Of a stretch of 64,000 bases of DNA, positions 1 to 64,000 are shown in pieces. How positions within the stretch are numbered: the stretch's first letter is position 1; the number at the start of each line of letters is the position of its first letter. The stretch is from Sulfolobus acidocaldarius SUSAZ (GTDB taxonomy: Archaea > Thermoproteota > Thermoprotei_A > Sulfolobales > Sulfolobaceae), in assembly GCA_000508305.1 (NCBI GenBank), contig CP006977.1, positions 248,001-312,000 on the forward strand, in the 5' to 3' direction. Below the pieces are notes generated by a model, which was not told where the DNA came from, did not search any database, and saw only the letters and a list, made by a program, of their open reading frames with translations. The position numbers and the translations under genes were made by a program.

Positions 1-711
1 AAGATAGTCCCAGATGATACTTTAATAAAAGTAACAGGAAGTACTCTAGATCTAAATGTACCAGCGAAAATAAGCACATACGATAAGAGCGCTATTGAAG
101 AGGCTATAAGAATAAAAGAAAAACACGGTGGAAAGGCAATAGGTGTAACAGCAGGTAATACAGATAGAAAGGCAATTAGGGAAGCCTTAGCAATGGGTCT
201 AGACGAGGTTATAGCTATAGATATGAAAGAACAAGATATTTACAGTACAGCAAGTATGATAGCAGACCAATTAAAACAACTCAATCCTGATCTTGTGATA
301 GGTTCAGAGGCTACAACAGATAGCAGCGGTGGTATATTTCCTGCATATCTAGCTGGTTTACTTGGACTGCCTTTAATTAGTTATGTTAAGTCCATTACAA
401 TAGAAGGAAAGAAAATCAGAGCTGAAAGAAACTTAATCTCATCTACTGAAATAGTTGAGTCAGAATTACCACTTGTAATTTCAGTGGTAGGAGAGATAAA
501 CACGCCTAGAATACCTACAGTTAAGCAGATACTTGAGTCCTCTAAAAAGCCTGTAAAGAGCGTAAATGCAAATGTAAAGCCGTTGGTAAAGTTAGCGTCA
601 GTATCTCCTTATGTAATCCAGAGGAAAAAGATAATAATAGATGGCTCTAAGATGGAAGAGGCTGTTGATAAACTACTTTCATACTTGAGGCAAGAAGGGG
701 TGATTTCATGA
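1..711 (+). CDS. etfB: Electron transfer flavoprotein beta subunit (5' end outside window)
   Basis: The frame is open from base 1, so the gene begins outside the window; 236 codons are visible. EtfB binds AMP and pairs with EtfA to carry electrons, via FAD, from dehydrogenases to an ETF:quinone oxidoreductase. Visible family marks are HGGKAIGVTAG followed by REALAMGLDEVIAID, the usual EtfB core. It ends TGA inside an ATGA overlap with etfA, so the two are translationally coupled, and fixC follows in the same way. A second, fused EtfBA lies at 23441. Family assignment is firm; the dehydrogenase partner is unknown. Confidence 0.9.
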   Translation, partial: KIVPDDTLIKVTGSTLDLNVPAKISTYDKSAIEEAIRIKEKHGGKAIGVTAGNTDRKAIREALAMGLDEVIAIDMKEQDIYSTASMIADQLKQLNPDLVIGSEATTDSSGGIFPAYLAGLLGLPLISYVKSITIEGKKIRAERNLISSTEIVESELPLVISVVGEINTPRIPTVKQILESSKKPVKSVNANVKPLVKLASVSPYVIQRKKIIIDGSKMEEAVDKLLSYLRQEGVIS

Positions 712-1553
712 ACATAGTTGCCTATTCTGAAGATCCTGAATACATAAAGGTAGCATCAAGTTATTTTTCAAATGAAAAGATAGTAGCAGTCTCGACATCA
801 GATACAAAGTATGCAGATGAATTACATCTCATAGATAAGATGGATGAGGAAGCCATAGCAAAATACCTAGCATCACTCAAGCCAGATCTACTTATAACAG
901 GAAGCACAAAGAGGGATAAAGTAATAGGAGCTTATGCAGCTGGTTTACTAAAATACCCCATTTTACCTGATGTAATTGACATATCTGGAAACAAAGCTAA
1001 AAGAGTAGTTTATAGCGGAATGGGGATTGCTGAGCTTGAATTTAATACCCCAATTGTGGTCTCCATATCCAAGAAGAACGTCGAAGCAAAAGAGAGGCAA
1101 ACACAGAAAAAGAACGTTAATTTAGAGGAGGGTAAGGTTAAGAAAATTGAGGTTAAGCAAAAAGGTGGAGAAGGAGTAGATCTATCCTCTGCTCAGATAA
1201 TAGTCTCAGTGGGAAGAGGGATAGGTTCTAAGGAGAATATAAAGTTCGCTGACGAGTTGGCTAGAGCCATAGGAGGAGCTTTAGGTGGAAGCAGACCTAT
1301 TACCGCTGATTTAGGTTGGTTACCAGAGGATAGACAAATTGGTTTGTCTGGTCTAAAAGTAAAGCCAAAAGTATACTTCGCTCTAGGAATATCAGGTCAG
1401 CCGCAGCACTTAGCTGGTATAAAGGATACTAAGATAATAGTAGCAGTAAATACAGACAAGAATGCACCTATAGTCGAAAACGCTGACTACATAGTTGTTG
1501 GGGATGTAATAAAATTCTGCCAAGAAATGGTGAAAAAAGTGGGTAAGAAATGA
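708..1553 (+). CDS. etfA: Electron transfer flavoprotein alpha subunit
   Basis: EtfA holds the FAD of the heterodimeric ETF. The 281-residue protein has a shortened N-terminal domain and a canonical C-terminal FAD domain: SVGRGIGSKENI, a GG-S-RPITADLGW segment, DRQIGLSG and ALGISGQPQHLAG, ending with NTDKNAPI. Start is the ATG within the ATGA overlap with etfB; its own stop overlaps fixC by the same motif. Residues about 125-160 form a Lys/Glu-rich linker between the two domains. The three genes form one tightly coupled operon for flavin-based electron transfer to quinone. Confidence 0.93.
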   Translation: MNIVAYSEDPEYIKVASSYFSNEKIVAVSTSDTKYADELHLIDKMDEEAIAKYLASLKPDLLITGSTKRDKVIGAYAAGLLKYPILPDVIDISGNKAKRVVYSGMGIAELEFNTPIVVSISKKNVEAKERQTQKKNVNLEEGKVKKIEVKQKGGEGVDLSSAQIIVSVGRGIGSKENIKFADELARAIGGALGGSRPITADLGWLPEDRQIGLSGLKVKPKVYFALGISGQPQHLAGIKDTKIIVAVNTDKNAPIVENADYIVVGDVIKFCQEMVKKVGKK

Positions 1554-2773
1554 GTTTTGATGCTGATGTAATTGTAGTTGGTGGAGGCTTAGGTGGACTA
1601 TCTGCTGCAATAACAGCAGCCAAAGAAGGGTTAAGTGTAATAGTATTAGAGAGGGGAGACTACAGTGGTGCAAAAAATGTATCAGGAGGAAGAATGTACA
1701 TACATGCTCTACAGAAACTTATACCAGATGCGTTAGAGAGAGCCCCTCTTGAGAGACCTATAACTAAGGAAACATTTGAATTTTATTGCAGTAATGACAG
1801 GAAACTGTCTTTTTCTTTTGAAGAAAAAGGAAAGAAGAATAGTTACTCTATATTAAGAGCAAAATTTGATAGATGGCTTGCAAGTGAGGCAGAAAATCTA
1901 GGTGTGTTGATCTCGTATTCAACGTTAGTCACAAATGCTCAAAGAGAAAGTGGAGGGATTAATCTAGAGACCAACAGAGGAAACCTGAGAGCACCCTTGG
2001 TGATTGACGCATCAGGTGTTACGTCTGTAGTGTTCAGGTATCTAGGTTTAAGAAAGTTTACACCAGATAAGTGGATGTTAGGAGCAAAAGAGATAATAAA
2101 AACTGACGTAAATCTACCTGAAGATGAAGGTGAAGTTAGAACAATAGTTGCTGCCGTGAAGGGCGTCAAAGGAGGAGGTTTTGTTTACACTAACAAAGAT
2201 ACCTTGTCAGTGGGTATGGCTGTAACTTTTGATTCCCTACCTAAATCTGAAGTACCTGCAAAAGATCTGGTTGAAGCATTTAGGGAGAAGTTGGGTATAG
2301 AGGGAGAAATTCTTGAGTATTCTGCACATGCAATTCCATATTTCGGATACAAAAATCTTCCTCCACTCTATGATAGCAACCTAATAGCTGTAGGGGATTC
2401 AGCTGGTTTTCTAATAAATGATGGATTTACCATAAGAGGTATGGATCTAGCTATAGGCTCAGGTATGATAGCTGGACTAGCTGCAAAGAAACTAAAAGAG
2501 ATTAATGATTACACAAAGACCGATGTTTATTACCAGATGCTTAAGGAGAGCTTCGTATTAAGGCACCTAGAGTTAGCATACAACAGGTTTTCAGTGATAA
2601 ATGACCCTAGGACTTTAGCATCATACCCAGAGGTTCTATGTAATGTATTAACAGATATGTTTACAGTAACAGAAGAGAGGAGACCATTAATGGAGGTAGC
2701 CCTTCAAAGGCTTAAGGAGAAAGAAATTTCGTTGACCAAAGCATTAATGGACTTAATGAAAGCTAGTAAGTAA
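1550..2773 (+). CDS. fixC: FixC-like ETF:quinone oxidoreductase flavoprotein
   Basis: This FAD protein of 407 residues takes electrons from ETF to the quinone pool. It opens with a Rossmann dinucleotide motif (VVGGGLGGLSAA) and an acidic strand end (VLERG), continues with the NVSGG segment near residue 43 typical of FixC/ETF-QO, and has the second FAD motif AVGDSAGFL with a GMDLAIGSG stretch. It overlaps etfA by ATGA. The expected FixX ferredoxin does not follow on this strand; a fixX-like gene lies convergently at 3012-3281. A paralogue is at 25274-26458. Confidence 0.9.
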   Translation: MSFDADVIVVGGGLGGLSAAITAAKEGLSVIVLERGDYSGAKNVSGGRMYIHALQKLIPDALERAPLERPITKETFEFYCSNDRKLSFSFEEKGKKNSYSILRAKFDRWLASEAENLGVLISYSTLVTNAQRESGGINLETNRGNLRAPLVIDASGVTSVVFRYLGLRKFTPDKWMLGAKEIIKTDVNLPEDEGEVRTIVAAVKGVKGGGFVYTNKDTLSVGMAVTFDSLPKSEVPAKDLVEAFREKLGIEGEILEYSAHAIPYFGYKNLPPLYDSNLIAVGDSAGFLINDGFTIRGMDLAIGSGMIAGLAAKKLKEINDYTKTDVYYQMLKESFVLRHLELAYNRFSVINDPRTLASYPEVLCNVLTDMFTVTEERRPLMEVALQRLKEKEISLTKALMDLMKASK

Positions 2774-3011
2774 CATGTCCTTTTTCTTAGGTTACGAACG
2801 TTATAAATCATGTTTTTTATGTCCTTAGATTTTTACCTCGAAAAATAAGAAATTACAATACTCCTCCCGACAAATCGAATTTGTAGGTTTTAAATGAAAT
2901 ATATGTTAAGACGGTGTTATGGGTAGCGTAGTAGATTTCATGTCTACGTGAGAAAAAGTAATGCTAGTAATTAAAAACTCCGTCATCTACAGAACTTCTT
3001 TCACAAGACTT

Positions 3012-3281
3012 TTATCCATACCTATACGAAATTCCTCCCTCAGGGAAGTTAAATGTTATAGCCCCAAATGGACAAATGACTATTGCTCCTCCACACTCCA
3101 AGCACCTCTCATAATGAACAATTATCCTACCATCTTCAGAAGGCTCGTATGTTCCGGCTGGACATGAGGCAACACATGGTTTATCTTTGCAAGTTAAACA
3201 TATGTCAGTATTAACTTGAATGTGAGACTTGTTATTTACTGTGTACGTATTCAGCCCCAATCTTTTAAGTAAAGGTATCAT
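3012..3281 (-). CDS. fixX: FixX-like ferredoxin with an incomplete second cysteine motif
   Basis: FixX is the iron-sulfur partner of FixC in ETF:quinone electron transfer. This 89-residue protein has a first motif CLTCKDKPCVASCP and a second CLECGGAIVICPFG, and ends with the family's typical GGISYRYG tail. In the paralogue at 26455 the second motif reads CVECGACRIACP, so here the third cysteine is replaced (GGA instead of GAC). It is encoded on the opposite strand and tail-to-tail with the etfBA-fixC operon, so it is not co-transcribed with it. Start ATG is the first in frame. Function with the first ETF set is inferred from position. Confidence 0.85.
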   Translation of the reverse strand: MIPLLKRLGLNTYTVNNKSHIQVNTDICLTCKDKPCVASCPAGTYEPSEDGRIIVHYERCLECGGAIVICPFGAITFNFPEGGISYRYG

Positions 3282-3416
3282 ACTTGATATTTAGTAAAAT
3301 GCTAAATAAAAATATTTTTTGTAATGTCACTTACACGCAATTTATTGTAGATATGTCTACTCCACTACTGACCAGTAAACTAATCAAACTCTCTCATAAC
3401 CTAACTAAATGACCGA

Positions 3417-4898
3417 TTAATTAATCACTTTGTCCATAACCCTCTTTATATCACAGTATTTGATAAATGATGAGAACGTATTTTCGCTCAAATTTTTGAA
3501 CCAATCTCTATCAGATTCAGCCTTACTTATTATGTAAAGGAATTTATTAACAAAATCAACGTAATCCCTATTATCGATGTCTTTAGCTCTAGGGGAATTA
3601 TATATATCCACGAATTCTCTAATATCGTCTCCGAAGAAATATCCATTATAACCATCCTTTATTATCTCCAAAGTTCCTCCATCCTTTGAGGACAATGTAG
3701 GTACGCCATTTATACCAGCCTTCATATAACTAGTTCCACAGGCTTCCCACCCAGAGAATGGAGTGAATAAAAGCAAGTCTCCCCCTGACAATATATACTT
3801 TGCATTGGTTAAGGAGTAATCATGAATATATATAACATTCTTTAACTCCTTACTTAACCAATTAAACTCGTTCATATAGCCTATTCCTTCAGCATCCCTA
3901 GGATGAGCCTTTCCTGCTACCACAAACACTACGTTTAAGTCCTTACCCATTTCTCTGATTAACCTGCTCACGAAATAAGGTCTCTTATATCTGGTCATTC
4001 TTCTAGCCCAAACGACTAGTAGTTTATCTTGGTCTATCTCTTTATATTTTCTCAATAAACTCACTAAATCGTTTCTGGCTTTAACTCTCGCCTCTCCAAA
4101 TGAGCCCTTACCGGTATTATAGATCTTTTTTATTTCTTCATGCATCCATCTATCAAAGCTTACACCATTGGTAAAAGGGGAAGGATTAGATTCAGGAAAC
4201 ATAATTTTGGTCAGGTTATTATGTTTTACCGACACTGTGTGAAAATAATTAGAGTAGTTCAAAAGTAATCTTGTAAGCATTACATCCTCCACATCCACAT
4301 GAATTCCAAACTCCTCCCTTAATGTTCTAGAGGAGAAATAGGGATGACCCCATGGACCTGGGGTATGAGTAACCAAATGGGTTTCGTATTTATCATAAAG
4401 CCTTATTAATGCTAAGCCGGCAAGCGATTCTTGTGCGTATACAGCCTTAACGTTATCTAACTTCTTTACATATTCCTCTGAGGCTTTAGCCAGAATGATG
4501 TACTTATACTCGTAATCAAACTTACTGTCATCAACATATAGTCTGCTAGTAGCCCTTACTGCCCAATCTGGACTAATTGTCTTAAAATAGACCACTTTTG
4601 CATTTCCTCTCGTTATAGACAGTACTTTTAGTTTTACATTTCCTTGTCGAGTTTGTATCTCTATATCTCCTTCATTTGTCATATTTTCCTCTAAGTAAGA
4701 ATAATCCACTACCTCTTCCCTTATTTCGTTATTAACGTAATATCTTGAGTGACCATTAGGATAAAATAATGTTAACACTACGTACTTTTCATTATATTTT
4801 GAAGCCTCTAGATATTTGTCGCCCTCTAATATGCCTAATCCTCCTGCATAAATTGGAACTTCATCAGTGGCTATTTCTGGTGTTATTGATATTATCAC
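3417..4898 (-). CDS. Alpha-glucan (glycogen) phosphorylase family enzyme, GT35
   Basis: Cytoplasmic phosphorolysis of alpha-1,4-glucan to glucose 1-phosphate is the expected reaction. The 493-residue protein is shorter than classical phosphorylases and resembles the compact archaeal form. The N-terminus carries YAGGLGILEGD; NGVSFDRW lies mid-protein; the C-terminal half has WARRMTRYKRP and the pyridoxal-phosphate segment with GTSYMKAGINGVPTLS, whose Lys is the cofactor-binding residue in the family. Start is GTG with a TATA-like box 28 nt upstream, suggesting a leaderless transcript. It stands alone, with no other glycogen genes beside it. Confidence 0.85.
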   Translation of the reverse strand: MIISITPEIATDEVPIYAGGLGILEGDKYLEASKYNEKYVVLTLFYPNGHSRYYVNNEIREEVVDYSYLEENMTNEGDIEIQTRQGNVKLKVLSITRGNAKVVYFKTISPDWAVRATSRLYVDDSKFDYEYKYIILAKASEEYVKKLDNVKAVYAQESLAGLALIRLYDKYETHLVTHTPGPWGHPYFSSRTLREEFGIHVDVEDVMLTRLLLNYSNYFHTVSVKHNNLTKIMFPESNPSPFTNGVSFDRWMHEEIKKIYNTGKGSFGEARVKARNDLVSLLRKYKEIDQDKLLVVWARRMTRYKRPYFVSRLIREMGKDLNVVFVVAGKAHPRDAEGIGYMNEFNWLSKELKNVIYIHDYSLTNAKYILSGGDLLLFTPFSGWEACGTSYMKAGINGVPTLSSKDGGTLEIIKDGYNGYFFGDDIREFVDIYNSPRAKDIDNRDYVDFVNKFLYIISKAESDRDWFKNLSENTFSSFIKYCDIKRVMDKVIN

Positions 4899-4921
4899 GG
4901 CTGAAAGATTATATGGATTTT

Positions 4922-4930
4922 GCTTATAAG
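4922..4930 (-). promoter_or_regulatory. TATA box of the glucan phosphorylase gene
   Basis: On the minus strand this reads CTTATAAGC and is centred 28 nt before the GTG start at 4898, the spacing expected for a leaderless Sulfolobus transcript. The call rests on sequence and spacing only. Confidence 0.5.
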
Positions 4931-5141
4931 TTTTGACCCTAAAATATTTTTACAGATGAAAAGTTGATCATATATTATACTAATGTGTTACAGTATGAAA
5001 AATAGTGGGCAAAGGGATATGAAGTAAAGAATTAATGGAAGTAGAGGTACTTAGGATTTATGATGTCGGATTACAATAACTAGCTCAACCGTGATAGAGA
5101 AATTTGATTAAAGAAAGTATACGCAAAAACTATTGTAACGT

Positions 5142-6392
5142 TTATTGGGAAGATAGATAGGCAAATATTCTAGAGCATATTATCAATAGTATACCTGCTA
5201 TCATAAAATCAATGCCATAACTAAAGAAATGTGTTATGTAACCGGAGATAAGCGAGCCTGCAAATAGTGCTACCCCCACAACGGTACTGTAAATACCTAA
5301 TCCTGCGCCCTGATGTCTTCCTCCTAAAATTTTAAATATCAAGGTAGTTGATGAAGAGTAAAATATAGCATAAGCTATTCCAGCAGCTAAAGGATATGAC
5401 GTTAATCCTGCCAGTAGCACTGGTATTCCTACAAAGAACTGCATTATTAGTCCTATTATTATGTAATTTCCTCCCCTAAGTAAAAGGGATAGATGTGCTA
5501 GCTTTTCTTCCTTCCTATTCTCTAATAACCTTGAGGAAAATTGAAAACCGATTATCTGTATTAACATACCTACTAAGGTCACCAGCAGTACCTCATTCTC
5601 AGTTAGATCTCTCTTGTATAGTCCTGCAGGATATACAGTGTTAAATATTCCACTACTAATGTAAAATATTATTAGTCCTATGTAAAGTAAGGGAACATAA
5701 TTAACGTGCGGAGTCTTAAGACGCTTTAATGAAAAAATCTTAAAGGAATGAATACTAGGTAGATGAAGAAAGATTAAAGGGATTTGCCTGATTCTGCTGA
5801 AAAAAGACTCCTTATTGTGTATTAAGGATGTTCTCTCAAAGGAGACTTGAGGCTTAGGAATGAACCTAAAACAAAGGATAAATGTAGATAGGGATATTAT
5901 GGCTAATATTCCTTCAATCACGCTAATCTCTAAATACGTAATCAAGAAAGTAGATATGAGGAGACCAACTAAAACTCCTATTGACGAAAACAGGGAATAC
6001 CTAGAAAATAGTGAACCCCAGTGTTTTTTGTCTGTAGTCTCCATTATAAGTAGATTAAACGGAGTGCTAGATGCTGTACTCATGAATACTGCAAATGCAT
6101 AGTTCAATGAAATCAGAAGTATTGAGCGTGACATCATCATTAAAAATAGGGGCAGGGAAGTTCCTCCCGTGCTTATTAATATCTGCTTCCTCCTATCAAA
6201 CCTATCTGCCACATATCCCCAGAACATAGAAGCGATGATTAAGACCAGGTTGCCTAGGGAAACTGTATACGCTACTTCAATTGCATTTCCTCCCAGATTA
6301 AGTATTTGGAGAGTGATCAGTGTGGACAAAGGACCAGTAGAAGCGTTAAAAGGAATTACAAGATACATCCATTTTACGTTAGGCTTAATCAT
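5142..6392 (-). CDS. Major facilitator superfamily transporter
   Basis: A 416-residue integral membrane protein with about 12 hydrophobic segments. The loop after the second segment, GYVADRFDRRKQ, is a good MFS motif A. A basic cytoplasmic loop of about 60 residues sits between the two six-helix halves, around residues 185-240. The substrate cannot be read from the sequence. No metabolic gene is adjacent; the nearest neighbours are the phosphorylase downstream and a gene-poor stretch upstream. Start ATG at 6392 is followed directly by a short cytoplasmic N-terminus. Confidence 0.85.
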   Translation of the reverse strand: MIKPNVKWMYLVIPFNASTGPLSTLITLQILNLGGNAIEVAYTVSLGNLVLIIASMFWGYVADRFDRRKQILISTGGTSLPLFLMMMSRSILLISLNYAFAVFMSTASSTPFNLLIMETTDKKHWGSLFSRYSLFSSIGVLVGLLISTFLITYLEISVIEGILAIISLSTFILCFRFIPKPQVSFERTSLIHNKESFFSRIRQIPLIFLHLPSIHSFKIFSLKRLKTPHVNYVPLLYIGLIIFYISSGIFNTVYPAGLYKRDLTENEVLLVTLVGMLIQIIGFQFSSRLLENRKEEKLAHLSLLLRGGNYIIIGLIMQFFVGIPVLLAGLTSYPLAAGIAYAIFYSSSTTLIFKILGGRHQGAGLGIYSTVVGVALFAGSLISGYITHFFSYGIDFMIAGILLIICSRIFAYLSSQ

Positions 6393-6732
6393 TATAAAGT
6401 ATCAGAATATCTTCTAGTTAAAAAGTTACCTTAAATAAAATAAATTGCGTAAACGTTCCTAACTGATTTAAAAATTAGAGTTAAATGAACTCATTACATT
6501 ATAGATAAACCTACCATCAAGAGATAGTTTATTAAACGAACAACTAGCTTTTAGGGTTGACAAAGATACTCAACGGGCTTAAATGAAGAGATTTCATGTC
6601 TATACGATACTTACTGTTTCTTTTACAGAAAAAAGATCATATATTACCGTTCCCTTTATAGAAACACTGTGCAGTTAACGTTTAACACATCGATAACATT
6701 TTTAGTTAAATTGGTGAAAAGGCGCTCAGGCT
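6393..6732. other. Gene-free stretch
   Basis: 340 bases of AT-rich DNA between the MFS gene and the small ORFs at 6733-7160. I see no ORF of note, RNA gene or clear repeat. A 13-base phrase (GATTTCATGTCTA, 6590-6602) also occurs at 2934-2946, without wider similarity. Confidence 0.5.
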
Positions 6733-6978
6733 TTATAATCGCACATATTTATCAAAATATTCTTCGAGGTATTTTCTCAGCAGTATAGCTTTTTCCTTAT
6801 CATAAAATTCGCACTGCGCAATGAGAGCTGAAAGCCTTAATGTTTCATTTTTGGCTTTTTCAATTAGCTGACCATAATAAAATATTAATGATGAATTTTT
6901 AGACCTTATTTTAGATAACTCTTTGAGAGAATTACGGATAATAAATATATTATAGAGACCATAAGTAAGAAATACCAC
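6733..6978 (-). CDS. Small hypothetical protein, helical, unknown
   Basis: 81 codons, overlapping the 3' end of the membrane ORF at 6906-7160 by 73 nt in another frame. The N-terminus is hydrophobic (MVFLTYGLYNIFII), followed by charged helical sequence with KAKNETLRLSALIAQ and LRKYLEEYFDKY. No family is recognised. It could be a real coupled gene or the tail of a frameshifted gene whose front is the upstream ORF; the large overlap favours decay but does not prove it. Confidence 0.4.
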   Translation of the reverse strand: MVFLTYGLYNIFIIRNSLKELSKIRSKNSSLIFYYGQLIEKAKNETLRLSALIAQCEFYDKEKAILLRKYLEEYFDKYVRL

Positions 6979-7160
6979 GTTATTTTCACAGCATAAAAGA
7001 GATCTGATACTATAGGTAACCTGTAATAAGTAATGATAAGTAAAACTAGTTCTATCAGACTACTAGCTACGCTAGCGTATTTTAACTTAGAGAAGAAGAA
7101 GACATTTGCAAGCAAAGGTAGTATTATGATTAAAGTTAAAGTTACATCCACCAGCCTCAC
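6906..7160 (-). CDS. Small membrane protein, possible truncated remnant
   Basis: 84 residues with about three hydrophobic segments (TLIIILPLLANVFFF, then two more). The pattern loosely resembles the first helices of NuoL/HyfB-type subunits, but the rest of such a protein is absent. It begins GTG at the edge of a GC-rich stretch (7161-7290) that looks like a mobile-element remnant, so the front may have been replaced. It overlaps the ORF at 6733. Function unknown. Confidence 0.4.
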   Translation of the reverse strand: MRLVDVTLTLIIILPLLANVFFFSKLKYASVASSLIELVLLIITYYRLPIVSDLFYAVKITWYFLLMVSIIYLLSVILSKSYLK

Positions 7161-7290
7161 CTACTCACGATCCTTATCGCAAGTGGGCGTCATCAGCCTT
7201 CACAAGCATCCAGCGGTTTGGGGTATACATTCCCTGGGGGACGCCATCCCCTGCCTCATTAATCGGCAATTAAATAATCTTAGCTTTGAC
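7161..7290. mobile_element. Possible insertion-sequence remnant (IS200/IS605-like end)
   Basis: This stretch is clearly GC-richer than its surroundings and non-coding in its present state. It contains a GGGG/CCCC hairpin (around 7234-7251) and the phrase ATCCAGCGGT, which recurs inside the insert at 31214-31588. Read on the minus strand it gives an ORF fragment without a start. Both stretches look like tails of TnpB-type elements, but the identity is inference. The rest of the gap, 7291-7484, is AT-rich and empty. Confidence 0.35.
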
Positions 7291-7484
7291 TAATAAGCTT
7301 TACTTCATAAGGAATACCTCTAAAAACTCATTTTCAACATTCTGGAGGACGAAGCATAGACAACCATACACTATCGCAAATAACAATGAATATGGAAAAC
7401 AACTATTTGTTTAATCATTATATTCGACATCTTGTTTAATCAAGAAACTTATGAGATTAACACTCAATTTGATTTATTTTACCT

Positions 7485-8504
7485 TTAATTCCACTTTACA
7501 AAATTTGAGACATATCCTAAAATGTTGTTCACTATTCTCTCGTTCACCATATTAAAGTTAGTCCAACTAAAAAGAGAAGGCTCTAAATAACAGGCTAATG
7601 CACACTTGTTACACTTTTCATATTGTTCCCATGGGTAACTGTTCCATAGTTTAACTATGTTAGTCTCCCACACTAACTTTTCTCCGCTATACTCATTAAG
7701 CACATAACAGGGTAAAACTATTCTTCCCTGAGGATCTATGTTTATTAACATCCAGGGCTTACATCTCCAATTCACTCCCTTATACCAGGAATTTATTATG
7801 GATTGGAAGTACTCAGGAGACTCAACAATCGGATAGCCTCTCCTCTTCAATTCGATAAGTAAATTCAATACTTCCAGCAATTTTTTCCTTTCAGGGCTTA
7901 ATTTCTCAGCAGTGGAATAGTCGTATTCTACCTGTACGCTTACTGTTACACCTAATTTTCTTGACAACTCCAGTACATCTAAAACTTGATCGTAGTTCTC
8001 TCTAGTTATGGTAAAGCTTAATGAGACTGGAAGATATTTTACAGCTTCTTTAATGCCCTCAACAGCTCTATCGAAAGAACCTGGTATACCTCTTATTTTA
8101 TCATGTGCTTCTCCTATACCGTCAATAGATACAAACAGATAATCTAAATATTCTGAGATGTACTTTACCCTGTCCCTTAACAACCAACCGTTAGTTACTA
8201 AGGAAGTATAGAATCTACTGTAAGATTCCTCCAATATCTGGTCCAAATCTCTCCTCAGTAATGGTTCACCTCCTTCAAATCCCATAAATAGAACTCCTGA
8301 CTTCTCTAAGGTCTTTAACATAAGGACTTCTTCCTCCAGTGATAATAGTTTTTCATCTTTTCTTCTCCAGAAGGGACACATTTTGCATCTAAGGTTACAG
8401 GTGTAGAGTAATTTATGACCTCCTATCAAAGGTAACTTTTTCACTCCCCTGCCTAAGAAAGCCCTCTTAATATTTCCTAATGTCATGGGCTTAAGTTTTG
8501 ACAT
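7485..8504 (-). CDS. Radical SAM protein with C-terminal SPASM-like cysteines
   Basis: 339 residues. The radical SAM cluster motif CNLRCKMC lies near residues 32-39, preceded by a basic N-terminus. GFEGGEPLLRRDL and VSIDGIGEAHDKIRG are standard radical SAM barrel motifs. The C-terminal third has WRCKPWMLINIDPQG, LPCYVLNEY and CNKCALACYL, a SPASM-like domain that would bind one or two auxiliary Fe-S clusters. The substrate is unknown; peptide-modifying and lipid-modifying enzymes share this layout. It has no functional neighbour. Start ATG 8504. Confidence 0.8.
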   Translation of the reverse strand: MSKLKPMTLGNIKRAFLGRGVKKLPLIGGHKLLYTCNLRCKMCPFWRRKDEKLLSLEEEVLMLKTLEKSGVLFMGFEGGEPLLRRDLDQILEESYSRFYTSLVTNGWLLRDRVKYISEYLDYLFVSIDGIGEAHDKIRGIPGSFDRAVEGIKEAVKYLPVSLSFTITRENYDQVLDVLELSRKLGVTVSVQVEYDYSTAEKLSPERKKLLEVLNLLIELKRRGYPIVESPEYFQSIINSWYKGVNWRCKPWMLINIDPQGRIVLPCYVLNEYSGEKLVWETNIVKLWNSYPWEQYEKCNKCALACYLEPSLFSWTNFNMVNERIVNNILGYVSNFVKWN

Positions 8505-8755
8505 TATTAGAACTTCTGTTAGGTTATTAATAAATCATTTCATAACATTTGAAAAATCATCTACAAGAATAATGCAAATATTTGTAAAAATTAAATATAA
8601 CTAACTAATCGGTTTATAACATATATATTTCTGTATTTCGAGCTTATCTATCTTAATTTAAGAGTTTAAACAAGTAGATCCAGTTGATTGAAGTTATTAA
8701 CTTTGTTGAGCTATTTTATAAAAATATTACCATGATAGCCTAAACTCGCCACAAT

Positions 8756-8765
8756 CTTTATAAAG
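8756..8765 (+). promoter_or_regulatory. TATA box of the small membrane-protein gene at 8789
   Basis: CTTTATAAAG, centred 28 nt before the ATG at 8789, fits a leaderless archaeal promoter. Confidence 0.5.
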
Positions 8766-8788
8766 TAGAAGTAACAAGATATGGTGCA

Positions 8789-9097
8789 ATGAACTATAGC
8801 AACAATGATAAGAGCAAATACGCATTAGTATTAGGTGCTTTGAGTGGTGTTACAACGCTTTTCTTCTTTCTCTCTCTCGACCTTTATGCATTATTATATG
8901 GACCAATAATGTTACTAATAAGCCCTTTAACCAGATTCGTATTGCCCGTTATTATTGGTTCATTTGTAGCATACTTCCTCACCAAAAAATTCAAGTTCAG
9001 TCTAAGACTGTCCTCAGTCCTAATATCTTGTGTAATTTCCCTGTGTGGTTATTTTGTGATAAATTTGATTATATTATCTTTTTTAGGGATGATTTAA
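8789..9097 (+). CDS. Small integral membrane protein, unknown
   Basis: 102 residues with a polar N-terminus (MNYSNNDKSKYA) and three to four hydrophobic segments, the last ending at the stop. No family is recognised. The gene has its own well-placed TATA box (8756-8765) and convergent orientation with the next gene, so it is probably monocistronic. Nothing suggests a substrate or partner. Confidence 0.6.
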   Translation: MNYSNNDKSKYALVLGALSGVTTLFFFLSLDLYALLYGPIMLLISPLTRFVLPVIIGSFVAYFLTKKFKFSLRLSSVLISCVISLCGYFVINLIILSFLGMI

Positions 9098-9128
9098 AGA
9101 AATTTTAAATAAAAAATTTTTCTCTTTA

Positions 9129-9977
9129 TTACAGGTATGAATAGATTTCATTCACACTAACAGTAGAATTTGATACTATAATGACTCCTGAGATCATGTC
9201 ATTATGATCCTCGGCTCCTAGCAGAGCATATGTAGTGTTGTTTACGTTTAAGGAATATATTACAAAAGTTGAGTTCTTATACACGAAGTTGCCTGTTATG
9301 GTTAAATTGTCTGTTTCAAACAAGAACCGTTTCAATAATTTAGTCAATTTATCGAAGTTATTACCTGTGTAGTTAAAGTTCAATATTACCTGATTATTAA
9401 TCAATTTACCTGTAAAATTCAGCTTTGGTAAGTTTCCGCTTATAATCAAGCCTTTTTCAGTAGTTGTAGGTAACTGTTTATTTGAGTTATACAGTGATAT
9501 TAATAAGTTCACGTTAATAGTAGAGTTAGTAGAGTTAGTATGTACCATATATATATATTTTCCATCGAAGCCAACAGCAGTCTTTGTCTTATAGTCGTAG
9601 ATGAGGGAACCGTATGAACCTTGTTGGAAACCGTGTTTAACAAGAGTCTTATTTATATATTGAAATATCATACTGGCAAGTGGTCCCTTAACTTGTATAT
9701 AACCCATTACTCCTTTGCTCTGGTTTACTGAAATAGCATAAAATACTCCTGATCCGAATGTATTTATATACTTAGTAATGTTAGGGTTCATAAAGTAATT
9801 TGAGAGATAACTGACGTTATACACGTATATTGTCCCCAGAACCTTATAGGTAACTTGACTGGCATTAGACTGATCATTGGAAGGTGATTGGGAGTGAATG
9901 AGCATTACTCCAGCTACTACAGCAATTACAAGTATTGCACCTATTATTCCTACAATTGGTTTACTAATCATTACCAT
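9129..9977 (-). CDS. Membrane-anchored extracytoplasmic protein, unknown
   Basis: 282 residues with one N-terminal transmembrane helix (GIIGAILVIAVVAGVMLI) after a short basic start, then a Ser/Asn/Thr-rich exterior domain with many N-glycosylation sequons (NQS, NKT, NST, NYT). This is the usual look of a Sulfolobus surface protein anchored by its signal helix. The domain has no cysteine motif or catalytic motif that I recognise. Start may be the ATG at 9971 (MISKPIVG) instead of 9977. The gene diverges from the GlcD-like gene. Confidence 0.6.
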   Translation of the reverse strand: MVMISKPIVGIIGAILVIAVVAGVMLIHSQSPSNDQSNASQVTYKVLGTIYVYNVSYLSNYFMNPNITKYINTFGSGVFYAISVNQSKGVMGYIQVKGPLASMIFQYINKTLVKHGFQQGSYGSLIYDYKTKTAVGFDGKYIYMVHTNSTNSTINVNLLISLYNSNKQLPTTTEKGLIISGNLPKLNFTGKLINNQVILNFNYTGNNFDKLTKLLKRFLFETDNLTITGNFVYKNSTFVIYSLNVNNTTYALLGAEDHNDMISGVIIVSNSTVSVNEIYSYL

Positions 9978-10153
9978 AGGTTTACTATTGTTCTAATAAA
10001 AACCTTTTTACGATATATTCGTTTATGGCAAATAATAGGTTGTATTATTAAGCTTTGGAGATGTTGTTTTGTAAATATACTAAAAGAATTAAAGAAGTAG
10101 TAATGAATATTTTTTCTGATAAAGAATATAATTCAGAGGGGAGATAAATAAGT

Positions 10154-11476
10154 GTGATTCAAGGTATTGAGTATGAGGAACGAGTTGAAAGAGAAGATTT
10201 CGTAGGATTCAAAATAAGACCAAAGATGATAGTATATCCAAGAACTGAAGAAGATGTTGTGAAAATAGTTAATTATGCTAGGGAGACTAAAACTCCAATA
10301 GTTACATGGGGTGCAGGTACAAGTCTTTCAGGTCATTTAATATGCGATGGATGTATCTTGCTCGATATGAAATACATGGATAACATCATAGAGATAAATG
10401 AAATAGACTGGTATGCGAGAGTACAGGCAGGAGTGAACCTAGAGAGGCTAGATAAAGAGTTAGAGAAGAGAGGGTTCTTTCTCCCCCCAGACCCAGCTAG
10501 TTTCTTCCTATGTAGTGTAGGCGGTGCGACAGCAAACTCATCGGGGGGGATGAGAGGAGTAAAATACGGCACATTTAAGGACTGGGTTTTAGCACTAAAG
10601 GTAGTTCTTCCCAATGGTAAAGCGGTGAAAATTGGAGAACCATTCACTAAGAATAGGGGAGGATACGATCTAGTACACTTATTCGTGGGGAGTGAAGGAA
10701 CATTAGGAATAATAACAGAGATATGGTTCAAAATAATACCATTACCTAGAAGGAAAAAGTATACAATTTTAGCATACACCGACAGCCTAGAGGATACTGC
10801 TGAAGTAATAGTAAGTCTTAGGAAAAATAAGATAATGCCTGAGCTAGCCGAATTCGTAGATTATCAGGTAATTAATGCGCTGAATAAACATCTCAATGCA
10901 GGTCTTGAAGAAGTAAGGGATGGGGGAGCTTTAATTATATCCGTGGAGGAAGACTATTTGGAGGAATTAAAGAAAATACTTGGTAACAAAAAATATGTAG
11001 TTGCTGAAGGAGAAGAGGCTGAAAGAATATACTCACTGAGAGCACAAGCTGCTATAGCATTGAAGGCTGAGGGGAAAACAATGTACATAGAGGATATAGT
11101 GGTTCCAGTATCTAGACTTGTAGAGGCAATAAGGAGATTAAGGGAAATAGAGAGAACATACAACGTTAAGATGCCAACCATTGCCCATATAGGAGACGGA
11201 AATCTCCACCCTAATGTTATTTATGACGATCCAAAAGTAGGGGAGAAAGTGTTTGAGGAAGTAGCTAAAGTTGCAATAGAGTTAGGGGGATCTGTATCTG
11301 GAGAGCACGGAATTGGAATACAAAAAGCGAAACTACTTGGTGATCAAATAATCTGCCACAACGGTAAGGAGGTACTAGAGCTAATGAAGAGGATTAAAGA
11401 CCTGTTTGACCCTTACGATATTATGAACCCTAACAAATATGTAGAACTAGCATATAAATTGAGTGAAAATAAATGA
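10154..11476 (+). CDS. FAD-linked oxidase, D-lactate/glycolate dehydrogenase (GlcD) family
   Basis: 440 residues. The N-terminal FAD-binding (PCMH-type) domain shows [39 protein letters not shown] and [15 protein letters not shown]. The C-terminal oxidase domain has [17 protein letters not shown] and [11 protein letters not shown]. The family oxidises D-2-hydroxy acids such as D-lactate or glycolate and passes electrons to membrane carriers or a partner. No iron-sulfur GlcF gene is adjacent, although many CCG proteins are in the window. Start is GTG after a GGGGA site. The stop overlaps nadM by ATGA. Confidence 0.88.
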
Positions 11477-12000
11477 GAGCATTATTCCCAGGAAGATTTC
11501 AACCATTCCACTTAGGTCACCTACAAGTAGTCAAATGGTTGCTGGATAGGTATGAGGAATTAATAATTATGATAGGAAGTGGTCAAGAAAGCCATTCACC
11601 CTACAACCCATTTACAGCTGGAGAGAGATTAGTTATGGTTAAGGAAAGTCTAGCCGAAACGGGGATCGATTTAAGGAAAGTTGTAATATTTCCTGTGATG
11701 GAGTCCTTTACAAGTAAAAATTGGATAAGAATAGTGGAGATGTATTCTCCTCACTTTGATGTAATAATAAGTGGAAATCCTCTAGTTTACACAGTGGCTA
11801 AGGAGGCTGGGTATATGGTAGAAAGAGTGCCTATGTTTAACAGGGATATATACAACGCTACTAGAATAAGGAAGCTGATAATGGAAAATGATCTAAAATG
11901 GATGGAATGCGTTCCAAAGAGCGTTAGTCAATTTATAAGAGATATAAAAGGCGATGAAAGGATAAGGGATGTAACAAAGAACGATTATACAGAGGACTGA
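11473..12000 (+). CDS. nadM: Nicotinamide-nucleotide adenylyltransferase, archaeal type
   Basis: NMN plus ATP gives NAD and pyrophosphate. At 175 residues it has the normal archaeal NadM length. The nucleotidyltransferase signature [10 protein letters not shown] is at the N-terminus, followed by [17 protein letters not shown], and the second signature YNATRIRKL lies near residue 130. It is coupled to the upstream FAD oxidase gene by an ATGA overlap, which may simply reflect operon packing; a functional link is not evident. Confidence 0.92.
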
Positions 12001-12063
12001 GAAAAGATCAAACGCATTTTTACATTTTAAACTAGTTTAAAAAGGGAAAAAAGAAAATATAAC

Positions 12064-12675
12064 TTAAAGGAAAGGCGTCCAATGGGCGAAACCACTTAGA
12101 TGTGCTGGAACTGCCTCTAGTGCTATATACCCTGCCAATAAGGCACTGAGTATCAGGAATACAGAGTCAATAACCAAGAATATTTTCCATTTTGATGCAT
12201 TATCTATAAATATGGACACTGGGTAGAAGAAGAACGAAGCTAAACCAACTAATGTGTAAAGTCCCAACACCGCTATAGGTTCTGTAGTTAAACCTTTGAA
12301 GTAGCCCTGAACGCCGTAATATATGGTGACTAAGCCTAATATTAGAGCCAAAAATCCGAATAACTCTAGTTTGTAATTGTTCTTTAAACTAAAGGCTATA
12401 CCCATTAAGCCTAAACCAAGTATTGGGTAGAGATCATAAAATAATATATTATAACTTCCAGGCAATGGCCAGACCAATAAACCATATAATCCCGTTATAG
12501 CCATGAATGATCCCATTACAAGTAATGGCATGTAGAGAGATCTTAAGGATTCACGATATTGTTGAATAGAGCTGTGAACAGTGAAATATGTCCTTATAAA
12601 TCCGTAAGCTAAAACTAGAAATGTAGACGCAAGAACTATAAGCTGACTCGTTAATGGATCTACGAATAATGCCAT
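12064..12675 (-). CDS. DUF981-like multi-pass membrane protein
   Basis: About 203 residues with six or seven hydrophobic segments. The pattern (SLYMPLLVMGSFMAITGLYGL, then GSYNILFYDLYPILGLGLMG) resembles the DUF981 family of archaeal membrane proteins as I remember it. ATG at 12675 is chosen because GGTGAT sits five bases before it; TTG or GTG starts 9-12 nt upstream are possible. Function unknown. It is convergent with nadM. Confidence 0.7.
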   Translation of the reverse strand: MALFVDPLTSQLIVLASTFLVLAYGFIRTYFTVHSSIQQYRESLRSLYMPLLVMGSFMAITGLYGLLVWPLPGSYNILFYDLYPILGLGLMGIAFSLKNNYKLELFGFLALILGLVTIYYGVQGYFKGLTTEPIAVLGLYTLVGLASFFFYPVSIFIDNASKWKIFLVIDSVFLILSALLAGYIALEAVPAHLSGFAHWTPFL

Positions 12676-12687
12676 TTTAATCACCAA

Positions 12688-13064
12688 GTTATATTATACA
12701 TTGTCAGAATTTAACTAGTATGTGTTTAAGTAGATACTTTTGTAAACATTTATAATGATAATTTTTCAGGTAAAGGGAATAATGAGCAAATAAATAGAAT
12801 AATAACTAATACACATAAAATATTAATAATACGTTTTTATTTCAATCTTATCAATTATATTCCTGTCAACTTATAAATGTTATGTGTGAAAATATCTATT
12901 TTTCACCACGATAGGTGGAAAAATATAATGACAATATTTAGGAGACCTAACTCAATGAGATATTTAGAAGTTTCTGATAACCAAATTCATAGGAAGATCA
13001 GTATAGACAGTTTTGGATTTTATTATTATGTAAACATTTAAATGTAAAAAACCAATAAGAAAAT
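12688..13064. other. Intergenic stretch with one possible 37-codon ORF
   Basis: 377 AT-rich bases between divergent genes. On the plus strand 12928-13041 could encode a 37-residue basic peptide (starts MTIFRRPNSM) after an AGGTGG site nine bases upstream, 23 nt before the HAD gene. This is too short to trust. Otherwise only promoter-like AT runs are seen. Confidence 0.3.
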
Positions 13065-13685
13065 ATGAAGAAGTTAAATTTCGTTTTAGCTTTTGATGTT
13101 TTCGGGACAATTCTTGATCTCTCACCTATCATTCAGGAATTTAGAAGAAAGCAACTTGAATATACATGGTTACTTACTATTTTAGGTAAATTTGCTACTT
13201 TTGAAGAAATAACTAGACTAGCATTACGAAGTACGCTATTAAGCAGGGGTGATATAGAAAAGTTCGATGAGGAGTTAAACAAGTGGAATAATTTACGATC
13301 GCACTCTGACGCTAAGTACTTACAGCATATATCTGAAATAGTCGATATTTATGCCTTAAGCAATGGGTCAGTGAAGGAAGTTTCAATGCACCTTGAACAT
13401 AATGGATTATTAAAGTTCTTCAAAGGAATAGTAAGTGCAGAGGAAGTAAAAGTTTACAAGCCCTCTCCGCTAGTTTACAAACTCTTCATGAAGAATGTAA
13501 GTTCTAATGCTTATCTTGTTTCATCAAATCCATTTGATATTATAGGAGCTAAAAATGCCGGAATGGGTGCAATTTTTGTGAACCGATTTAACCAGTCAAT
13601 AGATCCGTTAGGTTATCAACCTGATTTAATAGTAAAAGATTTCCATGAGTTATATGAGTGGCTAAAAAGAAAATTAGTATCTTAA
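13065..13685 (+). CDS. HAD-superfamily hydrolase, haloacid-dehalogenase type II-like
   Basis: 206 residues. Motif I is FDVFGTILDLS near residue 11, as in L-2-haloacid dehalogenase-like proteins (nucleophile Asp). Motif II is ALSNGS, motif III Lys lies in YKPSPLVYKLF, and the last motif is VSSNPFDIIGAKNAGM. These proteins hydrolyse C-halogen or phosphoester bonds; the true substrate cannot be read. The fold and key residues appear intact. Confidence 0.8.
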   Translation: MKKLNFVLAFDVFGTILDLSPIIQEFRRKQLEYTWLLTILGKFATFEEITRLALRSTLLSRGDIEKFDEELNKWNNLRSHSDAKYLQHISEIVDIYALSNGSVKEVSMHLEHNGLLKFFKGIVSAEEVKVYKPSPLVYKLFMKNVSSNAYLVSSNPFDIIGAKNAGMGAIFVNRFNQSIDPLGYQPDLIVKDFHELYEWLKRKLVS

Positions 13686-13695
13686 AAACTAGAGG

Positions 13696-14007
13696 TTATT
13701 TTGTTAGCTTTTTCATTAACTCGTAGAAGTTATCATAAGGGTGTATTGGGAAGACGTCAACATTCACTGAATGACCTAACTCCCTTGTAATTGGCAGGGT
13801 TTCTAGTATCTCATCTAATTCCTCATGAGAGCTAACGTCTAAGATAGCTACAACTTCTCTTTTACCACTTACCTTGTATAAGCCTTTGATTTTCCCACCC
13901 TTCACAGCTGAAAGCGCAGCCTCTGCTTCCTTAGTCCAAATTTCCATGAGCTTCTTTTGGTCTATGCTTTCAGGTTGCTTAACTTTAAACCACAAGAGGA
14001 ATAACAT
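13696..14007 (-). CDS. Muconolactone-isomerase-like small dimeric alpha/beta protein
   Basis: 103 residues with a ferredoxin-like alpha/beta layout: LFLLWFKVKQP at the start, KIKGLYKVSGKREVVAILDVSSHEELDEILETLP in two pieces, then VDVFPIHPYDNFYELMK. This looks like the muconolactone delta-isomerase (MIase) superfamily, whose members are often of unknown role outside aromatic degradation. No aromatic-degradation genes are present. It is convergent with the HAD gene. Confidence 0.55.
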   Translation of the reverse strand: MLFLLWFKVKQPESIDQKKLMEIWTKEAEAALSAVKGGKIKGLYKVSGKREVVAILDVSSHEELDEILETLPITRELGHSVNVDVFPIHPYDNFYELMKKLTK

Positions 14008-14190
14008 TTTACATCATATTATAAACAATGTCATAAAATAAAAATAATTAGTTATATTTTATAATTGAATATGCACAGAGAGGAATTTTGGATAAAATAA
14101 TAAACTGAAGAAAGCATCGCTCTGTAGGGAGGAAAGGAAGTTAGCGCAAGATTAAGGATACAAACTTACCCTTTTCCCTTCCCATCACCC

Positions 14191-14745
14191 TCAAGTCTGA
14201 AGTAATAGAGCTAACGCTAAGATCAACAGTGTCACAGAATAAATGTAATCAAAGTTAAACTTAGTTAAAAGTACTAGTATATTATTTTTCTTTAGCACAA
14301 TAAAGTAAGTGACTTCTCTGACTATGAATACTCCCACAGGAAGGAATACGAATAATGTATTCGCTATTATCGCCAAAATTATCAAGAGGATAACATTCAT
14401 CTGCAGGATGGAGTTCAGAAATGTAGATTTAAACAAGTTATAAACTGAGACTTTCATACTTCCTGTGTAATGGAGCAATTTTCCTAAAAACATCTTCATC
14501 AAAATGTGAATTACAACGAGAAATATCACTATGACTTTGGTTGAATTGGAACTCTGAAGACTAGAAAATGTGAAAAACACTACAAGTATACCCAAAGAAT
14601 AATAGGAAAGGGTAGAGAGAAGAGGAACTATGAAGGACTCCTTGACTTTCTTGAAACTGTAAAAGTAATATGAAAAAAGCAATCCCTTGTAAGGATCTAA
14701 ACCTTCAATTAGGCTAAGGATAACAATAAGAATCTGAGGAAGCAT
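14191..14745 (-). CDS. Membrane protein co-transcribed with SBP56
   Basis: 184 residues with five or six hydrophobic segments. It overlaps the end of the SBP56 gene by 32 nt, so it is translated from the same message. I recognise no family. The tight pairing suggests that it serves or anchors the SBP56 protein, but no motif shows how. Confidence 0.65.
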   Translation of the reverse strand: MLPQILIVILSLIEGLDPYKGLLFSYYFYSFKKVKESFIVPLLSTLSYYSLGILVVFFTFSSLQSSNSTKVIVIFLVVIHILMKMFLGKLLHYTGSMKVSVYNLFKSTFLNSILQMNVILLIILAIIANTLFVFLPVGVFIVREVTYFIVLKKNNILVLLTKFNFDYIYSVTLLILALALLLQT

Positions 14746-16114
14746 CTCCTCCTCTTAACCTCGTCTGATGTGCTCTAGCCTCTCCAAAATCCACAAAGAA
14801 TTCCTTATCTACATCAAGTCCCCCTTCAGGGTTTGCATTTAGTTTGACCAGCCATCCTTTGACTCCCTCAGGGTAAAATTGATTGTCCCAAGAACTGTAA
14901 AGCGAGTTAGTAACGTAAATCCTTCTACCGTCTCTACTTATTTCCACCATCTGAGGAGCTCCTGTAAGTTTATTACCTGAGGGGTGATCAGCTCTGTGCA
15001 GGATTCCTCCTAACTTCACTTTACCGGTAAGAACGGGCTTAAATGGGTTACTTACGTCGTACTGCCTTAGTTCCCCTATGCCCCATAGACTGACATATAG
15101 AAACTTGTCATCTAGACTAAGGTCAATATCCGTTACTAGAGGAGGGACTGCCTTAAAAGGTTTAAGTATATCAGGTAAATTGCCATCTGCATGCTCTGCT
15201 TGTATATCGATGACCTTTTGAGCCTGCCACTTTCCGTCTTCAAAAAACCAAAGCCATATAGAACTACTGAGATCTTTAAGGCTAACTACTAGATTAATAA
15301 ATCCCATTAATTTAGTGGGATCGTGTAATGGTCGAAGTTCTAAAGCCATCCTGTTTTCCTCTCCCAGAGTTAAGCTCGAAATCTTTTTTCTCTTCCTTAA
15401 ATCCCAAAAGTGAATTCTATTGCCATATTTCTCCTTCAAATGTTCAGGATTTAGACCATCTTCGATTGTCGTTGGGGTAGCCCATTCACTGGTCACCATA
15501 ATCTCATTGGGAAGATTCCACCAGAAGTCATATGATAGTTTTTGATCTTCCCTGTAAATTTCCCATTTTCCTAAGGGTTCGAAACTATAGTGATCAAGCA
15601 TTAATATTCCTCCAGGTTCTTCACCGACTTCATTTCCTAGTGCACTGATATATATAGCATCAGGTCCACAATGAACCGTGTGAAGCCTTGAGTAACCAGT
15701 GATTTTCTTTATCTCCTCTGGTTGTATGACTTTTACGATATTTGGTTTTCTAGGATCTAGTTTTGTGTCTATTATGTAAATTCTTGAAGAACGTAATCCT
15801 GGAACCACTAGAAACCTTCTCTCAGCATTTGGTCTTCCATTTGGACATAGAGAGGAGCTACATGCGTTCCAGCCGAAGTGGTGCAGTTCATCTCCCGTGT
15901 ATGGAAGCTCAACCTTACCAACTACTTTCGTATAGGTTTCAGATTTTGGGTTAACATCCACAACTGCTATGTAATCAGGTCTATTGATCTTTGTTCCTAT
16001 GTAAAGACATGCCACATAAGCTAGATCCTCAGGAGGCGAATTAATAGCCATTTTGGGAGATGGGTAAAATGTGGGGTCTCTCTTAAACGGTGAAAATACC
16101 TGAGGTAATCCCAT
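14714..16114 (-). CDS. SBP56 family protein, methanethiol-oxidase-like
   Basis: About 466 residues, the full length of the selenium-binding protein 56 family, which includes bacterial methanethiol oxidase (methanethiol to H2S, formaldehyde and H2O2). Family marks are DELHHFGWNACSS, LHTVHCGPDAIYIS, SEWATP, LSLDDKFLYVSLWG, HRADHP and a C-terminal HQTRLRGGDASSDSYCYP. The metal-ligand histidines appear present. ATG at 16114 is chosen because a TATA box lies 27 nt upstream; a TTG at 16129 is open but unlikely. It forms an overlapping pair with the membrane protein at 14191. Substrate is not proven. Confidence 0.88.
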   Translation of the reverse strand: MGLPQVFSPFKRDPTFYPSPKMAINSPPEDLAYVACLYIGTKINRPDYIAVVDVNPKSETYTKVVGKVELPYTGDELHHFGWNACSSSLCPNGRPNAERRFLVVPGLRSSRIYIIDTKLDPRKPNIVKVIQPEEIKKITGYSRLHTVHCGPDAIYISALGNEVGEEPGGILMLDHYSFEPLGKWEIYREDQKLSYDFWWNLPNEIMVTSEWATPTTIEDGLNPEHLKEKYGNRIHFWDLRKRKKISSLTLGEENRMALELRPLHDPTKLMGFINLVVSLKDLSSSIWLWFFEDGKWQAQKVIDIQAEHADGNLPDILKPFKAVPPLVTDIDLSLDDKFLYVSLWGIGELRQYDVSNPFKPVLTGKVKLGGILHRADHPSGNKLTGAPQMVEISRDGRRIYVTNSLYSSWDNQFYPEGVKGWLVKLNANPEGGLDVDKEFFVDFGEARAHQTRLRGGDASSDSYCYP

Positions 16115-16136
16115 AATTAAGTATATCAATCTAAAA

Positions 16137-16145
16137 GTTATAAAC
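16137..16145 (-). promoter_or_regulatory. TATA box of the SBP56 operon
   Basis: Minus-strand GTTTATAAC centred 27 nt before the ATG at 16114, which also decides that start. Confidence 0.55.
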
Positions 16146-16265
16146 TTACATTATTAATGCAATAAAAGTTCATGTCATCAGTTAGGATGTCGATAATCTA
16201 AAAATTTTCAACTCATGATTTAGATATATAGAGAAGAGAAAATATCTTAATTCATGCTATAGATT

Positions 16266-18263
<1,998 letters not shown>

Positions 18264-18286
18264 ATCATTATAAATACTTAATTGAC

Positions 18287-18296
18287 TAATATAAAT
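18287..18296 (-). promoter_or_regulatory. TATA box of the acyl-CoA synthetase gene
   Basis: Minus-strand ATTTATATTA centred 29 nt before the ATG at 18263. Confidence 0.45.
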
Positions 18297-18385
18297 TTTA
18301 CTTATATATGTAAACTCAATCTTTAAAAATATTTTTATTCTTTCCCATTATTAAAATCGTACTATAAAAAGTGACTTAAATATAT

Positions 18386-19135
18386 TTATTTAATCTTAAA
18401 TATATAGTTAGGATTCGTATATTTGTCTCTAACTAAGACAGATGCCAATTCTGACTCATTCTTAGTTATCTCATCTACATAACTGTCTACATTTAAAATT
18501 TCCTCGAAAGCCTTTGTAAACGATGAAATGATTAAATCTAGTCGTATATCCCTTCCAAGAAGAGATGATAGATTATTAACCCTGTACTTAATCATGTTTA
18601 TCTCCTTGTTTCTCAGAGTCTTGGGTGGTATAATCAGAGTTTTGTGTAGCAAATCAAGGTTTGAGTTTATCAGCAGTGTTCCGTGAAGTAGATACTTACC
18701 ATTAGATATGTAACCAGCGTTTCCTGAAATCTTATAGTGCTTGTAAGCAATATCAGTTTGATTGTAAATCTCTACCCTATCCCCTATTATATGCTCTACA
18801 GCATTTATTGTGCCCTTTAAAAGAAATCCATAAAGGAAATCTATACCCTTTACTTTCACATCTTTATTTTCAACAATTACTGTGTAGTTAAAATTCCCCA
18901 TGTCATGATAAACTGTCCCTCCTCCCGTGATCCTACGAATTACGGGAATTCCTAACTGATTAGTTACCTCAATATTCACCTCATCCTTAACCTTCGACAG
19001 TACTCCCAAAACTACACTAGTACTATTTCTCCATAATCTCAGTACTATACTGTTATAGGCGAATAGAGCCTCATCTATGGCTACATTTAAATAAGGATCA
19101 TTAGGATACTCACTTATCAGAACGCGTAATTTCAT
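18386..19135 (-). CDS. lplA: Lipoate-protein ligase A-like protein, without LplB domain
   Basis: Ligates lipoate (via lipoyl-AMP) to a Lys of a lipoyl domain. The 249 residues match the catalytic domain only: PYLNVAIDEALF near the start, RRITGGGTVYHD for substrate binding, and a catalytic Lys in YKHYKISGNAGYIS followed by HGTLL. Archaeal LplA normally needs a separate LplB accessory protein; none is encoded nearby. The gene diverges across 35 nt from a free-standing lipoyl-domain gene, then lipA and lipM, so a role in lipoylating that small protein is likely. Confidence 0.82.
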   Translation of the reverse strand: MKLRVLISEYPNDPYLNVAIDEALFAYNSIVLRLWRNSTSVVLGVLSKVKDEVNIEVTNQLGIPVIRRITGGGTVYHDMGNFNYTVIVENKDVKVKGIDFLYGFLLKGTINAVEHIIGDRVEIYNQTDIAYKHYKISGNAGYISNGKYLLHGTLLINSNLDLLHKTLIIPPKTLRNKEINMIKYRVNNLSSLLGRDIRLDLIISSFTKAFEEILNVDSYVDEITKNESELASVLVRDKYTNPNYIFKIK

Positions 19136-19157
19136 TTAAGTTTTAATTTTAACTATG

Positions 19158-19166
19158 CTTTATATA
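19158..19166 (-). promoter_or_regulatory. TATA box of lplA in a 35-nt divergent promoter
   Basis: Minus-strand ATATATAAA is centred 27 nt before the lplA ATG at 19135 and lies just before the GTG start of the lipoyl-domain gene. The divergent gene's own promoter must overlap lplA's start region. Confidence 0.55.
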
Positions 19167-19170
19167 TCAT

Positions 19171-19449
19171 GTGCAATACGAGATTAAGGTACCAGAGGAT
19201 ATTTGGCCAAGGAGGAGAGATTGGGACGGAGAAGTAGTGTCGGTTTATGTAAGGGAGGGGAATTATGTAGATTTTGACGATCTAGTTGCTGAAGTGGAGA
19301 TTGAAAAAGTGGTACTGAAAATTTTATCCCAAGTTAAGGGAAGGGTTCTGAAGGTGTTAGTCAACCAGGGAGATAAGGTAGGACCGGGATCCACATTAGT
19401 ATTAGTGGAAGTGAGCTCAGATGAAAAGCGAAGTGGTCGTGAGGATTAA
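19171..19449 (+). CDS. Free-standing lipoyl (biotinyl/lipoyl-attachment) domain protein
   Basis: 92 residues that are almost entirely one lipoyl domain: [20 protein letters not shown], then [10 protein letters not shown] with Lys46 as the expected modified residue, then [20 protein letters not shown]. Such domains usually form part of E2 subunits of 2-oxoacid dehydrogenases; here it stands alone with no E2 catalytic core. It starts with GTG and overlaps lipA by 29 nt, forming a unit with lipA and lipM, so it is probably the acceptor on which lipoate is built. Its partner enzyme is unknown. Confidence 0.85.
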
Positions 19450-20281
19450 CGAGAACTTCAAGAAACTTAGCAGGATAGTGTCTGAGAAAGGGATATCCAC
19501 TGTATGCGAGGAAGCTCTATGTCCAAATATCATGGAGTGTTGGGGATCAGGAACTGCTACATTCATGATAATGGGAGATATCTGCACAAGAGGTTGTAGG
19601 TTTTGTTATGTAAAAAAGGGTAAACCAGTCCTACTAGACCATGAGGAGCCAATAAAGGTAGCAGAGGCAGTAAGGGAAATGGGTTTAGACTATGTTGTTA
19701 TAACCAGTGTTGACAGGGATGATTTAGTAGATGGGGGAGCTGCTCATTTTTCTCGAGTTGTTAAAGCCGTTAAAGAGATGAATCCTGACGTCATAGTTGA
19801 GATCCTTACACCAGATTTTATGGGAAATAAAGAATTAGTAGAGAAAGTAATAGAATCCGGCGTAGATGTGTTTGCCCACAACGTGGAAACAGTAAGAAGA
19901 CTGACTCCATTAGTGAGGGACGCAAGGGCATCATATGAACAGAGTTTGAGAGTAATTAGTTACGCTAAAAACGTTGTCAAAAAATCCTCTATTCTTTTAG
20001 GTCTTGGGGAGAGCTTAGAGGAAGTAGTTGAAACCATGAAGGATTTGAGAAATGTCGGTGTGGATATTTTAGTCCTCTCCCAGTACATGAGACCCAGTAT
20101 TAAACAACTGGAAGTTAAGAAACGTTATAACATGGAGGAATACAAGGAACTTGAAAAAATAGCTTATTCTTTAGGTTTTTCATATGTCGTTGCACTACCT
20201 CACGCTAGAACTTCCTACAGGGCAAAAGAGGCTTATTTGAGGGCGATGGCAAATGTTAAGAGTAATAATAGACGGTCCTAG
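19421..20281 (+). CDS. lipA: Lipoyl synthase (radical SAM)
   Basis: Inserts two sulfurs into octanoyl-lysine to make the lipoyl group. The auxiliary-cluster motif is Cys29, Cys34 and Cys40 ([12 protein letters not shown]) and the radical SAM motif is Cys55, Cys59 and Cys62 (CTRGCRFC), exactly as in Lip[19 protein letters not shown] and QYMRPS follow. The C-terminal RSSY motif appears as ARTSYRA, retaining the cluster-ligating Ser. 286 residues, full length. The ORF overlaps both neighbours, so lipoyl domain, LipA and LipM are made together. Confidence 0.93.
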
Positions 20282-21050
20282 GGATCCGCATTATAATATG
20301 GCAATTGACGAAGCCATAATGGGTCTCAGACCATATGTAAAATATGACACACTGAGAATTTACATGTGGTCTCCCTCAGGTGTGAGTATAGGGAGATCAC
20401 AAGACGCTCAAAGGGCAGTAAATATAGAAGAAATAAAGAGGTTAGGGTTTAAGCTAGTGAGAAGACCTACAGGAGGAGGAGCACTTTTACATCCCGAAAA
20501 TAACGAGATAACCTATAGTGTTGTATTATCACTAGATAACCCATTAGCTAAAATCCCTGTGGATGAATCTGCCTCATCCATAGCCAGAGGTATAATTGAT
20601 GCTCTACAAACAATAGGTTCTAGTGCTAAGGTAAAGGATTTTGGAGATAAGGAGAAACACGATCTCTGCTACTTGAGAAGAGGGTCCAGCGACGTAATCC
20701 TAGGAGGAAAGAAGATCTCTGGATCAGCTCAAGTTAGGAACGATAGGGCACTTCTACAACACGGTACACTTCTGCTTAGATTTGAACCTGAGGTTTGGCT
20801 AAGGGTTATTAATGCGCCAGGATATGACCATGAAATGCTCAGAAATAGGATAGCAGGCTTATATGAGTTCACGGACGTAAAATTAGAGAAAATAATTGAC
20901 AGCTTAGTTAAAGGTTTTTCGAAAGAGTTAGGGGATGAAACTTTTATAGGAAGCTTAACTCCTGAAGAAGTCCAACTATCACTAGAGCTATATCAGAAAA
21001 AATATTCTAACGATTTATGGAATCTTAAGGGCTCTCTAGAACAATTTTGA
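20253..21050 (+). CDS. lipM: LipM-like octanoyltransferase
   Basis: Transfers octanoyl groups to lipoyl domains in cofactor/transferase family proteins of the LipM type. 265 residues with [11 protein letters not shown] (70-80), a candidate active-site Cys139 in [14 protein letters not shown], and [12 protein letters not shown] with the conserved Lys, followed by LLQHGTLLL. The Cys preceding the KKISGSAQ motif distinguishes LipM from lipoate ligases, which lack it. It overlaps lipA by 29 nt. With LipA it completes de novo lipoylation. The octanoyl donor in an archaeon without classical fatty-acid synthesis is an open question. Confidence 0.82.
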
Positions 21051-21202
21051 ACCTTCTAGTTCTCTAAGATCCCACAGGAGTAATGAGAGTCCTTTGTCAC
21101 CTCGTGGTAAGTGAAGATAATACTACTTTAAACATGTTAGATATTTTCTCTTATGATGTTTACAAAAAATTATTTTTTAACTTAAAAGACACATAGATAC
21201 AC

Positions 21203-21424
21203 GTGAGAGAAGACTTTGATCAATTGCTATTTGGGCTAGCTGGTGTGATCTTTTTAGAAGGGCTAGGTATAGCTCTGGATGTAGTAGGACAGTATGCCAT
21301 AGGAAGTGTTCTTATCGTTATTGCAACAGTCTGGATCTTGTCTATTTACTTCTTCATGAAGTACATTGAGAAAAAAGACTCAGAAAATGAGGAGAACGAA
21401 GATAACTCATATAATAATTTCTGA
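21203..21424 (+). CDS. Small membrane protein with acidic tail, unknown
   Basis: 73 residues: two hydrophobic segments (LLFGLAGVIFLEGLGIALDV and AIGSVLIVIATVWILSIYFF) followed by a very acidic, Asn-rich tail. The start is GTG. No family recognised. It lies alone between lipM and the CitE-like gene. Confidence 0.5.
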   Translation: MREDFDQLLFGLAGVIFLEGLGIALDVVGQYAIGSVLIVIATVWILSIYFFMKYIEKKDSENEENEDNSYNNF

Positions 21425-21562
21425 TTGAGTTCTCGTATTCGATACTAAATTCCATCTCTGACTTCCTCCACACCATAAATGGCGAGGCTTTCATCATTTT
21501 GTAAGCTGTATCTTTAATATCTCCTTTAAATTATAAAGTTTTTAACACTATCAGTGGTTATT

Positions 21563-22381
21563 ATGAATATGATTAGAAGATCTCAGTTATATGTGCCTTC
21601 AATATCTGAAAAGATGATAAGAAAATCCATCGAGCTCAAAGCTGACTCCATAGTATTTGATCTCGAGGATGCAGTACCACCAGAAGATAAAGAAAAGGCT
21701 AGAGAGTTACTGGTAAAGCTGATCAATGAACTGGAATGGAGAAATAAGGAGTTATGTGTCAGGATGAATTCGCTTCAACTAGTAGACGCATATAGGGACA
21801 TTGTTACCATTTCTAAGTTAGACAAGATCTCTTGCATAGTTGTTCCTAAAGCTGAGGGTGACTTATCATTCCTGCATAAAGCTACAGGAAAAGATTTAAT
21901 TCCCCTGATAGAGACAGGAAAGGGTTTGATAAAAGTAGAGGATATAGTTAGATCTGAGGGAGTTGTAGGCGTAAGCTACGGTATCGCAGATTTATCACTC
22001 TCGGTAGGGGGAGATTATAACTTTTACGAGAAAAATGAGTTTGTTAAAACTTATGTTGTGACCACCGCTAAGGCTTACGATGTCGATCCTATAGATAAGG
22101 TGTATTTTGATCTAAAGAATGTAGACGGTTTCAGGAGAGAATGCGAGGAGGCAAAAAAACTGGGTTTCGTAGGCAAACAAGTAATTCACCCCACACAAGT
22201 CGAAATAGCTAACCAGGTGTTCTCCCCAACTGCAGAAGAGATAGAGTGGGCTAGGAGGGTCATTGAGGCTTATGATAATGCAAAGAGAGAGGGAAGGGGA
22301 ACAATAAGGCTTGATGATAAACTGGTGGACTATGTACATTATAAGATAGCAAAGAGAATACTTGAGTTTCAGAACCTATAA
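21563..22381 (+). CDS. HpcH/HpaI aldolase/citrate-lyase beta-like (CitE) protein
   Basis: About 272 residues. SQLYVPSISEKMI opens the barrel; SIVFDLEDAVPPEDK holds the metal and substrate acids; VPKAEGD, LIETGKGL and GVSYGIADLSLSVGG follow; GKQVIHPTQVE is the C-terminal signature. The family cleaves or forms 3-hydroxyacyl-CoA such as malyl-CoA or citramalyl-CoA. No lyase alpha subunit is present, so it is a stand-alone CitE-like enzyme. ATG at 21563 best matches a TATA-like box near 21534; GTG 21554 and ATG 21569 are also in frame. It overlaps the convergent thioesterase by 13 nt. Confidence 0.83.
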   Translation: MNMIRRSQLYVPSISEKMIRKSIELKADSIVFDLEDAVPPEDKEKARELLVKLINELEWRNKELCVRMNSLQLVDAYRDIVTISKLDKISCIVVPKAEGDLSFLHKATGKDLIPLIETGKGLIKVEDIVRSEGVVGVSYGIADLSLSVGGDYNFYEKNEFVKTYVVTTAKAYDVDPIDKVYFDLKNVDGFRRECEEAKKLGFVGKQVIHPTQVEIANQVFSPTAEEIEWARRVIEAYDNAKREGRGTIRLDDKLVDYVHYKIAKRILEFQNL

Positions 22382-22773
22382 ATAGACCATGTTCCTAAGC
22401 CCACAGCACAGAGTTCTTTGTCTCCATCGTAAGCATAAATCTGCACAGTAACCAATTTGTTTCCCTTATTTACTACTTTAGCCTCTACTGTAAATGGACC
22501 TTTATTCATTGGTTTGAGGAAGTTGATTTTTAGCTCTGCAGTGACTTCATCCTTAACTTCACTCAATGAAAGCACTGCCATACTACCTGCATAGTCTATA
22601 GCCGAAAACATTATACCACCGTGCAACATTCCTCCTAGTCTAGTAAGTCTCTTATCAAAATCGAATTTGAGGAGTGAATAACCATTCTCAACTTTTTCGA
22701 ATCTTATTCCTATAAAATTAAATACTTCTTCTTGTTTTAATCTCTCATTTAGTTCCTCTGATGATATGAGCAT
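22369..22773 (-). CDS. PaaI-type hotdog thioesterase
   Basis: 134 residues with a single hotdog fold: LGGMLHGGIMFSAIDYAGSM is the family's hallmark HGG segment, followed by VTAELKINFLKPMNKGPF. These hydrolyse acyl-CoA thioesters, often phenylacetyl- or fatty acyl-CoA. It is tail-to-tail with the CitE-like gene, and both act on CoA esters, but opposite orientation rules out an operon. Confidence 0.83.
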   Translation of the reverse strand: MLISSEELNERLKQEEVFNFIGIRFEKVENGYSLLKFDFDKRLTRLGGMLHGGIMFSAIDYAGSMAVLSLSEVKDEVTAELKINFLKPMNKGPFTVEAKVVNKGNKLVTVQIYAYDGDKELCAVGLGTWSIYRF

Positions 22774-22874
22774 ACGATATCTTTTCGTAGCTAAAGAATA
22801 TAAATCTGAAATTAGATTGCACGAATATCATAGCTTATTAGGATTGGCGAGAACATTATATTTAATGACCTAAG

Positions 22875-23297
22875 ATGCCACCCTTAACAATATTAGCTGA
22901 TGTGGTACTTAATGAGATACGTGATGAGATTAAAAGAAGATTAGGCAAACAAACGCCCGAAGAAGTAACAATTAGATTTGTAGAGTATTTACCACCACAA
23001 GTTTTAGGATATGTGAGAGATGGGGATTACACTATATATGTAAACCTTCAACAATACACTAGAGCTAAGTCTTCAGGCTACGAATATGAGTATTTATATG
23101 TTATACTATTGCATGAATATCTTCACCTAATTGGTATAGCTGATGAAAGAGAGGTTAGGAGAATAGACCTGGAAATAATAGAGGAGAGATTTGGTCAAAA
23201 TAGTAGGGCATACAGGATAGCCTTAAAGTTAGCTGATCCCAGAGATGTGTATTTAAAGAACTCGCAGAAATTCGGTAGACCCAATATGTATATCTGA
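22875..23297 (+). CDS. Small zincin-like metallopeptidase
   Basis: 140 residues with a HExxH zinc motif (LLHEYLHLIGIADEREVRR) in the middle; the following acid-rich helix may supply the third ligand. Upstream sequence holds two short strands typical of mini-zincins. No signal sequence, so probably cytoplasmic. Substrate unknown. It sits alone before the EtfBA operon. Confidence 0.65.
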   Translation: MPPLTILADVVLNEIRDEIKRRLGKQTPEEVTIRFVEYLPPQVLGYVRDGDYTIYVNLQQYTRAKSSGYEYEYLYVILLHEYLHLIGIADEREVRRIDLEIIEERFGQNSRAYRIALKLADPRDVYLKNSQKFGRPNMYI

Positions 23298-23440
23298 AAT
23301 CATATAGTCATACTACAATTTTATTATGATACTGTTTGTCATTTTAATCCGTGATAGATAATGTTTATTCTTATTTATTTATCACTATACCATATTACTA
23401 AACTTTAAAAATATGGAGACTGTTTATATCTCGAAGAGAT

Positions 23441-25270
23441 TTGGCAGAGCTTAAAATTGTCGTTAGTATAAAGCAAGTTCCAGACGCTGATGACCTCAGA
23501 ATAGATCCAGTAACAAATAACCTGGTCAGAGAAGGTGTACCGGCCGTAATAAACCCACCAGACTACCATGCAATAGAAGAGGCAATTAGACTAAAGGAAA
23601 GGTTTGGCGGAAAGACTATGGTCTTGACTATGGGACCAGGACAGGCAGAGGTAGCTCTTAGAGAAGCACTAGCCATGGGAATTGATGAAGCTTACCTAAT
23701 AAGTGATAGAGCAATGGCTGGTGCTGATACATGGGCTACATCTTATACTGTGGCTAAAGCAGTTCAAAGACTAGGGGGCGCTGACATAATCCTTTTTGGT
23801 AGAAGAGCTGTCGATGGAGAAACAGAGCAGGTAGGTCCACAAACAGGTAAATGGTTAGGAATTCCAGTTGTAGCTTATGTTAGAGAGATAAGAAGTATAG
23901 AAAACGGTAAAGCAGTTGTAGTGAGGACAACAGAATTCGAGGAGGAAGTTATAGAGGTTCCATTACCAGCCGTATTCACGATTTTAGAGACAGCAAATAA
24001 GCCAAGACAGCCTGATATACTCTCTCTGATAAAGGCTAAGACTGCTAAGGTCACAGTATGGAATAAAGACGATATTAAGGCTGAACCAACAAAAATTGGT
24101 CTTGCAGGATCTCCTACTAAGGTTATAAAAGTAAGCCCACCACCAAAGACGAGAAAACCTGAAATTATAGACGGTAAGAAAGATCCTGAGAAGGCAGCTG
24201 AGTGGTTCTTGAATAAGATATATGAATCCCTGAAGGAGGCTGAAAGTTCTCTTAAAGAATACGTTAAGCCAAAGGCTAAGGTCAAGGTGAATTCTGAGAT
24301 TTGGGTTTACATAGATCACATTGGTGACAGAATTAACAAAGCATCTCTAGAAATTTTGAGCGAAGCCAGGAGAATAGCAGATCTAATGGATACCTCAGTT
24401 GCAGGAGTAGTGATAGGTGGAGAGAGCGTAAAAGGTATAATTAATGAAGTTTATGAGTACGGTGCTGATAAAGTATATTTTGCCGAGACAAAGGGATATG
24501 ATAGATATGATAATGAGGTTTACACCAAGGCTCTAGCAAAGTTAGCTAAGAAATATAAGCCAGAGGGAATATTCTTCCCTGGTACTAGAGCTGCTAGGGA
24601 ATTAGCATCTACATCAGCTATAGAGATTGATACTGGATTAATTGCTGATTGTACGAATTTTGATGTTGACGATAAGGGAGTGTTATTGGCAACTAGACCT
24701 GACTTCGGAGGAAAGGAAATGTCCACTATAGTGTGTCCAAGACACAGACCAGTGATGGTCACTACCAGAGCCGGTGTATTTATGCCATTACCCAGGATCC
24801 CCGGAAGGACAGGAGAATTAATAAAGGAAGAAATAGAAGATTTGTACAGTAGGTTAAGAGTTCTAGAATATAAAAACATAGAGAAAAGGAATATATTGAC
24901 TGAGGCTGATATAGTTGTAGGTGTAGGTAGAGGTATAAAGAGCCCAGAGAACATAAAGAAGTTTGAAGAGTTAGCTACAGCGTTAGGTGGTGTTGTAGGT
25001 GTGTCTAAACCATTAGCCGACATGGGTTGGTATCCAAAGGATAGGCAAATCGGTCAAACAGGAACTACCATAAGACCGAAAGTTTATATTGCCCTAGGTG
25101 TTTCAGGTGCTGTACAGCACTTAGTAGGTATATTATCTTCAAGGAAGATTGGTGCTATCAATCTTGACCAGTCCGCCCCGATATTTGACAACTGTGACTT
25201 TGGAGTAGTAGGAGATATATTTGAGATTGTTCCAAAAATGATGGAGTTAATTAAAAAGAAGGGGGAATGA
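23441..25270 (+). CDS. etfBA: Fused electron transfer flavoprotein, EtfB-EtfA
   Basis: 609 residues comprising a complete EtfB (about 1-260, with MGPGQAEVALREALAMG and GRRAVDGETEQVGPQ) joined to EtfA (about 285-609, with GTRAARELAS, VGRGIKSPENI, DRQIGQTG and ALGVSGAVQHLVG). The natural fusion ensures 1:1 stoichiometry. It has 22-26 residues of linker with KPKAKVKV. Start is TTG, with a TATA-like AT run about 30 nt upstream. It heads an operon with fixC and fixX and is the full counterpart of the split etfB/etfA at the left edge. Confidence 0.92.
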   Translation: MAELKIVVSIKQVPDADDLRIDPVTNNLVREGVPAVINPPDYHAIEEAIRLKERFGGKTMVLTMGPGQAEVALREALAMGIDEAYLISDRAMAGADTWATSYTVAKAVQRLGGADIILFGRRAVDGETEQVGPQTGKWLGIPVVAYVREIRSIENGKAVVVRTTEFEEEVIEVPLPAVFTILETANKPRQPDILSLIKAKTAKVTVWNKDDIKAEPTKIGLAGSPTKVIKVSPPPKTRKPEIIDGKKDPEKAAEWFLNKIYESLKEAESSLKEYVKPKAKVKVNSEIWVYIDHIGDRINKASLEILSEARRIADLMDTSVAGVVIGGESVKGIINEVYEYGADKVYFAETKGYDRYDNEVYTKALAKLAKKYKPEGIFFPGTRAARELASTSAIEIDTGLIADCTNFDVDDKGVLLATRPDFGGKEMSTIVCPRHRPVMVTTRAGVFMPLPRIPGRTGELIKEEIEDLYSRLRVLEYKNIEKRNILTEADIVVGVGRGIKSPENIKKFEELATALGGVVGVSKPLADMGWYPKDRQIGQTGTTIRPKVYIALGVSGAVQHLVGILSSRKIGAINLDQSAPIFDNCDFGVVGDIFEIVPKMMELIKKKGE

Positions 25271-25273
25271 AAA

Positions 25274-26458
25274 GTGGAGTTTGATGTTATAGTTATAGGA
25301 GCAGGACCGGCAGGATCAGCTGCAGCTCTTACTGCAGCGAAAGGAGGAGCTAAAGTACTTCTCCTGGAAAAGGGACCTGAACCAGGATCAAAAAATGTTT
25401 CCGGAGCAATGATAAGGACAGAGGAAATCGCAAAAGTATTTGATACATCATCAATGCCATTTGAGAGAAAGGTGAAAAATGTTGATTTAATATTCATGGA
25501 TTCTACAGGAAAAGTGAGAATCAGTGTAGATATATCATCAGGTCTGATAAACGTAGGTAGACTTAAGCTCGATAAATGGATGGCTCAACAAGCTGAGAAA
25601 GCTGGTGCAGTTTTAGTAACTAAGACCACCGCTTTGGGTGTAGAAAAAGATGGTGAAAAATACAAAGTAGTTACTGACAGGGGAAGTATTAGTGGAAGCA
25701 AGGTTGTTTTAGCCGAAGGAGTTAATGCGTTAATTTCTATGGGAATGAAAATTAGACCTGATTTAGAGCCTGAACATTCCGTTCAAGCTGTAAAGGAAGT
25801 ATATAATTTGAATAAGGATGAAATAAATAAGAGGTTAGGATTTAAGAGCGATGAAGAGGGTTCGAGCTGGAGAATATTTGGCACTAACCCAGTTCCTTAT
25901 GCTGGATTCCTTTACACTTACAAAGACGCTATTGCAATCGGTGTAGGTATTCCAATGTCTATACTCGTAAAGAAGAAGATCTCTCCTTACACAGTATTGG
26001 ATGAACTTAAAGAGAGACTAGGAATTAATGAACTTGTTAAAGGTGGGTCTCTTAGGGAGTATTCTGCAAAAGTCATACCAGAACAAGGATTCCCTTCATA
26101 TAGAGCCTGTTCAGGTAAAATATACCTTGCAGGTGACTCCATAGGTTTAATTAACGCACTGACGTTTAACGGCATAGGACCAGCAGTTATTTCTGGATCT
26201 ATAGCAGGTAAAGCAGCTCTAGAGGGGTATGAGTGTTTCAAGTATGAAGAGGAGCTTATGAAAGACAAGGAGATTAAAGGAGTTGTAAAAGCTAGACCAC
26301 TGATACAAGAGTTAACTAAGGAAGAGAACTTGAACTATTATGTAAACTTCCTGGGAGACGCACTTCATTCATGGGCTTATGGTTCCCTTTCCCTCAATTT
26401 AGATATGCCCAGACTTATTAAGCACTTAATGTTAGGTATGGGGGTGTTAAAAGCATGA
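25274..26458 (+). CDS. fixC: FixC-like ETF:quinone oxidoreductase flavoprotein
   Basis: 394 residues. FAD motif IGAGPAGSAAALTAAKGG, then LLEKGPEPGSKNVSGAM, and a second motif YLAGDSIGLINALTFNGIGPA. It carries electrons from EtfBA to quinone together with FixX. GTG start after a GGGGG stretch, three bases after the etfBA stop; the 3' end overlaps fixX by ATGA. Unlike the first set, all three components are in one operon here. Confidence 0.9.
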   Translation: MEFDVIVIGAGPAGSAAALTAAKGGAKVLLLEKGPEPGSKNVSGAMIRTEEIAKVFDTSSMPFERKVKNVDLIFMDSTGKVRISVDISSGLINVGRLKLDKWMAQQAEKAGAVLVTKTTALGVEKDGEKYKVVTDRGSISGSKVVLAEGVNALISMGMKIRPDLEPEHSVQAVKEVYNLNKDEINKRLGFKSDEEGSSWRIFGTNPVPYAGFLYTYKDAIAIGVGIPMSILVKKKISPYTVLDELKERLGINELVKGGSLREYSAKVIPEQGFPSYRACSGKIYLAGDSIGLINALTFNGIGPAVISGSIAGKAALEGYECFKYEEELMKDKEIKGVVKARPLIQELTKEENLNYYVNFLGDALHSWAYGSLSLNLDMPRLIKHLMLGMGVLKA

Positions 26459-26745
26459 GAATTGAGGAAAGGCTATATACTTTAAGATATAAGAGAGACG
26501 AAAAACCACACTTAGCAATAATTGAGCCCAATAAGTGTCAAAAATGTGCTGAGATTAATGGAGTACCTGAACCATGTATTGTTGTTTGCCCAGCCAATGT
26601 ATACTCATGGGTAGACAACAATAGAATAGTAGTATCCTATGAGAACTGTGTTGAGTGCGGAGCCTGTAGAATAGCATGTCCATTCGATAATATTTCCTGG
26701 AAATATCCCAGATATGGTCTTGGAGTAGCATTTAGATATGGGTAA
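26455..26745 (+). CDS. fixX: FixX-like ferredoxin
   Basis: 96 residues. First cysteine motif CQKCAEINGVPEPCIVVCP, second CVECGACRIACPFDNI, giving a complete set, and a GLGVAFRYG tail as in the family. It transfers electrons between the FixC flavin and quinone. It is the last gene of the etfBA-fixC-fixX operon. Compare the paralogue at 3012, which lacks one cysteine of the second motif. Confidence 0.9.
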   Translation: MRIEERLYTLRYKRDEKPHLAIIEPNKCQKCAEINGVPEPCIVVCPANVYSWVDNNRIVVSYENCVECGACRIACPFDNISWKYPRYGLGVAFRYG

Positions 26746-26841
26746 CAACGAGAGATAACAAGACAATGTTAATGATGTTTTTATTTATTTTAAACATTCA
26801 AACCCTCTCTCTAAAGCTAATATTTTATTCCTCTACGCGTT

Positions 26842-27609
26842 TTAGAGATTGATTCTTTCGGGATGAGTATATACATTAAAGCTATTTCCTCTAACAAAAC
26901 CAACAAGTGTTGCACCTGCATCCTCTGCTATTTCTATAGCTTTACTCGTTGGTGCTGAAATACCGCTTATAATTGGAATTCCTGCTTTTATTGCCTTACT
27001 TACAATTTCATAACCTATTCTACCACTAACCTGAAGTATCCCATCAGTGAAAGGAAGGCGTCTCTTATGGATTAAATTTCCTATTACCTTATCAACAGCG
27101 TTATGTCTCCCCACGTCTTCATATATACTTATTAATTCACCACTGAGTGTAAACAGAGCAGCTGCGTGTAGACCACCAGTAATATTAAATACTCCCTGGT
27201 TACTCCTCAGTTTCTCAGGGAGTGAGATGATAACCCCATTATTTATCTTTGCGTCAGACTTTAGTAATTCAATAGCATTAAGAAAACCTCTACCACAGAC
27301 ACCACAACTAGAGTTAATGACAAAATTCCTCGTCTCCACAAATTTACCATTGGTTAGCCTTACATGTATTTCATTATCGGATAACATACTGATTTCTTCA
27401 ACATCCCTTAAACTATCAATGTAGCCCTCATAATAAAGGAACCCTAACGTAAGCTCTAAGTCATTACCTGGAGTTCTCATTATTATAGCTAAATTTTTTT
27501 CATTTACAAAAATTTGAAGAGGCTCTTCAACAGCAACAAAATCTTCAGAATTGACTCTATAACCGTCCTTAACCTTACTAATCTTGACTTTCCTTATTTG
27601 CACTACCAA
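26842..27609 (-). CDS. fdhD: FdhD, sulfur carrier for formate dehydrogenase
   Basis: FdhD transfers sulfur to the molybdenum cofactor of formate dehydrogenase, making the enzyme active. 255 residues. The sulfur-accepting motif is SCGVCGRGFLN near residues 100-110. GGLHAAALF, EDVGRHNAVDKVIG, VSGRIGYEIVSKA and SAPTSKAIEIA are family features. The start is TTG or GTG, overlapping the DUF1641 gene by 32 nt. It is the third gene of the fdhA operon, which supports a formate-dehydrogenase reading for FdhA. Confidence 0.92.
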   Translation of the reverse strand: MVVQIRKVKISKVKDGYRVNSEDFVAVEEPLQIFVNEKNLAIIMRTPGNDLELTLGFLYYEGYIDSLRDVEEISMLSDNEIHVRLTNGKFVETRNFVINSSCGVCGRGFLNAIELLKSDAKINNGVIISLPEKLRSNQGVFNITGGLHAAALFTLSGELISIYEDVGRHNAVDKVIGNLIHKRRLPFTDGILQVSGRIGYEIVSKAIKAGIPIISGISAPTSKAIEIAEDAGATLVGFVRGNSFNVYTHPERINL

Positions 27610-27940
27610 TCGCCTTTAATAATTTCAACAACAAATATAAACCTCTTCTTACATCAGGGTCATTAAGCTCTCTCACAATTTCGCTTAATTTTACGTCTTT
27701 TACCTCCTCCTTACCTGCTAGTATAGAGTAAATCTCATTCACATTCCTTATAAGCATGGAATTTTGTTCAGCCAAGAATGTTAAGTTTTCATCAAATTTC
27801 ATGAGGACGCCATTCAGAAACTGCAATATACCTGCTTTATGAAGAGCATTTATCAACTTTAGGAACTGCTCTAATGCCTCTCTACTCTCAGTTAATTCCT
27901 CAATTAATCTGTCAAAGGTTTGAATTCCTCCCTCTTCCAT
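27578..27940 (-). CDS. DUF1641 protein in the formate dehydrogenase operon
   Basis: 120 residues, helical. The C-terminal half, SEIVRELNDPDVRRGLYLLLKLLKAIG split by Asp-Pro, is the DUF1641 signature. It overlaps both fdhA (37 nt) and fdhD (32 nt), so it is made in step with them. In many archaea and bacteria DUF1641 proteins sit beside formate dehydrogenases or SQR-type flavoproteins; their job is unknown. A much larger DUF1641 protein with three repeats is at 41435. Confidence 0.8.
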   Translation of the reverse strand: MEEGGIQTFDRLIEELTESREALEQFLKLINALHKAGILQFLNGVLMKFDENLTFLAEQNSMLIRNVNEIYSILAGKEEVKDVKLSEIVRELNDPDVRRGLYLLLKLLKAIGSANKESQD

Positions 27941-30834
27941 TTCTCTTCCACCTGTATTCCTATTTGTTTTTTCCTCTCTTTCGTATGATACCTCCAGTTA
28001 TATGTAGGTAATGGGTTATCTGTTTTACTTCCTTCTTGCAACTTTTCTATAATAACAGGCGTGTCCTTATACCCTGGAGTCCCACTGCCCTTATCTATTA
28101 TGGGAGCAGTTAAGATGTTTACACCCTTGGACGGATCTGAAGCGTATAATGGAATAAATATCTCATCACCCTGAACTCTATCTGTTACTAATGCTCTCGC
28201 CTTAATCTCTCCACCAAATTTCGATTTTACCATTATGAGGTCTCCCGTATTAATCGAGTACTTTTGAGCCAATTCTTTAGAGACCTCCACAAAAGTTTCA
28301 GGTACTCTTCCTGTGAGTCCAGCTACTCTCCTCGTCATATTACCAACGTGGAAGTGCTCTAACACTCTTCCGCTATTTAGGGTTATCTTATGAACCTCGT
28401 CTCTCATTTCAACTGGTTTAATCTCTAGAGGATACATTATAGCTTTACCATCTGGTGTCTCAAATTTTTCAGTATAAAGCAGAGGTGTATCTCTGTCCCC
28501 ATAAACAGGCCATACTAGACTGTTGAAGCCCTCCAATTTAGTGTAACTCACTCCATTAAATATTGGACATAGTCTAGCAACTTCATCCATTATATCTGAG
28601 GGGTGTTTATAATTCCAGTTCGCTCCCATTGCATTAGCTATCATCTGTATTATTTCCCAATCCGCCTTTGCCTCTCCAATAGGCTCCATTGCCTTGTAGA
28701 ACCTCTGTATTCTTCTTTCAGTATTTACAAATGTCCCCTCCTTTTCCAGATTGGAAGCAACGGGTAGGACAACGTCAGCTAACTTAGCAGTTTCTGTCAT
28801 AAACATGTCTTGAACTACCACAAAGTCAGCCTCTTCCAATGCCTTCCTGGTTAAAGGAGTACCGCAGTCCACCATCACAGTGTCCTCTCCTATAATGTAC
28901 AAACCGTGTATTTTACCGTCAAGAACTCCTTCAATCATCTGGGGAATTTGAAGACCAGGTTTTTCATTGAGTTTAGCCTTCCAGTTCTCTTCGAATTTTT
29001 TAATTACTCCCTCTTCAAACTTCTGATATCCTGGCAAATAGTTAGGTAAACAGCCGAAGTCACTAACACCTTGAACATTGTTGTGACCCCTCATTGGGTA
29101 AGCCCCTGTGCCAGGTCTGCCATAATTATCAGTCAACAGTAAGAGATTAGATATCATAGTTGAAGTGTCAGCTCCATTCACGTGTTGGGTAATCCCCATT
29201 CCCCAAAGAACAACTACGTTCTTAGCATTGTGTATAAGTTCAGCCAACTTAATTATTTGAGCTTTTGGTACTCCTGTGACAGACTCAACATAATCCAAGT
29301 CAAAACCTTCAATAGACTCCTTAAACTTTTCAAAGCCATTTACACGATTCCTTATGAACTCCTTGTCCTCCCATCCTTTATCCAGAATGTATTTTGCTAC
29401 ACCAGCCAATATGATCGCGTCATTGCCTGATTTTGATTTTATGAACAAGTCAGCCCACTCAGCTATTTCATGCCTTCTCACATCGATTACAGCAATTTTA
29501 GCTCCTCTTATCTTCTTTGCCCTCTTTACTTTACTGCCTATAACAGGGTGACTTTCTGTGGTGTTATGACCAATCACAACAATTAAGTCGGCACTCTCAA
29601 TATCCCTTATTGTTCCAGAGTCTGCTCCAAAGCCCACTGTCCTCCATAATCCCACAGTTGCAGGAGCTTGGCAATACCTGGCGGAGTTGTCCACATTATT
29701 AGTTCCTAGTACCGCTCGGGCAAATTTTTGGGCTAGATAAGCCTCTTCATTACTCATCTTGTCTGATGCGATAACACCTATAGCGTCTGGACCGTATTTT
29801 TCTTTTATTTCTTTAAATTTCCTCGAAATAAGAGAGATAGCTTCCTCCCATGTAGCCTCCCTGAACTTATCCCCCTCCCTTATCAAGGGTTTAGTGAGTC
29901 TATCTGGACTATTTACGAAATCCCACCCGAACTTTCCTTTAACACATGTGAGTATTCCATTTGCAGGAGACTCTGGCTTCGGTTCTATCTTTAATATTTT
30001 TCTTCCCTTAGTCCAAACTTCGAATGAACATCCAACACCGCAGTAAGTACAAACTGTCTTCGTCCTTTTTACCTGAGTTTCTCTAGCCTTAGACTCCAAT
30101 TCACTTAGAGTCATAAGTAGAGAAAAGTTGTCCTCTGCTTTCCCAATAGCTTCTATAGCTTTTTTCTTTAAATCTTTGTTTATCCAGGTAAAGAATCCTG
30201 CTTCACCTAGCATGCTCTTCTCCATCAATGCATTCACTGGACATACTGTTACACAAGTCCCACAGTTAACACAAGAGGAATTTCCTATGGGATTACGATT
30301 ATCCCAGACTACTCTAGGGGGGTTTAAATTCCAATCAATCCAGATTACTTCATTTACAGCAAAATCTTGGCAAGCCTCAACACACCTACCGCATAGAATA
30401 CATTGTGAGGGGTCATAAGTATAAAAAGGACCAGTATCGTCTAAAGCGTATCCCTTATCCACATACTTCTGAGAGTTTATATTTAGCTTAATTACTGCTT
30501 CATGAAGCTCACAATCTCCATTATTATTTTCACAAATAGTACAGTATAACTTATGATATCGAAGTATTCTACTGACTGCAGTCTTCCTAGCATTTAATGC
30601 TCTAGGAGAATTAACGTTAATTGACATTCCTTCTACTGCCTTAGTTGCACATGATCTGACAAGTTTACCGTTAACTTCCACTATACACGTATCACAACTT
30701 TGTATCGGCGTTAAACCAGTGTTATAACATACATGAGGCACATAGAACCCTTTTTCCATAAGAGCTAAAGCTAAGCTTAATTCTGTACTCAGTTCCACCT
30801 CTTTACCATCAACTTTAACCCTTACGGAACCCAT
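27904..30834 (-). CDS. fdhA: Formate dehydrogenase alpha subunit-like molybdopterin oxidoreductase
   Basis: 976 residues. The N-terminus is NuoG-like: a [2Fe-2S] ferredoxin with CYNTG-CDTC-C, CTICENNNGDC, then two 4Fe-4S motifs CILCGRCVEACQ and CVNCGTCVTVCP. The catalytic part has CTYCGVGCSFEV and a probable Mo-ligand Cys388 in RYCQAPATVG, in place of selenocysteine. C-terminal domain binds molybdopterin (GRVPETFVEV, EIFIPLYASDPS). Two-electron oxidation of formate to CO2, or another small substrate, is expected in the cytoplasm. Downstream DUF1641 and fdhD support formate. ATG start at 30834. Confidence 0.87.
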   Translation of the reverse strand: MGSVRVKVDGKEVELSTELSLALALMEKGFYVPHVCYNTGLTPIQSCDTCIVEVNGKLVRSCATKAVEGMSINVNSPRALNARKTAVSRILRYHKLYCTICENNNGDCELHEAVIKLNINSQKYVDKGYALDDTGPFYTYDPSQCILCGRCVEACQDFAVNEVIWIDWNLNPPRVVWDNRNPIGNSSCVNCGTCVTVCPVNALMEKSMLGEAGFFTWINKDLKKKAIEAIGKAEDNFSLLMTLSELESKARETQVKRTKTVCTYCGVGCSFEVWTKGRKILKIEPKPESPANGILTCVKGKFGWDFVNSPDRLTKPLIREGDKFREATWEEAISLISRKFKEIKEKYGPDAIGVIASDKMSNEEAYLAQKFARAVLGTNNVDNSARYCQAPATVGLWRTVGFGADSGTIRDIESADLIVVIGHNTTESHPVIGSKVKRAKKIRGAKIAVIDVRRHEIAEWADLFIKSKSGNDAIILAGVAKYILDKGWEDKEFIRNRVNGFEKFKESIEGFDLDYVESVTGVPKAQIIKLAELIHNAKNVVVLWGMGITQHVNGADTSTMISNLLLLTDNYGRPGTGAYPMRGHNNVQGVSDFGCLPNYLPGYQKFEEGVIKKFEENWKAKLNEKPGLQIPQMIEGVLDGKIHGLYIIGEDTVMVDCGTPLTRKALEEADFVVVQDMFMTETAKLADVVLPVASNLEKEGTFVNTERRIQRFYKAMEPIGEAKADWEIIQMIANAMGANWNYKHPSDIMDEVARLCPIFNGVSYTKLEGFNSLVWPVYGDRDTPLLYTEKFETPDGKAIMYPLEIKPVEMRDEVHKITLNSGRVLEHFHVGNMTRRVAGLTGRVPETFVEVSKELAQKYSINTGDLIMVKSKFGGEIKARALVTDRVQGDEIFIPLYASDPSKGVNILTAPIIDKGSGTPGYKDTPVIIEKLQEGSKTDNPLPTYNWRYHTKERKKQIGIQVEEKWKREEFKPLTD

Positions 30835-31045
30835 ATCCTATAGTATAAACTTGCGAAAGTTATATTCTTATTGCTAATACTGTGGTAAAATTATTAAGAA
30901 AACCACAATAATAATTTCATTTATTGATAATTATTTCATTAATATGATTAAAATTCAGTTGATTTAAATTAAAATATTCCTAGGTACTTCTTAGTCATTT
31001 TAGTTCTAGGAATCTTTTGTTCGTAAAGATAGCATTAAGGTGAAT

Positions 31046-31895
31046 TTAGGATAACCAAAGTTTAGTTTCCTTCTTCTCTATATGGTCTATTATCCACGAA
31101 AGATTAACAGGATAGAACTTAGTTACATTGACTCCCACATTGATAGTTTTTAACTCCCCATTTACAAAAGGAAATTCTCTTAGCCTATTATTATGCACAT
31201 GTCCATGAATATTTCAAACATTTCCTTGAGGACTAGGCTTATGGCTGATCCACTCCCCGCCATAAAGGGTTCCTTTAGAGCGATTCACAGGTTTATGATT
31301 TACCGCCTTCACCCTCATCGTCTCATAACTAGTGAGTATCACCCACCCCACTCATCCAGCGGTAAACCAAAGGCTAGGTCTTCAGCCACTTTACCCCTAT
31401 CCCTCTGGTCAAACCCTCATTCCACCCTCCTTGAGACTCAGGAACATTGTTTTTCAGCATGAGGACACTTAATTGAACTAATATACCCATTTCCACGGGT
31501 TTCCTCACGCATCATTTTAACCAAATTTAACATCTTAACGATACTATAAAAACCTCACCCCGCCTTAAAAGGCAAGGCTTGCCGATTCTCTGTCATATCC
31601 AGCAAAATTAAAGTACATACTTTCTGGACCTACGCCTGGGACATCATGGTTACCTAGTATGAAAACCTTATTTCCCCTGAGTAAACTCGTATATTCTTTC
31701 AGTTTCTTGTGGTTAATAGAGAAACCTCCTGATATATAAACTGTGTCGTTAGAGGAAACAACTTCATTCCACCTCCTGATTATGAAGTCGTCCATTTCCT
31801 TTACTTCCATAAAAGGTCTAGAACAATACTTAATAATATTTTTATGACCAAAATGATTATTCCGCAACAAACCAAATATTCTCCCTCATTGACAT
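31046..31895 (-). pseudogene. Broken calcineurin-like metallophosphoesterase, frameshifted and interrupted by an insert
   Basis: Minus strand. The protein can be pieced together from three parts. (1) MSMRENIWFVA begins at 31895. (2) After a one-base frameshift near 31858 come NHFGHKNIIKYCSRPF and ILGNHD, running to about 31589. (3) After an unrelated insert of about 375 bases come IHGHVHNNRLREF and INVGVNVTKFYPVNL, ending at TAA 31046. Together these are the DNH-FGH, GNHD and HGHxH metal motifs of a small phosphoesterase. Removing one A in GCGGAATAATCAT restores ADNH. Genuine decay or a sequencing slip could explain the frameshift, but the insert is real in this sequence. Confidence 0.75.
31214..31588. 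mobile_element. Small insertion-element remnant inside the phosphoesterase gene
   Basis: About 375 bases, GC-richer than the flanks, separating two parts of one phosphoesterase gene. One end has a GGCAAGGCTTGCC hairpin with adjacent CCTTTTAAGG (31563-31584). The interior reads on the minus strand as a tail such as AVNHKPVNRSKGTL. It has no transposase of its own. Hairpin ends, short size and the shared phrase ATCCAGCGGT with 7161-7290 suggest an IS200/IS605-type miniature element or TnpB-RNA remnant; this is inference. Exact ends cannot be fixed by eye. Confidence 0.5.
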
Positions 31896-32525
31896 ACTAT
31901 CGATATTAACCTTTAGAAATTTCTCCCTGTATTCCCTAAAGGTTTTTGACAGATATCTCTTAGACAGAGCTTGTTTTCTAGCAAGGAGACTCTTTGTTAC
32001 AGTATCGTATTCTGCGACAATCTTACCCTTTCCTAACAAACAAATTCTTAATGCAACTCCAGGATAGAGGAATCGCTTCAATCTTTCAAACTCATCAGTT
32101 TTTTCTATCTCCTTTAATTGTTTCTTAGTAGTTCCAAAGCTTATTGCTGCATGAAACCACAAACTTTCAGAGAATTTTTCCTTGCCTCGTTCAATCTTTA
32201 TTAATGGCTTAAGCCTCTGGTATAGTTCCCTCTGAAGGGCTACTAATTCCATAGAAGGACTAATGTTAAAAGCAAGTACTAGACCCTTAGAACCTCTCTT
32301 TATACTGATGCCGTCAAACAAAAACCTCAGATCCTCATACTTTCCTGCAACATCAGATATAATTTGAGAAATTTCACTAATTTTCACCAGAGGTTTAGGC
32401 TTAAATGGGTAAATTAGGGTTATGTGAGGTATCTTATGAGTATTATGTAAATGAAACCTGAATTTACGAAGAAATTGTTTCAACCTATGTTTCTCCAGCA
32501 CTAGTCTAATCTCTATGAGATACAT
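31857..32525 (-). CDS. 2H phosphoesterase (2'-5' RNA ligase-like)
   Basis: About 222 residues from ATG 32525. The first HxT motif, PHITLIYPF, is intact; the second appears as FHAAISFG, with Ala instead of Thr, so activity is uncertain. Such proteins act on 2'-5' or cyclic phosphate ends of RNA. The reading frame runs without a stop into the first 11 codons of the neighbouring phosphoesterase (MSMRENIWFVA), so the two may have been one two-domain protein before the frameshift at about 31858. A TATA-like box sits near 32563. Confidence 0.65.
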   Translation of the reverse strand: MYLIEIRLVLEKHRLKQFLRKFRFHLHNTHKIPHITLIYPFKPKPLVKISEISQIISDVAGKYEDLRFLFDGISIKRGSKGLVLAFNISPSMELVALQRELYQRLKPLIKIERGKEKFSESLWFHAAISFGTTKKQLKEIEKTDEFERLKRFLYPGVALRICLLGKGKIVAEYDTVTKSLLARKQALSKRYLSKTFREYREKFLKVNIDSMSMRENIWFVAE

Positions 32526-32681
32526 TGTTATTTTACTACTTCTATAGTAGAGAAGGATATATAAAGATTGTGACTCCAATAGTGTTTTATATGTAATTAA
32601 TTAAAAGACGATACACTAATTCCATTAAACTTAGTATTCACGAAGAAAATTTTTAATCTAATACTCTAGTAATATTATAGT

Positions 32682-32924
32682 ATGAGAGTAGTAACAATAA
32701 AGGTAAATGACGATATTAATGAAGTAGCGGAAGAGATGGTTAGATTGGGTATAGCTAGATCGAAAAACGAAGCCTTCAACATAATGATCCGTAAAGGGTT
32801 GAACGAGGTTAAAAGAATTGTAGATAAGAGGAAAAAAGTTAATGACCTAGTTGAAAGATGGCAAAGGGAGGGCTTACCTATAGAGTTACCTAACTCAAAC
32901 AAAATAATAGCTGACAGAGAATGA
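32682..32924 (+). CDS. vapB: VapB-type antitoxin
   Basis: 80 residues. The N-terminus (RVVTIKVNDDINEVAEEMV, then LGIARSKNEAFNIMI) fits a ribbon-helix-helix DNA-binding domain; the C-terminal half is charged and would wrap the toxin. It overlaps vapC by four nt (ATGA), the classic antitoxin-toxin order. Autoregulation of the pair is expected from the family. Confidence 0.8.
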   Translation: MRVVTIKVNDDINEVAEEMVRLGIARSKNEAFNIMIRKGLNEVKRIVDKRKKVNDLVERWQREGLPIELPNSNKIIADRE

Positions 32925-33319
32925 GATACTACATAGATACGAGTGCACTTATAGCATTAGTTAATGAAAAAGACCCTAACCATGAGCTTTCCCTTATGGT
33001 CATTCCAAAGGAAGGCGAGAGGATAATAAGTGATATAGTTGAACTGGAGTTATATTCTGCTTTCTCTAGAACTCTTAAACTGAGTGAGGAAGAGTTGGAC
33101 GCTCTAGTAAATTATACCGTATTAAAGGGAAACTGTAAAAAGGAGGAACTGGACTTTAATAAACTATTTGAAACCGCTAAATCCTTAGCAAACATAACAA
33201 AACTAAAATCTTTAGACTTGCTTCATTTATCTGCAAGTATCTTGTTAAACTGTGAGCTTATCACACTAGATAAAGAACTGGAAAACGCAAGGGATAAAAT
33301 ATCGTCCTATCTCCCCTAA
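32921..33319 (+). CDS. vapC: VapC-type PIN-domain ribonuclease toxin
   Basis: 132 residues with PIN acidic residues: MRYYIDTSALIAL (Asp6), DIVELELYSAF, and SLDLLHLSAS plus LITLDKEL near the C-terminus. A functional VapC cleaves RNA and is restrained by VapB, encoded immediately upstream with an ATGA overlap. The pair borders the sHdr region but shares no promoter with it. Confidence 0.83.
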   Translation: MRYYIDTSALIALVNEKDPNHELSLMVIPKEGERIISDIVELELYSAFSRTLKLSEEELDALVNYTVLKGNCKKEELDFNKLFETAKSLANITKLKSLDLLHLSASILLNCELITLDKELENARDKISSYLP

Positions 33320-33445
33320 AGTCTCTTTGACTGAGACGAGATGACTAAAATTAATTAATTTGTTGCACAAGTTGTAGGATTATTAATTTAGCAATCTTAA
33401 TTTTTATTATGAATTTTAGTTCGATTAGTCTTCTTTATTGAATAC

Positions 33446-34297
33446 TTACAAGAGCAAATTTCTGTAGATTATGTATATTGCTACAACTATCAGAACAACT
33501 CCAAATACTTTCCTGAGAGTACTTCTTGGTGATTTTGACGCGAGTAGAGTACCTATATATCCACCGCCTACCCCACCTACCAAGAGAATTAAGGACAAGA
33601 TATAGTCAACTTCACCATAAGATGCATACGTTAATGCAGTCGAAACGCCGAAGGTTCCTACAGAGATAAGTGATGTGCCAATAGCTGAAATGATACTCAT
33701 AGAGGTACTAAAGAGTAGTGCAGGAACTATAAGAAATCCCCCTCCTATACCTAGAAATCCAGAGGCTAAACCGACTAAAAAGCCCGTGTATATTATCCTA
33801 ATGTTAATACGATATTTTGATCTTACTACACTACTATCACCACTGCCTTTTGTCTCATTTAGGTTCTCCTTACACTTGCTCTTAATCATCCTCAAACCAA
33901 TGAAAATCATTACTGTCCCAAATACTATTAAAATGAGACTCCCTGTAGTAAGGTAGCCGAAATATGCACCTAATATTGAGCCGATAACACCTGGAACGGA
34001 AAATACGACTCCCTCAAAGACTCTGACATTTCCTTTTCTCCAGTGAATGAATGAATTAATATAGGCATTTAAGCCCACTGCTAGTGCTGAAGTTCCTAAA
34101 ACTAAGTGGGTCATGTTAGAATAGTTACCAAAGCTAGAAGAGTCGTTACCTAAACCAACAAAGTATAATAATAGGGGAACTGCAAGTATTGATCCACCCC
34201 CTCCTATAAGACCTAAGATAAGCCCGATAATGAAACCAGAGATAATTACGAGGATATATTGTATAAGTGTTAAGGGCAACTCGATGTACGGAATCAT
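33446..34297 (-). CDS. TauE/SafE-family membrane exporter, candidate sulfite exporter
   Basis: About 283 residues with eight or so hydrophobic helices in two halves. Each half begins with a Gly-rich motif (GLILGLIGGGGSILAVPLL; ASGFLGIGGGFLIVPALL), the TauE/SafE repeat. The family exports sulfite, sulfoacetate and similar anions. It lies just downstream of hdrB1 on the same strand, and sulfite is the expected product of sHdr, so sulfite export is a natural reading but unproven. ATG 34297 gives a sensible N-terminus; an upstream start at 34351 would add 18 hydrophobic residues. Confidence 0.75.
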   Translation of the reverse strand: MIPYIELPLTLIQYILVIISGFIIGLILGLIGGGGSILAVPLLLYFVGLGNDSSSFGNYSNMTHLVLGTSALAVGLNAYINSFIHWRKGNVRVFEGVVFSVPGVIGSILGAYFGYLTTGSLILIVFGTVMIFIGLRMIKSKCKENLNETKGSGDSSVVRSKYRINIRIIYTGFLVGLASGFLGIGGGFLIVPALLFSTSMSIISAIGTSLISVGTFGVSTALTYASYGEVDYILSLILLVGGVGGGYIGTLLASKSPRSTLRKVFGVVLIVVAIYIIYRNLLL

Positions 34298-34356
34298 AAT
34301 ATACTTTATATCAAATAAGATAAAAAAACTTATGTTATAAAAAAGTAACAATTCGT

Positions 34357-35268
34357 TTACATGTATCTCTTTAACACTGACATAGGGTTAGTTATATTAG
34401 CTACTAATAGGGTTTCCTCAGGGCTATGACCAAAGGCAAAAGCTAAGAGTTGTGAGAAGTAGGCTAAAGGAATTTCTAAATCTTTTCCATATTTTTCAGC
34501 AATCTTTCTCATATTTGTCTCAATGGCTACATGACCCAATGGACAATCTGTAACTAAAACCTCTGCACCATTCCTTTTAGCCTCCTTTAATATTCTAGCC
34601 TCAAGGTGCATAGCCACCTCCACGTCAGAATACACATGAGGACCTCCACAACACATGGTCTTAGCTTCAAATGGAACAACTTCAGCTCCTATGGCCTTAA
34701 GTATCTCGTCCATAAAGAATGGTCTCTCTGGGTCGTCTTTCAGTGGAGCCATACCCGTAAGTAAATACTGCTTGGGTCTTGAATATAGGCATCCATAGTA
34801 TGGAGCAACCTTTAGTCCCGTTAATGGTCTCTTAACCTTAGCCTTCACTCCCTCTATTCCTACAGTATTATATACATACTCAACTGCGTGAATCAACATG
34901 AGTTTCAGATCATACTTAACTGTGCCCATCTTCTCTAAATAATTATTAGCCTTCTCTCTGACCTTTGGATATTTTGACATGTAGTATTGAGCCCTTGATA
35001 GTGAGTAGTGACAGCCGGGACAGGCAGAAACAACTGCGTCTGCACCCATTTCTCTAGCTAAAGATAGATTCCTTGCAGGTAACAATAGACCAGCCATAGT
35101 GTTCACATTCTTAACTTCTAAAGCACCACAACAATTGTAGTCCTCAATTCTGTCTAAAGGTATTCCCAAATCTTGCGCCACTAACTTAAGTGAAACTTCA
35201 TATGTCTTTCCTAAACCGTCTAGTGCACAACCTGGATAAAAGGCTATTTTACCATAGGGATTACTCAT
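34357..35268 (-). CDS. hdrB1: sHdr complex subunit B1 (CCG-domain, HdrB-like)
   Basis: 303 residues with two CCG cysteine motifs: first [11 protein letters not shown] with [10 protein letters not shown], second [12 protein letters not shown] with TDCPLGH. In HdrB proteins these hold noncubane 4Fe-4S clusters that handle disulfides. Here it belongs to the sulfur-oxidising sHdr complex, not to methanogen heterodisulfide reductase, since there are TusA, DsrE and LbpA genes but no methanogenesis genes. [14 protein letters not shown] marks the N-terminus. It overlaps hdrC1 by ATGA. Confidence 0.88.
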
Positions 35269-35957
35269 TCAGGAACCACCTCCTCTTTCATTGCTTCCTC
35301 TAATACTTCCTTGATTTTATCCCAATTTTTCACCCTATTGGGTTTTAGAACATCTCCTACTAATTTACCTTTCAACATTGCAGCACCAATGGATATTAAA
35401 TCCTTTATACCCAAAGTAACCATTCCTGCCTTTGATGCAGCCATTCCCAATGTCAACTCTGATATTCTACCTCCATTTCTCATAACTGTTTCCAGGAAGA
35501 GGTCATCAAATATAGTTCCAGGATCCTTTTTAACTAAGTTATGTTTTAAAAAGTAATTATGTATGGAGTGAACGACCTCTTCTACCATGACTCCTTTAGG
35601 ACATCTATGGGTACATTTTTGGCATGAGACACATCTCCACAGTGAATCCTGTAGTTGGATCAACGCTTGCTTATCACCTTTTCTCGCTAAATCAATAAAC
35701 TTCCTCGGTCCAAAATCTGGGTCGTATTCTCTCATGGTACAACCTGAAGTGCATGTACCACATTGCCAACAGGCACTTATTGTAACTCCCTCTAAGGTAT
35801 TTGCAACTTCGTCCCATATACTGGGGTCATAGCCAGTTTGAGTTGTTTCTACCATAAATGCGTTCCATGTTCCGTCTACTTCTACTCCATCGACTATTAC
35901 TTTCTCTTTTTGAATGACTCCCTTTACTATAGGTTTTTCAGATTCAGGAATTGGCAA
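35265..35957 (-). CDS. hdrC1: sHdr complex subunit C1 (two 4Fe-4S clusters)
   Basis: 230 residues. Ferredoxin motifs [11 protein letters not shown] and [12 protein letters not shown] sit around residues 58 and 109. HdrC passes electrons between the HdrA flavin and HdrB clusters. The gene overlaps the upstream hypothetical gene by 14 nt and hdrB1 by four, so the operon order is hdrB2-hdrA-hyp-hdrC1-hdrB1. A second hdrC (42505) lies apart with tusA and dsrE. Confidence 0.88.
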
Positions 35958-36627
35958 CTTTTATCACCTTAAGAAAGGATTTTAACCCTAAGACCATGGC
36001 TGTAGTAGAAAGATGAGGAGGATAGAGACCGCCTCCCTTTCTATCCACAGCTAAAAGGGTTGCATAATCAACATAACGCACATATGCATATACCAAAAAA
36101 ATAGAAGTTGAAAAATAATTATTAGTGTCCAGACCGAAAACTGACAAGATCTCTCTAAGCTCCTTCAGTGCCTCAAAATAATCATCCTTGCTGTTAAGCT
36201 TTACATTGTCCATTAATACATATGTAATTGAACCTGTGTTCTTCTTATCATTCCAGATCCACCTAGTCCATAAAGGATATTGTTCAGGCTCCAAGAAATG
36301 AATTATCTCCCTAGCCATATCCAATATATCCTCAGGTTCTTCACTTACTAGAGAGGAAAACAGCTTTAACCTCTCTGAGTAATTTAGACTTTTATCTTTC
36401 AATTTATTGTAAGCTTCCCTTATTCTACCTATTCCATTCTTTTCTAAAACATAATTAAAGTGTTTCCTAGCATAAAACACACTATCAAATAATTGCCTAA
36501 CATCATTCTCAGAATTTATGTTCAATGATCTAAGGAATTTGGTCTTCTCCTCCATAGCCATTATTATCGCTTTTAATGATTCTTTCGGATTTAACTTTGC
36601 GGTGTTGGTAACCTCCTTGGCTAACAT
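35944..36627 (-). CDS. Hypothetical protein of the sHdr operon (sHdrH-like)
   Basis: 227 residues, no cofactor motif, only two or three cysteines at most, many charged helices. Its place between hdrA and hdrC1 corresponds to the hyp gene of bacterial shdr clusters. Role unknown. The reading frame stays open for another 16 codons upstream of ATG 36627 and reads like protein (SVDYVRDIYNG), but lacks ATG, GTG or TTG there, so the start may be non-standard. It overlaps hdrC1 by 14 nt. Confidence 0.72.
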
Positions 36628-36670
36628 GCCATTGTATATATCTCTAACGTAATCTACGCTCAGTAACTTG

Positions 36671-37768
36671 CTAATGATGTATCACCTGTTGCATCTTGCC
36701 AAAATTAGACTCATCCCAAACGCCACTGGTAACGTATTGATATGCCTTTAAAGCTGCTGCATAGCCCTCAGTTATTGAGTCAGATATCCCCTTAGGACCT
36801 GTTATGGCACCAGCTAAGAATACACCTTTTCTAGTTGACTGGACGGGCAACCTGTCAGGATCAAGAGGTTTTACAAAACCGTGTTCCTCTAGCTCTAGAC
36901 CTAGAACTTTAGCTACTTGCTTGGATCCTAAACCTAACTCCATTCCGTTGGCTAATATAACCATATCATAAGGTACAACTAATGCCCTGTTCAAATTCAT
37001 TGTATCTTCTCCCTTTATTATTACAGTATCATTAGGACCTCTCATGAATTCCGAAATCCTACCTCTTATGAACCCAACCCTGTAATCTAATTGTGCCTTC
37101 CAATACAGCTTATCCTCCATCAGTCCATAGGTCCTTATATCCATGTAATAGATGTGGACAATTGCATCAGGTATTCTCTGCTTTATCTCCATCGCCTGTT
37201 TAATTGATATTGCACAACAGACTCTCGAGCAGTAAGTGTTCCCAACAGTGGCATCTCTGGAACCAACACATAATAATATTGCTACTCTTTTTGGAGGTGT
37301 ACCTTTTGTCGTAACCAGTTTATTCTCATGGAGCATGCCCTCTATATCAGATATCTGGTATATGTTAGGAATTAATCCATACCCATACTCGTACTTTCTC
37401 CTCGAGTCAAAATGCTCAAACCCTGAGGCGGCTATTATCGCATTAACCTTCTCGGTCTTTAGGTTTCCCTTCTTATCCTTTATACTAACCTCAAATCCAT
37501 CAGAAACGTTTTTCGTATTCTCAATTATACTCTCTGTTAGAACTCTTACATTACCATTCTCTTCTACACTTTTCACTAGAGGGTCAAGAACTTCAGATGC
37601 AGGTCTTAATTCAGGAAACAGAAGACTGTATTTCAACTTTTTAGGTGTACCACCAAGATAGGACTCCCTCTCCACTAATATTACATCAACTCCCATTCTA
37701 CTTAATTCCTTAGCTGCTGAGAGACCTGCAGGTCCTGCTCCTACAACCAGAACCGATTTATTCACCAT
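36671..37768 (-). CDS. hdrA: sHdr complex subunit A (flavoprotein, HdrA-like)
   Basis: 365 residues: FAD motif VVGAGPAGLSAAKELSRMG at the N-terminus, VERESYLGG, then the HdrA cysteine region LCVGSRDATVGNTYCSRVCC and a second FAD motif GVFLAGAITGPKGISDSI. It is shorter than methanogen HdrA, lacking extra ferredoxin modules, as in the sulfur-oxidiser type. HdrA accepts or donates electrons at its flavin. It is second in the leftward operon after hdrB2, and hyp-hdrC1-hdrB1 follow. Confidence 0.9.
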   Translation of the reverse strand: MVNKSVLVVGAGPAGLSAAKELSRMGVDVILVERESYLGGTPKKLKYSLLFPELRPASEVLDPLVKSVEENGNVRVLTESIIENTKNVSDGFEVSIKDKKGNLKTEKVNAIIAASGFEHFDSRRKYEYGYGLIPNIYQISDIEGMLHENKLVTTKGTPPKRVAILLCVGSRDATVGNTYCSRVCCAISIKQAMEIKQRIPDAIVHIYYMDIRTYGLMEDKLYWKAQLDYRVGFIRGRISEFMRGPNDTVIIKGEDTMNLNRALVVPYDMVILANGMELGLGSKQVAKVLGLELEEHGFVKPLDPDRLPVQSTRKGVFLAGAITGPKGISDSITEGYAAALKAYQYVTSGVWDESNFGKMQQVIHH

Positions 37769-37822
37769 CTTTCCACCTTATGATATAAAGTTAAATAAAA
37801 TTTTAAATAAAAACTTTTGTTA

Positions 37823-39139
37823 TTACTTTTGTTGAAACTTATACCATTTAACCCTATCAGGAAGTGTCAGATAGAAATCAATCTTTCTATGTTTTGGATA
37901 TAGGTACTGGGTTTCTTCCTTTCCTTCTCTTAAATCATGTAAGTACTGCAGGAACTTCTCTTTGTGATCATCAACTGGTACACCTATTTTCCTCAAAAAT
38001 CCCTCTACATCCGTAGCATGCCAATGTATTTGGGCAATAGTATAGGGATCGGCTCCCATAGCGAGAGCAACAAATTGTGCATCAGCTAAAACTGGTAAAT
38101 TATAATTAACTCCATGTGCCTTACCAACCCATTGACTCTTATCTAAGGTTGTTACACACCCTGTATCGGAGGTTACGAAAACATCTGCATGACCCTCTTC
38201 TACAGCAGGTATAACTTTTTTAAATAGAGCAAAGCTTCTGGTAAATTCCCTTTCAGTCAGAATATGTCTGAAACCAAATCCACAGCAATCCCACCATGTA
38301 GAATAATCTACTAATTTAGCGCCTAAATTCTTCACTGTACCTGAAGGAGCAGCAGGTCTTCTTCCCTGGTAAACTTCAGGGTCATATATTGTATCCTCTG
38401 GAACTAACTTGTATATATGACATGGTGTATGAACAGCAGCCTTAACTCCTTCTAGGTTATATTTCTTCTGCTGTGCAGCTTTCTTGCTCATAACATACAT
38501 CCATTCAGAGTAGTGGACTACTTCTTCTGGTACAACTATGTCCATGTCTAGTTTTCTCATTATTGGTCTTAGCTTCTCTCTTATTTCACTGTGTAGTATT
38601 ATCATGTTCCTCATTTCTTTATAGTGCCCAAAAGAGGTACCACAATGTATTAGAGGGAAATAGTCTGTTTCATAAGCCCTCCACATATTTCTAACATAGA
38701 CACCTGCTAATGCGACAGGATTAGACGCACCAGATGCGTGATAGTTCCAACCAGTACATGAAGTCTGATGAGGTTCGTCTAAATAATCAATCTCAAGTTT
38801 ATTCATGATCCAAAATACTGAGGTTGGGTAACCAGGGATATGACCACACTGACCGCAACTCTTGTGATGCCATAACTTTGTTGTTGGAATTTTTTTAGGA
38901 AGACCATTTAAGGACTGATATTCTACAGGATTATATGTGGGTTTAACGTGATGGACTAGTATCTCACCCTTATCCTCTAGCTTATATAACTCCTCCTTAA
39001 CGTGCTGGAGACCATGAGGTGTACTGTACTTATAAATTATCCTCTGATAAACTTCCTCCCAATCCACCTGGTCAGCCATAGGAAATGCTTCCTTTATAGC
39101 CTCGTCAAGCTTCTTCTCCTGTTCTTTATTCATACTCAT
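37823..39139 (-). CDS. hdrB2: sHdr complex subunit B2 (large CCG-domain protein)
   Basis: 438 residues. SCGQCGHIPGYPTSVFW and TSCTGWNYHASGASNP form the first cysteine region; HTPCHIYKL, WDCCGFGFRHILT and TSDTGCVTTLD the second. The length is that of sHdrB2, longer than HdrB1. An N-terminal helical extension of about 80 residues precedes the cluster region. It opens the leftward hdr operon; a TATA box 23 nt before the ATG suggests a short or absent leader. Confidence 0.88.
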   Translation of the reverse strand: MSMNKEQEKKLDEAIKEAFPMADQVDWEEVYQRIIYKYSTPHGLQHVKEELYKLEDKGEILVHHVKPTYNPVEYQSLNGLPKKIPTTKLWHHKSCGQCGHIPGYPTSVFWIMNKLEIDYLDEPHQTSCTGWNYHASGASNPVALAGVYVRNMWRAYETDYFPLIHCGTSFGHYKEMRNMIILHSEIREKLRPIMRKLDMDIVVPEEVVHYSEWMYVMSKKAAQQKKYNLEGVKAAVHTPCHIYKLVPEDTIYDPEVYQGRRPAAPSGTVKNLGAKLVDYSTWWDCCGFGFRHILTEREFTRSFALFKKVIPAVEEGHADVFVTSDTGCVTTLDKSQWVGKAHGVNYNLPVLADAQFVALAMGADPYTIAQIHWHATDVEGFLRKIGVPVDDHKEKFLQYLHDLREGKEETQYLYPKHRKIDFYLTLPDRVKWYKFQQK

Positions 39140-39157
39140 ATCTGAGACACCTTTGTT

Positions 39158-39167
39158 ATTTATAAAA
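39158..39167 (-). promoter_or_regulatory. TATA box of the hdrB2 operon
   Basis: Minus-strand TTTTATAAAT, 23 nt before the ATG at 39139; spacing is slightly short of the usual 26-28. Confidence 0.4.
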
Positions 39168-39629
39168 TATTAATAAAAATATAAAAACTTTTCCTAAAGC
39201 TGTTTTACCTAAAAAACTTGGTTCAGTTGGGAAGAGTCCGTGATTCTAGTAGCTAGGGTAGTATTTTTGAAGTAAACTGAATAAAATACTTTCAATAAAA
39301 TAGGTAATAATAATTAAATCATTAAGGTATTTCTCTGTGTAGTAAGTAATCACCGCTTTAGCGCAACTTTTTAAGATAAAAAGAAATAATCTAATTATTC
39401 ACTAAACTTGTTAAACTTGCACAAATTGACTGGTAAACGTAAATTAGGTCTTAAATTAAATTAAAAAAGTATTACATTTTCAAAAACAACATAAACTGTC
39501 TTTTTATTTTTTAAATTTCCTACAAGTAGATTCCAGAACCGTAAATGATATTAAGTTAATACGTACATTATAAAATTATTAAGCACACTTTGTACAGCCT
39601 TTATAAAAAATTTATTAATCACAATTTAC

Positions 39630-39643
39630 CATATATATATAAA
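39630..39643 (+). promoter_or_regulatory. TATA box of the tusA-like/SQR-like operon
   Basis: An ATATATATATAAAA run ends 14 nt before the GTG at 39657. The AAGGTGA just before the GTG can act as a ribosome site if the message has a leader. Confidence 0.4.
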
Positions 39644-39656
39644 AGGTGACTCAAAG

Positions 39657-39890
39657 GTGAGCAGTCTGAGAATATATAAAGAACTCGACTTAACCAGTTC
39701 CTCATGTGCAGGACCAATTGGTGAACTCTCAGGTGTGATAGATGAGCTTCAAGATAATGAAGCTGTTAAAGTAATATTGGGAGATGAGGCGACAAAAAAG
39801 GACATAGTATTATGGGCGAAGAGAAGGGGAGTTAAGATAGTAAAGGAAGAGCAGGAAGGAAGTAAGCACATATTATTCATAACTAAATGA
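39657..39890 (+). CDS. TusA-family sulfur carrier protein
   Basis: 77 residues, single TusA/SirA fold. The reactive Cys lies in SSCAGPIGEL, a CxGP variant of the usual CPxP motif, followed by VILGDEATKKDIVLWAKRRG. TusA proteins shuttle persulfide sulfur. It is first in the operon with the SQR-like flavoprotein, a DsrE-like protein and DUF1641, and divergent from hdrB2. GTG start. A second TusA with a normal motif is at 43422. Confidence 0.83.
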   Translation: MSSLRIYKELDLTSSSCAGPIGELSGVIDELQDNEAVKVILGDEATKKDIVLWAKRRGVKIVKEEQEGSKHILFITK

Positions 39891-39901
39891 GGTGATACAG
39901 T

Positions 39902-41059
39902 TTGGCTAAAAGGATAATTGTAGCAGGAGGAAATATAGGAGGTACAATAATAGCAAATAGGCTAGCCCAAAAACTAGATCATGAACTTCATAAAGGAGAA
40001 GTGGAAATTGTAGTTTTAAACAAGAACGATGACCATATTTACTACCCAGGACAATTGTTATTATCCTACGGTCTTGAGACTCCACCAGAATTAATGAAAA
40101 AAGAGAGCGAGCTTCTTGATCATAGAATTAAGTTCGTACATGGTGAGAAAGGAACTATAACAAAGTTTGACCCAGCAAACCACTCTGTACTAACTGCAGA
40201 TGGAGTTTCCCACAGCTATGACTACTTAGTTATTACAACTGGAGTAGAGTACAGTTGGGACGAAATACCAGGCTATAGGGCTGGGTCAGTAAACTTCTAT
40301 GAATATGAGGATGCACTGAAGATGAGAGAAGCCCTAAACAATTTCCAGGGAGGAACAATCGTAGTTAATACAGCAAGATTACCCCACAGATGTCCTGTTG
40401 CTCCCTTAGAGAATACATTAATCCTAGATGATTACTTAAGAAAGAGGGGGATAAGGGACAAGACTAAAATTATTTACACATATCCAGTTCAGGGAGTATT
40501 TGGAAGACCAATAACCAATAAATTCATGCTAAAGCTATTTGAAGAGAGAGGTATTGAAGTACATTCACCCTTCACTGTAACAAATGTAAACCCAACTGAG
40601 AAGATAATTGAGTCTCAAGAAGGAGGTAAGTTGAAGTATGATTTACTAATTGCAATTCCACCAAATATGGGAGCAAAAGTTGTAGGAGATTCAGGATTGG
40701 GTGACAGGAGGAGATGGCTACCAACTGATAAGTTTACCCTTAGAATGAAAGACCATTCAAATGTGTATGTAATGGGAGATACTACTGATTTACCAGTATC
40801 TAAGGCAGGCTCCACTGCAGACTTTGAATCTTATGTAGTATCCCACAACATAGCAAATGACATTAAAGGTAATTTAGGTATGAAGCACTACGGAGGAGAT
40901 GTACTCTGTTACATAGCCACTGGAACTGATCAAGCAACCTACATTAGGTTTAGTTATACCATGAACGAGAGTCCTCCACCCCCATCCTATATCCACTGGT
41001 GGGGGAAGATAATGTACAATAAATTATACTGGACTGTAACAGCCAAGGCAGTGGTATAA
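39902..41059 (+). CDS. SQR-like sulfide:quinone oxidoreductase family flavoprotein
   Basis: 385 residues. FAD Rossmann start ([18 protein letters not shown]), [27 protein letters not shown] and [12 protein letters not shown]. It has just two cysteines, Cys164 (PHRCPVAP) and Cys336 (VLCYIATG). From memory their 172-residue spacing equals that of the two catalytic cysteines in Acidianus ambivalens SQR; the third SQR cysteine is missing. TTG start with a strong GAGGTGAT site five bases before. Sulfide or carrier-bound persulfide is the likely substrate, with membrane attachment via its C-terminal aromatic segment ([15 protein letters not shown]). Confidence 0.82.
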
Positions 41060-41060
41060 A

Positions 41061-41441
41061 ATGAAAGTAGGAATAATAGTGGGTACTAATGAGAGGGCGA
41101 GACTAATCTATGCAGCAATGAACTCTGTAATATCCTCATCTATGGGAGACGAAGTATTTGTATTCTTGACAATGGATTCAGTAAGGGCTTTCACAAAAAA
41201 CCCAGAAGTTAAAGACTCAGATGTGTCATCAAAAACAATGGTTGAAAAGAAAGATGAGGACTTTGCAGGGCTCTTTAAAAAGGCAAAGAAGAGTGGAAAG
41301 GTGAAGATTTATGCTTGCTCTTACGCTAGCAAACTGTTTAACTATAGTAAAGCAGACTATAATGACCTTGTGGACGAAATAGCGGGAATAACTACTTTCA
41401 TGATGGATGTAGAAGGAGGACAAATTATCTCAGTGTGGTGA
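41061..41441 (+). CDS. DsrE-family sulfur-relay protein
   Basis: 126 residues, DsrE/DsrF-like fold: VGIIVGTNERARLIYAAMNS, a VFVFLTMDSVRAF strand, then IYACSYASKLF containing the candidate sulfur-carrying Cys. It follows the SQR-like gene by one base and precedes DUF1641 with an overlap. Sulfur hand-over between the TusA-like protein and the SQR-like enzyme is a reasonable role. Confidence 0.78.
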   Translation: MKVGIIVGTNERARLIYAAMNSVISSSMGDEVFVFLTMDSVRAFTKNPEVKDSDVSSKTMVEKKDEDFAGLFKKAKKSGKVKIYACSYASKLFNYSKADYNDLVDEIAGITTFMMDVEGGQIISVW

Positions 41442-42367
41442 AAGTAATGCAAGACCTTAATCTAGATAAGATTTTTTCTAAATTGGATCAGAAGAGAATT
41501 GATGCATTATCTGAATTAGTGGAACTAACACCAACATTAACTGAATTACTTAAGAAACTTGATGAGCTGAAAGAATCAGGAACACTGGACACATTGATCA
41601 ATTATGCGTACATAGGAAAAACAATGAAGGATATGCTGAATGACGATGCACTTCAAAACCTTAGTAACACAGTTTCCAGTCTATTAGAGCTTACTAAGGT
41701 TCTGTCCAGACCTGATACATTCCATAATACCATGAGGTTAATGAATAATATAGACGCATTGGCTGATGTTACAAGCAAATTGAGGACAATGAAAGAAGAC
41801 GGAACATTAGATGTACTTATGAATACTGCTTACACTATTAGGACATTCAGGGATATGCTGAATGACGAAGCTCTAGCTAACATTTCAAGGTATACGTCCA
41901 ACCTGTTAGAGATTTTGAGGGAAATGGACGATAACTCAGTAAGATCATTGAAGAGCATATTAAGAAGGGCTAAGACTATAGATGGCTTAATGGTCAGATT
42001 AGAGGAGCTGGAAAATTCAGGAGCACTAGATGTGTTATTAAACCTAGCCTATGCAGGAAAAACAATGAAGGATATGCTGAATGACGATGCATTGGCTGAG
42101 ATAGGGAAATATCTCTCCCAGATCTTGGAGGCTTATCCTAGAGTTATGGGATTACTAAATAGTGTGACAGATGGAAATGGTCTCATCTCAAGAATGATGA
42201 ATGTAATGAAATCAGAGGACGTTAAAAAGGCTTTAGAATCTCCTCCCAAAGTGTCTATCAGTGGCTTGATTAAGCAGTTATCAGACCCTGAGGTACAAGC
42301 AGGTCTTGGAGTATTGTTCTCGATAATTAAAGCAATAGGAAAAGAATTCTCGAGTTCTAATAAGTGA
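41435..42367 (+). CDS. Large DUF1641 protein with three internal repeats
   Basis: 310 residues, predicted all-helical. A unit of about 46 residues occurs three times: LDELKESGTLDTLINYAY, SKLRTMKEDGTLDVLMNTAY and RLEELENSGALDVLLNLAY, each followed by a [KR]T[MF][KR]DMLND[DE]AL stretch. The C-terminus has the DUF1641 signature PKVSISGLIKQLSDPEVQAG. Repeats one and three share a perfect 37-base DNA match, so duplication is recent or maintained by conversion. Start is GTG 41435, GTG 41438 or ATG 41447. As last gene of the SQR-like operon it may anchor the flavoprotein. Confidence 0.82.
   Translation: MVKVMQDLNLDKIFSKLDQKRIDALSELVELTPTLTELLKKLDELKESGTLDTLINYAYIGKTMKDMLNDDALQNLSNTVSSLLELTKVLSRPDTFHNTMRLMNNIDALADVTSKLRTMKEDGTLDVLMNTAYTIRTFRDMLNDEALANISRYTSNLLEILREMDDNSVRSLKSILRRAKTIDGLMVRLEELENSGALDVLLNLAYAGKTMKDMLNDDALAEIGKYLSQILEAYPRVMGLLNSVTDGNGLISRMMNVMKSEDVKKALESPPKVSISGLIKQLSDPEVQAGLGVLFSIIKAIGKEFSSSNK
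41614..42091 (+). repeat. Perfect 37-base direct repeat pair inside the DUF1641 gene
   Basis: 41614-41650 and 42055-42091 are identical over 37 bases, starting AGGAAAAACAATGAAGG. The middle copy (around 41830-41870) is diverged. They encode GKTMKDMLNDDA in both places. Confidence 0.85.
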
Positions 42368-42504
42368 TTTTTATTTTTTCCTCCTTTTAAGACATTAAAT
42401 AATAATGTGTAAATTTTTTCCTCCTTCTCTTCCTACTATGCAAGAGAATTCTCATGCAGAAATACAAAAATAATGTAAAATAAGTTTTCTGCATATATAA
42501 AAAT

Positions 42505-43347
42505 TTACAAATCTAGCCAACTATCAGGCAATTCGTCTTCGTTAAGCTCTCCCTTTTCCCATTTCTCTTTTAGTTCCTCCAACTGTTGCTTTCTCTCTTC
42601 ATAAATATCCATAATCATGTCATAAAGATCCTTATCCACATTCTTGAGAGAATCAAGAACTCCTGATTCGATAAAGATTGTCATTAACTCTACTGCTGTC
42701 TGTAATGATGTATGCCAACCTACATCAGACCTTTGTAGTAAATCCACTGGTATTGCCTTTCTATAGACATCCATGTTCTCAGACTCCTCTAAGGCTCTTG
42801 GTCCCCAGTCTGGGAAAGCCTCAGGTTGAATCATATTAGGTGTTACTTGATTTCCTGTGGTTATCACTGTCAGTAAAACTCTTCTGTAAGGGGCAAGCAC
42901 TTCCTTAGCTGATGGTAAAGCAAATTTCACTGCATATTCTCTCAATAACATTATCAAACCCGCAATTTCATTATTAAATGGGCATCTCATTGAGCACGTA
43001 TAACACTGTACACAAGCCCACACTTTCTTGTTGGTGAATTCCCAAATCTTATCGACAGAATCCCTCATCATATACTGAATCATTTCCCTTGGTCCAAAAT
43101 CGTAAAACTTGGCTGCAGGACACCCTGAGGTACATACTCCACAGTTTAAGCAACCCCTCAAATATTCATTAAATCTGAAATCGCTTTTCACAGATTCCCA
43201 AAATCTAATTGCCGCTTCTCTTTCCTCAGGTTTCAAATTGCTTATTAGATTCCTCTCTTCCTCAGCTACTGCTCCTTGTACCTCATATGACATATCCAAG
43301 TATCTAGGGTCGTCAGGTAAAGGTGGAGTTATAGTTTTAGCTGCCAT
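42505..43347 (-). CDS. hdrC2: sHdr complex subunit C2 (two 4Fe-4S clusters)
   Basis: About 280 residues. Ferredoxin motifs CLNCGVCTSGCPAAKF and CVQCYTCSMRCPFNNE, each with FGPREMIQYM-type linker as in HdrC, lie in the middle, followed by a long helical C-terminus with VDKDLYDMIMDIYEE. ATG 43347 is chosen; GTG 43356 is also possible. It is in the leftward dsrE-tusA-hdrC2 operon, so C2 is encoded apart from the main hdr operon, about 3.4 kb to the right of hdrB2. Confidence 0.86.
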   Translation of the reverse strand: MAAKTITPPLPDDPRYLDMSYEVQGAVAEEERNLISNLKPEEREAAIRFWESVKSDFRFNEYLRGCLNCGVCTSGCPAAKFYDFGPREMIQYMMRDSVDKIWEFTNKKVWACVQCYTCSMRCPFNNEIAGLIMLLREYAVKFALPSAKEVLAPYRRVLLTVITTGNQVTPNMIQPEAFPDWGPRALEESENMDVYRKAIPVDLLQRSDVGWHTSLQTAVELMTIFIESGVLDSLKNVDKDLYDMIMDIYEERKQQLEELKEKWEKGELNEDELPDSWLDL

Positions 43348-43421
43348 CAAATTCACACAAATAAATAATATAAGAAGGGTACTTATAAATTTTTATTATA
43401 ATAAAAAAAATTGAACTTTAC

Positions 43422-43664
43422 TTATTTCATTCTCTTGATAAGTATTCTAGTTGCCTCTCCCTGTTGCTGGATATCTAGGATTTGATGACCTGTCCTCCTT
43501 GCCCAAGCCTCAATATCAGGTTTTGCAGCTGGGTCTGTAGCTAATACTTCTAATACTTCACCGACTTGTATCTGCTTTATAGCCTTAGCTGTCTCTAGAA
43601 CAGGTCCAGGGCAATACATTCCCCTTGCATCAAGGGTCTTTGATATTTTCGCTTCTTGAGTCAC
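43422..43664 (-). CDS. tusA: TusA sulfurtransferase
   Basis: 80 residues with the canonical motif LDARGMYCPGPVLETAKAI (CPxP; Cys18 carries persulfide) and VLATDPAAKPDIEAWARRTG. It delivers sulfane sulfur towards sHdr in sulfur oxidisers. It sits between dsrE (11 nt upstream) and hdrC2. In Metallosphaera, TusA and DsrE proteins of this neighbourhood transfer thiosulfate; that property is family knowledge, not visible here. Confidence 0.9.
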   Translation of the reverse strand: MTQEAKISKTLDARGMYCPGPVLETAKAIKQIQVGEVLEVLATDPAAKPDIEAWARRTGHQILDIQQQGEATRILIKRMK

Positions 43665-43675
43665 TTTCTCTCACC

Positions 43676-44107
43676 TTAGATAAATAATGTAATTCCACCC
43701 TCAGCTCTATCTAAAAAAGTTGCTGCACCTACTACATCATCAACAAATTCCGCTAAATCCTCCCTCTTTACACCAAAGAACTCCATTGTAGTTGAGCATG
43801 CATATACTTTAACTTCGCCAACTTCTTTAGCTTGCTGAACTAATTGATGCCACATGGGATACTTCATCTCTTGCATTCTCTGCATCATTATAGGTCCCAT
43901 TTGCTCATAGTTCTTGTCTATCTGTGGTGGCTTTTGACTGTGAATACTGCTCTTGGTAATTGACTGTAAACCCCAGAAGGTGAAGAACAGGTTAACCTCA
44001 TAACCACCTGCAGCTGCTGCAGAGGATAAGATTCCTACTGGCATAAGCTTGTCTATTGTTCCTGAGAACACTATTATAGACAGTTTCTTCTTCTTTTCTT
44101 CTCCCAT
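43676..44107 (-). CDS. dsrE: DsrE2B-like sulfur carrier
   Basis: 143 residues. ILSSAAAAGGYEVNLFFTFWGL is the DsrE2-type signature, without the membrane helices of bacterial DsrE2A, and the C-terminal Cys is in VYACSTTMEFFG. The GGTGA site before ATG 44107 is well spaced. Leads the operon with tusA and hdrC2 and is divergent from a second dsrE at 44243. Subtype assignment is from memory of the family and less sure than the family. Confidence 0.82.
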   Translation of the reverse strand: MGEEKKKKLSIIVFSGTIDKLMPVGILSSAAAAGGYEVNLFFTFWGLQSITKSSIHSQKPPQIDKNYEQMGPIMMQRMQEMKYPMWHQLVQQAKEVGEVKVYACSTTMEFFGVKREDLAEFVDDVVGAATFLDRAEGGITLFI

Positions 44108-44138
44108 TTTTTCACCAAATATTATTTTTGTTTTTGTT

Positions 44139-44147
44139 GTATATAAC
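44139..44147 (-). promoter_or_regulatory. TATA box of the dsrE-tusA-hdrC2 operon
   Basis: Minus-strand GTTATATAC is 36 nt before the ATG at 44107, giving a short leader that contains the GGTGA ribosome site. Confidence 0.45.
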
Positions 44148-44211
44148 TTTTGAACTTAATTGCAAGCTCTACAAATTATGAATAAAGTAACAAAAACTTA
44201 AATAAGTACAA

Positions 44212-44221
44212 AAATATATAA
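44212..44221 (+). promoter_or_regulatory. TATA box of the dsrE3A-lpd operon
   Basis: AAATATATAA, centred 26 nt before the ATG at 44243, facing the dsrE-tusA promoter across 135 nt. Confidence 0.5.
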
Positions 44222-44242
44222 TTCAATAAGGGGTAATTAAGT

Positions 44243-44644
44243 ATGGAGCAAGCTCAATCTGAATCTCAGGCTGAGGAACAAAAAAAGAAAATCCTGATAG
44301 TTGTCACTCACGGACCAGACGATATTGACCGAACATATGCACCCTTATTTATGGCTTCAATATCTGCTTCCATGGAGTACGAGACTTCAGTGTTCTTTAT
44401 GATAAAAGGACCAAAACTATTAGACAAGAAGTGGCAAGAGGAAGAGAGAAGAAAGGGAGGTAACCCATTCATTAGATTCTTCGACATGGCAAGAGAAAAT
44501 GGTGTTAAAATGTACGTATGCGTGCAAAGTCTAAAAGATATGTGCCATATGAATGAGAGTGACATAGTAGATGGAGTTGAAATAGTAGGAGGGTCAACAC
44601 TAATAGATTTAACAATGGATGCTGACAGATCTCTATTCTTCTGA
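44243..44644 (+). CDS. dsrE: DsrE3A-like sulfur carrier
   Basis: 133 residues. A charged N-terminal tail ([15 protein letters not shown]) precedes the DsrE fold: [32 protein letters not shown] and [13 protein letters not shown] with the candidate sulfur Cys. The pattern resembles DsrE3A. It opens a rightward operon whose next gene is a dihydrolipoamide dehydrogenase, tying sulfur relay to the lipoyl machinery. Confidence 0.8.
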
Positions 44645-44650
44645 TCTATC

Positions 44651-45985
44651 ATGGAATATGATGTAGTGGTAGTAGGAGGAGGAACTGCAGGATATATTGC
44701 AGGAAGTATATTAGCAAGGAAAGGTAAGAAGGTACTGGTAACTGAAAGGGAAAGGTTTGGAGGAGTCTGCGTAAATTACGGCTGTGTTCCAAGTATATTT
44801 TTTTATGATGTAACCTATTTTCTAAACAGAGGAAAGGAAATAGGAAATTATCTTGGTATTGAAATAGAGACAAAGGAGAGCAAAAGATTTTTCCTAAGGA
44901 GAGACGAACTGATATCCTACCTATCCGATGCAGGTAAAAGGCTGATAGAGAATGCAGGTGGGGACACTGAGATTGGTGAAACGAGGATATTGACAAACAA
45001 TAGGGTTAAAGTAAATGGCAAGGAAATTGACTTCAAGAGAATAATTATAGCCTCTGGTACAAAGCCATTGAGACCTAAAATACAAGGTAAAGAGAATGCA
45101 ATAAGTGAAGATGAAGCAGTCAGACTGAACTATATACCTAGTTCTGTAGTTATAATTGGTGGAGGGTTTGCAGGCATAGAGTTAGCCCAATATTTTTCTC
45201 GATTAAACTCAAATGTCACATTACTCACCAGGAGAAAAATCCTGAGGACATTTCCTGAAGACGCAGTTAACTTTTTGAGACAGTCTTTAGAATTTGACGG
45301 CGTAAAGTTGATTGAAAACACAAGAGTCACTAATATCTCGAAAAGGATAGTTGAAACAGATAAGGGAAATTTTGAGGGAGAAGTGGTAGTGTATGCAACT
45401 GGAAGAGAGCCGGATTTACCGAAGGGAATTGAGAATATTAAAGTAATGACAGGAGAAAACGGAGTAGTAACCAATGAAAGGCTTAGGGCTGGCGAAAATG
45501 CCTATGCAATAGGAGACGTGGTAGATAAGGCGAATAAGACTGCGCATTCAGCTATGCTTGATGCTATCATATGTTCCATGGATATTCTTGGTATAGCTCA
45601 TGTTAACGTAAAAAACATTAAAATACCCAGAGTGCTTTACACAGACCCTCAAATAGGTGTCATAGGTGATATAAATGACGCAGTGAAGTTCGGGTATTTC
45701 CCATTTAATGCGTCAACCAGAGCGATAATTAGTGGAAACAGAGAAGGATATGTGAAGATAGGAATAAACGAGAAAAATGAGATAGTTTTTGGGGAGGTCA
45801 TTGGAGAAAAAGCAGAAGAATTGATAAATATATTAACGTTAGCTGTAAACAGTAAAATGACCGTGGAGCAACTTTCACTAATTCCCTTCGTTCATCCTTC
45901 TTTATCTGAAGCCATACTAAATTCAGCAAAGAGTTTTTTTGACCTAGACGTTGATAGATATAAGGAGAATAATGACTTTAAATGA
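44651..45985 (+). CDS. lpd: Dihydrolipoamide dehydrogenase-like flavoprotein
   Basis: 444 residues. FAD motif VVGGGTAGYIAGSILARKG, redox disulfide GGVCVNYGCVPS, NAD motif VVIIGGGFAGIELAQ, YAIGDV, and a C-terminal HPSLSEA His-Glu pair. All parts needed to oxidise dihydrolipoyl groups with NAD are present; the residue after CVPS is Ile where Lys is usual. No 2-oxoacid dehydrogenase is encoded here, while LbpA is, so LbpA is the likely substrate. It follows dsrE3A closely and overlaps the next gene by 14 nt. Confidence 0.88.
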   Translation: MEYDVVVVGGGTAGYIAGSILARKGKKVLVTERERFGGVCVNYGCVPSIFFYDVTYFLNRGKEIGNYLGIEIETKESKRFFLRRDELISYLSDAGKRLIENAGGDTEIGETRILTNNRVKVNGKEIDFKRIIIASGTKPLRPKIQGKENAISEDEAVRLNYIPSSVVIIGGGFAGIELAQYFSRLNSNVTLLTRRKILRTFPEDAVNFLRQSLEFDGVKLIENTRVTNISKRIVETDKGNFEGEVVVYATGREPDLPKGIENIKVMTGENGVVTNERLRAGENAYAIGDVVDKANKTAHSAMLDAIICSMDILGIAHVNVKNIKIPRVLYTDPQIGVIGDINDAVKFGYFPFNASTRAIISGNREGYVKIGINEKNEIVFGEVIGEKAEELINILTLAVNSKMTVEQLSLIPFVHPSLSEAILNSAKSFFDLDVDRYKENNDFK

Positions 45986-46313
45986 TTATATTAGAAAAAG
46001 AGGGCTCTCGTTAGTCACTGACGGTAACACAAAAAAGATCCTAATTGACGATTATGAAATAAGAATTGAAGAGAGAAGAGTTATATTGCCTATACCCTTA
46101 CCAACCGGAAAAGAGACTTTAGATGATCTCTTGTCCATGGGAATAAAATACGCCAGAGCCTCAAGAATATCTCAATTACTAGGCTCACCTTTGGAGTACT
46201 CAATTGAAGGGAATACTGTGTTTGTCATAAAGAAGTTTGAAAGCGAGAAGAATCTTGAAGATTCACTTATTAAAGCATTAGATGGAATAGAGGGATTGAG
46301 GTACTTCCTATGA
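45972..46313 (+). CDS. Unknown protein of the lpd operon
   Basis: About 113 residues from ATG 45972 (MTLNDYIRKRGL), chosen because it overlaps the lpd stop and gives a good N-terminus; a longer frame opens at 45951. It is alpha/beta with no cysteine motif: KKILIDDYEIRIEERRVIL, LLSMGIKYARASRISQLLG, then a C-terminal DGIEGLRYFL. No family recognised. Its end overlaps the thioredoxin-like gene by four nt, so it is an operon member. Confidence 0.6.
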   Translation: MTLNDYIRKRGLSLVTDGNTKKILIDDYEIRIEERRVILPIPLPTGKETLDDLLSMGIKYARASRISQLLGSPLEYSIEGNTVFVIKKFESEKNLEDSLIKALDGIEGLRYFL

Positions 46314-46861
46314 GTTACGATAATATAATTAGAGAGTATACTAGGGCAATTAAATCAAATATCACAATGTATCATTGCGGTGGAGAGGAATTAATCAACT
46401 ATTTGAAGGATGTGATAGTAACTAGGGAATTAGAGGAGTGCCAAAAGCCTCTCATTAAGGTTCAAAAGGATAACAGAACGTACTTCACTTATTACGGTAT
46501 ACCTACTGCCAATGAGTTATGGCCCTTTTTAAATGCATTAGCAAGAATATCTAATAACATAGTCCAACTTGACCAAAAGGAGATTGAATTAGCCGAGAGC
46601 ATCAGGGGAAATATTAAATTATTTGTAACTCCAGATTGTACGAAATGTCCAATAACCGCAGAATTTCTTTACCAATTAGCTCAGGTTAATCCTAGTGTGA
46701 CCCTAGAGATCTTTGACGTAACTGAATATGAACATGAAAAGGAAAAATACAGGGTATTAAGTGTACCAAAAATTGTATTTAATGAGAGGACTGAGATTCC
46801 TGGAGGGTTTCCTAGTACTATCATCCTTAAGATGATGATAAAAGCTCTTGAGAAGACATGA
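46310..46861 (+). CDS. Thioredoxin-like protein with CxxC site
   Basis: 183 residues. The C-terminal half is a thioredoxin/glutaredoxin-like fold with the redox motif PDCTKCPITAEFLYQLA and the cis-Pro segment VLSVPKIVFNE. The N-terminal half resembles the inactive first domain of archaeal protein disulfide oxidoreductases, with a single Cys (MYHCGGEELINYL) and no CxxC. Last gene of the dsrE3A-lpd-unknown-trx operon, suggesting thiol chemistry with LbpA, DsrE or TusA. Confidence 0.78.
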   Translation: MSYDNIIREYTRAIKSNITMYHCGGEELINYLKDVIVTRELEECQKPLIKVQKDNRTYFTYYGIPTANELWPFLNALARISNNIVQLDQKEIELAESIRGNIKLFVTPDCTKCPITAEFLYQLAQVNPSVTLEIFDVTEYEHEKEKYRVLSVPKIVFNERTEIPGGFPSTIILKMMIKALEKT

Positions 46862-47198
46862 CCCTCACCCCAAAATCCGATGCCTTCTTTTTAACATCAT
46901 CGTTATCAGTTACAAGAAGGGCATTTAGCTCTACAGCAACCATTATTGCCTCGGACTCATAATCTGGTATACCTTCAATCTTAGGTGGTTTATGTGAGAA
47001 GGATCTCACTATTGCACCATTATCCAATGCAATGTCTATATTTAAATGATTCCTCAACGCAAAAGATACTCCTAAAGTAGTAATTATTAGTTTATTTTCC
47101 CTGCCAAGGGACTTAAGGATTTCCTCTAATTTCTGAAAAGAGCTAGGCGATATAACTACATACATATATACTGTATTCATTAAGTGGGTTTTATACAT
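46827..47198 (-). CDS. PIN-like domain protein
   Basis: 123 residues. The C-terminal half, IPDYESEAIMVAVELNALLVTDNDDVKKKA, has the acidic residues of a PIN-like fold (GluxxAla and Thr-Asp-Asn-Asp-Asp). Starts ATG 47198, with a GAGGTGGTG site a few bases upstream. It is the last gene of the leftward lipoate operon and overlaps the convergent thioredoxin gene by 35 nt. It may be an RNA-processing or toxin-like protein; role unknown. Confidence 0.6.
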   Translation of the reverse strand: MYKTHLMNTVYMYVVISPSSFQKLEEILKSLGRENKLIITTLGVSFALRNHLNIDIALDNGAIVRSFSHKPPKIEGIPDYESEAIMVAVELNALLVTDNDDVKKKASDFGVRVMSSQELLSSS

Positions 47199-47209
47199 TC
47201 ACCACCTCT

Positions 47210-48043
47210 TTAGTGATTAAAACCTTCAAGAACCACACTTCGCAAGTCTATTAGGTCTCCCTCTTTCATCTCTGTGGATGAAAAGAATCTAATATAGGGA
47301 TATCCTCCGTAAGATAGTACAACCTCCATGAACGCTTTCCCACAGATTGGTTTATTTTCCAAAACCTTGAAGGACGAATCAAATTCCCAATTTCTTATGA
47401 GCCCTCTCTTACCTTCAAAAATAACATAATTTTTCCTCCTCCTGTAGATTTCACCTAAACGTAGACCGAAAAGTGATATTGGTTCTTTATAACCACCTAT
47501 AAGACCACCGTAACAAGCATATGGAATACTAGCATTAAGTAGACCACCACAGCATCCCAATCCTCTAAATTTTCCTGCCTGGGCATAATCCTCTATCCTA
47601 ACGTCAAAGTAATCTCTAGTCTTAACCTTTATAATTCCTCTTAATGACTCCCTATACATACTTATTTTAGGGAAGGAAATTCTAACGCCCTCGATATGAG
47701 CATGAGGAAAATCTCCTCCTGTGTAAGGGGTTGAAATAAATTCACCTAAGGGTTGACCCTCTTTCACGTATTCTCCTTTTTCTGTGAAGGGTCTTATGTG
47801 AAGGACTTTAACCATGTTGCCATTGCTTTGCCTTATAAGTATCACGTAGTCATAGTCCACTTCAGCAAACCTGTTTGGTCTTCCAACTTTAATTTTCTCT
47901 GTCTCTATCACTTCTCCTTCCACAGGAGAATAGAAGGTGTGAAAATCTGGAGAAGAGATATCAATAGCTTTGGCTCTCACATGGGATGGAAAACCGCTAG
48001 AGAAAAAACTGACTAGTGAACCAGTAGGAATATACATGGACAT
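47210..48043 (-). CDS. M23/LytM-like protein lacking one zinc ligand, in the lipoate operon
   Basis: 277 residues. Residues about 24-120 follow the M23 pattern: KAIDISS with Asp28, YSPVEGEVIETEKI, YVILIRQSNG, KVLHIRPF, EYVKEGQPLGEF and HAHIEG (His114, His116). The first zinc ligand of M23 peptidases (His in HxGxD) is Ala24 here, so peptidase activity is doubtful. The C-terminal part is Cys-rich (GLGCCGGLL, YACYGG). No signal peptide. Its ATG follows the lipS2 stop directly. The fold also resembles lipoyl domains, so it could be a scaffold or carrier. Confidence 0.65.
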   Translation of the reverse strand: MSMYIPTGSLVSFFSSGFPSHVRAKAIDISSPDFHTFYSPVEGEVIETEKIKVGRPNRFAEVDYDYVILIRQSNGNMVKVLHIRPFTEKGEYVKEGQPLGEFISTPYTGGDFPHAHIEGVRISFPKISMYRESLRGIIKVKTRDYFDVRIEDYAQAGKFRGLGCCGGLLNASIPYACYGGLIGGYKEPISLFGLRLGEIYRRRKNYVIFEGKRGLIRNWEFDSSFKVLENKPICGKAFMEVVLSYGGYPYIRFFSSTEMKEGDLIDLRSVVLEGFNH

Positions 48044-49099
48044 CTAATTCAATAATTTTTTGATTAGGACCTCTAGCTTAGTTTGTTTTATTGCCTTTCT
48101 AGTGACTTCAAGATCAGGATATAGGGGGATATTCTTCAGTATACCACCAGGTCTTTCATTTGAGTAAGGTCTGTTACAACCTGGACAACCACTGGTCATA
48201 AATGCTGGAGCTAACTCCTCAACAGTGAGATCGCTAGGAATTTCTATATCCACTAGCTTACCCTCCTCATTAAATTTAAATGAGTCATATTTCACCAAAT
48301 CGTTCTCTATAAACCATCTGGAAACTTGCATCCTTCGATAAACGTCTATTGGTACTGGTTTTCTCTTTTCCATAGGAGTACCACTTTCAGGATAAAATGC
48401 GAATAGTGATATTTTGGCTCCTCTGGAATGGGCGTACCACATAAGACGTATAGCATCCCTTTCAGTTTCTCCTAAACCTACAATCAAGTGAATACCAGCA
48501 TTCTTCTTACCAAAAACCTCTACAGCCTCATCTATTGCCTGGATGTATCTATCCCATGAATGCATGCTTCTAGCCTGTTTCCCCCTAACTTGGTCAAAAA
48601 GTTCCTTATTAGCTGCATCGATTGCGACATCTATCATATTAGCTCCAGCCCTCCTCATTTCAATCATGTGCCTCTTATACGTATATGTTGCTGTAACTAA
48701 TTCTGATATCTGTAATTCTATTCCAGCTTCTCTAATTCTCCTTGTAATCTCTATGGCATCAGGAGAAGCTCTAGGATGAGCCAACTGACCTACACATATT
48801 CTTTGAAGACCGTATCTAATGTCACCTTGTCTATCCTTTATTCTCTTGATTACCTCATCTAAGGGTCTCAAAGGCCACTCTACCCTTATCAGTGTCTTAC
48901 ACTCTGGACCCTGTGCCACCTCCCTTGCTTGTCCACAGTAAGAGCAATTTGCCTTACAACCGTCTGGATAGTATTGGAGTAGGTTAATGGTTGTATTTAG
49001 CACGTTGTTAAAAAATACTCCAGGAGAGAATCCCAGAACTATGTCTGCACCGAAGCTTAATCTCACCCAATCAGGACTCGAAACTAAACGAAGAGTCAT
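48044..49099 (-). CDS. lipS2: LipS2-like lipoyl synthase subunit (radical SAM)
   Basis: About 351 residues from ATG 49099. Radical SAM motif CKANCSYCGQA in the N-terminal third; HLIVGLGETERDAIRLM and SLFAFYPESGTP follow; C-terminal CPGCNRPYSNERPGG marks the family. LipS1 and LipS2 together form the newer type of lipoyl synthase known from archaea and sulfur oxidisers. It overlaps lipS1 by ATGA, which in turn overlaps the ligase. Assignment of this copy as S2 and the neighbour as S1 is from memory of the pair and is less certain than the family. Confidence 0.8.
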   Translation of the reverse strand: MTLRLVSSPDWVRLSFGADIVLGFSPGVFFNNVLNTTINLLQYYPDGCKANCSYCGQAREVAQGPECKTLIRVEWPLRPLDEVIKRIKDRQGDIRYGLQRICVGQLAHPRASPDAIEITRRIREAGIELQISELVTATYTYKRHMIEMRRAGANMIDVAIDAANKELFDQVRGKQARSMHSWDRYIQAIDEAVEVFGKKNAGIHLIVGLGETERDAIRLMWYAHSRGAKISLFAFYPESGTPMEKRKPVPIDVYRRMQVSRWFIENDLVKYDSFKFNEEGKLVDIEIPSDLTVEELAPAFMTSGCPGCNRPYSNERPGGILKNIPLYPDLEVTRKAIKQTKLEVLIKKLLN

Positions 49100-50001
49100 G
49101 AAACACCACCTGAAATTATATCGAGAACAACATTGCCACAACAGGCATTACTAAGAAAAACTTTTCTCTTTAACATTGCATACTCATATGTTTCCTCTTC
49201 GGGGAATGCTATTGCATCTATATCGTAATCCACAGCAAATGTCTCCACCTTTACATAATCTTTACCTCGCGGTCTTGCACAGCCCAAATTTATTGGTATA
49301 TTGCTAAATGTATCCCTAGCAAATCTTAGGGCAGTTATGAGTTCCTCAGGAGATGGCTGGTTTCCATTGTATATGGGTGTGCCAATCAATGGCATTAACC
49401 CAACAATAATTATGGCGTCCGGTTCAACTTGTTTTAGTAATCTTATAGCCTCTAAATCACCTTTAATACCTTTTGTACTTAGACCAACTATGACATGGGG
49501 CACTATCTTAATTCCTGCCTGTTTAAGATATTTAAATGAGTTTAGATAATCGTCTACCGTAAATGGTTGCCTCAGAACTTCTTTAATAGTTGTGTTATCT
49601 GAGACCATATCAAGTAAAGCCACCTTAACACCAGCTTCCTTGAGTTTAACTGCTATATCTTGGCTCCTTACCACCCCGGTATGGGCTATGATTGTAAGCT
49701 TATCCGCGTACTTGGAAATAACGTGTCCGTACTTCCATAAAGGAACGTCTCCTCTGATAGTAGAGCCACCTGAGAGTATTATCCCCTTATCTCCTGATTT
49801 AACAGCTCTTTCTAGCTCCCTTATGAGCTTCTCTTCACTAGACCCGTCTATCATAGTCTCTAAAACCCTTCTACCACAATGTTTACAATTAAAGGCACAA
49901 TATTTACCTGTGACAGAAATGGACTTCCAGCCATCACTAGAAGAGATAAAATCAGTCTCATACCTTTTCAAATTAGGAGCATAAATAAACAATGGTCTCA
50001 T
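49096..50001 (-). CDS. lipS1: LipS1-like lipoyl synthase subunit (radical SAM)
   Basis: About 301 residues from ATG 50001, not the longer frame starting 50073, because ATG at 50001 sits in an ATGA overlap with the ligase. The cluster motif is CAFNCKHCGRR near residue 35, then LSGGSTIRGD, ALLDMVSD, PHVIVGLST, LMPLIGTP, LGCARPRGKD and a C-terminal NACCG with two further cysteines. Works with LipS2 to insert sulfur into octanoyl-LbpA. Part of the operon sLpl-lipS1-lipS2-M23-like-PIN. Confidence 0.8.
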   Translation of the reverse strand: MRPLFIYAPNLKRYETDFISSSDGWKSISVTGKYCAFNCKHCGRRVLETMIDGSSEEKLIRELERAVKSGDKGIILSGGSTIRGDVPLWKYGHVISKYADKLTIIAHTGVVRSQDIAVKLKEAGVKVALLDMVSDNTTIKEVLRQPFTVDDYLNSFKYLKQAGIKIVPHVIVGLSTKGIKGDLEAIRLLKQVEPDAIIIVGLMPLIGTPIYNGNQPSPEELITALRFARDTFSNIPINLGCARPRGKDYVKVETFAVDYDIDAIAFPEEETYEYAMLKRKVFLSNACCGNVVLDIISGGVS

Positions 50002-51032
50002 TTTAACGCCTCCTTCATTAAGTTTATTAGATCTTCCTGTGTTATTCCCAATATCTTTACATTCTTGTACCATTCCTTGATCTCATTATCTATATCCTCT
50101 ACTCTACTCCATTTCAGCCTTGCCTCTAAGTCATAAATTGCAGTCCTAGGTTCCACAAAGAAGTCTCCTGTAATAAGCACAGACTGAACTAGGTTCTCTC
50201 CAGCCAATTTAATCTGTACTTTTATCAGCCCTCCAGGGAGCTTCCTTTCTAAATACTTAATGTTATCGCCCTCTAACGGCTTTCTCATACCGAATATCCA
50301 CTCAGGGGATGAGTACTTTCTTGCAAGTCTATTTATGGTCTCAGTTTCTTCCTTATGGTAAACGGATTCCTTTAGTTCAACTCCCAAGGCTTCAGAAAAT
50401 CCCTCCTTGGCTATTTTTATTAAGTCCAGCATATCTATACTAGAAGCTAACTCCTTGTTAATCCATGTTAATCTGTCCTTAAAGTCCTTAGACAGTTTAT
50501 CCTTTAATTTCTCAGATGTCAACTTAAGTACTGATACCATTGCGTCGACATCGAAGTCTAAGAGAATTGTTCCTGTAACACCCATGTATCTTCCCTCTGA
50601 GAAAGCACCTATTCCAGATATTTTTCTCCCTTTGATTTCCACATCATTTTTTGGTCTGAAATTTGCATTTATACCTAATTTTCCCAGTGTCCTTACCACA
50701 CACTCTGCACCTAATCTCATGGCATTATCCGGAGTCTCGCCTAGTAGACTCTTGTCTGCATAAATTTCCCATCCTAGTTGCCATGGTCCCATTATTATAG
50801 TTCCGCCTCCTGTAGGTCTCCTACCAACATCCCAATTCTTACGACGCACTTCCTCTAGATTCACCTCCTGCTCGACTGTTTGATGGTATCCTATGAGGAC
50901 AGCTGGAGGGTCAAATATAACGAACCTAAGCACAGGACTACTTCCAGAGGCTACCGATAACAGAAGTGCTTCCTCGCCTGCAAGAATATAGTCTTGACTA
51001 TTTCTTTCCACAATAAATCTGAATTCTCTCAT
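49998..51032 (-). CDS. sHdr-linked lipoate-protein ligase, LplA-LplB fused
   Basis: 344 residues, with catalytic domain and C-terminal LplB-like accessory domain in one chain: GRRPTGGGTIIMGP, catalytic Lys in IKGRKISGIGAF, then LPGGLIKVQIKLAG and SVLITGDFFVEP. Dedicated ligases of this type (sLpl) charge LbpA in sulfur oxidisers. First gene of the leftward lipoate operon, coupled to lipS1 by ATGA, and with a TATA box 26 nt before the ATG. Confidence 0.85.
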   Translation of the reverse strand: MREFRFIVERNSQDYILAGEEALLLSVASGSSPVLRFVIFDPPAVLIGYHQTVEQEVNLEEVRRKNWDVGRRPTGGGTIIMGPWQLGWEIYADKSLLGETPDNAMRLGAECVVRTLGKLGINANFRPKNDVEIKGRKISGIGAFSEGRYMGVTGTILLDFDVDAMVSVLKLTSEKLKDKLSKDFKDRLTWINKELASSIDMLDLIKIAKEGFSEALGVELKESVYHKEETETINRLARKYSSPEWIFGMRKPLEGDNIKYLERKLPGGLIKVQIKLAGENLVQSVLITGDFFVEPRTAIYDLEARLKWSRVEDIDNEIKEWYKNVKILGITQEDLINLMKEALK

Positions 51033-51053
51033 TAATATTTGCTTTAGTTTAGT

Positions 51054-51062
51054 AAATATAAA
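51054..51062 (-). promoter_or_regulatory. TATA box of the lipoate ligase-lipS1-lipS2 operon
   Basis: Minus-strand TTTATATTT, centred 26 nt before the ATG at 51032, fits a leaderless transcript. Confidence 0.5.
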
Positions 51063-51153
51063 AATCTATCCTTAAAATCTTTTCAAAAGAAAAAGTAAGT
51101 TGTAAGAAATTATTAAGTTTTTAAGAAATGTGGTTTTACACCAAGTTCAGGTG

Positions 51154-51163
51154 AAATTATAAG
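51154..51163 (+). promoter_or_regulatory. TATA box of the YHS-like small gene
   Basis: AAATTATAAG is centred 28 nt before the ATG at 51186, supporting that short ORF as a gene. Confidence 0.5.
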
Positions 51164-51185
51164 GGAAATTTGAGATAAAAATAGC

Positions 51186-51353
51186 ATGAAAGTAGTTTGC
51201 GCGGTATGTAACAGGCTTTTTGAAGCTGAATGCACACCATATAGACAATCTCACCAAGAAGTTTTATACTATTTTGATACTGAAATATGTATGTTAGCGT
51301 TTCTAAAGGAACCAGAGAGATTTGTGTATAAGTGCAGAAAAGAGGAAACCTAG
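51186..51353 (+). CDS. YHS/TRASH-like small metal-binding protein
   Basis: 55 residues, too short for routine ORF lists. VVCAVCNRLFEAEC gives a CxxC pair, and VLYYFDTEICMLAFLKEPERF matches the YHS/TRASH pattern of YYFDT-x-C-x-F-x-P. Such domains bind metals such as copper or iron. It lies in the 350-base gap between the ligase operon and the next gene, with its own TATA box. It could be a metal sensor or a metal-supply protein; nothing decides. Confidence 0.65.
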   Translation: MKVVCAVCNRLFEAECTPYRQSHQEVLYYFDTEICMLAFLKEPERFVYKCRKEET

Positions 51354-51383
51354 TAAAAATCAAAGATACCTTACGGTCATAGA

Positions 51384-51734
51384 TCAGTACCATAAACCCC
51401 TTTTCATACTATCCAACTTTGTATAAAGGGCTATCTGAAGATACCTAAATACCTCAATTGTAAATTTAACTGCAATGTCTTCGTCATAAGAATTTAATTT
51501 AGAAATGAGCTCTGTTATCATTCTATTCATATCGTTCATAGTGGTCTTCTCCATCTCGTATTGGTTCAACTGAAGAATCTCAAGTATTTCGCTTTTAGTC
51601 TTAGCTTGTTTTAACCTTTGATATATCTTGATTACAACTCCCTCCTTCTCTTTTCCAAACAGAGCGTCTTGAGGATTCCTGAGCCATCTAGCATAGGTAG
51701 CTGCTAACTTCTTTGCCTCATTCTCTATAGACAT
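51384..51734 (-). CDS. Unknown helical protein of the lbpA region
   Basis: 116 residues, almost all helical by composition: EAKKLAATYARWLRNPQDAL, YQRLKQAKTKSEILEIL, VKFTIEVFRYLQIALYTKL. No cysteine, no signal peptide, no family known to me. It follows the HAD-like gene on the same strand by 19 nt, so the pair is probably an operon. Confidence 0.55.
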   Translation of the reverse strand: MSIENEAKKLAATYARWLRNPQDALFGKEKEGVVIKIYQRLKQAKTKSEILEILQLNQYEMEKTTMNDMNRMITELISKLNSYDEDIAVKFTIEVFRYLQIALYTKLDSMKRGLWY

Positions 51735-51753
51735 GATTTTAATTTCATCATAG

Positions 51754-52248
51754 TTAGATAAAAATTTTCAATCTCTTCAGTGAACCTAGTGCACTTAGCA
51801 AGTCATTTGACATAATAAAAGGGGAATACTTAGAGCAATCATAGTATCTATTCACACAAACTACTTTTATCCTTGAGTCAAAAAATCTGGCTGAAAGTAA
51901 ATCTAGGGGCGAAGAACCAATAATGACGACGTCTAGGGGATCCCATTCAGTTATTTTAAATAAGATCTCAACAGGCTCCTTTGAGGGCTTCGTTCTTCCG
52001 GTATTCGAAACTACATACAATGGGCTTACATTTATTCTCTTGAGCAGTTGATTTGTCGTGACAGGATCGTAGGGGGATAAGACTGCAAGCTTATCCTTAA
52101 CTTGTTCGTACAATTTATGCCAGTCCTCGTGTACCTCATAAGTTATAGGTAAACTCTTGATATTTTCTCCCTTGTAGAGTTTGTATAGTTGATTTGTCAA
52201 GTCGATCTTCAGTATCACGCCGTCTAACCAAACTGCAAAATGCACCAT
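51754..52248 (-). CDS. HAD-like protein with degraded nucleophile motif
   Basis: 164 residues. The pattern is of a small HAD protein: AVWLDGVIL at the N-terminus where DxDGVL is normal, VVSNTGRTKPSKEP with the Lys, and PLDVVIIGSSPLDLLSARFF. The first Asp nucleophile is replaced (Trp-Leu-Asp instead of Asp-x-Asp), so phosphatase activity may be lost. Divergent from lbpA with a shared AT-rich promoter of 39 nt. Could be a regulatory or scaffolding protein for the lipoate cluster. Confidence 0.6.
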   Translation of the reverse strand: MVHFAVWLDGVILKIDLTNQLYKLYKGENIKSLPITYEVHEDWHKLYEQVKDKLAVLSPYDPVTTNQLLKRINVSPLYVVSNTGRTKPSKEPVEILFKITEWDPLDVVIIGSSPLDLLSARFFDSRIKVVCVNRYYDCSKYSPFIMSNDLLSALGSLKRLKIFI

Positions 52249-52255
52249 AGCTAGG

Positions 52256-52264
52256 TTTATAAAT
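52256..52264 (+). promoter_or_regulatory. TATA box of the first lbpA gene
   Basis: TTTATAAAT, centred 28 nt before the ATG at 52288, in a 39-nt divergent promoter with the HAD-like gene. Confidence 0.5.
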
Positions 52265-52287
52265 TATTTTTATGATTTAAAAAGTGT

Positions 52288-52728
52288 ATGAAAATTTCAT
52301 TTTTCAATTTCCCAGACGATCTATTGTATGAACCTGAAAGACATGTGTGGATTAAGGTCGAGGAAAATAAGGTTGTAAGTGTGGGCATGACCGATCTAGG
52401 GCAGTACCTTGCAGGAAAGATATTCCAAGTGTCTGTGCCTAGAAGGCTAGGAGAAAGGGTCAACAATAGAACTATACTGTTCTCAGTAGAAAGCGCAAAG
52501 TGGATAGGAAAAATAAGATTGCAAATAGAAGGTGAGGTGGTAGATATTAATGAACGGGTTATAAAAAACCCATCCATAATTAATGAAGATCCGTATGGAA
52601 GTTGGATTGTCAAAGTTTCAGTTACTGACGTAGATCTTGTTAAGAGAGTGTTTAAGAACATACAAGATTGTAGAAACCAATTTGAGGAGGAAGCAAATAG
52701 GATTGTATCATGGAAAAATAGTTCCTGA
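52288..52728 (+). CDS. lbpA: Lipoate-binding protein, GcvH-like (first copy)
   Basis: 146 residues, GcvH fold: HVWIKVEENKVVSVGMTDLG, VPRRLGERV, and FSVESAKWIGKI with Lys71 as the expected lipoylated residue; VVDINERVIKNPSIINEDPYG follows. Trp after the Lys replaces the usual Ala of glycine-cleavage H protein. Residues 120-146 form a helical tail with one Cys. In sulfur oxidisers LbpA's lipoyl arm is needed for sHdr function. Not part of a glycine-cleavage system, of which no genes are seen. A second lbpA follows 147 nt later with its own TATA box. Confidence 0.87.
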   Translation: MKISFFNFPDDLLYEPERHVWIKVEENKVVSVGMTDLGQYLAGKIFQVSVPRRLGERVNNRTILFSVESAKWIGKIRLQIEGEVVDINERVIKNPSIINEDPYGSWIVKVSVTDVDLVKRVFKNIQDCRNQFEEEANRIVSWKNSS

Positions 52729-52841
52729 AGAGTGCCCTCAGATTCCCTTTAGGTTAGCCGGTAGAATACAGATTTATGTTGATGCAGATAATATAATAAA
52801 ATAAAAAAGCCATTCATATTTTCTTTAAGGTAAATTTTATT

Positions 52842-52850
52842 TATTTAAAT
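52842..52850 (+). promoter_or_regulatory. TATA box of the second lbpA gene
   Basis: TATTTAAAT is about 28 nt before the ATG at 52875. Confidence 0.4.
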
Positions 52851-52874
52851 TTAGAGATATAGTATAGACCTATT

Positions 52875-53324
52875 ATGGTAGTAGAAGCTAATTGTGAAAT
52901 CCCAGAAAACCTATACTATTATATTGATGGAAAGAACACGGTGTGGGTGAAAATAGAGGGAAGTGATATTGCGGTAGTTGGTATAACGGATTTAGCACAA
53001 ACCATGGCAGGGAAAATTGTGAAGATAAGGATAAAGAAGAAAGGTATAAAAGTAGAGAAGGGAAGACCTGTAGCAACTCTAGAGAGCGGAAAATGGGCGG
53101 GACCAGTGCCTGCACCAGTTTCCGGTGAGGTAGTGGATTCCAACTCAGAAGTTGAAAAAAGTCCTGTAATCTTAAATAGAGATCCATATGGTCAAGGATG
53201 GATTGCAAAAATTAAAATTAGTAACCAGGAGGAAGTTAAGCAACTATTAACAGGACAGCAAGCTATCCAAAAACTCAAGGAAATCATAACCTCAGAGAAA
53301 TTAACATGTAAGAGGCTACAGTGA
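52875..53324 (+). CDS. lbpA: Lipoate-binding protein, GcvH-like (second copy)
   Basis: 149 residues. VWVKIEGSDIAVVGITDLAQ, ATLESGKWAGPVPAPVSG with Lys73 as the expected lipoylated residue, and SPVILNRDPYGQGWIAKIKI. Closer to canonical GcvH than the first copy and with the same Lys-Trp pair. It overlaps the second ligase gene by four nt, which argues that this ligase charges LbpA. Confidence 0.88.
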   Translation: MVVEANCEIPENLYYYIDGKNTVWVKIEGSDIAVVGITDLAQTMAGKIVKIRIKKKGIKVEKGRPVATLESGKWAGPVPAPVSGEVVDSNSEVEKSPVILNRDPYGQGWIAKIKISNQEEVKQLLTGQQAIQKLKEIITSEKLTCKRLQ

Positions 53325-54421
53325 TGGGAGACTGGAGATATGTCTCCTTACCTCCTCAAGACGGCTATCATATGATAACTTCGTTTGTTGCTGTAGCAGA
53401 TTACGTTAACAAGAACGGGAAAAATACCTTAATGACTTTTTATGCCAGGACTCCATTCATCAACGTTGGTGTGCATCAAGAGGTCTGGTTGGAAGTAGAT
53501 CTTGAGTGCGCTAAGCAGAATAACATTACTGTTGTAAGAAGAGACATAGGTGGTGGAACGGTAGTAATTACCCCAGGTGAGCATGATTATTTCATAGTAG
53601 TTAGAGCTGAAGAAGTTCCAAGAAATCCCCCTCAGTTATATGAGAAATTCTTAACACCAGTGGTTAACGTCCTGAAATCCTATGGTCTTAACGCAAACTT
53701 AAGGGATCAGGATATAGTAGTAAACGGAAAGAAAATAAGTGGTAATGGTGCATCAACGTTTAGCAATGCAGTGGTCATAACGGGAAATATCCTTTTTCAG
53801 TTAGATGTGGATACCATGACAAGATGCATAAAAGTACCATCAGAGAAGTTCAGAGATAAAATGGCAAAGGACATAAGGGATTGGTTAACGTCCCTAGAGC
53901 GAGAGCTAGGATATGTACCCCCAAGGGAGGAAATTGAAAAGAAATTGAAGGATGAATTTGAGAGGTCATTAGGCATAAAATTTGAGGACTCAAGGTTAAG
54001 TAGGGAAGAGATTGAATTGTGGGAATCATTAGCTATAGAAAAAGCTAATGAAGAATGGATCTACTATAAGGACAATAGACATCCTGATTTACATTTAGAG
54101 AGATGTGTTAAAATCTCTTCATCTGTTGCAATTTGTCACATTGATTATAAAGCCAGAAAATTGTTGAGGATAACTATGAGAATAGTGGAAAAAAGGGTTG
54201 ATGAGATATCTATATCAGGAGACTTCTTTGTCATGAATCCTAAGAACTTTCTAGAGAAACTAGAGGAGAGTCTGAAAGGAGTAGAGGTCAATAATATTAA
54301 CAGTGTGGTGCGGAGAATGTTTGAAACTGAAAAACCTGTTATATTTGGATTTTCAGAAAAAGACTTAATCAATGCTATACAAGAAATACTCAACAAACCT
54401 GAAGTTCAAGAAGTCATTTAG
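53321..54421 (+). CDS. Second sHdr-linked lipoate-protein ligase, LplA-LplB fused
   Basis: 366 residues with RRDIGGGTVVITPGE, catalytic Lys in VNGKKISGNGAST, then KDIRDWLTSLE and a C-terminal accessory domain ending SISGDFFVMNPKNF. The related ligase at 49998 shares the layout and the ISGDFFV signature of the C-terminal domain. Start is GTG 53321 or ATG 53324, overlapping the lbpA stop. Having two such ligases within 5 kb may mean each serves one LbpA, or one uses octanoate. Confidence 0.83.
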   Translation: MMGDWRYVSLPPQDGYHMITSFVAVADYVNKNGKNTLMTFYARTPFINVGVHQEVWLEVDLECAKQNNITVVRRDIGGGTVVITPGEHDYFIVVRAEEVPRNPPQLYEKFLTPVVNVLKSYGLNANLRDQDIVVNGKKISGNGASTFSNAVVITGNILFQLDVDTMTRCIKVPSEKFRDKMAKDIRDWLTSLERELGYVPPREEIEKKLKDEFERSLGIKFEDSRLSREEIELWESLAIEKANEEWIYYKDNRHPDLHLERCVKISSSVAICHIDYKARKLLRITMRIVEKRVDEISISGDFFVMNPKNFLEKLEESLKGVEVNNINSVVRRMFETEKPVIFGFSEKDLINAIQEILNKPEVQEVI

Positions 54422-54552
54422 AGTTTCTTTATTTGTATCTCTCTACATCTAGCAAGACACTCTGAGATACTTATGAATTTCCAGTTTGGTGACCTACTAC
54501 CGGCTGTAAGACAGTCTTTTACACATTCCTCATTAGATGTTTGTTGCTCCAT
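54418..54552 (-). CDS. Small protein with two CxxxC motifs
   Basis: 44 residues from ATG 54552 (a longer, hydrophobic front to 54639 is less likely). Motifs ECVKDC and ECLARC are twin CX3C, as in small metal- or disulfide-linked helical hairpins. It is tail-to-tail with the ligase, overlapping by four nt. Role unknown; it sits inside the lbpA cluster and could be a thiol or zinc-binding partner. Confidence 0.5.
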   Translation of the reverse strand: MEQQTSNEECVKDCLTAGSRSPNWKFISISECLARCREIQIKKL

Positions 54553-54615
54553 AATTAAAAATAAACAAAAACAAAAAAGAAAAATTTTTCTCCCTATGAT
54601 AAAAGAATAAATTAA

Positions 54616-55065
54616 ATGACAAAGGAAAGGGTGAATCAATTAGAGCTAGAGGTTGAAGCAATTGTTGAAGTTGATGGAAAGGAATATAAAGTGGTAACAG
54701 TTCCTACAGCTGAGGAATATACAGGTTTTCCTCCCTCATGGGAGTTTGTGAAAGCTAATATGTTAAAATGGAAACCTTACTTTAAAGCTAAAATGTTAAA
54801 TTTCAATGGTCAATTGATCCCCGCATTAGAAAACGTCTTGCTAAATATGGACGAGAATATGTATGAGTTTCTACTTGATATATACTACACCTTTAAGGTA
54901 AACAGACCCTCCATTGAAACAAATATTAGTACAATAATCACCAGACAAATAGAAAGGCTTGAAGAAAAATTGAACAGAACTTTCAACGAGAAGGAGAGGA
55001 CTGACCTTTACATAAAATATGGCATAGAGGCAGCTATCCTCAAGGACATAGGTGTAATAAATTGA
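54616..55065 (+). CDS. Unknown protein upstream of osmC
   Basis: 149 residues. N-terminal beta-rich part (ELEVEAIVEVDGKEYKVVT) followed by helices with EEKLNRTFNEKERTDLYIKY. No cysteine. No family known to me. Its stop overlaps osmC at TTGA, so it is translated with OsmC. Member of the lbpA region operon group. Confidence 0.55.
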   Translation: MTKERVNQLELEVEAIVEVDGKEYKVVTVPTAEEYTGFPPSWEFVKANMLKWKPYFKAKMLNFNGQLIPALENVLLNMDENMYEFLLDIYYTFKVNRPSIETNISTIITRQIERLEEKLNRTFNEKERTDLYIKYGIEAAILKDIGVIN

Positions 55066-55487
55066 CAATAATCACATTTACGGCTGAAGGGGAATTTTCA
55101 GGGGATAAGGTCACTATAACTATAATGGATGATCAAATTCTAGAAGTTGGAACTTTAGGCTCAAACTATGTTAAACCTGAGGAATTATGTTTAGCTTCAG
55201 CATTGTCATGTCTTATACTAACAGTTAATTACATTGCAAAGGAGAAAGGGGTAGACGTGAAAGGAATAGAGGGTTATATAGAGGGAAAGTTAGATCCTGA
55301 TGGATTTCAAGGTAAAAACAGTGTACCACCAGGCTTACTCGAAGTCAACTATCATATTTCAGTTAAGTCCAATGATACCAAGATTAATGAGGTTATAGAG
55401 GAGGCTGAAAAGAGGTGTCCTATGAAAGATACATTGACAAGAGGAATAAAAGTGAATATAAGGTGGAAAATAGAAGAGACTAATTGA
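55062..55487 (+). CDS. OsmC-family protein, thiol peroxidase-like
   Basis: 141 residues. Conserved Cys pair: SALSCLILTVNYIAKEKG and KRCPMKDTL, with PEELCLASALSC before it. OsmC/Ohr proteins reduce organic hydroperoxides with a Cys pair and often use lipoyl-type dithiols. TTG start overlapping the previous stop. Its location beside lbpA and the ligases makes a lipoyl-dependent reductant plausible but not shown. Confidence 0.8.
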   Translation: MTIITFTAEGEFSGDKVTITIMDDQILEVGTLGSNYVKPEELCLASALSCLILTVNYIAKEKGVDVKGIEGYIEGKLDPDGFQGKNSVPPGLLEVNYHISVKSNDTKINEVIEEAEKRCPMKDTLTRGIKVNIRWKIEETN

Positions 55488-55520
55488 AAATGAGCTTTAA
55501 TTCAGAGAGGGGGATTAAAC

Positions 55521-55844
55521 ATGTCTGAGTTACTAAAACCTGGTGAGAGGGAAAGAGATGAAATTATCGCTTACATTCAAGTACTGCTAGACTATTTGAA
55601 TGATTTCATTAGCAAACATAGAAGTGAATTAATTAAACTTGGGGTCATGAGTAGGTTACTTAAAAATATCTCATTCATATCTATGCATAAATATAGCCCC
55701 GAAATCTACATAAGAGAATATTGGGATGAAATAGTTAGTATTATGGATACCTTGAAAAAAGACCCCCAACTAGAGAAAGAGATTGTAGAGATGAACGATA
55801 TATTAGAGAAAATAAGCGAGTTAAGAAAGTCGCTCTTACAGTAG
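55521..55844 (+). CDS. Unknown helical protein
   Basis: 107 residues, helical with RERDEIIAYIQVLLDYLNDF and a coiled-coil-like end (EIVEMNDILEKISELRKSLL). No cysteine. No family recognised. ATG is preceded by a GAGGGGGATT site, and it lies 33 nt after osmC, so co-transcription is likely. Confidence 0.5.
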   Translation: MSELLKPGERERDEIIAYIQVLLDYLNDFISKHRSELIKLGVMSRLLKNISFISMHKYSPEIYIREYWDEIVSIMDTLKKDPQLEKEIVEMNDILEKISELRKSLLQ

Positions 55845-55972
55845 AAATTTAAAAATAGTAAACCTCTTAAAATATTTTTTTGAAATTGTGAGCCAAATCA
55901 AAAGTATACCTATTAACTATGAAATTATACTAAAAAATAAGGATAAATATAAACTAGAAATTAAAAATATTT

Positions 55973-56061
55973 CAATGCAATCGTCCTCCTCCGGTCAAGA
56001 AGTAGCAAAAAACCTACTCTTCAGAACGGAGAGGAGGTAGACTCTGGGCTTTGCTTCATTG
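55973..56061 (+). ncRNA. Possible hairpin RNA overlapping the end of the Lrp-type gene
   Basis: Purine-rich and pyrimidine-rich arms form an imperfect inverted repeat: AGTAG (56001-56005) pairs with CTACT (56014-56018) around a CAAAAAAC loop; TCCTCCTCCG (55984-55993) pairs with CGGAGAGGAGG (56027-56037) with a bulge; CAATG (55973-55977) pairs with CATTG (56057-56061). An AT-rich stretch with TATA-like runs precedes it. It is antisense to the last codons of the Lrp-type gene on the minus strand. It may be an ncRNA, a shared terminator or simply a hairpin. Confidence 0.35.
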
Positions 56062-56830
56062 TTTTGAATTCATAATCATATATTATCATGACATCTGAAT
56101 CCTTATCAACCTCTCTGGCACCGTTAATATACTTCTTAGCTCCTTCCACATTATCAGCATAACAAACAGTTATTCCAGCATAACCATCAGTAAATTGCCA
56201 CAATTTACATTCCTGTAAAACGGGTGATATATCCTCAATTCTCTTAGAGAACATAGAGAATATAACTATGTCTGCTCTTCCTAGATTAATTTCCGGCACT
56301 ATCAAAATCATTCCTCTGAATCTCATGTGCCTTATATGTTTTTCTATAACTCTACTGTTAATACCTAACTTTTTAGAAATCTCAGAAGAAGCTAGCCTAG
56401 GATCTTCCTTTAGCATTTCAACAATCTTCTTATCTAAACTTGAGGGTTTGAGCTTGTATTGAACAGGTAAGTAAGTTAGTATGGGATCTCCCAATTCCTT
56501 ACGCATATACTCTATCCTATCCTTTAACTCAGTTTGACTTGAACCGTATATGCCATAGACATTAAGCCATTCTAAACATCTTAACTTAAAGGAAATCCAA
56601 TCAGCGTCTATCTCCTTGTAATTCTTAAAGGCAATATACAATTGATATTGACCATAAAAGTTAGGGTTAATATATAGCTTAAATCCCTTTAAAATATTAC
56701 TATCTACAAGTTTTCGGAACCTATAATTTAAACTTGCAGGCGTCAAGTTAAGCAGACTGGCTATTCTTCTCTGCGATATTCTGCCATCTTTAAGAAAAAA
56801 CGAAAGAATTCTCTTATCTACTATATCCAT
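56021..56830 (-). CDS. Lrp/AsnC-type transcription regulator with two helix-turn-helix domains
   Basis: 269 residues. The N-terminal winged helix is AsnC-like (VDKRILSFFLKDGRISQRRIA, LLNLTPASLNYRFRKLV), and a second HTH follows near residues 130-170 (DKKIVEMLKEDPRLASSEIS, KKLGINSRVIEKHIRHMRF). The C-terminus has a short ligand-like beta region. It may regulate neighbours such as the DUF1059 genes or the sulfur operons; no operator was identified. The gene ends inside the hairpin region. Confidence 0.78.
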   Translation of the reverse strand: MDIVDKRILSFFLKDGRISQRRIASLLNLTPASLNYRFRKLVDSNILKGFKLYINPNFYGQYQLYIAFKNYKEIDADWISFKLRCLEWLNVYGIYGSSQTELKDRIEYMRKELGDPILTYLPVQYKLKPSSLDKKIVEMLKEDPRLASSEISKKLGINSRVIEKHIRHMRFRGMILIVPEINLGRADIVIFSMFSKRIEDISPVLQECKLWQFTDGYAGITVCYADNVEGAKKYINGAREVDKDSDVMIIYDYEFKTMKQSPESTSSPF

Positions 56831-56834
56831 GGAA

Positions 56835-57038
56835 TCACACTTTCTTAATGTTTTGTTTTATCTTTTCTACTACATCTGATGGAATTTCTTTCATACCGTG
56901 GGAAGTCTTAGCATGAACCTTCAGTATTTCTAGCACTTCTTGTTCAGAAGAGGCATTCTTTACTTCAAATCCGCAGCTCATCCCTACACTACTACAACTA
57001 AATTCGTACTTCTTCTTCTTGCCGAATCCAAATACCAT
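56835..57038 (-). CDS. DUF1059 single-domain protein
   Basis: 67 residues: KKKYEFSCSSVGMSCGFEVKN, then HAKTSHGMKEIPSDVVEKI. Cys-x5-Cys and a histidine pair (HAKTSH) fit the DUF1059 pattern, which may bind metal. It lies just upstream of the regulator on the same strand (4 nt gap). A two-domain relative is encoded on the other strand at 57124. Confidence 0.75.
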   Translation of the reverse strand: MVFGFGKKKKYEFSCSSVGMSCGFEVKNASSEQEVLEILKVHAKTSHGMKEIPSDVVEKIKQNIKKV

Positions 57039-57123
57039 ATATTATAATTAGGTGAAAGATATATTTATTAATTCATTAAAACTATTCAAACGCCTCTATA
57101 TATACTAAAAAAAGTATTATTAT

Positions 57124-57486
57124 ATGATGGTAAAGTACACCTTCAAATGTGCGGATGTAGGAATGGACTGCGGATTCGAAATAGTTAATGCTGGGAGTGA
57201 AGATGAGTTACTAGAAGAACTCAAATCCCATGCAAAAATGTCACACGGACTAACATCAATATCATCTGATCTTTTAAACAAAATAAAGCAAAACATAAAG
57301 AAGAGCGGAAAATACTATTTCGCTTGTAGTAATGTAGGAATGGACTGCGGATTCGAAATAAAGGCATCATCTTCAGAACAAGAGTTACTGGAAGAGCTTA
57401 TGGTTCATGCAAAGATGTCTCACGGACTAACATCAATACCACAGGAAACCTTAAACAAGATAAAGCAAAATATCAAAGTAATGTAA
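57124..57486 (+). CDS. Tandem DUF1059 protein (two domains)
   Basis: 120 residues made of two DUF1059 domains, each with a Cys pair (CADVGMDCGFE, CSNVGMDCGFE) and a HAKMSHGLTSI stretch. The two halves share a perfect 29-base DNA match (57155-57183 and 57332-57360), so this is a recent tandem duplication, perhaps from the single-domain gene next door. Function unknown; metal binding by four ligands per domain is likely. Confidence 0.82.
   Translation: MMVKYTFKCADVGMDCGFEIVNAGSEDELLEELKSHAKMSHGLTSISSDLLNKIKQNIKKSGKYYFACSNVGMDCGFEIKASSSEQELLEELMVHAKMSHGLTSIPQETLNKIKQNIKVM
57155..57360 (+). repeat. 29-base direct repeat pair in the tandem DUF1059 gene
   Basis: 57155-57183 and 57332-57360 are identical, starting ATGTAGGAATGGACTGCGG. 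The following stretches (CATGCAAA and CGGACTAACATCAATA) are also nearly identical. Confidence 0.85.
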
Positions 57487-57488
57487 AA

Positions 57489-57520
57489 AGTTTTTTATTC
57501 TTTTTTACCTTTATTCTTAT
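57489..57520 (+). terminator. T-rich terminator after the DUF1059 gene
   Basis: Runs of T (AGTTTTTTATTCTTTTTT, then ACCTTTATTC) begin three bases after the stop at 57486, matching the poly-T terminators of Sulfolobus. Confidence 0.5.
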
Positions 57521-57568
57521 AGAACTAATATACACTCTCTGAAGTCGCTATTAACTCTTAAACTCTAC

Positions 57569-57967
57569 TCATACATGGAAGAATTCGGGTTTAAATATCA
57601 TAACATAAAATAAAAAGAGTGTAACGAGTATGTAAAGTACAGATACAAACCTCATCCTCCTTCTAAACTCAACTACTCCCCTATAAGTAAGTCTATAATG
57701 GTAAAATTCCAAGAACAGGATGAAGGGAGATATAATAAAGGCATAATAAGCCCATCTGGGAAATCCTAACTCCATCCACATATAAGCTCCTGATAAAGCG
57801 GTAACAAACAAGGATATAATCTCAATAAAAACTAACTTTCTATAGGCTACTAATATTGATGAATCTGTTAATTTCATAAATTCAATGAGATAATAAGCCC
57901 CAGTACTAAGACCAGCCCATCCTATAATTCCTAACAAATGGATATACAACATTAATTCATAGAACAC
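57569..57967 (-). CDS. Small four-helix membrane protein, possible DUF2269/CopD-like
   Basis: 132 residues with four hydrophobic helices. IHLLGIIGWAGLSTGAYYLI at the N-terminus with a conserved-looking His and GW, and VALSGAYMWMELGFPRWAYY-like loop, resemble DUF2269 or copper-resistance D domain proteins. Start GTG 57967 or ATG 57952. Alone between unrelated genes; function unknown. Confidence 0.6.
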   Translation of the reverse strand: MFYELMLYIHLLGIIGWAGLSTGAYYLIEFMKLTDSSILVAYRKLVFIEIISLFVTALSGAYMWMELGFPRWAYYAFIISPFILFLEFYHYRLTYRGVVEFRRRMRFVSVLYILVTLFLFYVMIFKPEFFHV

Positions 57968-58131
57968 ACTGAACTAATCTAATCATTCTTTAAAAGAATT
58001 TATAAAACGTTAATGGACAATTTACCTTAATCTTTGTGATTTTAGCAATATTTCAGTCCACAGAATTATGGAAAACAAAAAACAGAAAGAACTTTCATGC
58101 GTTTTAACTTACAGTAAGATTAATTTTCAGT

Positions 58132-58959
58132 TCAGGCTATATATCTACTTTGAATCTCTGGCAAAGCCATAACTAGCTGCGATGCCTGGAGACTACTGGA
58201 TGATTGAGATGTAGTAGTGGTCGAAGATGTACCGTTCAAGAAAACGTTACAGACATTTGCAGGTTTCCCGCCATCAATTTGACAAATATACTTAGTAATT
58301 AGATTAGCCTGCGCATAAACTTGCAAATATATTTGACTATTTGTATCATTGAGTTGGCTTATAACATAATTCCAGTCATGCCCTGACATGAGACCGGGAT
58401 CAATTGAAGTACCTACCTGATAATAGTACCCTATTATTATGAATGGTATCTGACCCTTACCATATTGGGTCCACATTTGATAAATATTGGTAGGAACGGG
58501 TTCTAATTGACTTCCATTTCTAGCCTCATACTCTATCCCTATAAAAGATATATATGGACTAGTGTAGTTAGCCTTCACAAAAGTAAAGGTAGGTGTATTA
58601 GGATAGACGTCTGAAGAACTAGATTGCATATACTCTAAGCCTGTAAAATTTCCAAATCTAAGAAGAGCTAATATTAGAGCCCATCGTTCAACTGCACAAT
58701 AGGGACACCATTCAGCTCCTACGTATATCACCGCAGGTTTACCCTCTGATGAAAAGTTTAATGGCAGAACTTGTAAGTTAGTAGGATAAGCTTGTACATT
58801 ATAACCCTGTTTACTTAACTCAACTAACTGTGGATATATGGAGACATTCTTACCTAAAGACGATGAATTATTTGAAGACGACAGCGAAACACCTATAATG
58901 ACGCCAGTTATAATTATTAGTAAAACTATAACAATAATCTTGTAATACTTAGATGGCAT
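58132..58959 (-). CDS. DUF929-type secreted thioredoxin-like protein
   Basis: 275 residues. N-terminal transmembrane helix ([19 protein letters not shown]) and a Ser/Asn-rich linker anchor it outside the membrane. The exposed domain has [12 protein letters not shown], a CPYC redox site, as in DUF929 proteins. It ends with a Ser/Thr stretch and [13 protein letters not shown]. Extracytoplasmic thiol-disulfide chemistry at low pH is likely. Divergent from the S/T-rich protein at 59061. Confidence 0.75.
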
Positions 58960-59060
58960 ACTTAGGTTTATTCATAAAATCCCATATATTAGTTTGTCGT
59001 TAGAAAATTTTTAACTAATTCTTAAGTAAGAAAATAGACGCTATCATAAATGATGAGAAA

Positions 59061-60149
59061 ATGAGTAAACACAACAAAAATATTAGAGCGGTATCTAACA
59101 CTGTATTTGTAGCTGTAGCCGTAATCCTTATTATAATTGCAGCTGCAGGTTTCGCACTATATGCCACCAAGCCTTCGACTACGTCAACTGTTACTACTAC
59201 AGTGCCAACAACTATAGTTTCCACAGTAACTACACCAGGAATGACAACCACCTCTACACAGACTGTTACATCAACTCAAACAGTTACATCAACTCAGACT
59301 ACTACAGTTACTTCTACTTTGACTCAGCCTGTTACTGTTAATTCCTCTGGTGCCTTTTACAATGGTCAAGTTATAACATTCCAGTACACTGCCCAGTTCA
59401 TGTGTACTCCACCTTCTACTACTTTCTTCCCCAATGAGACTAACCAGAGTAAGGTTGCAATGGGTTGTGAGGTTGGTGCTGGTAATATTTCAGCATTCCC
59501 CAAGAACGCTGCCCCTGTGTTTGTCTTAGTCCCTGCATTTGCCAGTTTGTCAATATTTGGTGTTCCTCAACTTGGTGCAACATCTCAGGGCTTCCCCACA
59601 TTTACTTACAATAACGTGACTTATGTTATTACCACACAGTGTGGTGCTGCTTTGACAAAGACTGCCTGTCCTGACCACATGAGTTTGATCTACTCCCCAG
59701 CATTTACTGCTGTTGAGCAGGCTTTGGGTATTAAGAATGGTGTGTTTGGTCTACCTGAGGGTGTTTTGCCAACACCAGCCCACGATCATTTGGTTACATT
59801 TGCAACAAATCAGAGCATACCATGGTATATTGTTGTTGTTTTGGTTTTTGATCCAAACATATTCCCCAACCCAATTACAGGCCAATGCCAGGCTATAGTA
59901 CCATCAAATACAACTAACCCAACAGCTAACTGTTTAAATAATATTCAGGCACTTGAGAATGCAATGATGACTTATGACAGTGCAGTTGGAATGGCAAATG
60001 CTAAGAACCCAATATGGAAAACACTTGTTAATGCAGACTTACAGGTTGTTGTCCCAGGGATAACATCACCAACTCAACTAATGTCAGCAACAAACTCAAA
60101 CATGGTATTATACTTCAGCGACCCAGCAGTATACCCATACCCAATATAA
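59061..60149 (+). CDS. Secreted Ser/Thr-rich protein of unusual codon use
   Basis: 362 residues. One N-terminal helix (TVFVAVAVILIIIAAAGFALY) is followed by about 55 residues of Thr/Ser/Val repeats (SSTQTVTSTQTV-like), a heavily glycosylated stalk, then a globular domain with several cysteines (MCTPPS, GCEVGAG, TQCGAALTKTACPDH, NCLNN). Codon use differs from the neighbours, with many C-ending codons and TTG for Leu. It could be a surface enzyme or a stalked substrate-binding protein. High expression or transfer could explain the codon use. No family recognised. Confidence 0.65.
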   Translation: MSKHNKNIRAVSNTVFVAVAVILIIIAAAGFALYATKPSTTSTVTTTVPTTIVSTVTTPGMTTTSTQTVTSTQTVTSTQTTTVTSTLTQPVTVNSSGAFYNGQVITFQYTAQFMCTPPSTTFFPNETNQSKVAMGCEVGAGNISAFPKNAAPVFVLVPAFASLSIFGVPQLGATSQGFPTFTYNNVTYVITTQCGAALTKTACPDHMSLIYSPAFTAVEQALGIKNGVFGLPEGVLPTPAHDHLVTFATNQSIPWYIVVVLVFDPNIFPNPITGQCQAIVPSNTTNPTANCLNNIQALENAMMTYDSAVGMANAKNPIWKTLVNADLQVVVPGITSPTQLMSATNSNMVLYFSDPAVYPYPI

Positions 60150-60256
60150 AACAACAAACATAAATATTAAATCCATATATTAAGTAAATTATAATTTTTT
60201 TATACTAAACAATAAATTTCCATTTTTATCCTATAGGAACAAATGAATACATTTAT

Positions 60257-61660
60257 CTACCATGATATATTTTCCATAGTTTTTGCTATTTTCAGTAGTG
60301 CCTCATCATGATAAATTTTACCTATTATTTGTAAGCCTATTGGTAATCCACTCAATTTAACTGAAGGAATACTAATTGCTGGAAAACCAAGTAGGTTAAC
60401 AAACGCGGTATATCTAATAATGATTCTCCTATAATCTAGTTCCTTACCGATTATCTCATTAGCCTTTGGAGGAAGGATAGGAACCGTTGGGGTTATCACA
60501 GCATCAACGTGATTGAAAAGTTTAAGGAAATCACTAATTAAATACTTTCTCGATATCATGGATTGGATATATTCATGAGCAGGAATTGACAGACCACTTC
60601 TGATTAACTCTGCCACATCCCTGGGGTAATCACTCTCCCTGGATAAGAACAAATCTTTGTGAAATGCAGCTGCCTCTGCGAGTCTTATATTTGTCGTAAT
60701 TTTATTAGAAGCTTCTATATCGAAATTTACACGTTTCATCTTAAAACCCTCGGAGTCAAGTTTTGAGACCACATTATCTAAAAATTCTTTCTCCACCTCA
60801 GTCTGGCTTTCTTGTAGTAATACGCCTAATGTAATCTTTCGAGGCTCTACACCTTGAGCTATGTTATCTATGTTTATTCTTGGGATATGGACTGTCGAAG
60901 AGTCGTTCTCGTCATAACCCATTATAAAGTGAGAGATCAGTGCAACATCTAAAACAGTTTTGCTTAAAACACCTATGGTATCTAGAGACCAAGCAGTTGG
61001 AAACAATCCGTATCTGCTTATGAGACCATTACTAGGTTTATACCCTATCACACCACAGAATGAGGCGGGAACTCTTACTGACCCGACCGTGTCGGTACCC
61101 AATGAGACAGGAACAGAGCCAAAGGCTACTGATGATGCTGAACCTCCGCTAGAGCCACCTGTTATCCTTTCAGTATCTAAAGGATTTCTTGTAGGTCCAA
61201 ACTCCGAGACGAGATTAGTAACGCCTGACGCGAAGGCATGGAGATTGTTTTTACCTACAATTATGGCATCTGCCTCAAGTAGTTTGTTGACAACAGTAGC
61301 GTTATAATTAGGATAAAATTCTCTGAAGATCTTGCTAGCTATTGTTGTTCTTATACCTTTGCTAAATATGTTGTCTTTTACTGCGACAGGTAAACCTGAT
61401 AAGGGACCTAGAGGTATTCCTCTTTTAAAATGCTCCTCTAATTTCTCAGCATGTCTAAGAGCTTCCTCTTTAATAACTGTTATATAGCTGTTGAACTTTT
61501 CAGCGTCAGTTTTCATTTTAGCTAGTGTATGCTGAATTAAATCTACAGGACTTTGATTCTTATTAATAATTTCACTTAAGGTGAGAATTACCTCTGGCTT
61601 CGGTCTAATATAGTCTGGACCTATAATTTTTTGAATATCGTTCATGATTTTAGTAGACAT
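60257..61660 (-). CDS. Amidase (amidase signature family)
   Basis: 467 residues. Ser-cis-Ser-Lys triad region: catalytic Lys in VAVKDNIFSKG, GGSSGGSASSVA, TDTVGSVRVPASFCG with GYKPSNG. The C-terminus has SGLPIGLQIIG. It hydrolyses amides, of unknown type; GatA-like use is unlikely because no GatB or GatC is nearby. It is cytoplasmic and intact. Confidence 0.85.
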   Translation of the reverse strand: MSTKIMNDIQKIIGPDYIRPKPEVILTLSEIINKNQSPVDLIQHTLAKMKTDAEKFNSYITVIKEEALRHAEKLEEHFKRGIPLGPLSGLPVAVKDNIFSKGIRTTIASKIFREFYPNYNATVVNKLLEADAIIVGKNNLHAFASGVTNLVSEFGPTRNPLDTERITGGSSGGSASSVAFGSVPVSLGTDTVGSVRVPASFCGVIGYKPSNGLISRYGLFPTAWSLDTIGVLSKTVLDVALISHFIMGYDENDSSTVHIPRINIDNIAQGVEPRKITLGVLLQESQTEVEKEFLDNVVSKLDSEGFKMKRVNFDIEASNKITTNIRLAEAAAFHKDLFLSRESDYPRDVAELIRSGLSIPAHEYIQSMISRKYLISDFLKLFNHVDAVITPTVPILPPKANEIIGKELDYRRIIIRYTAFVNLLGFPAISIPSVKLSGLPIGLQIIGKIYHDEALLKIAKTMENISW

Positions 61661-61914
61661 GATATTTTACATTAAAACCGTAATAATTAAACATAAAATA
61701 TTTTTCTTACCATGAAAATCGCGGAATATTATATAAAAACGTTTAAAATTTCAACATTAAAAATTTCAACATTACCGTCATTATTCTCGGGATCTAAGAA
61801 TAGCGGAAAAACACCCCATGAAAGAAACCTACGCCACTCAAAAAGATCTTCTAAAGCCGAAATATAACAAAAAATAAAAACTTTTGACATTTAAAAAGCC
61901 TTTATGCCTTCCCC

Positions 61915-62112
61915 TTACTTCTTCTTCTCTGCTCTTGCTAACATGTCTAATAATTCTTTTGGAGCGTCTTTCTCGCTGACAGCTCCTCTACCTGTCTTAC
62001 CATTGTCGTCAAAGGTAAAGGACACCATTTTGCCGACTCTCCAGACCTTCTTTATCTTTGAAGTGTCTACTTCTTTCTCTTCACCCTTATACTTAAACCT
62101 CACTTTTGCCAT
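61915..62112 (-). CDS. sac7e: Sac7/Sso7-type chromatin DNA-binding protein
   Basis: 65 residues: [52 protein letters not shown]. The SH3-like fold binds the DNA minor groove and bends it. It matches Sac7e of S. acidocaldarius as I recall it, apparently with Phe instead of Tyr in SFT(Y/F)DDNG; the Ala after the Met and the KKK end differ from Sac7d. This is the main clue to the organism. Abundant nucleoid protein; short AT-rich upstream region. Confidence 0.93.
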
Positions 62113-62211
62113 ATTTGTTCATGTATATCTTAAATTCGCCATTAATTAATATTATCATTAATATACCAGTATTACATTAATATCCAAATATCATTAGTAT
62201 CACATTACAAT

Positions 62212-63978
62212 TTATTTCAAAATAGCCCTAACTTTTGTGAAATTTATCTGAGGAGTACCACCATATTCATTTATAGCATTATTTACTATGCTATTTACAG
62301 GTCTGTCATCTAAGTCGAACAACCCTGACTTGTACATGTAATATACTCCTTTAGGGACACGTTCAGATATCTTAAATATTACGTGAATTCTGCCGAAGTC
62401 ACTCTCCAAGTAACCCTCTCCCTCATAACAACAGTTATAAACTATGGGTTGAGGTCTGTCATATATCTCGTTGAATTGGCTGTTTGTATGATTTGGATGA
62501 GAGGAGAAAACGAGATATTCACCCATTGGTGGGTCTTTAAGTCTAGGTAAGGGGTTTACCTTGACTCTCTGGAAGCCATCGTAGTACTTCTTGACCTTAA
62601 CTACTTTCTGTTTAACCAACTCTTCTAAACTTACACCTGTTCTTCGTATTGCGTAATCCACCGCCTTCCATTCATCCTCTTCTATCAAGGGATGAGAAAT
62701 ATCTAGTTGTCTCGCAATTAACCTCATCAACCTAATCTCATCAACTCCCTTAGGCTCATAGATTGGTTCGTTATATACTAGATAATCATGCCAATAACTG
62801 TAGACAACATCCCTTTTTTCAAGGAAAGTCGGTGAAGGGATAACTACGTTGGAAAGCTTAACACTTTCATTATGGAATGGGTCATGTGTAATTAAGGTTA
62901 ATCTGCCCTCTTTTATCGCATCCACTATCCTATCACTATTAGGCAGAGAGTGTATGGGATTAGAATTCCAGGCGAAGATAACTTTTATATTTCCCTTTTC
63001 TACTTCCTCTCCGACTTTACCCATTGGGACAATTCTGGCTGGTTTCGAAACATGTAATCCCCTCAAATAGCTAAAGTCTATTCCCCACCCTTGGCTGTTA
63101 GAATAGAAGAACCCCCTTCTTAGACCTAATAAGGCTGGAATCAAAGATATTAGTGATACTGCATCTCCGCCATAATATGTCCTTCCTAAGGCAAACCCCA
63201 TAATGGTCAATGGTCTACGATCGTAGTAAAGATCTCCTAACTCTTCAATATATTTCCTATTGAGCCCAGTTACACTCTCAATCTGATCCCAAGTATAACT
63301 ATTCATATACTCTCTGAGAGTCACTTCATCATCTAGTATATTCGCACTTACACCGCGAGTGAAAATTCTCTTCATGACTCCAATTGCTAGAAATCCGTCA
63401 CTGCCAGGTCTTACCAAATAGTATTTGTCACTTCTCCTTGCAGTTTCACTAATTCTCACATCCACTGTGATCTTGTATTTATTATGTAACAATTTCCAAC
63501 CATGTATAAAGGAGATTGCGCTTTCGCTACCCCAAAAAACTACGCTGTCATATTTCTCAAATTCTTCAGGCAGAGCACCAAAGGAGCTACCGTAATGCGC
63601 CTTGATAGCTTCATGACCTTCAGATGAACAAATAGAGTAGTCTATAGATAACGTACCTAATAAATTCCACAATCTGGCTGGATAATACCAGGTAAGTAAT
63701 CCTTGATTACCATCATACTCGACATGAATTATCTTGTCTTTAGGAGTCTCTTTAATAATCTTACTTATGTATTTCACAGAGTCCTCTAGGCTAGTCTCCT
63801 TTCCCTCTACAAGAGGACTTAGGACTCTATTGATCTTATTTCTCCTTAAGTCAGCATTGCCTCTTGAACATGTAAAACCTAAAAAGGGAAAAGATTTTAA
63901 AGGTTTATAATTATCATCGAAAATGCACGTATCATAGCAGTCCCTTGTGCAGGCAATTACCATTAAATAGTTATTCAT
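62212..63978 (-). CDS. Molybdopterin oxidoreductase, short type, with one 4Fe-4S cluster
   Basis: 588 residues, shorter than FdhA. N-terminus CTRDCYDTC with a later CSRGNAD gives the four-cysteine cluster of the bis-MGD family; GSDGFLAIGVMKRI, FAWNSNPIHSLPN, LITHDPFHNES and YLVFSSHPNHTNSQFNEI are typical of the family. The residue at the Mo site is not obvious. Formate-, thiosulfate- or polysulfide-linked roles exist in the family; no electron-transfer partner is adjacent. ATG 63978; the gene is complete, ending at 62212. Confidence 0.82.
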   Translation of the reverse strand: MNNYLMVIACTRDCYDTCIFDDNYKPLKSFPFLGFTCSRGNADLRRNKINRVLSPLVEGKETSLEDSVKYISKIIKETPKDKIIHVEYDGNQGLLTWYYPARLWNLLGTLSIDYSICSSEGHEAIKAHYGSSFGALPEEFEKYDSVVFWGSESAISFIHGWKLLHNKYKITVDVRISETARRSDKYYLVRPGSDGFLAIGVMKRIFTRGVSANILDDEVTLREYMNSYTWDQIESVTGLNRKYIEELGDLYYDRRPLTIMGFALGRTYYGGDAVSLISLIPALLGLRRGFFYSNSQGWGIDFSYLRGLHVSKPARIVPMGKVGEEVEKGNIKVIFAWNSNPIHSLPNSDRIVDAIKEGRLTLITHDPFHNESVKLSNVVIPSPTFLEKRDVVYSYWHDYLVYNEPIYEPKGVDEIRLMRLIARQLDISHPLIEEDEWKAVDYAIRRTGVSLEELVKQKVVKVKKYYDGFQRVKVNPLPRLKDPPMGEYLVFSSHPNHTNSQFNEIYDRPQPIVYNCCYEGEGYLESDFGRIHVIFKISERVPKGVYYMYKSGLFDLDDRPVNSIVNNAINEYGGTPQINFTKVRAILK

Positions 63979-64000
63979 GCAGAATTATAAAAAGGTAGTG

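Follow-up and report, generated by a model that had tools for sequence, protein, structure and literature searches.

Organization of the locus

The window analysed here is a 64-kb stretch (64,000 nucleotides) of the complete 2.06-Mb genome of the Sulfolobaceae member Sulfolobus acidocaldarius SUSAZ (G000). Its plus strand carries four genes at positions 39657-42367. A tusA-like gene with a GTG start (39657-39890, 77 aa; Pfam TusA) is followed by a gene with a TTG start for a flavoprotein resembling type III sulfide:quinone oxidoreductases (SQR; 39902-41059, 385 aa; Pfam Pyr_redox_2 and FCSD_central), a dsrE-like gene assigned to the DsrE4 group of Liu 2014 (41061-41441, 126 aa; Pfam DsrE) and a gene for a DUF1641 protein (41435-42367, 310 aa), predicted from Pfam, its repeats and profile matches in the PDB to be a quinone/membrane-coupling subunit. 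All four Pfam assignments exceed the curated cut-offs. The ORF map agrees with the initial annotation, which had described four tightly packed genes at this place: successive genes are separated by 11 bp and 1 bp and then overlap by 7 bp, and this spacing makes a single transcription unit likely. By direct count, the SQR has two cysteines (164 and 336), the TusA-like protein one (17), the DsrE-like protein one (86) and the DUF1641 protein none. A transmembrane scan found a membrane segment in none of the four proteins.

A divergent intergenic region of 517 bp (39140..39656) separates the operon from hdrB1 (37823..39139, minus strand, 438 aa), and hdrC1 (42505..43356, minus strand, 283 aa) lies at the other end, so that the operon parts these two neighbours. 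The divergent gene had initially been taken for hdrB2. However, the published numbering, in which Saci_0329 is HdrB-1, Saci_0334 is HdrC-1 and Saci_0331 is a sulfide oxidoreductase, makes it hdrB1 (PMC2246294). By the same numbering, the operon corresponds in position to Saci_0330-0333 and sits in the hdr cluster, flanked by hdrC1 and hdrB1.

The flavoprotein is probably a type III-like SQR

The flavoprotein has two dinucleotide folds, as seen from its Pyr_redox_2 and FCSD_central domains and from an AlphaFold model (pLDDT 93) whose closest solved fold is human SQOR (TM 0.89). Its profile matches human SQOR with an E-value of 3.4e-55 and the SQR of Acidianus ambivalens with 3.7e-37. The redox cysteines Cys164 (codon 40391-40393, plus strand) and Cys336 (codon 40907-40909, plus strand) fall into the catalytic columns and align with the cysteines of both enzymes. 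The initial annotation had held that the flavoprotein keeps just two cysteines, 172 residues apart, and that this is the spacing of the SQR catalytic pair. The count gave residues 164 and 336, and the published A. ambivalens pair, C178/C350, is also 172 residues apart (PMC8551704), which confirms both statements.

The best NCBIfam model is that of type III SQR (NF049943, 344 bits, E 9.9e-103; the curated cut-off of 525 for the selenoprotein subtype is not reached). SQRs of Sulfobacillus have been typed as III or V (PMC4378227). Identity with the known type V SQR was ruled out: in the tree the window SQR does not group with the orthologues of the A. ambivalens enzyme and falls into a separate clade (support 100), with 29% identity to a close type V orthologue. 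Scans for amphipathic helices and transmembrane segments did not separate it from type V enzymes. Since a type V query found no orthologue in the S. acidocaldarius genome, just a weak match (29%), the window SQR is the only SQR-family gene there. The species has been stated to have no SQR (PMC8551704, PMC11143483), and Saci_0331 was annotated as SQR in a 2007 study (PMC2246294). Judging from its sequence, the flavoprotein is probably a type III-like sulfide:quinone oxidoreductase.

Two putative sulfur carriers

The TusA-like protein combines the TusA profile (54.8 bits, Pfam cut-off 28.6) with an invariant active-site cysteine, Cys17 (codon 39705-39707, plus strand). According to Pfam and the alignment, this residue lies in a CAGP motif. 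The canonical CPxP is thus missing in the window and in archaeal orthologues; bacterial cassettes have CPGP. The DsrE-like protein scores 42.6 bits with Pfam DsrE, its nearest solved structure is 2qs7 (E 4e-9), and its single cysteine is Cys86 (codon 41316-41318, plus strand). It shows the properties of the DsrE4 group (Liu 2014), namely DsrE family membership, a conserved active cysteine and a gene located downstream of sqr. The two proteins are probably carriers that take sulfur from the SQR.

The DUF1641 protein

The fourth protein matches Pfam DUF1641 with 57.2 bits. Three tandem helical repeats of about 73 aa (aa 34-106, 108-177 and 181-252; 41534..42190, plus strand) precede a C-terminal PF07849 motif containing ..SDPEVQAGL.. 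(aa 265-303; 42227..42343, plus strand), and orthologues likewise have two, three or four such repeats and then the DUF1641 motif. The AlphaFold model is of low confidence (pLDDT 65, pTM 0.28), too weak for a fold search. With the profile, the best natural matches in the PDB were YjlC (6.9e-8), ForE1 (1.7e-7) and an entry named 'NDH-2 membrane coupling protein' (1.9e-7); the match to HucM was weak (1.2e-3), and designed helical-repeat proteins score as well. The C-terminal motif and the similarity to solved members, weak for HucM, place the protein in the ForE/YjlC/HucM type. NCBIfam matches to MurU and to short-chain dehydrogenases were far below cut-off and were disregarded.

DUF1641 genes tend to accompany SQR genes. 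In Thermoproteota outside the Sulfolobaceae, 32 of 37 immediately follow an SQR-like gene, and the canonical type V SQR genes of Sulfolobaceae are followed by a DUF1641 gene too. From the PDB profile matches and this gene pairing we infer that DUF1641 couples SQR to quinone or to the membrane; in sequence terms, the protein is likely a quinone/membrane-coupling subunit of SQR. Passages of PMC8808070 describe ForE as required for the menaquinone coupling of ForC. Among the passages on DUF1641 consulted in the literature, none presents the protein as a partner of SQR; one, in PMC7409299, notes the neighbouring gene. A second DUF1641 gene is present in the window, between the formate dehydrogenase gene fdhA and fdhD, which is the ForCE arrangement.

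Conservation of the operon and its relation to the hdr cluster

The order tusA-sqr-dsrE-DUF1641 on one strand recurs at 17 of 20 other Sulfolobaceae loci. The remaining three comprise one split and divergent locus (L034) and two that lack dsrE (L049, L050). Among the Sulfolobaceae orthologues, window included, Cys17, Cys164 and Cys336 are invariant (27/27 each), as is Cys86 (23/23), and no other cysteine recurs in the SQR alignment of this family.

The association with hdr is far less conserved. Of 21 Sulfolobaceae module loci, only those of G000 and of G032, a second genome of the same genus (2,225,959 bp), adjoin hdr; orthologous operons are mostly sited elsewhere. The other 21 hdr clusters of Sulfolobaceae all have hdrC1 next to hdrB1, at a distance of about 84-249 bp and without the operon in between, which means that the operon does not belong to the conserved gene set of the cluster. 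Its insertion there must be derived, since hdrC1 and hdrB1 are contiguous in the other clusters and the operon is sited elsewhere in those genomes; the contiguity of the two genes also speaks against the operon having belonged to the cluster from the start, and this idea was rejected. The earlier description of an operon facing hdr is correct in that it diverges from hdrB1, but the arrangement is confined to this genus.

A cassette shared with bacteria

Searching named genomes with the SQR alignment yielded 524 relatives, the best 80 of which were analysed. These 80 are mostly bacterial (Bacillota including Sulfobacillus, Pseudomonadota, Nitrospirota) and share 39-47% identity with the query. 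Among the best 80 of 524, tusA is found directly upstream of sqr (<300 bp) in 77 of 79 cases, a DUF1641 gene downstream in 73 of 79 (in five of these after dsrE) and dsrE within 2.5 kb in 63 of 79; five of the six DUF1641 exceptions end at a contig edge. The bacterial gene order is dsrE-tusA-sqr-DUF1641, and Pfam independently confirmed DUF1641 in four of five bacterial genes tested. Within the same best 80 relatives, SQR Cys336 (80/80), TusA Cys17 (80/80) and DsrE Cys86 (64/64) are fully conserved. Cys164 is present in 80/80 as well, a partly circular count because the scan pattern contained C164, whereas the other three cysteines lay outside it.

Archaeal and bacterial cassette SQRs together form one clade (SH-aLRT 99), separate from the type V orthologues of the A. 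ambivalens enzyme, in a quick tree that has some long branches outside this clade. One locus titled Euryarchaeota (L120) was not counted as euryarchaeal because the hdrB matches of its genome equal those of G154, a Sulfolobaceae genome, in place and score; the titles of L117-L119 are unverified MAG names. Conservation across Sulfolobaceae and, in altered order, across bacteria argues that the four-gene unit did not arise by chance. Both the recognition of this cassette as a widespread unit and the identification of DUF1641 as a probable quinone-coupling subunit of SQR appear to be new.

Cassette-bearing genomes were also inspected for possible destinations of the sulfur. Among 42 of them, 19 have an sHdr-type HdrB1 (E < 1e-90), 22 have DsrA above cut-off and 35 have either; DsrA exceeded the cut-off in none of 14 control genomes, a set not matched by taxon. 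Four loci (L129, L133, L155 and L164) have hdr-type genes no more than 6 kb away from the cassette. Three Bacillales cassettes (L122, L131 and L158) have no dsrE and stand beside tauE, in genomes that contain neither sHdr nor DsrA.

Published expression data

According to a passage of PMC7409299, Sulfobacillus thermotolerans grown on sulfide concentrate showed a 5.8-fold increase of the SQR BXT84_01945 and a 2.2-fold increase of the 335-aa DUF1641 protein BXT84_01950; in our locus L135, from the same strain, the cassette sqr is immediately followed by a DUF1641 gene of 335 aa, matching BXT84_01950. The operon of Methylacidiphilum encoding a type III SQR, TusA and DsrE2 was 1.7-1.8-fold up with H2S (PMC10205796). 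At 30 min after UV, SSO2261, which is listed as corresponding to Saci_0331, had risen 7.6-fold together with hdr genes (PMC2246294). PMC11323534 lists 'sqr-alt', 'sirA' and 'dsrE' as sulfur-responsive genes, which may correspond to genes of the operon.

Proposed function and alternative explanations

Taken together, the sequence data make it fairly probable that the four genes specify a module for sulfide oxidation in the cytoplasm, made up of a type III-like SQR, a DUF1641 coupling partner and a TusA/DsrE relay to sHdr. H2S would attack the Cys164/Cys336 pair of the SQR, with electrons passing via FAD to quinone, as suggested by homology, the conserved cysteine pair and the fold. The helical-repeat DUF1641 protein would dock the SQR at the membrane, bring the quinone, or both, as YjlC does for NDH-2, ForE for formate dehydrogenase and HucM for the Huc hydrogenase. 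The dedicated TusA-like and DsrE-like proteins would take over the sulfane sulfur as cysteine persulfides and may pass it on to carriers of cytoplasmic oxidation, which in this archaeon would be those of sHdr. The initial annotation had already proposed a module passing sulfur between sulfide or quinone and the sHdr carriers. Homology, synteny, cysteine conservation and co-occurrence with sHdr or Dsr support the SQR identity, the catalytic cysteine pair and a putative relay role with sHdr, but the proposal missed the likely coupling role of DUF1641 and the lack of conservation of the hdr adjacency.

Some observations count against the sulfide-oxidation module. S. acidocaldarius oxidises sulfur poorly. 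Archaeal TusA has CAGP for CPxP, orthologous operons without dsrE exist (L049, L050, L097, L099), the hdr adjacency is lineage-specific, and the PDB matches of DUF1641 fall mainly in its C-terminal part. Moreover, Saci_0331 was not induced after UV (0.87-1.25; PMC2246294).

Among the alternatives, the flavoprotein could be a carrier-persulfide:quinone oxidoreductase that oxidises or forms sulfur on its own carriers and does not act on free H2S. The position of tusA directly upstream of sqr, nearly constant among the best 80 of 524 relatives, and the altered motif of archaeal TusA would fit such an enzyme. However, both catalytic cysteines of the SQR are invariant, the fold is the one seen in sulfide-oxidising enzymes and the comparable Methylacidiphilum operon is H2S-induced (PMC10205796); we regard this explanation as quite improbable. 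It also seems unlikely that the operon is a sulfide or persulfide detoxification unit uncoupled from sHdr, which came to lie in the hdr cluster by an accident of rearrangement. The occurrence next to hdr in just two of the 21 Sulfolobaceae loci, the weak sulfur oxidation of S. acidocaldarius and the Bacillales cassettes beside tauE would all be explained in this way, but not the presence of sHdr or DsrA in most cassette genomes, the four loci with hdr-type genes close by or the joint response of SSO2261 and hdr after UV (PMC2246294).

A further possibility concerns DUF1641 alone, which might be a chaperone, scaffold or regulator of SQR and not its quinone/membrane-coupling subunit. The protein has neither a cysteine nor a transmembrane segment. 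A structural role is conceivable because ForC1 without ForE1 also retains only a minor part of its formate:benzyl viologen activity, as stated in passages of PMC8808070. Nevertheless, we give this explanation a small chance, the best natural PDB matches being partners of quinone-reducing enzymes, including the one named as a membrane coupling protein of NDH-2.

If the operon does encode a sulfide-oxidation module, S. acidocaldarius, a model species reported to have no SQR, would offer a genetically accessible one. The module would also close the gap between sulfide and the TusA/DsrE carriers of sHdr; how sHdr obtains its sulfur is a matter of debate. SQR would join formate dehydrogenase, NDH-2 and Huc hydrogenase as users of one DUF1641-type device for quinone access, and DUF1641, a domain family of unknown function, would become testable. 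More tentatively, with the odds slightly against it, cassette SQRs and type V SQRs with DUF1641 may not be stand-alone monotopic enzymes: a DUF1641 helical-repeat stalk of two to four repeats would be needed for them to reach membrane quinone or to be supplied with it, and the dedicated TusA/DsrE subunits would take the sulfur before free polysulfide forms, creating a channel that feeds sHdr or Dsr.

Comparison with known systems

The unit had initially been thought undescribed, which goes too far; the part that appears to have escaped notice is DUF1641. Partial units have been published (PMC4175335, PMC10205796), and the hdr adjacency of the S. acidocaldarius sulfide oxidoreductase gene was noted in 2007 (PMC2246294). 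In Metallosphaera cuprina, tusA-sqr-dsrE4 corresponds to Mcup_1722-1724, DsrE4 being defined as encoded downstream of SQR (Liu 2014; passages of PMC4175335). These three genes share the order tusA-sqr-dsrE with the window operon and are very probably orthologous to it, but they lie in a 'sulfur island' with TQO and not in the hdr cluster, and the passages describing them mention neither DUF1641 nor a mechanism. Alike by description is MFUM_v2_0219-0221 of Methylacidiphilum fumariolicum, a single H2S-induced operon for a type III SQR, TusA and DsrE2; it differs in being bacterial, and DUF1641 is unreported there (PMC10205796).

The type V SQR of A. ambivalens (3h8i) has the SQR fold and a cysteine pair 172 residues apart, as in the window SQR. 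Unlike the window sqr, type V genes of Sulfolobaceae have no directly adjacent tusA or dsrE in the loci inspected. ForCE formate dehydrogenase also pairs a DUF1641 protein with a soluble dehydrogenase and needs it for menaquinone reduction, as described in passages of PMC8808070, although the catalytic subunit is a molybdenum enzyme unrelated to SQR. The YjlC-YjlD pair (PDB 9pxk/9snk/9a63) uses NADH and not sulfide, has neither TusA nor DsrE, and its DUF1641-type partner (140-176 aa) is shorter than the repeat protein found here. However, it likewise joins such a partner to a quinone-reducing flavoprotein with two nucleotide folds (NDH-2), and both of its components are matched by proteins of the operon.

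DUF1641 genes beside SQR and hdr genes

The pairing of SQR with DUF1641 extends beyond the SQRs of the cassette, since a DUF1641 gene lies directly 3' of type V (A. ambivalens-type) SQR genes in Sulfolobaceae (loci L096, L098, L100, L101 and L102). In another member of the family (genome G011, L034:8286–11459), the cassette is rearranged, with sqr-DUF1641 divergent from tusA-dsrE. Within the DUF1641 gene of the operon, the first and third of the repeats at window 41534–42190 have a near-identical DNA stretch in common (..acaatgaaggatatgctgaatgacgatgca..), suggesting that a recent duplication or gene conversion occurred. For the SQR gene itself, UV induction is stated for both Sulfolobus species in the text of PMC2246294, but Table 1 of that paper lists values of 0.87–1.25 for Saci_0331, at odds with this statement.

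In many other Sulfolobaceae, an additional DUF1641 protein, divergent in sequence and 417–462 aa long, is encoded just past the dsrE3A-dld-hyp-trx genes that adjoin hdr (L073:14965–16224, L074:15171–16559, L075:2896–4155, L080:3035–4291, L083:16386–17639, L085:15249–16502, L086:2836–4089 and L088:15929–17299; the L086 copy was confirmed by Pfam). No DUF1641 gene was found at this position in S. acidocaldarius SUSAZ. The hdrB matches in the genome of locus L120, titled 'Euryarchaeota archaeon', are those of the Sulfolobaceae genome G154, at the same place and with the same score; the title is misleading.

A third DUF1641 protein of SUSAZ (357 aa, with internal repeats) is encoded on the reverse strand at L104:9794–10867 (near 106.8 kb on contig C1), and no obvious dehydrogenase adjoins its gene. 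Overlapping genes at window 26842–30834 (reverse strand) form one operon for a formate dehydrogenase alpha subunit (976 aa), a DUF1641 protein (120 aa) and FdhD. This is an archaeal ForCE-like arrangement. The alpha subunit contains a Cys-Gln pair (..ARYCQAP..), a feature that it shares with ForC-type enzymes.
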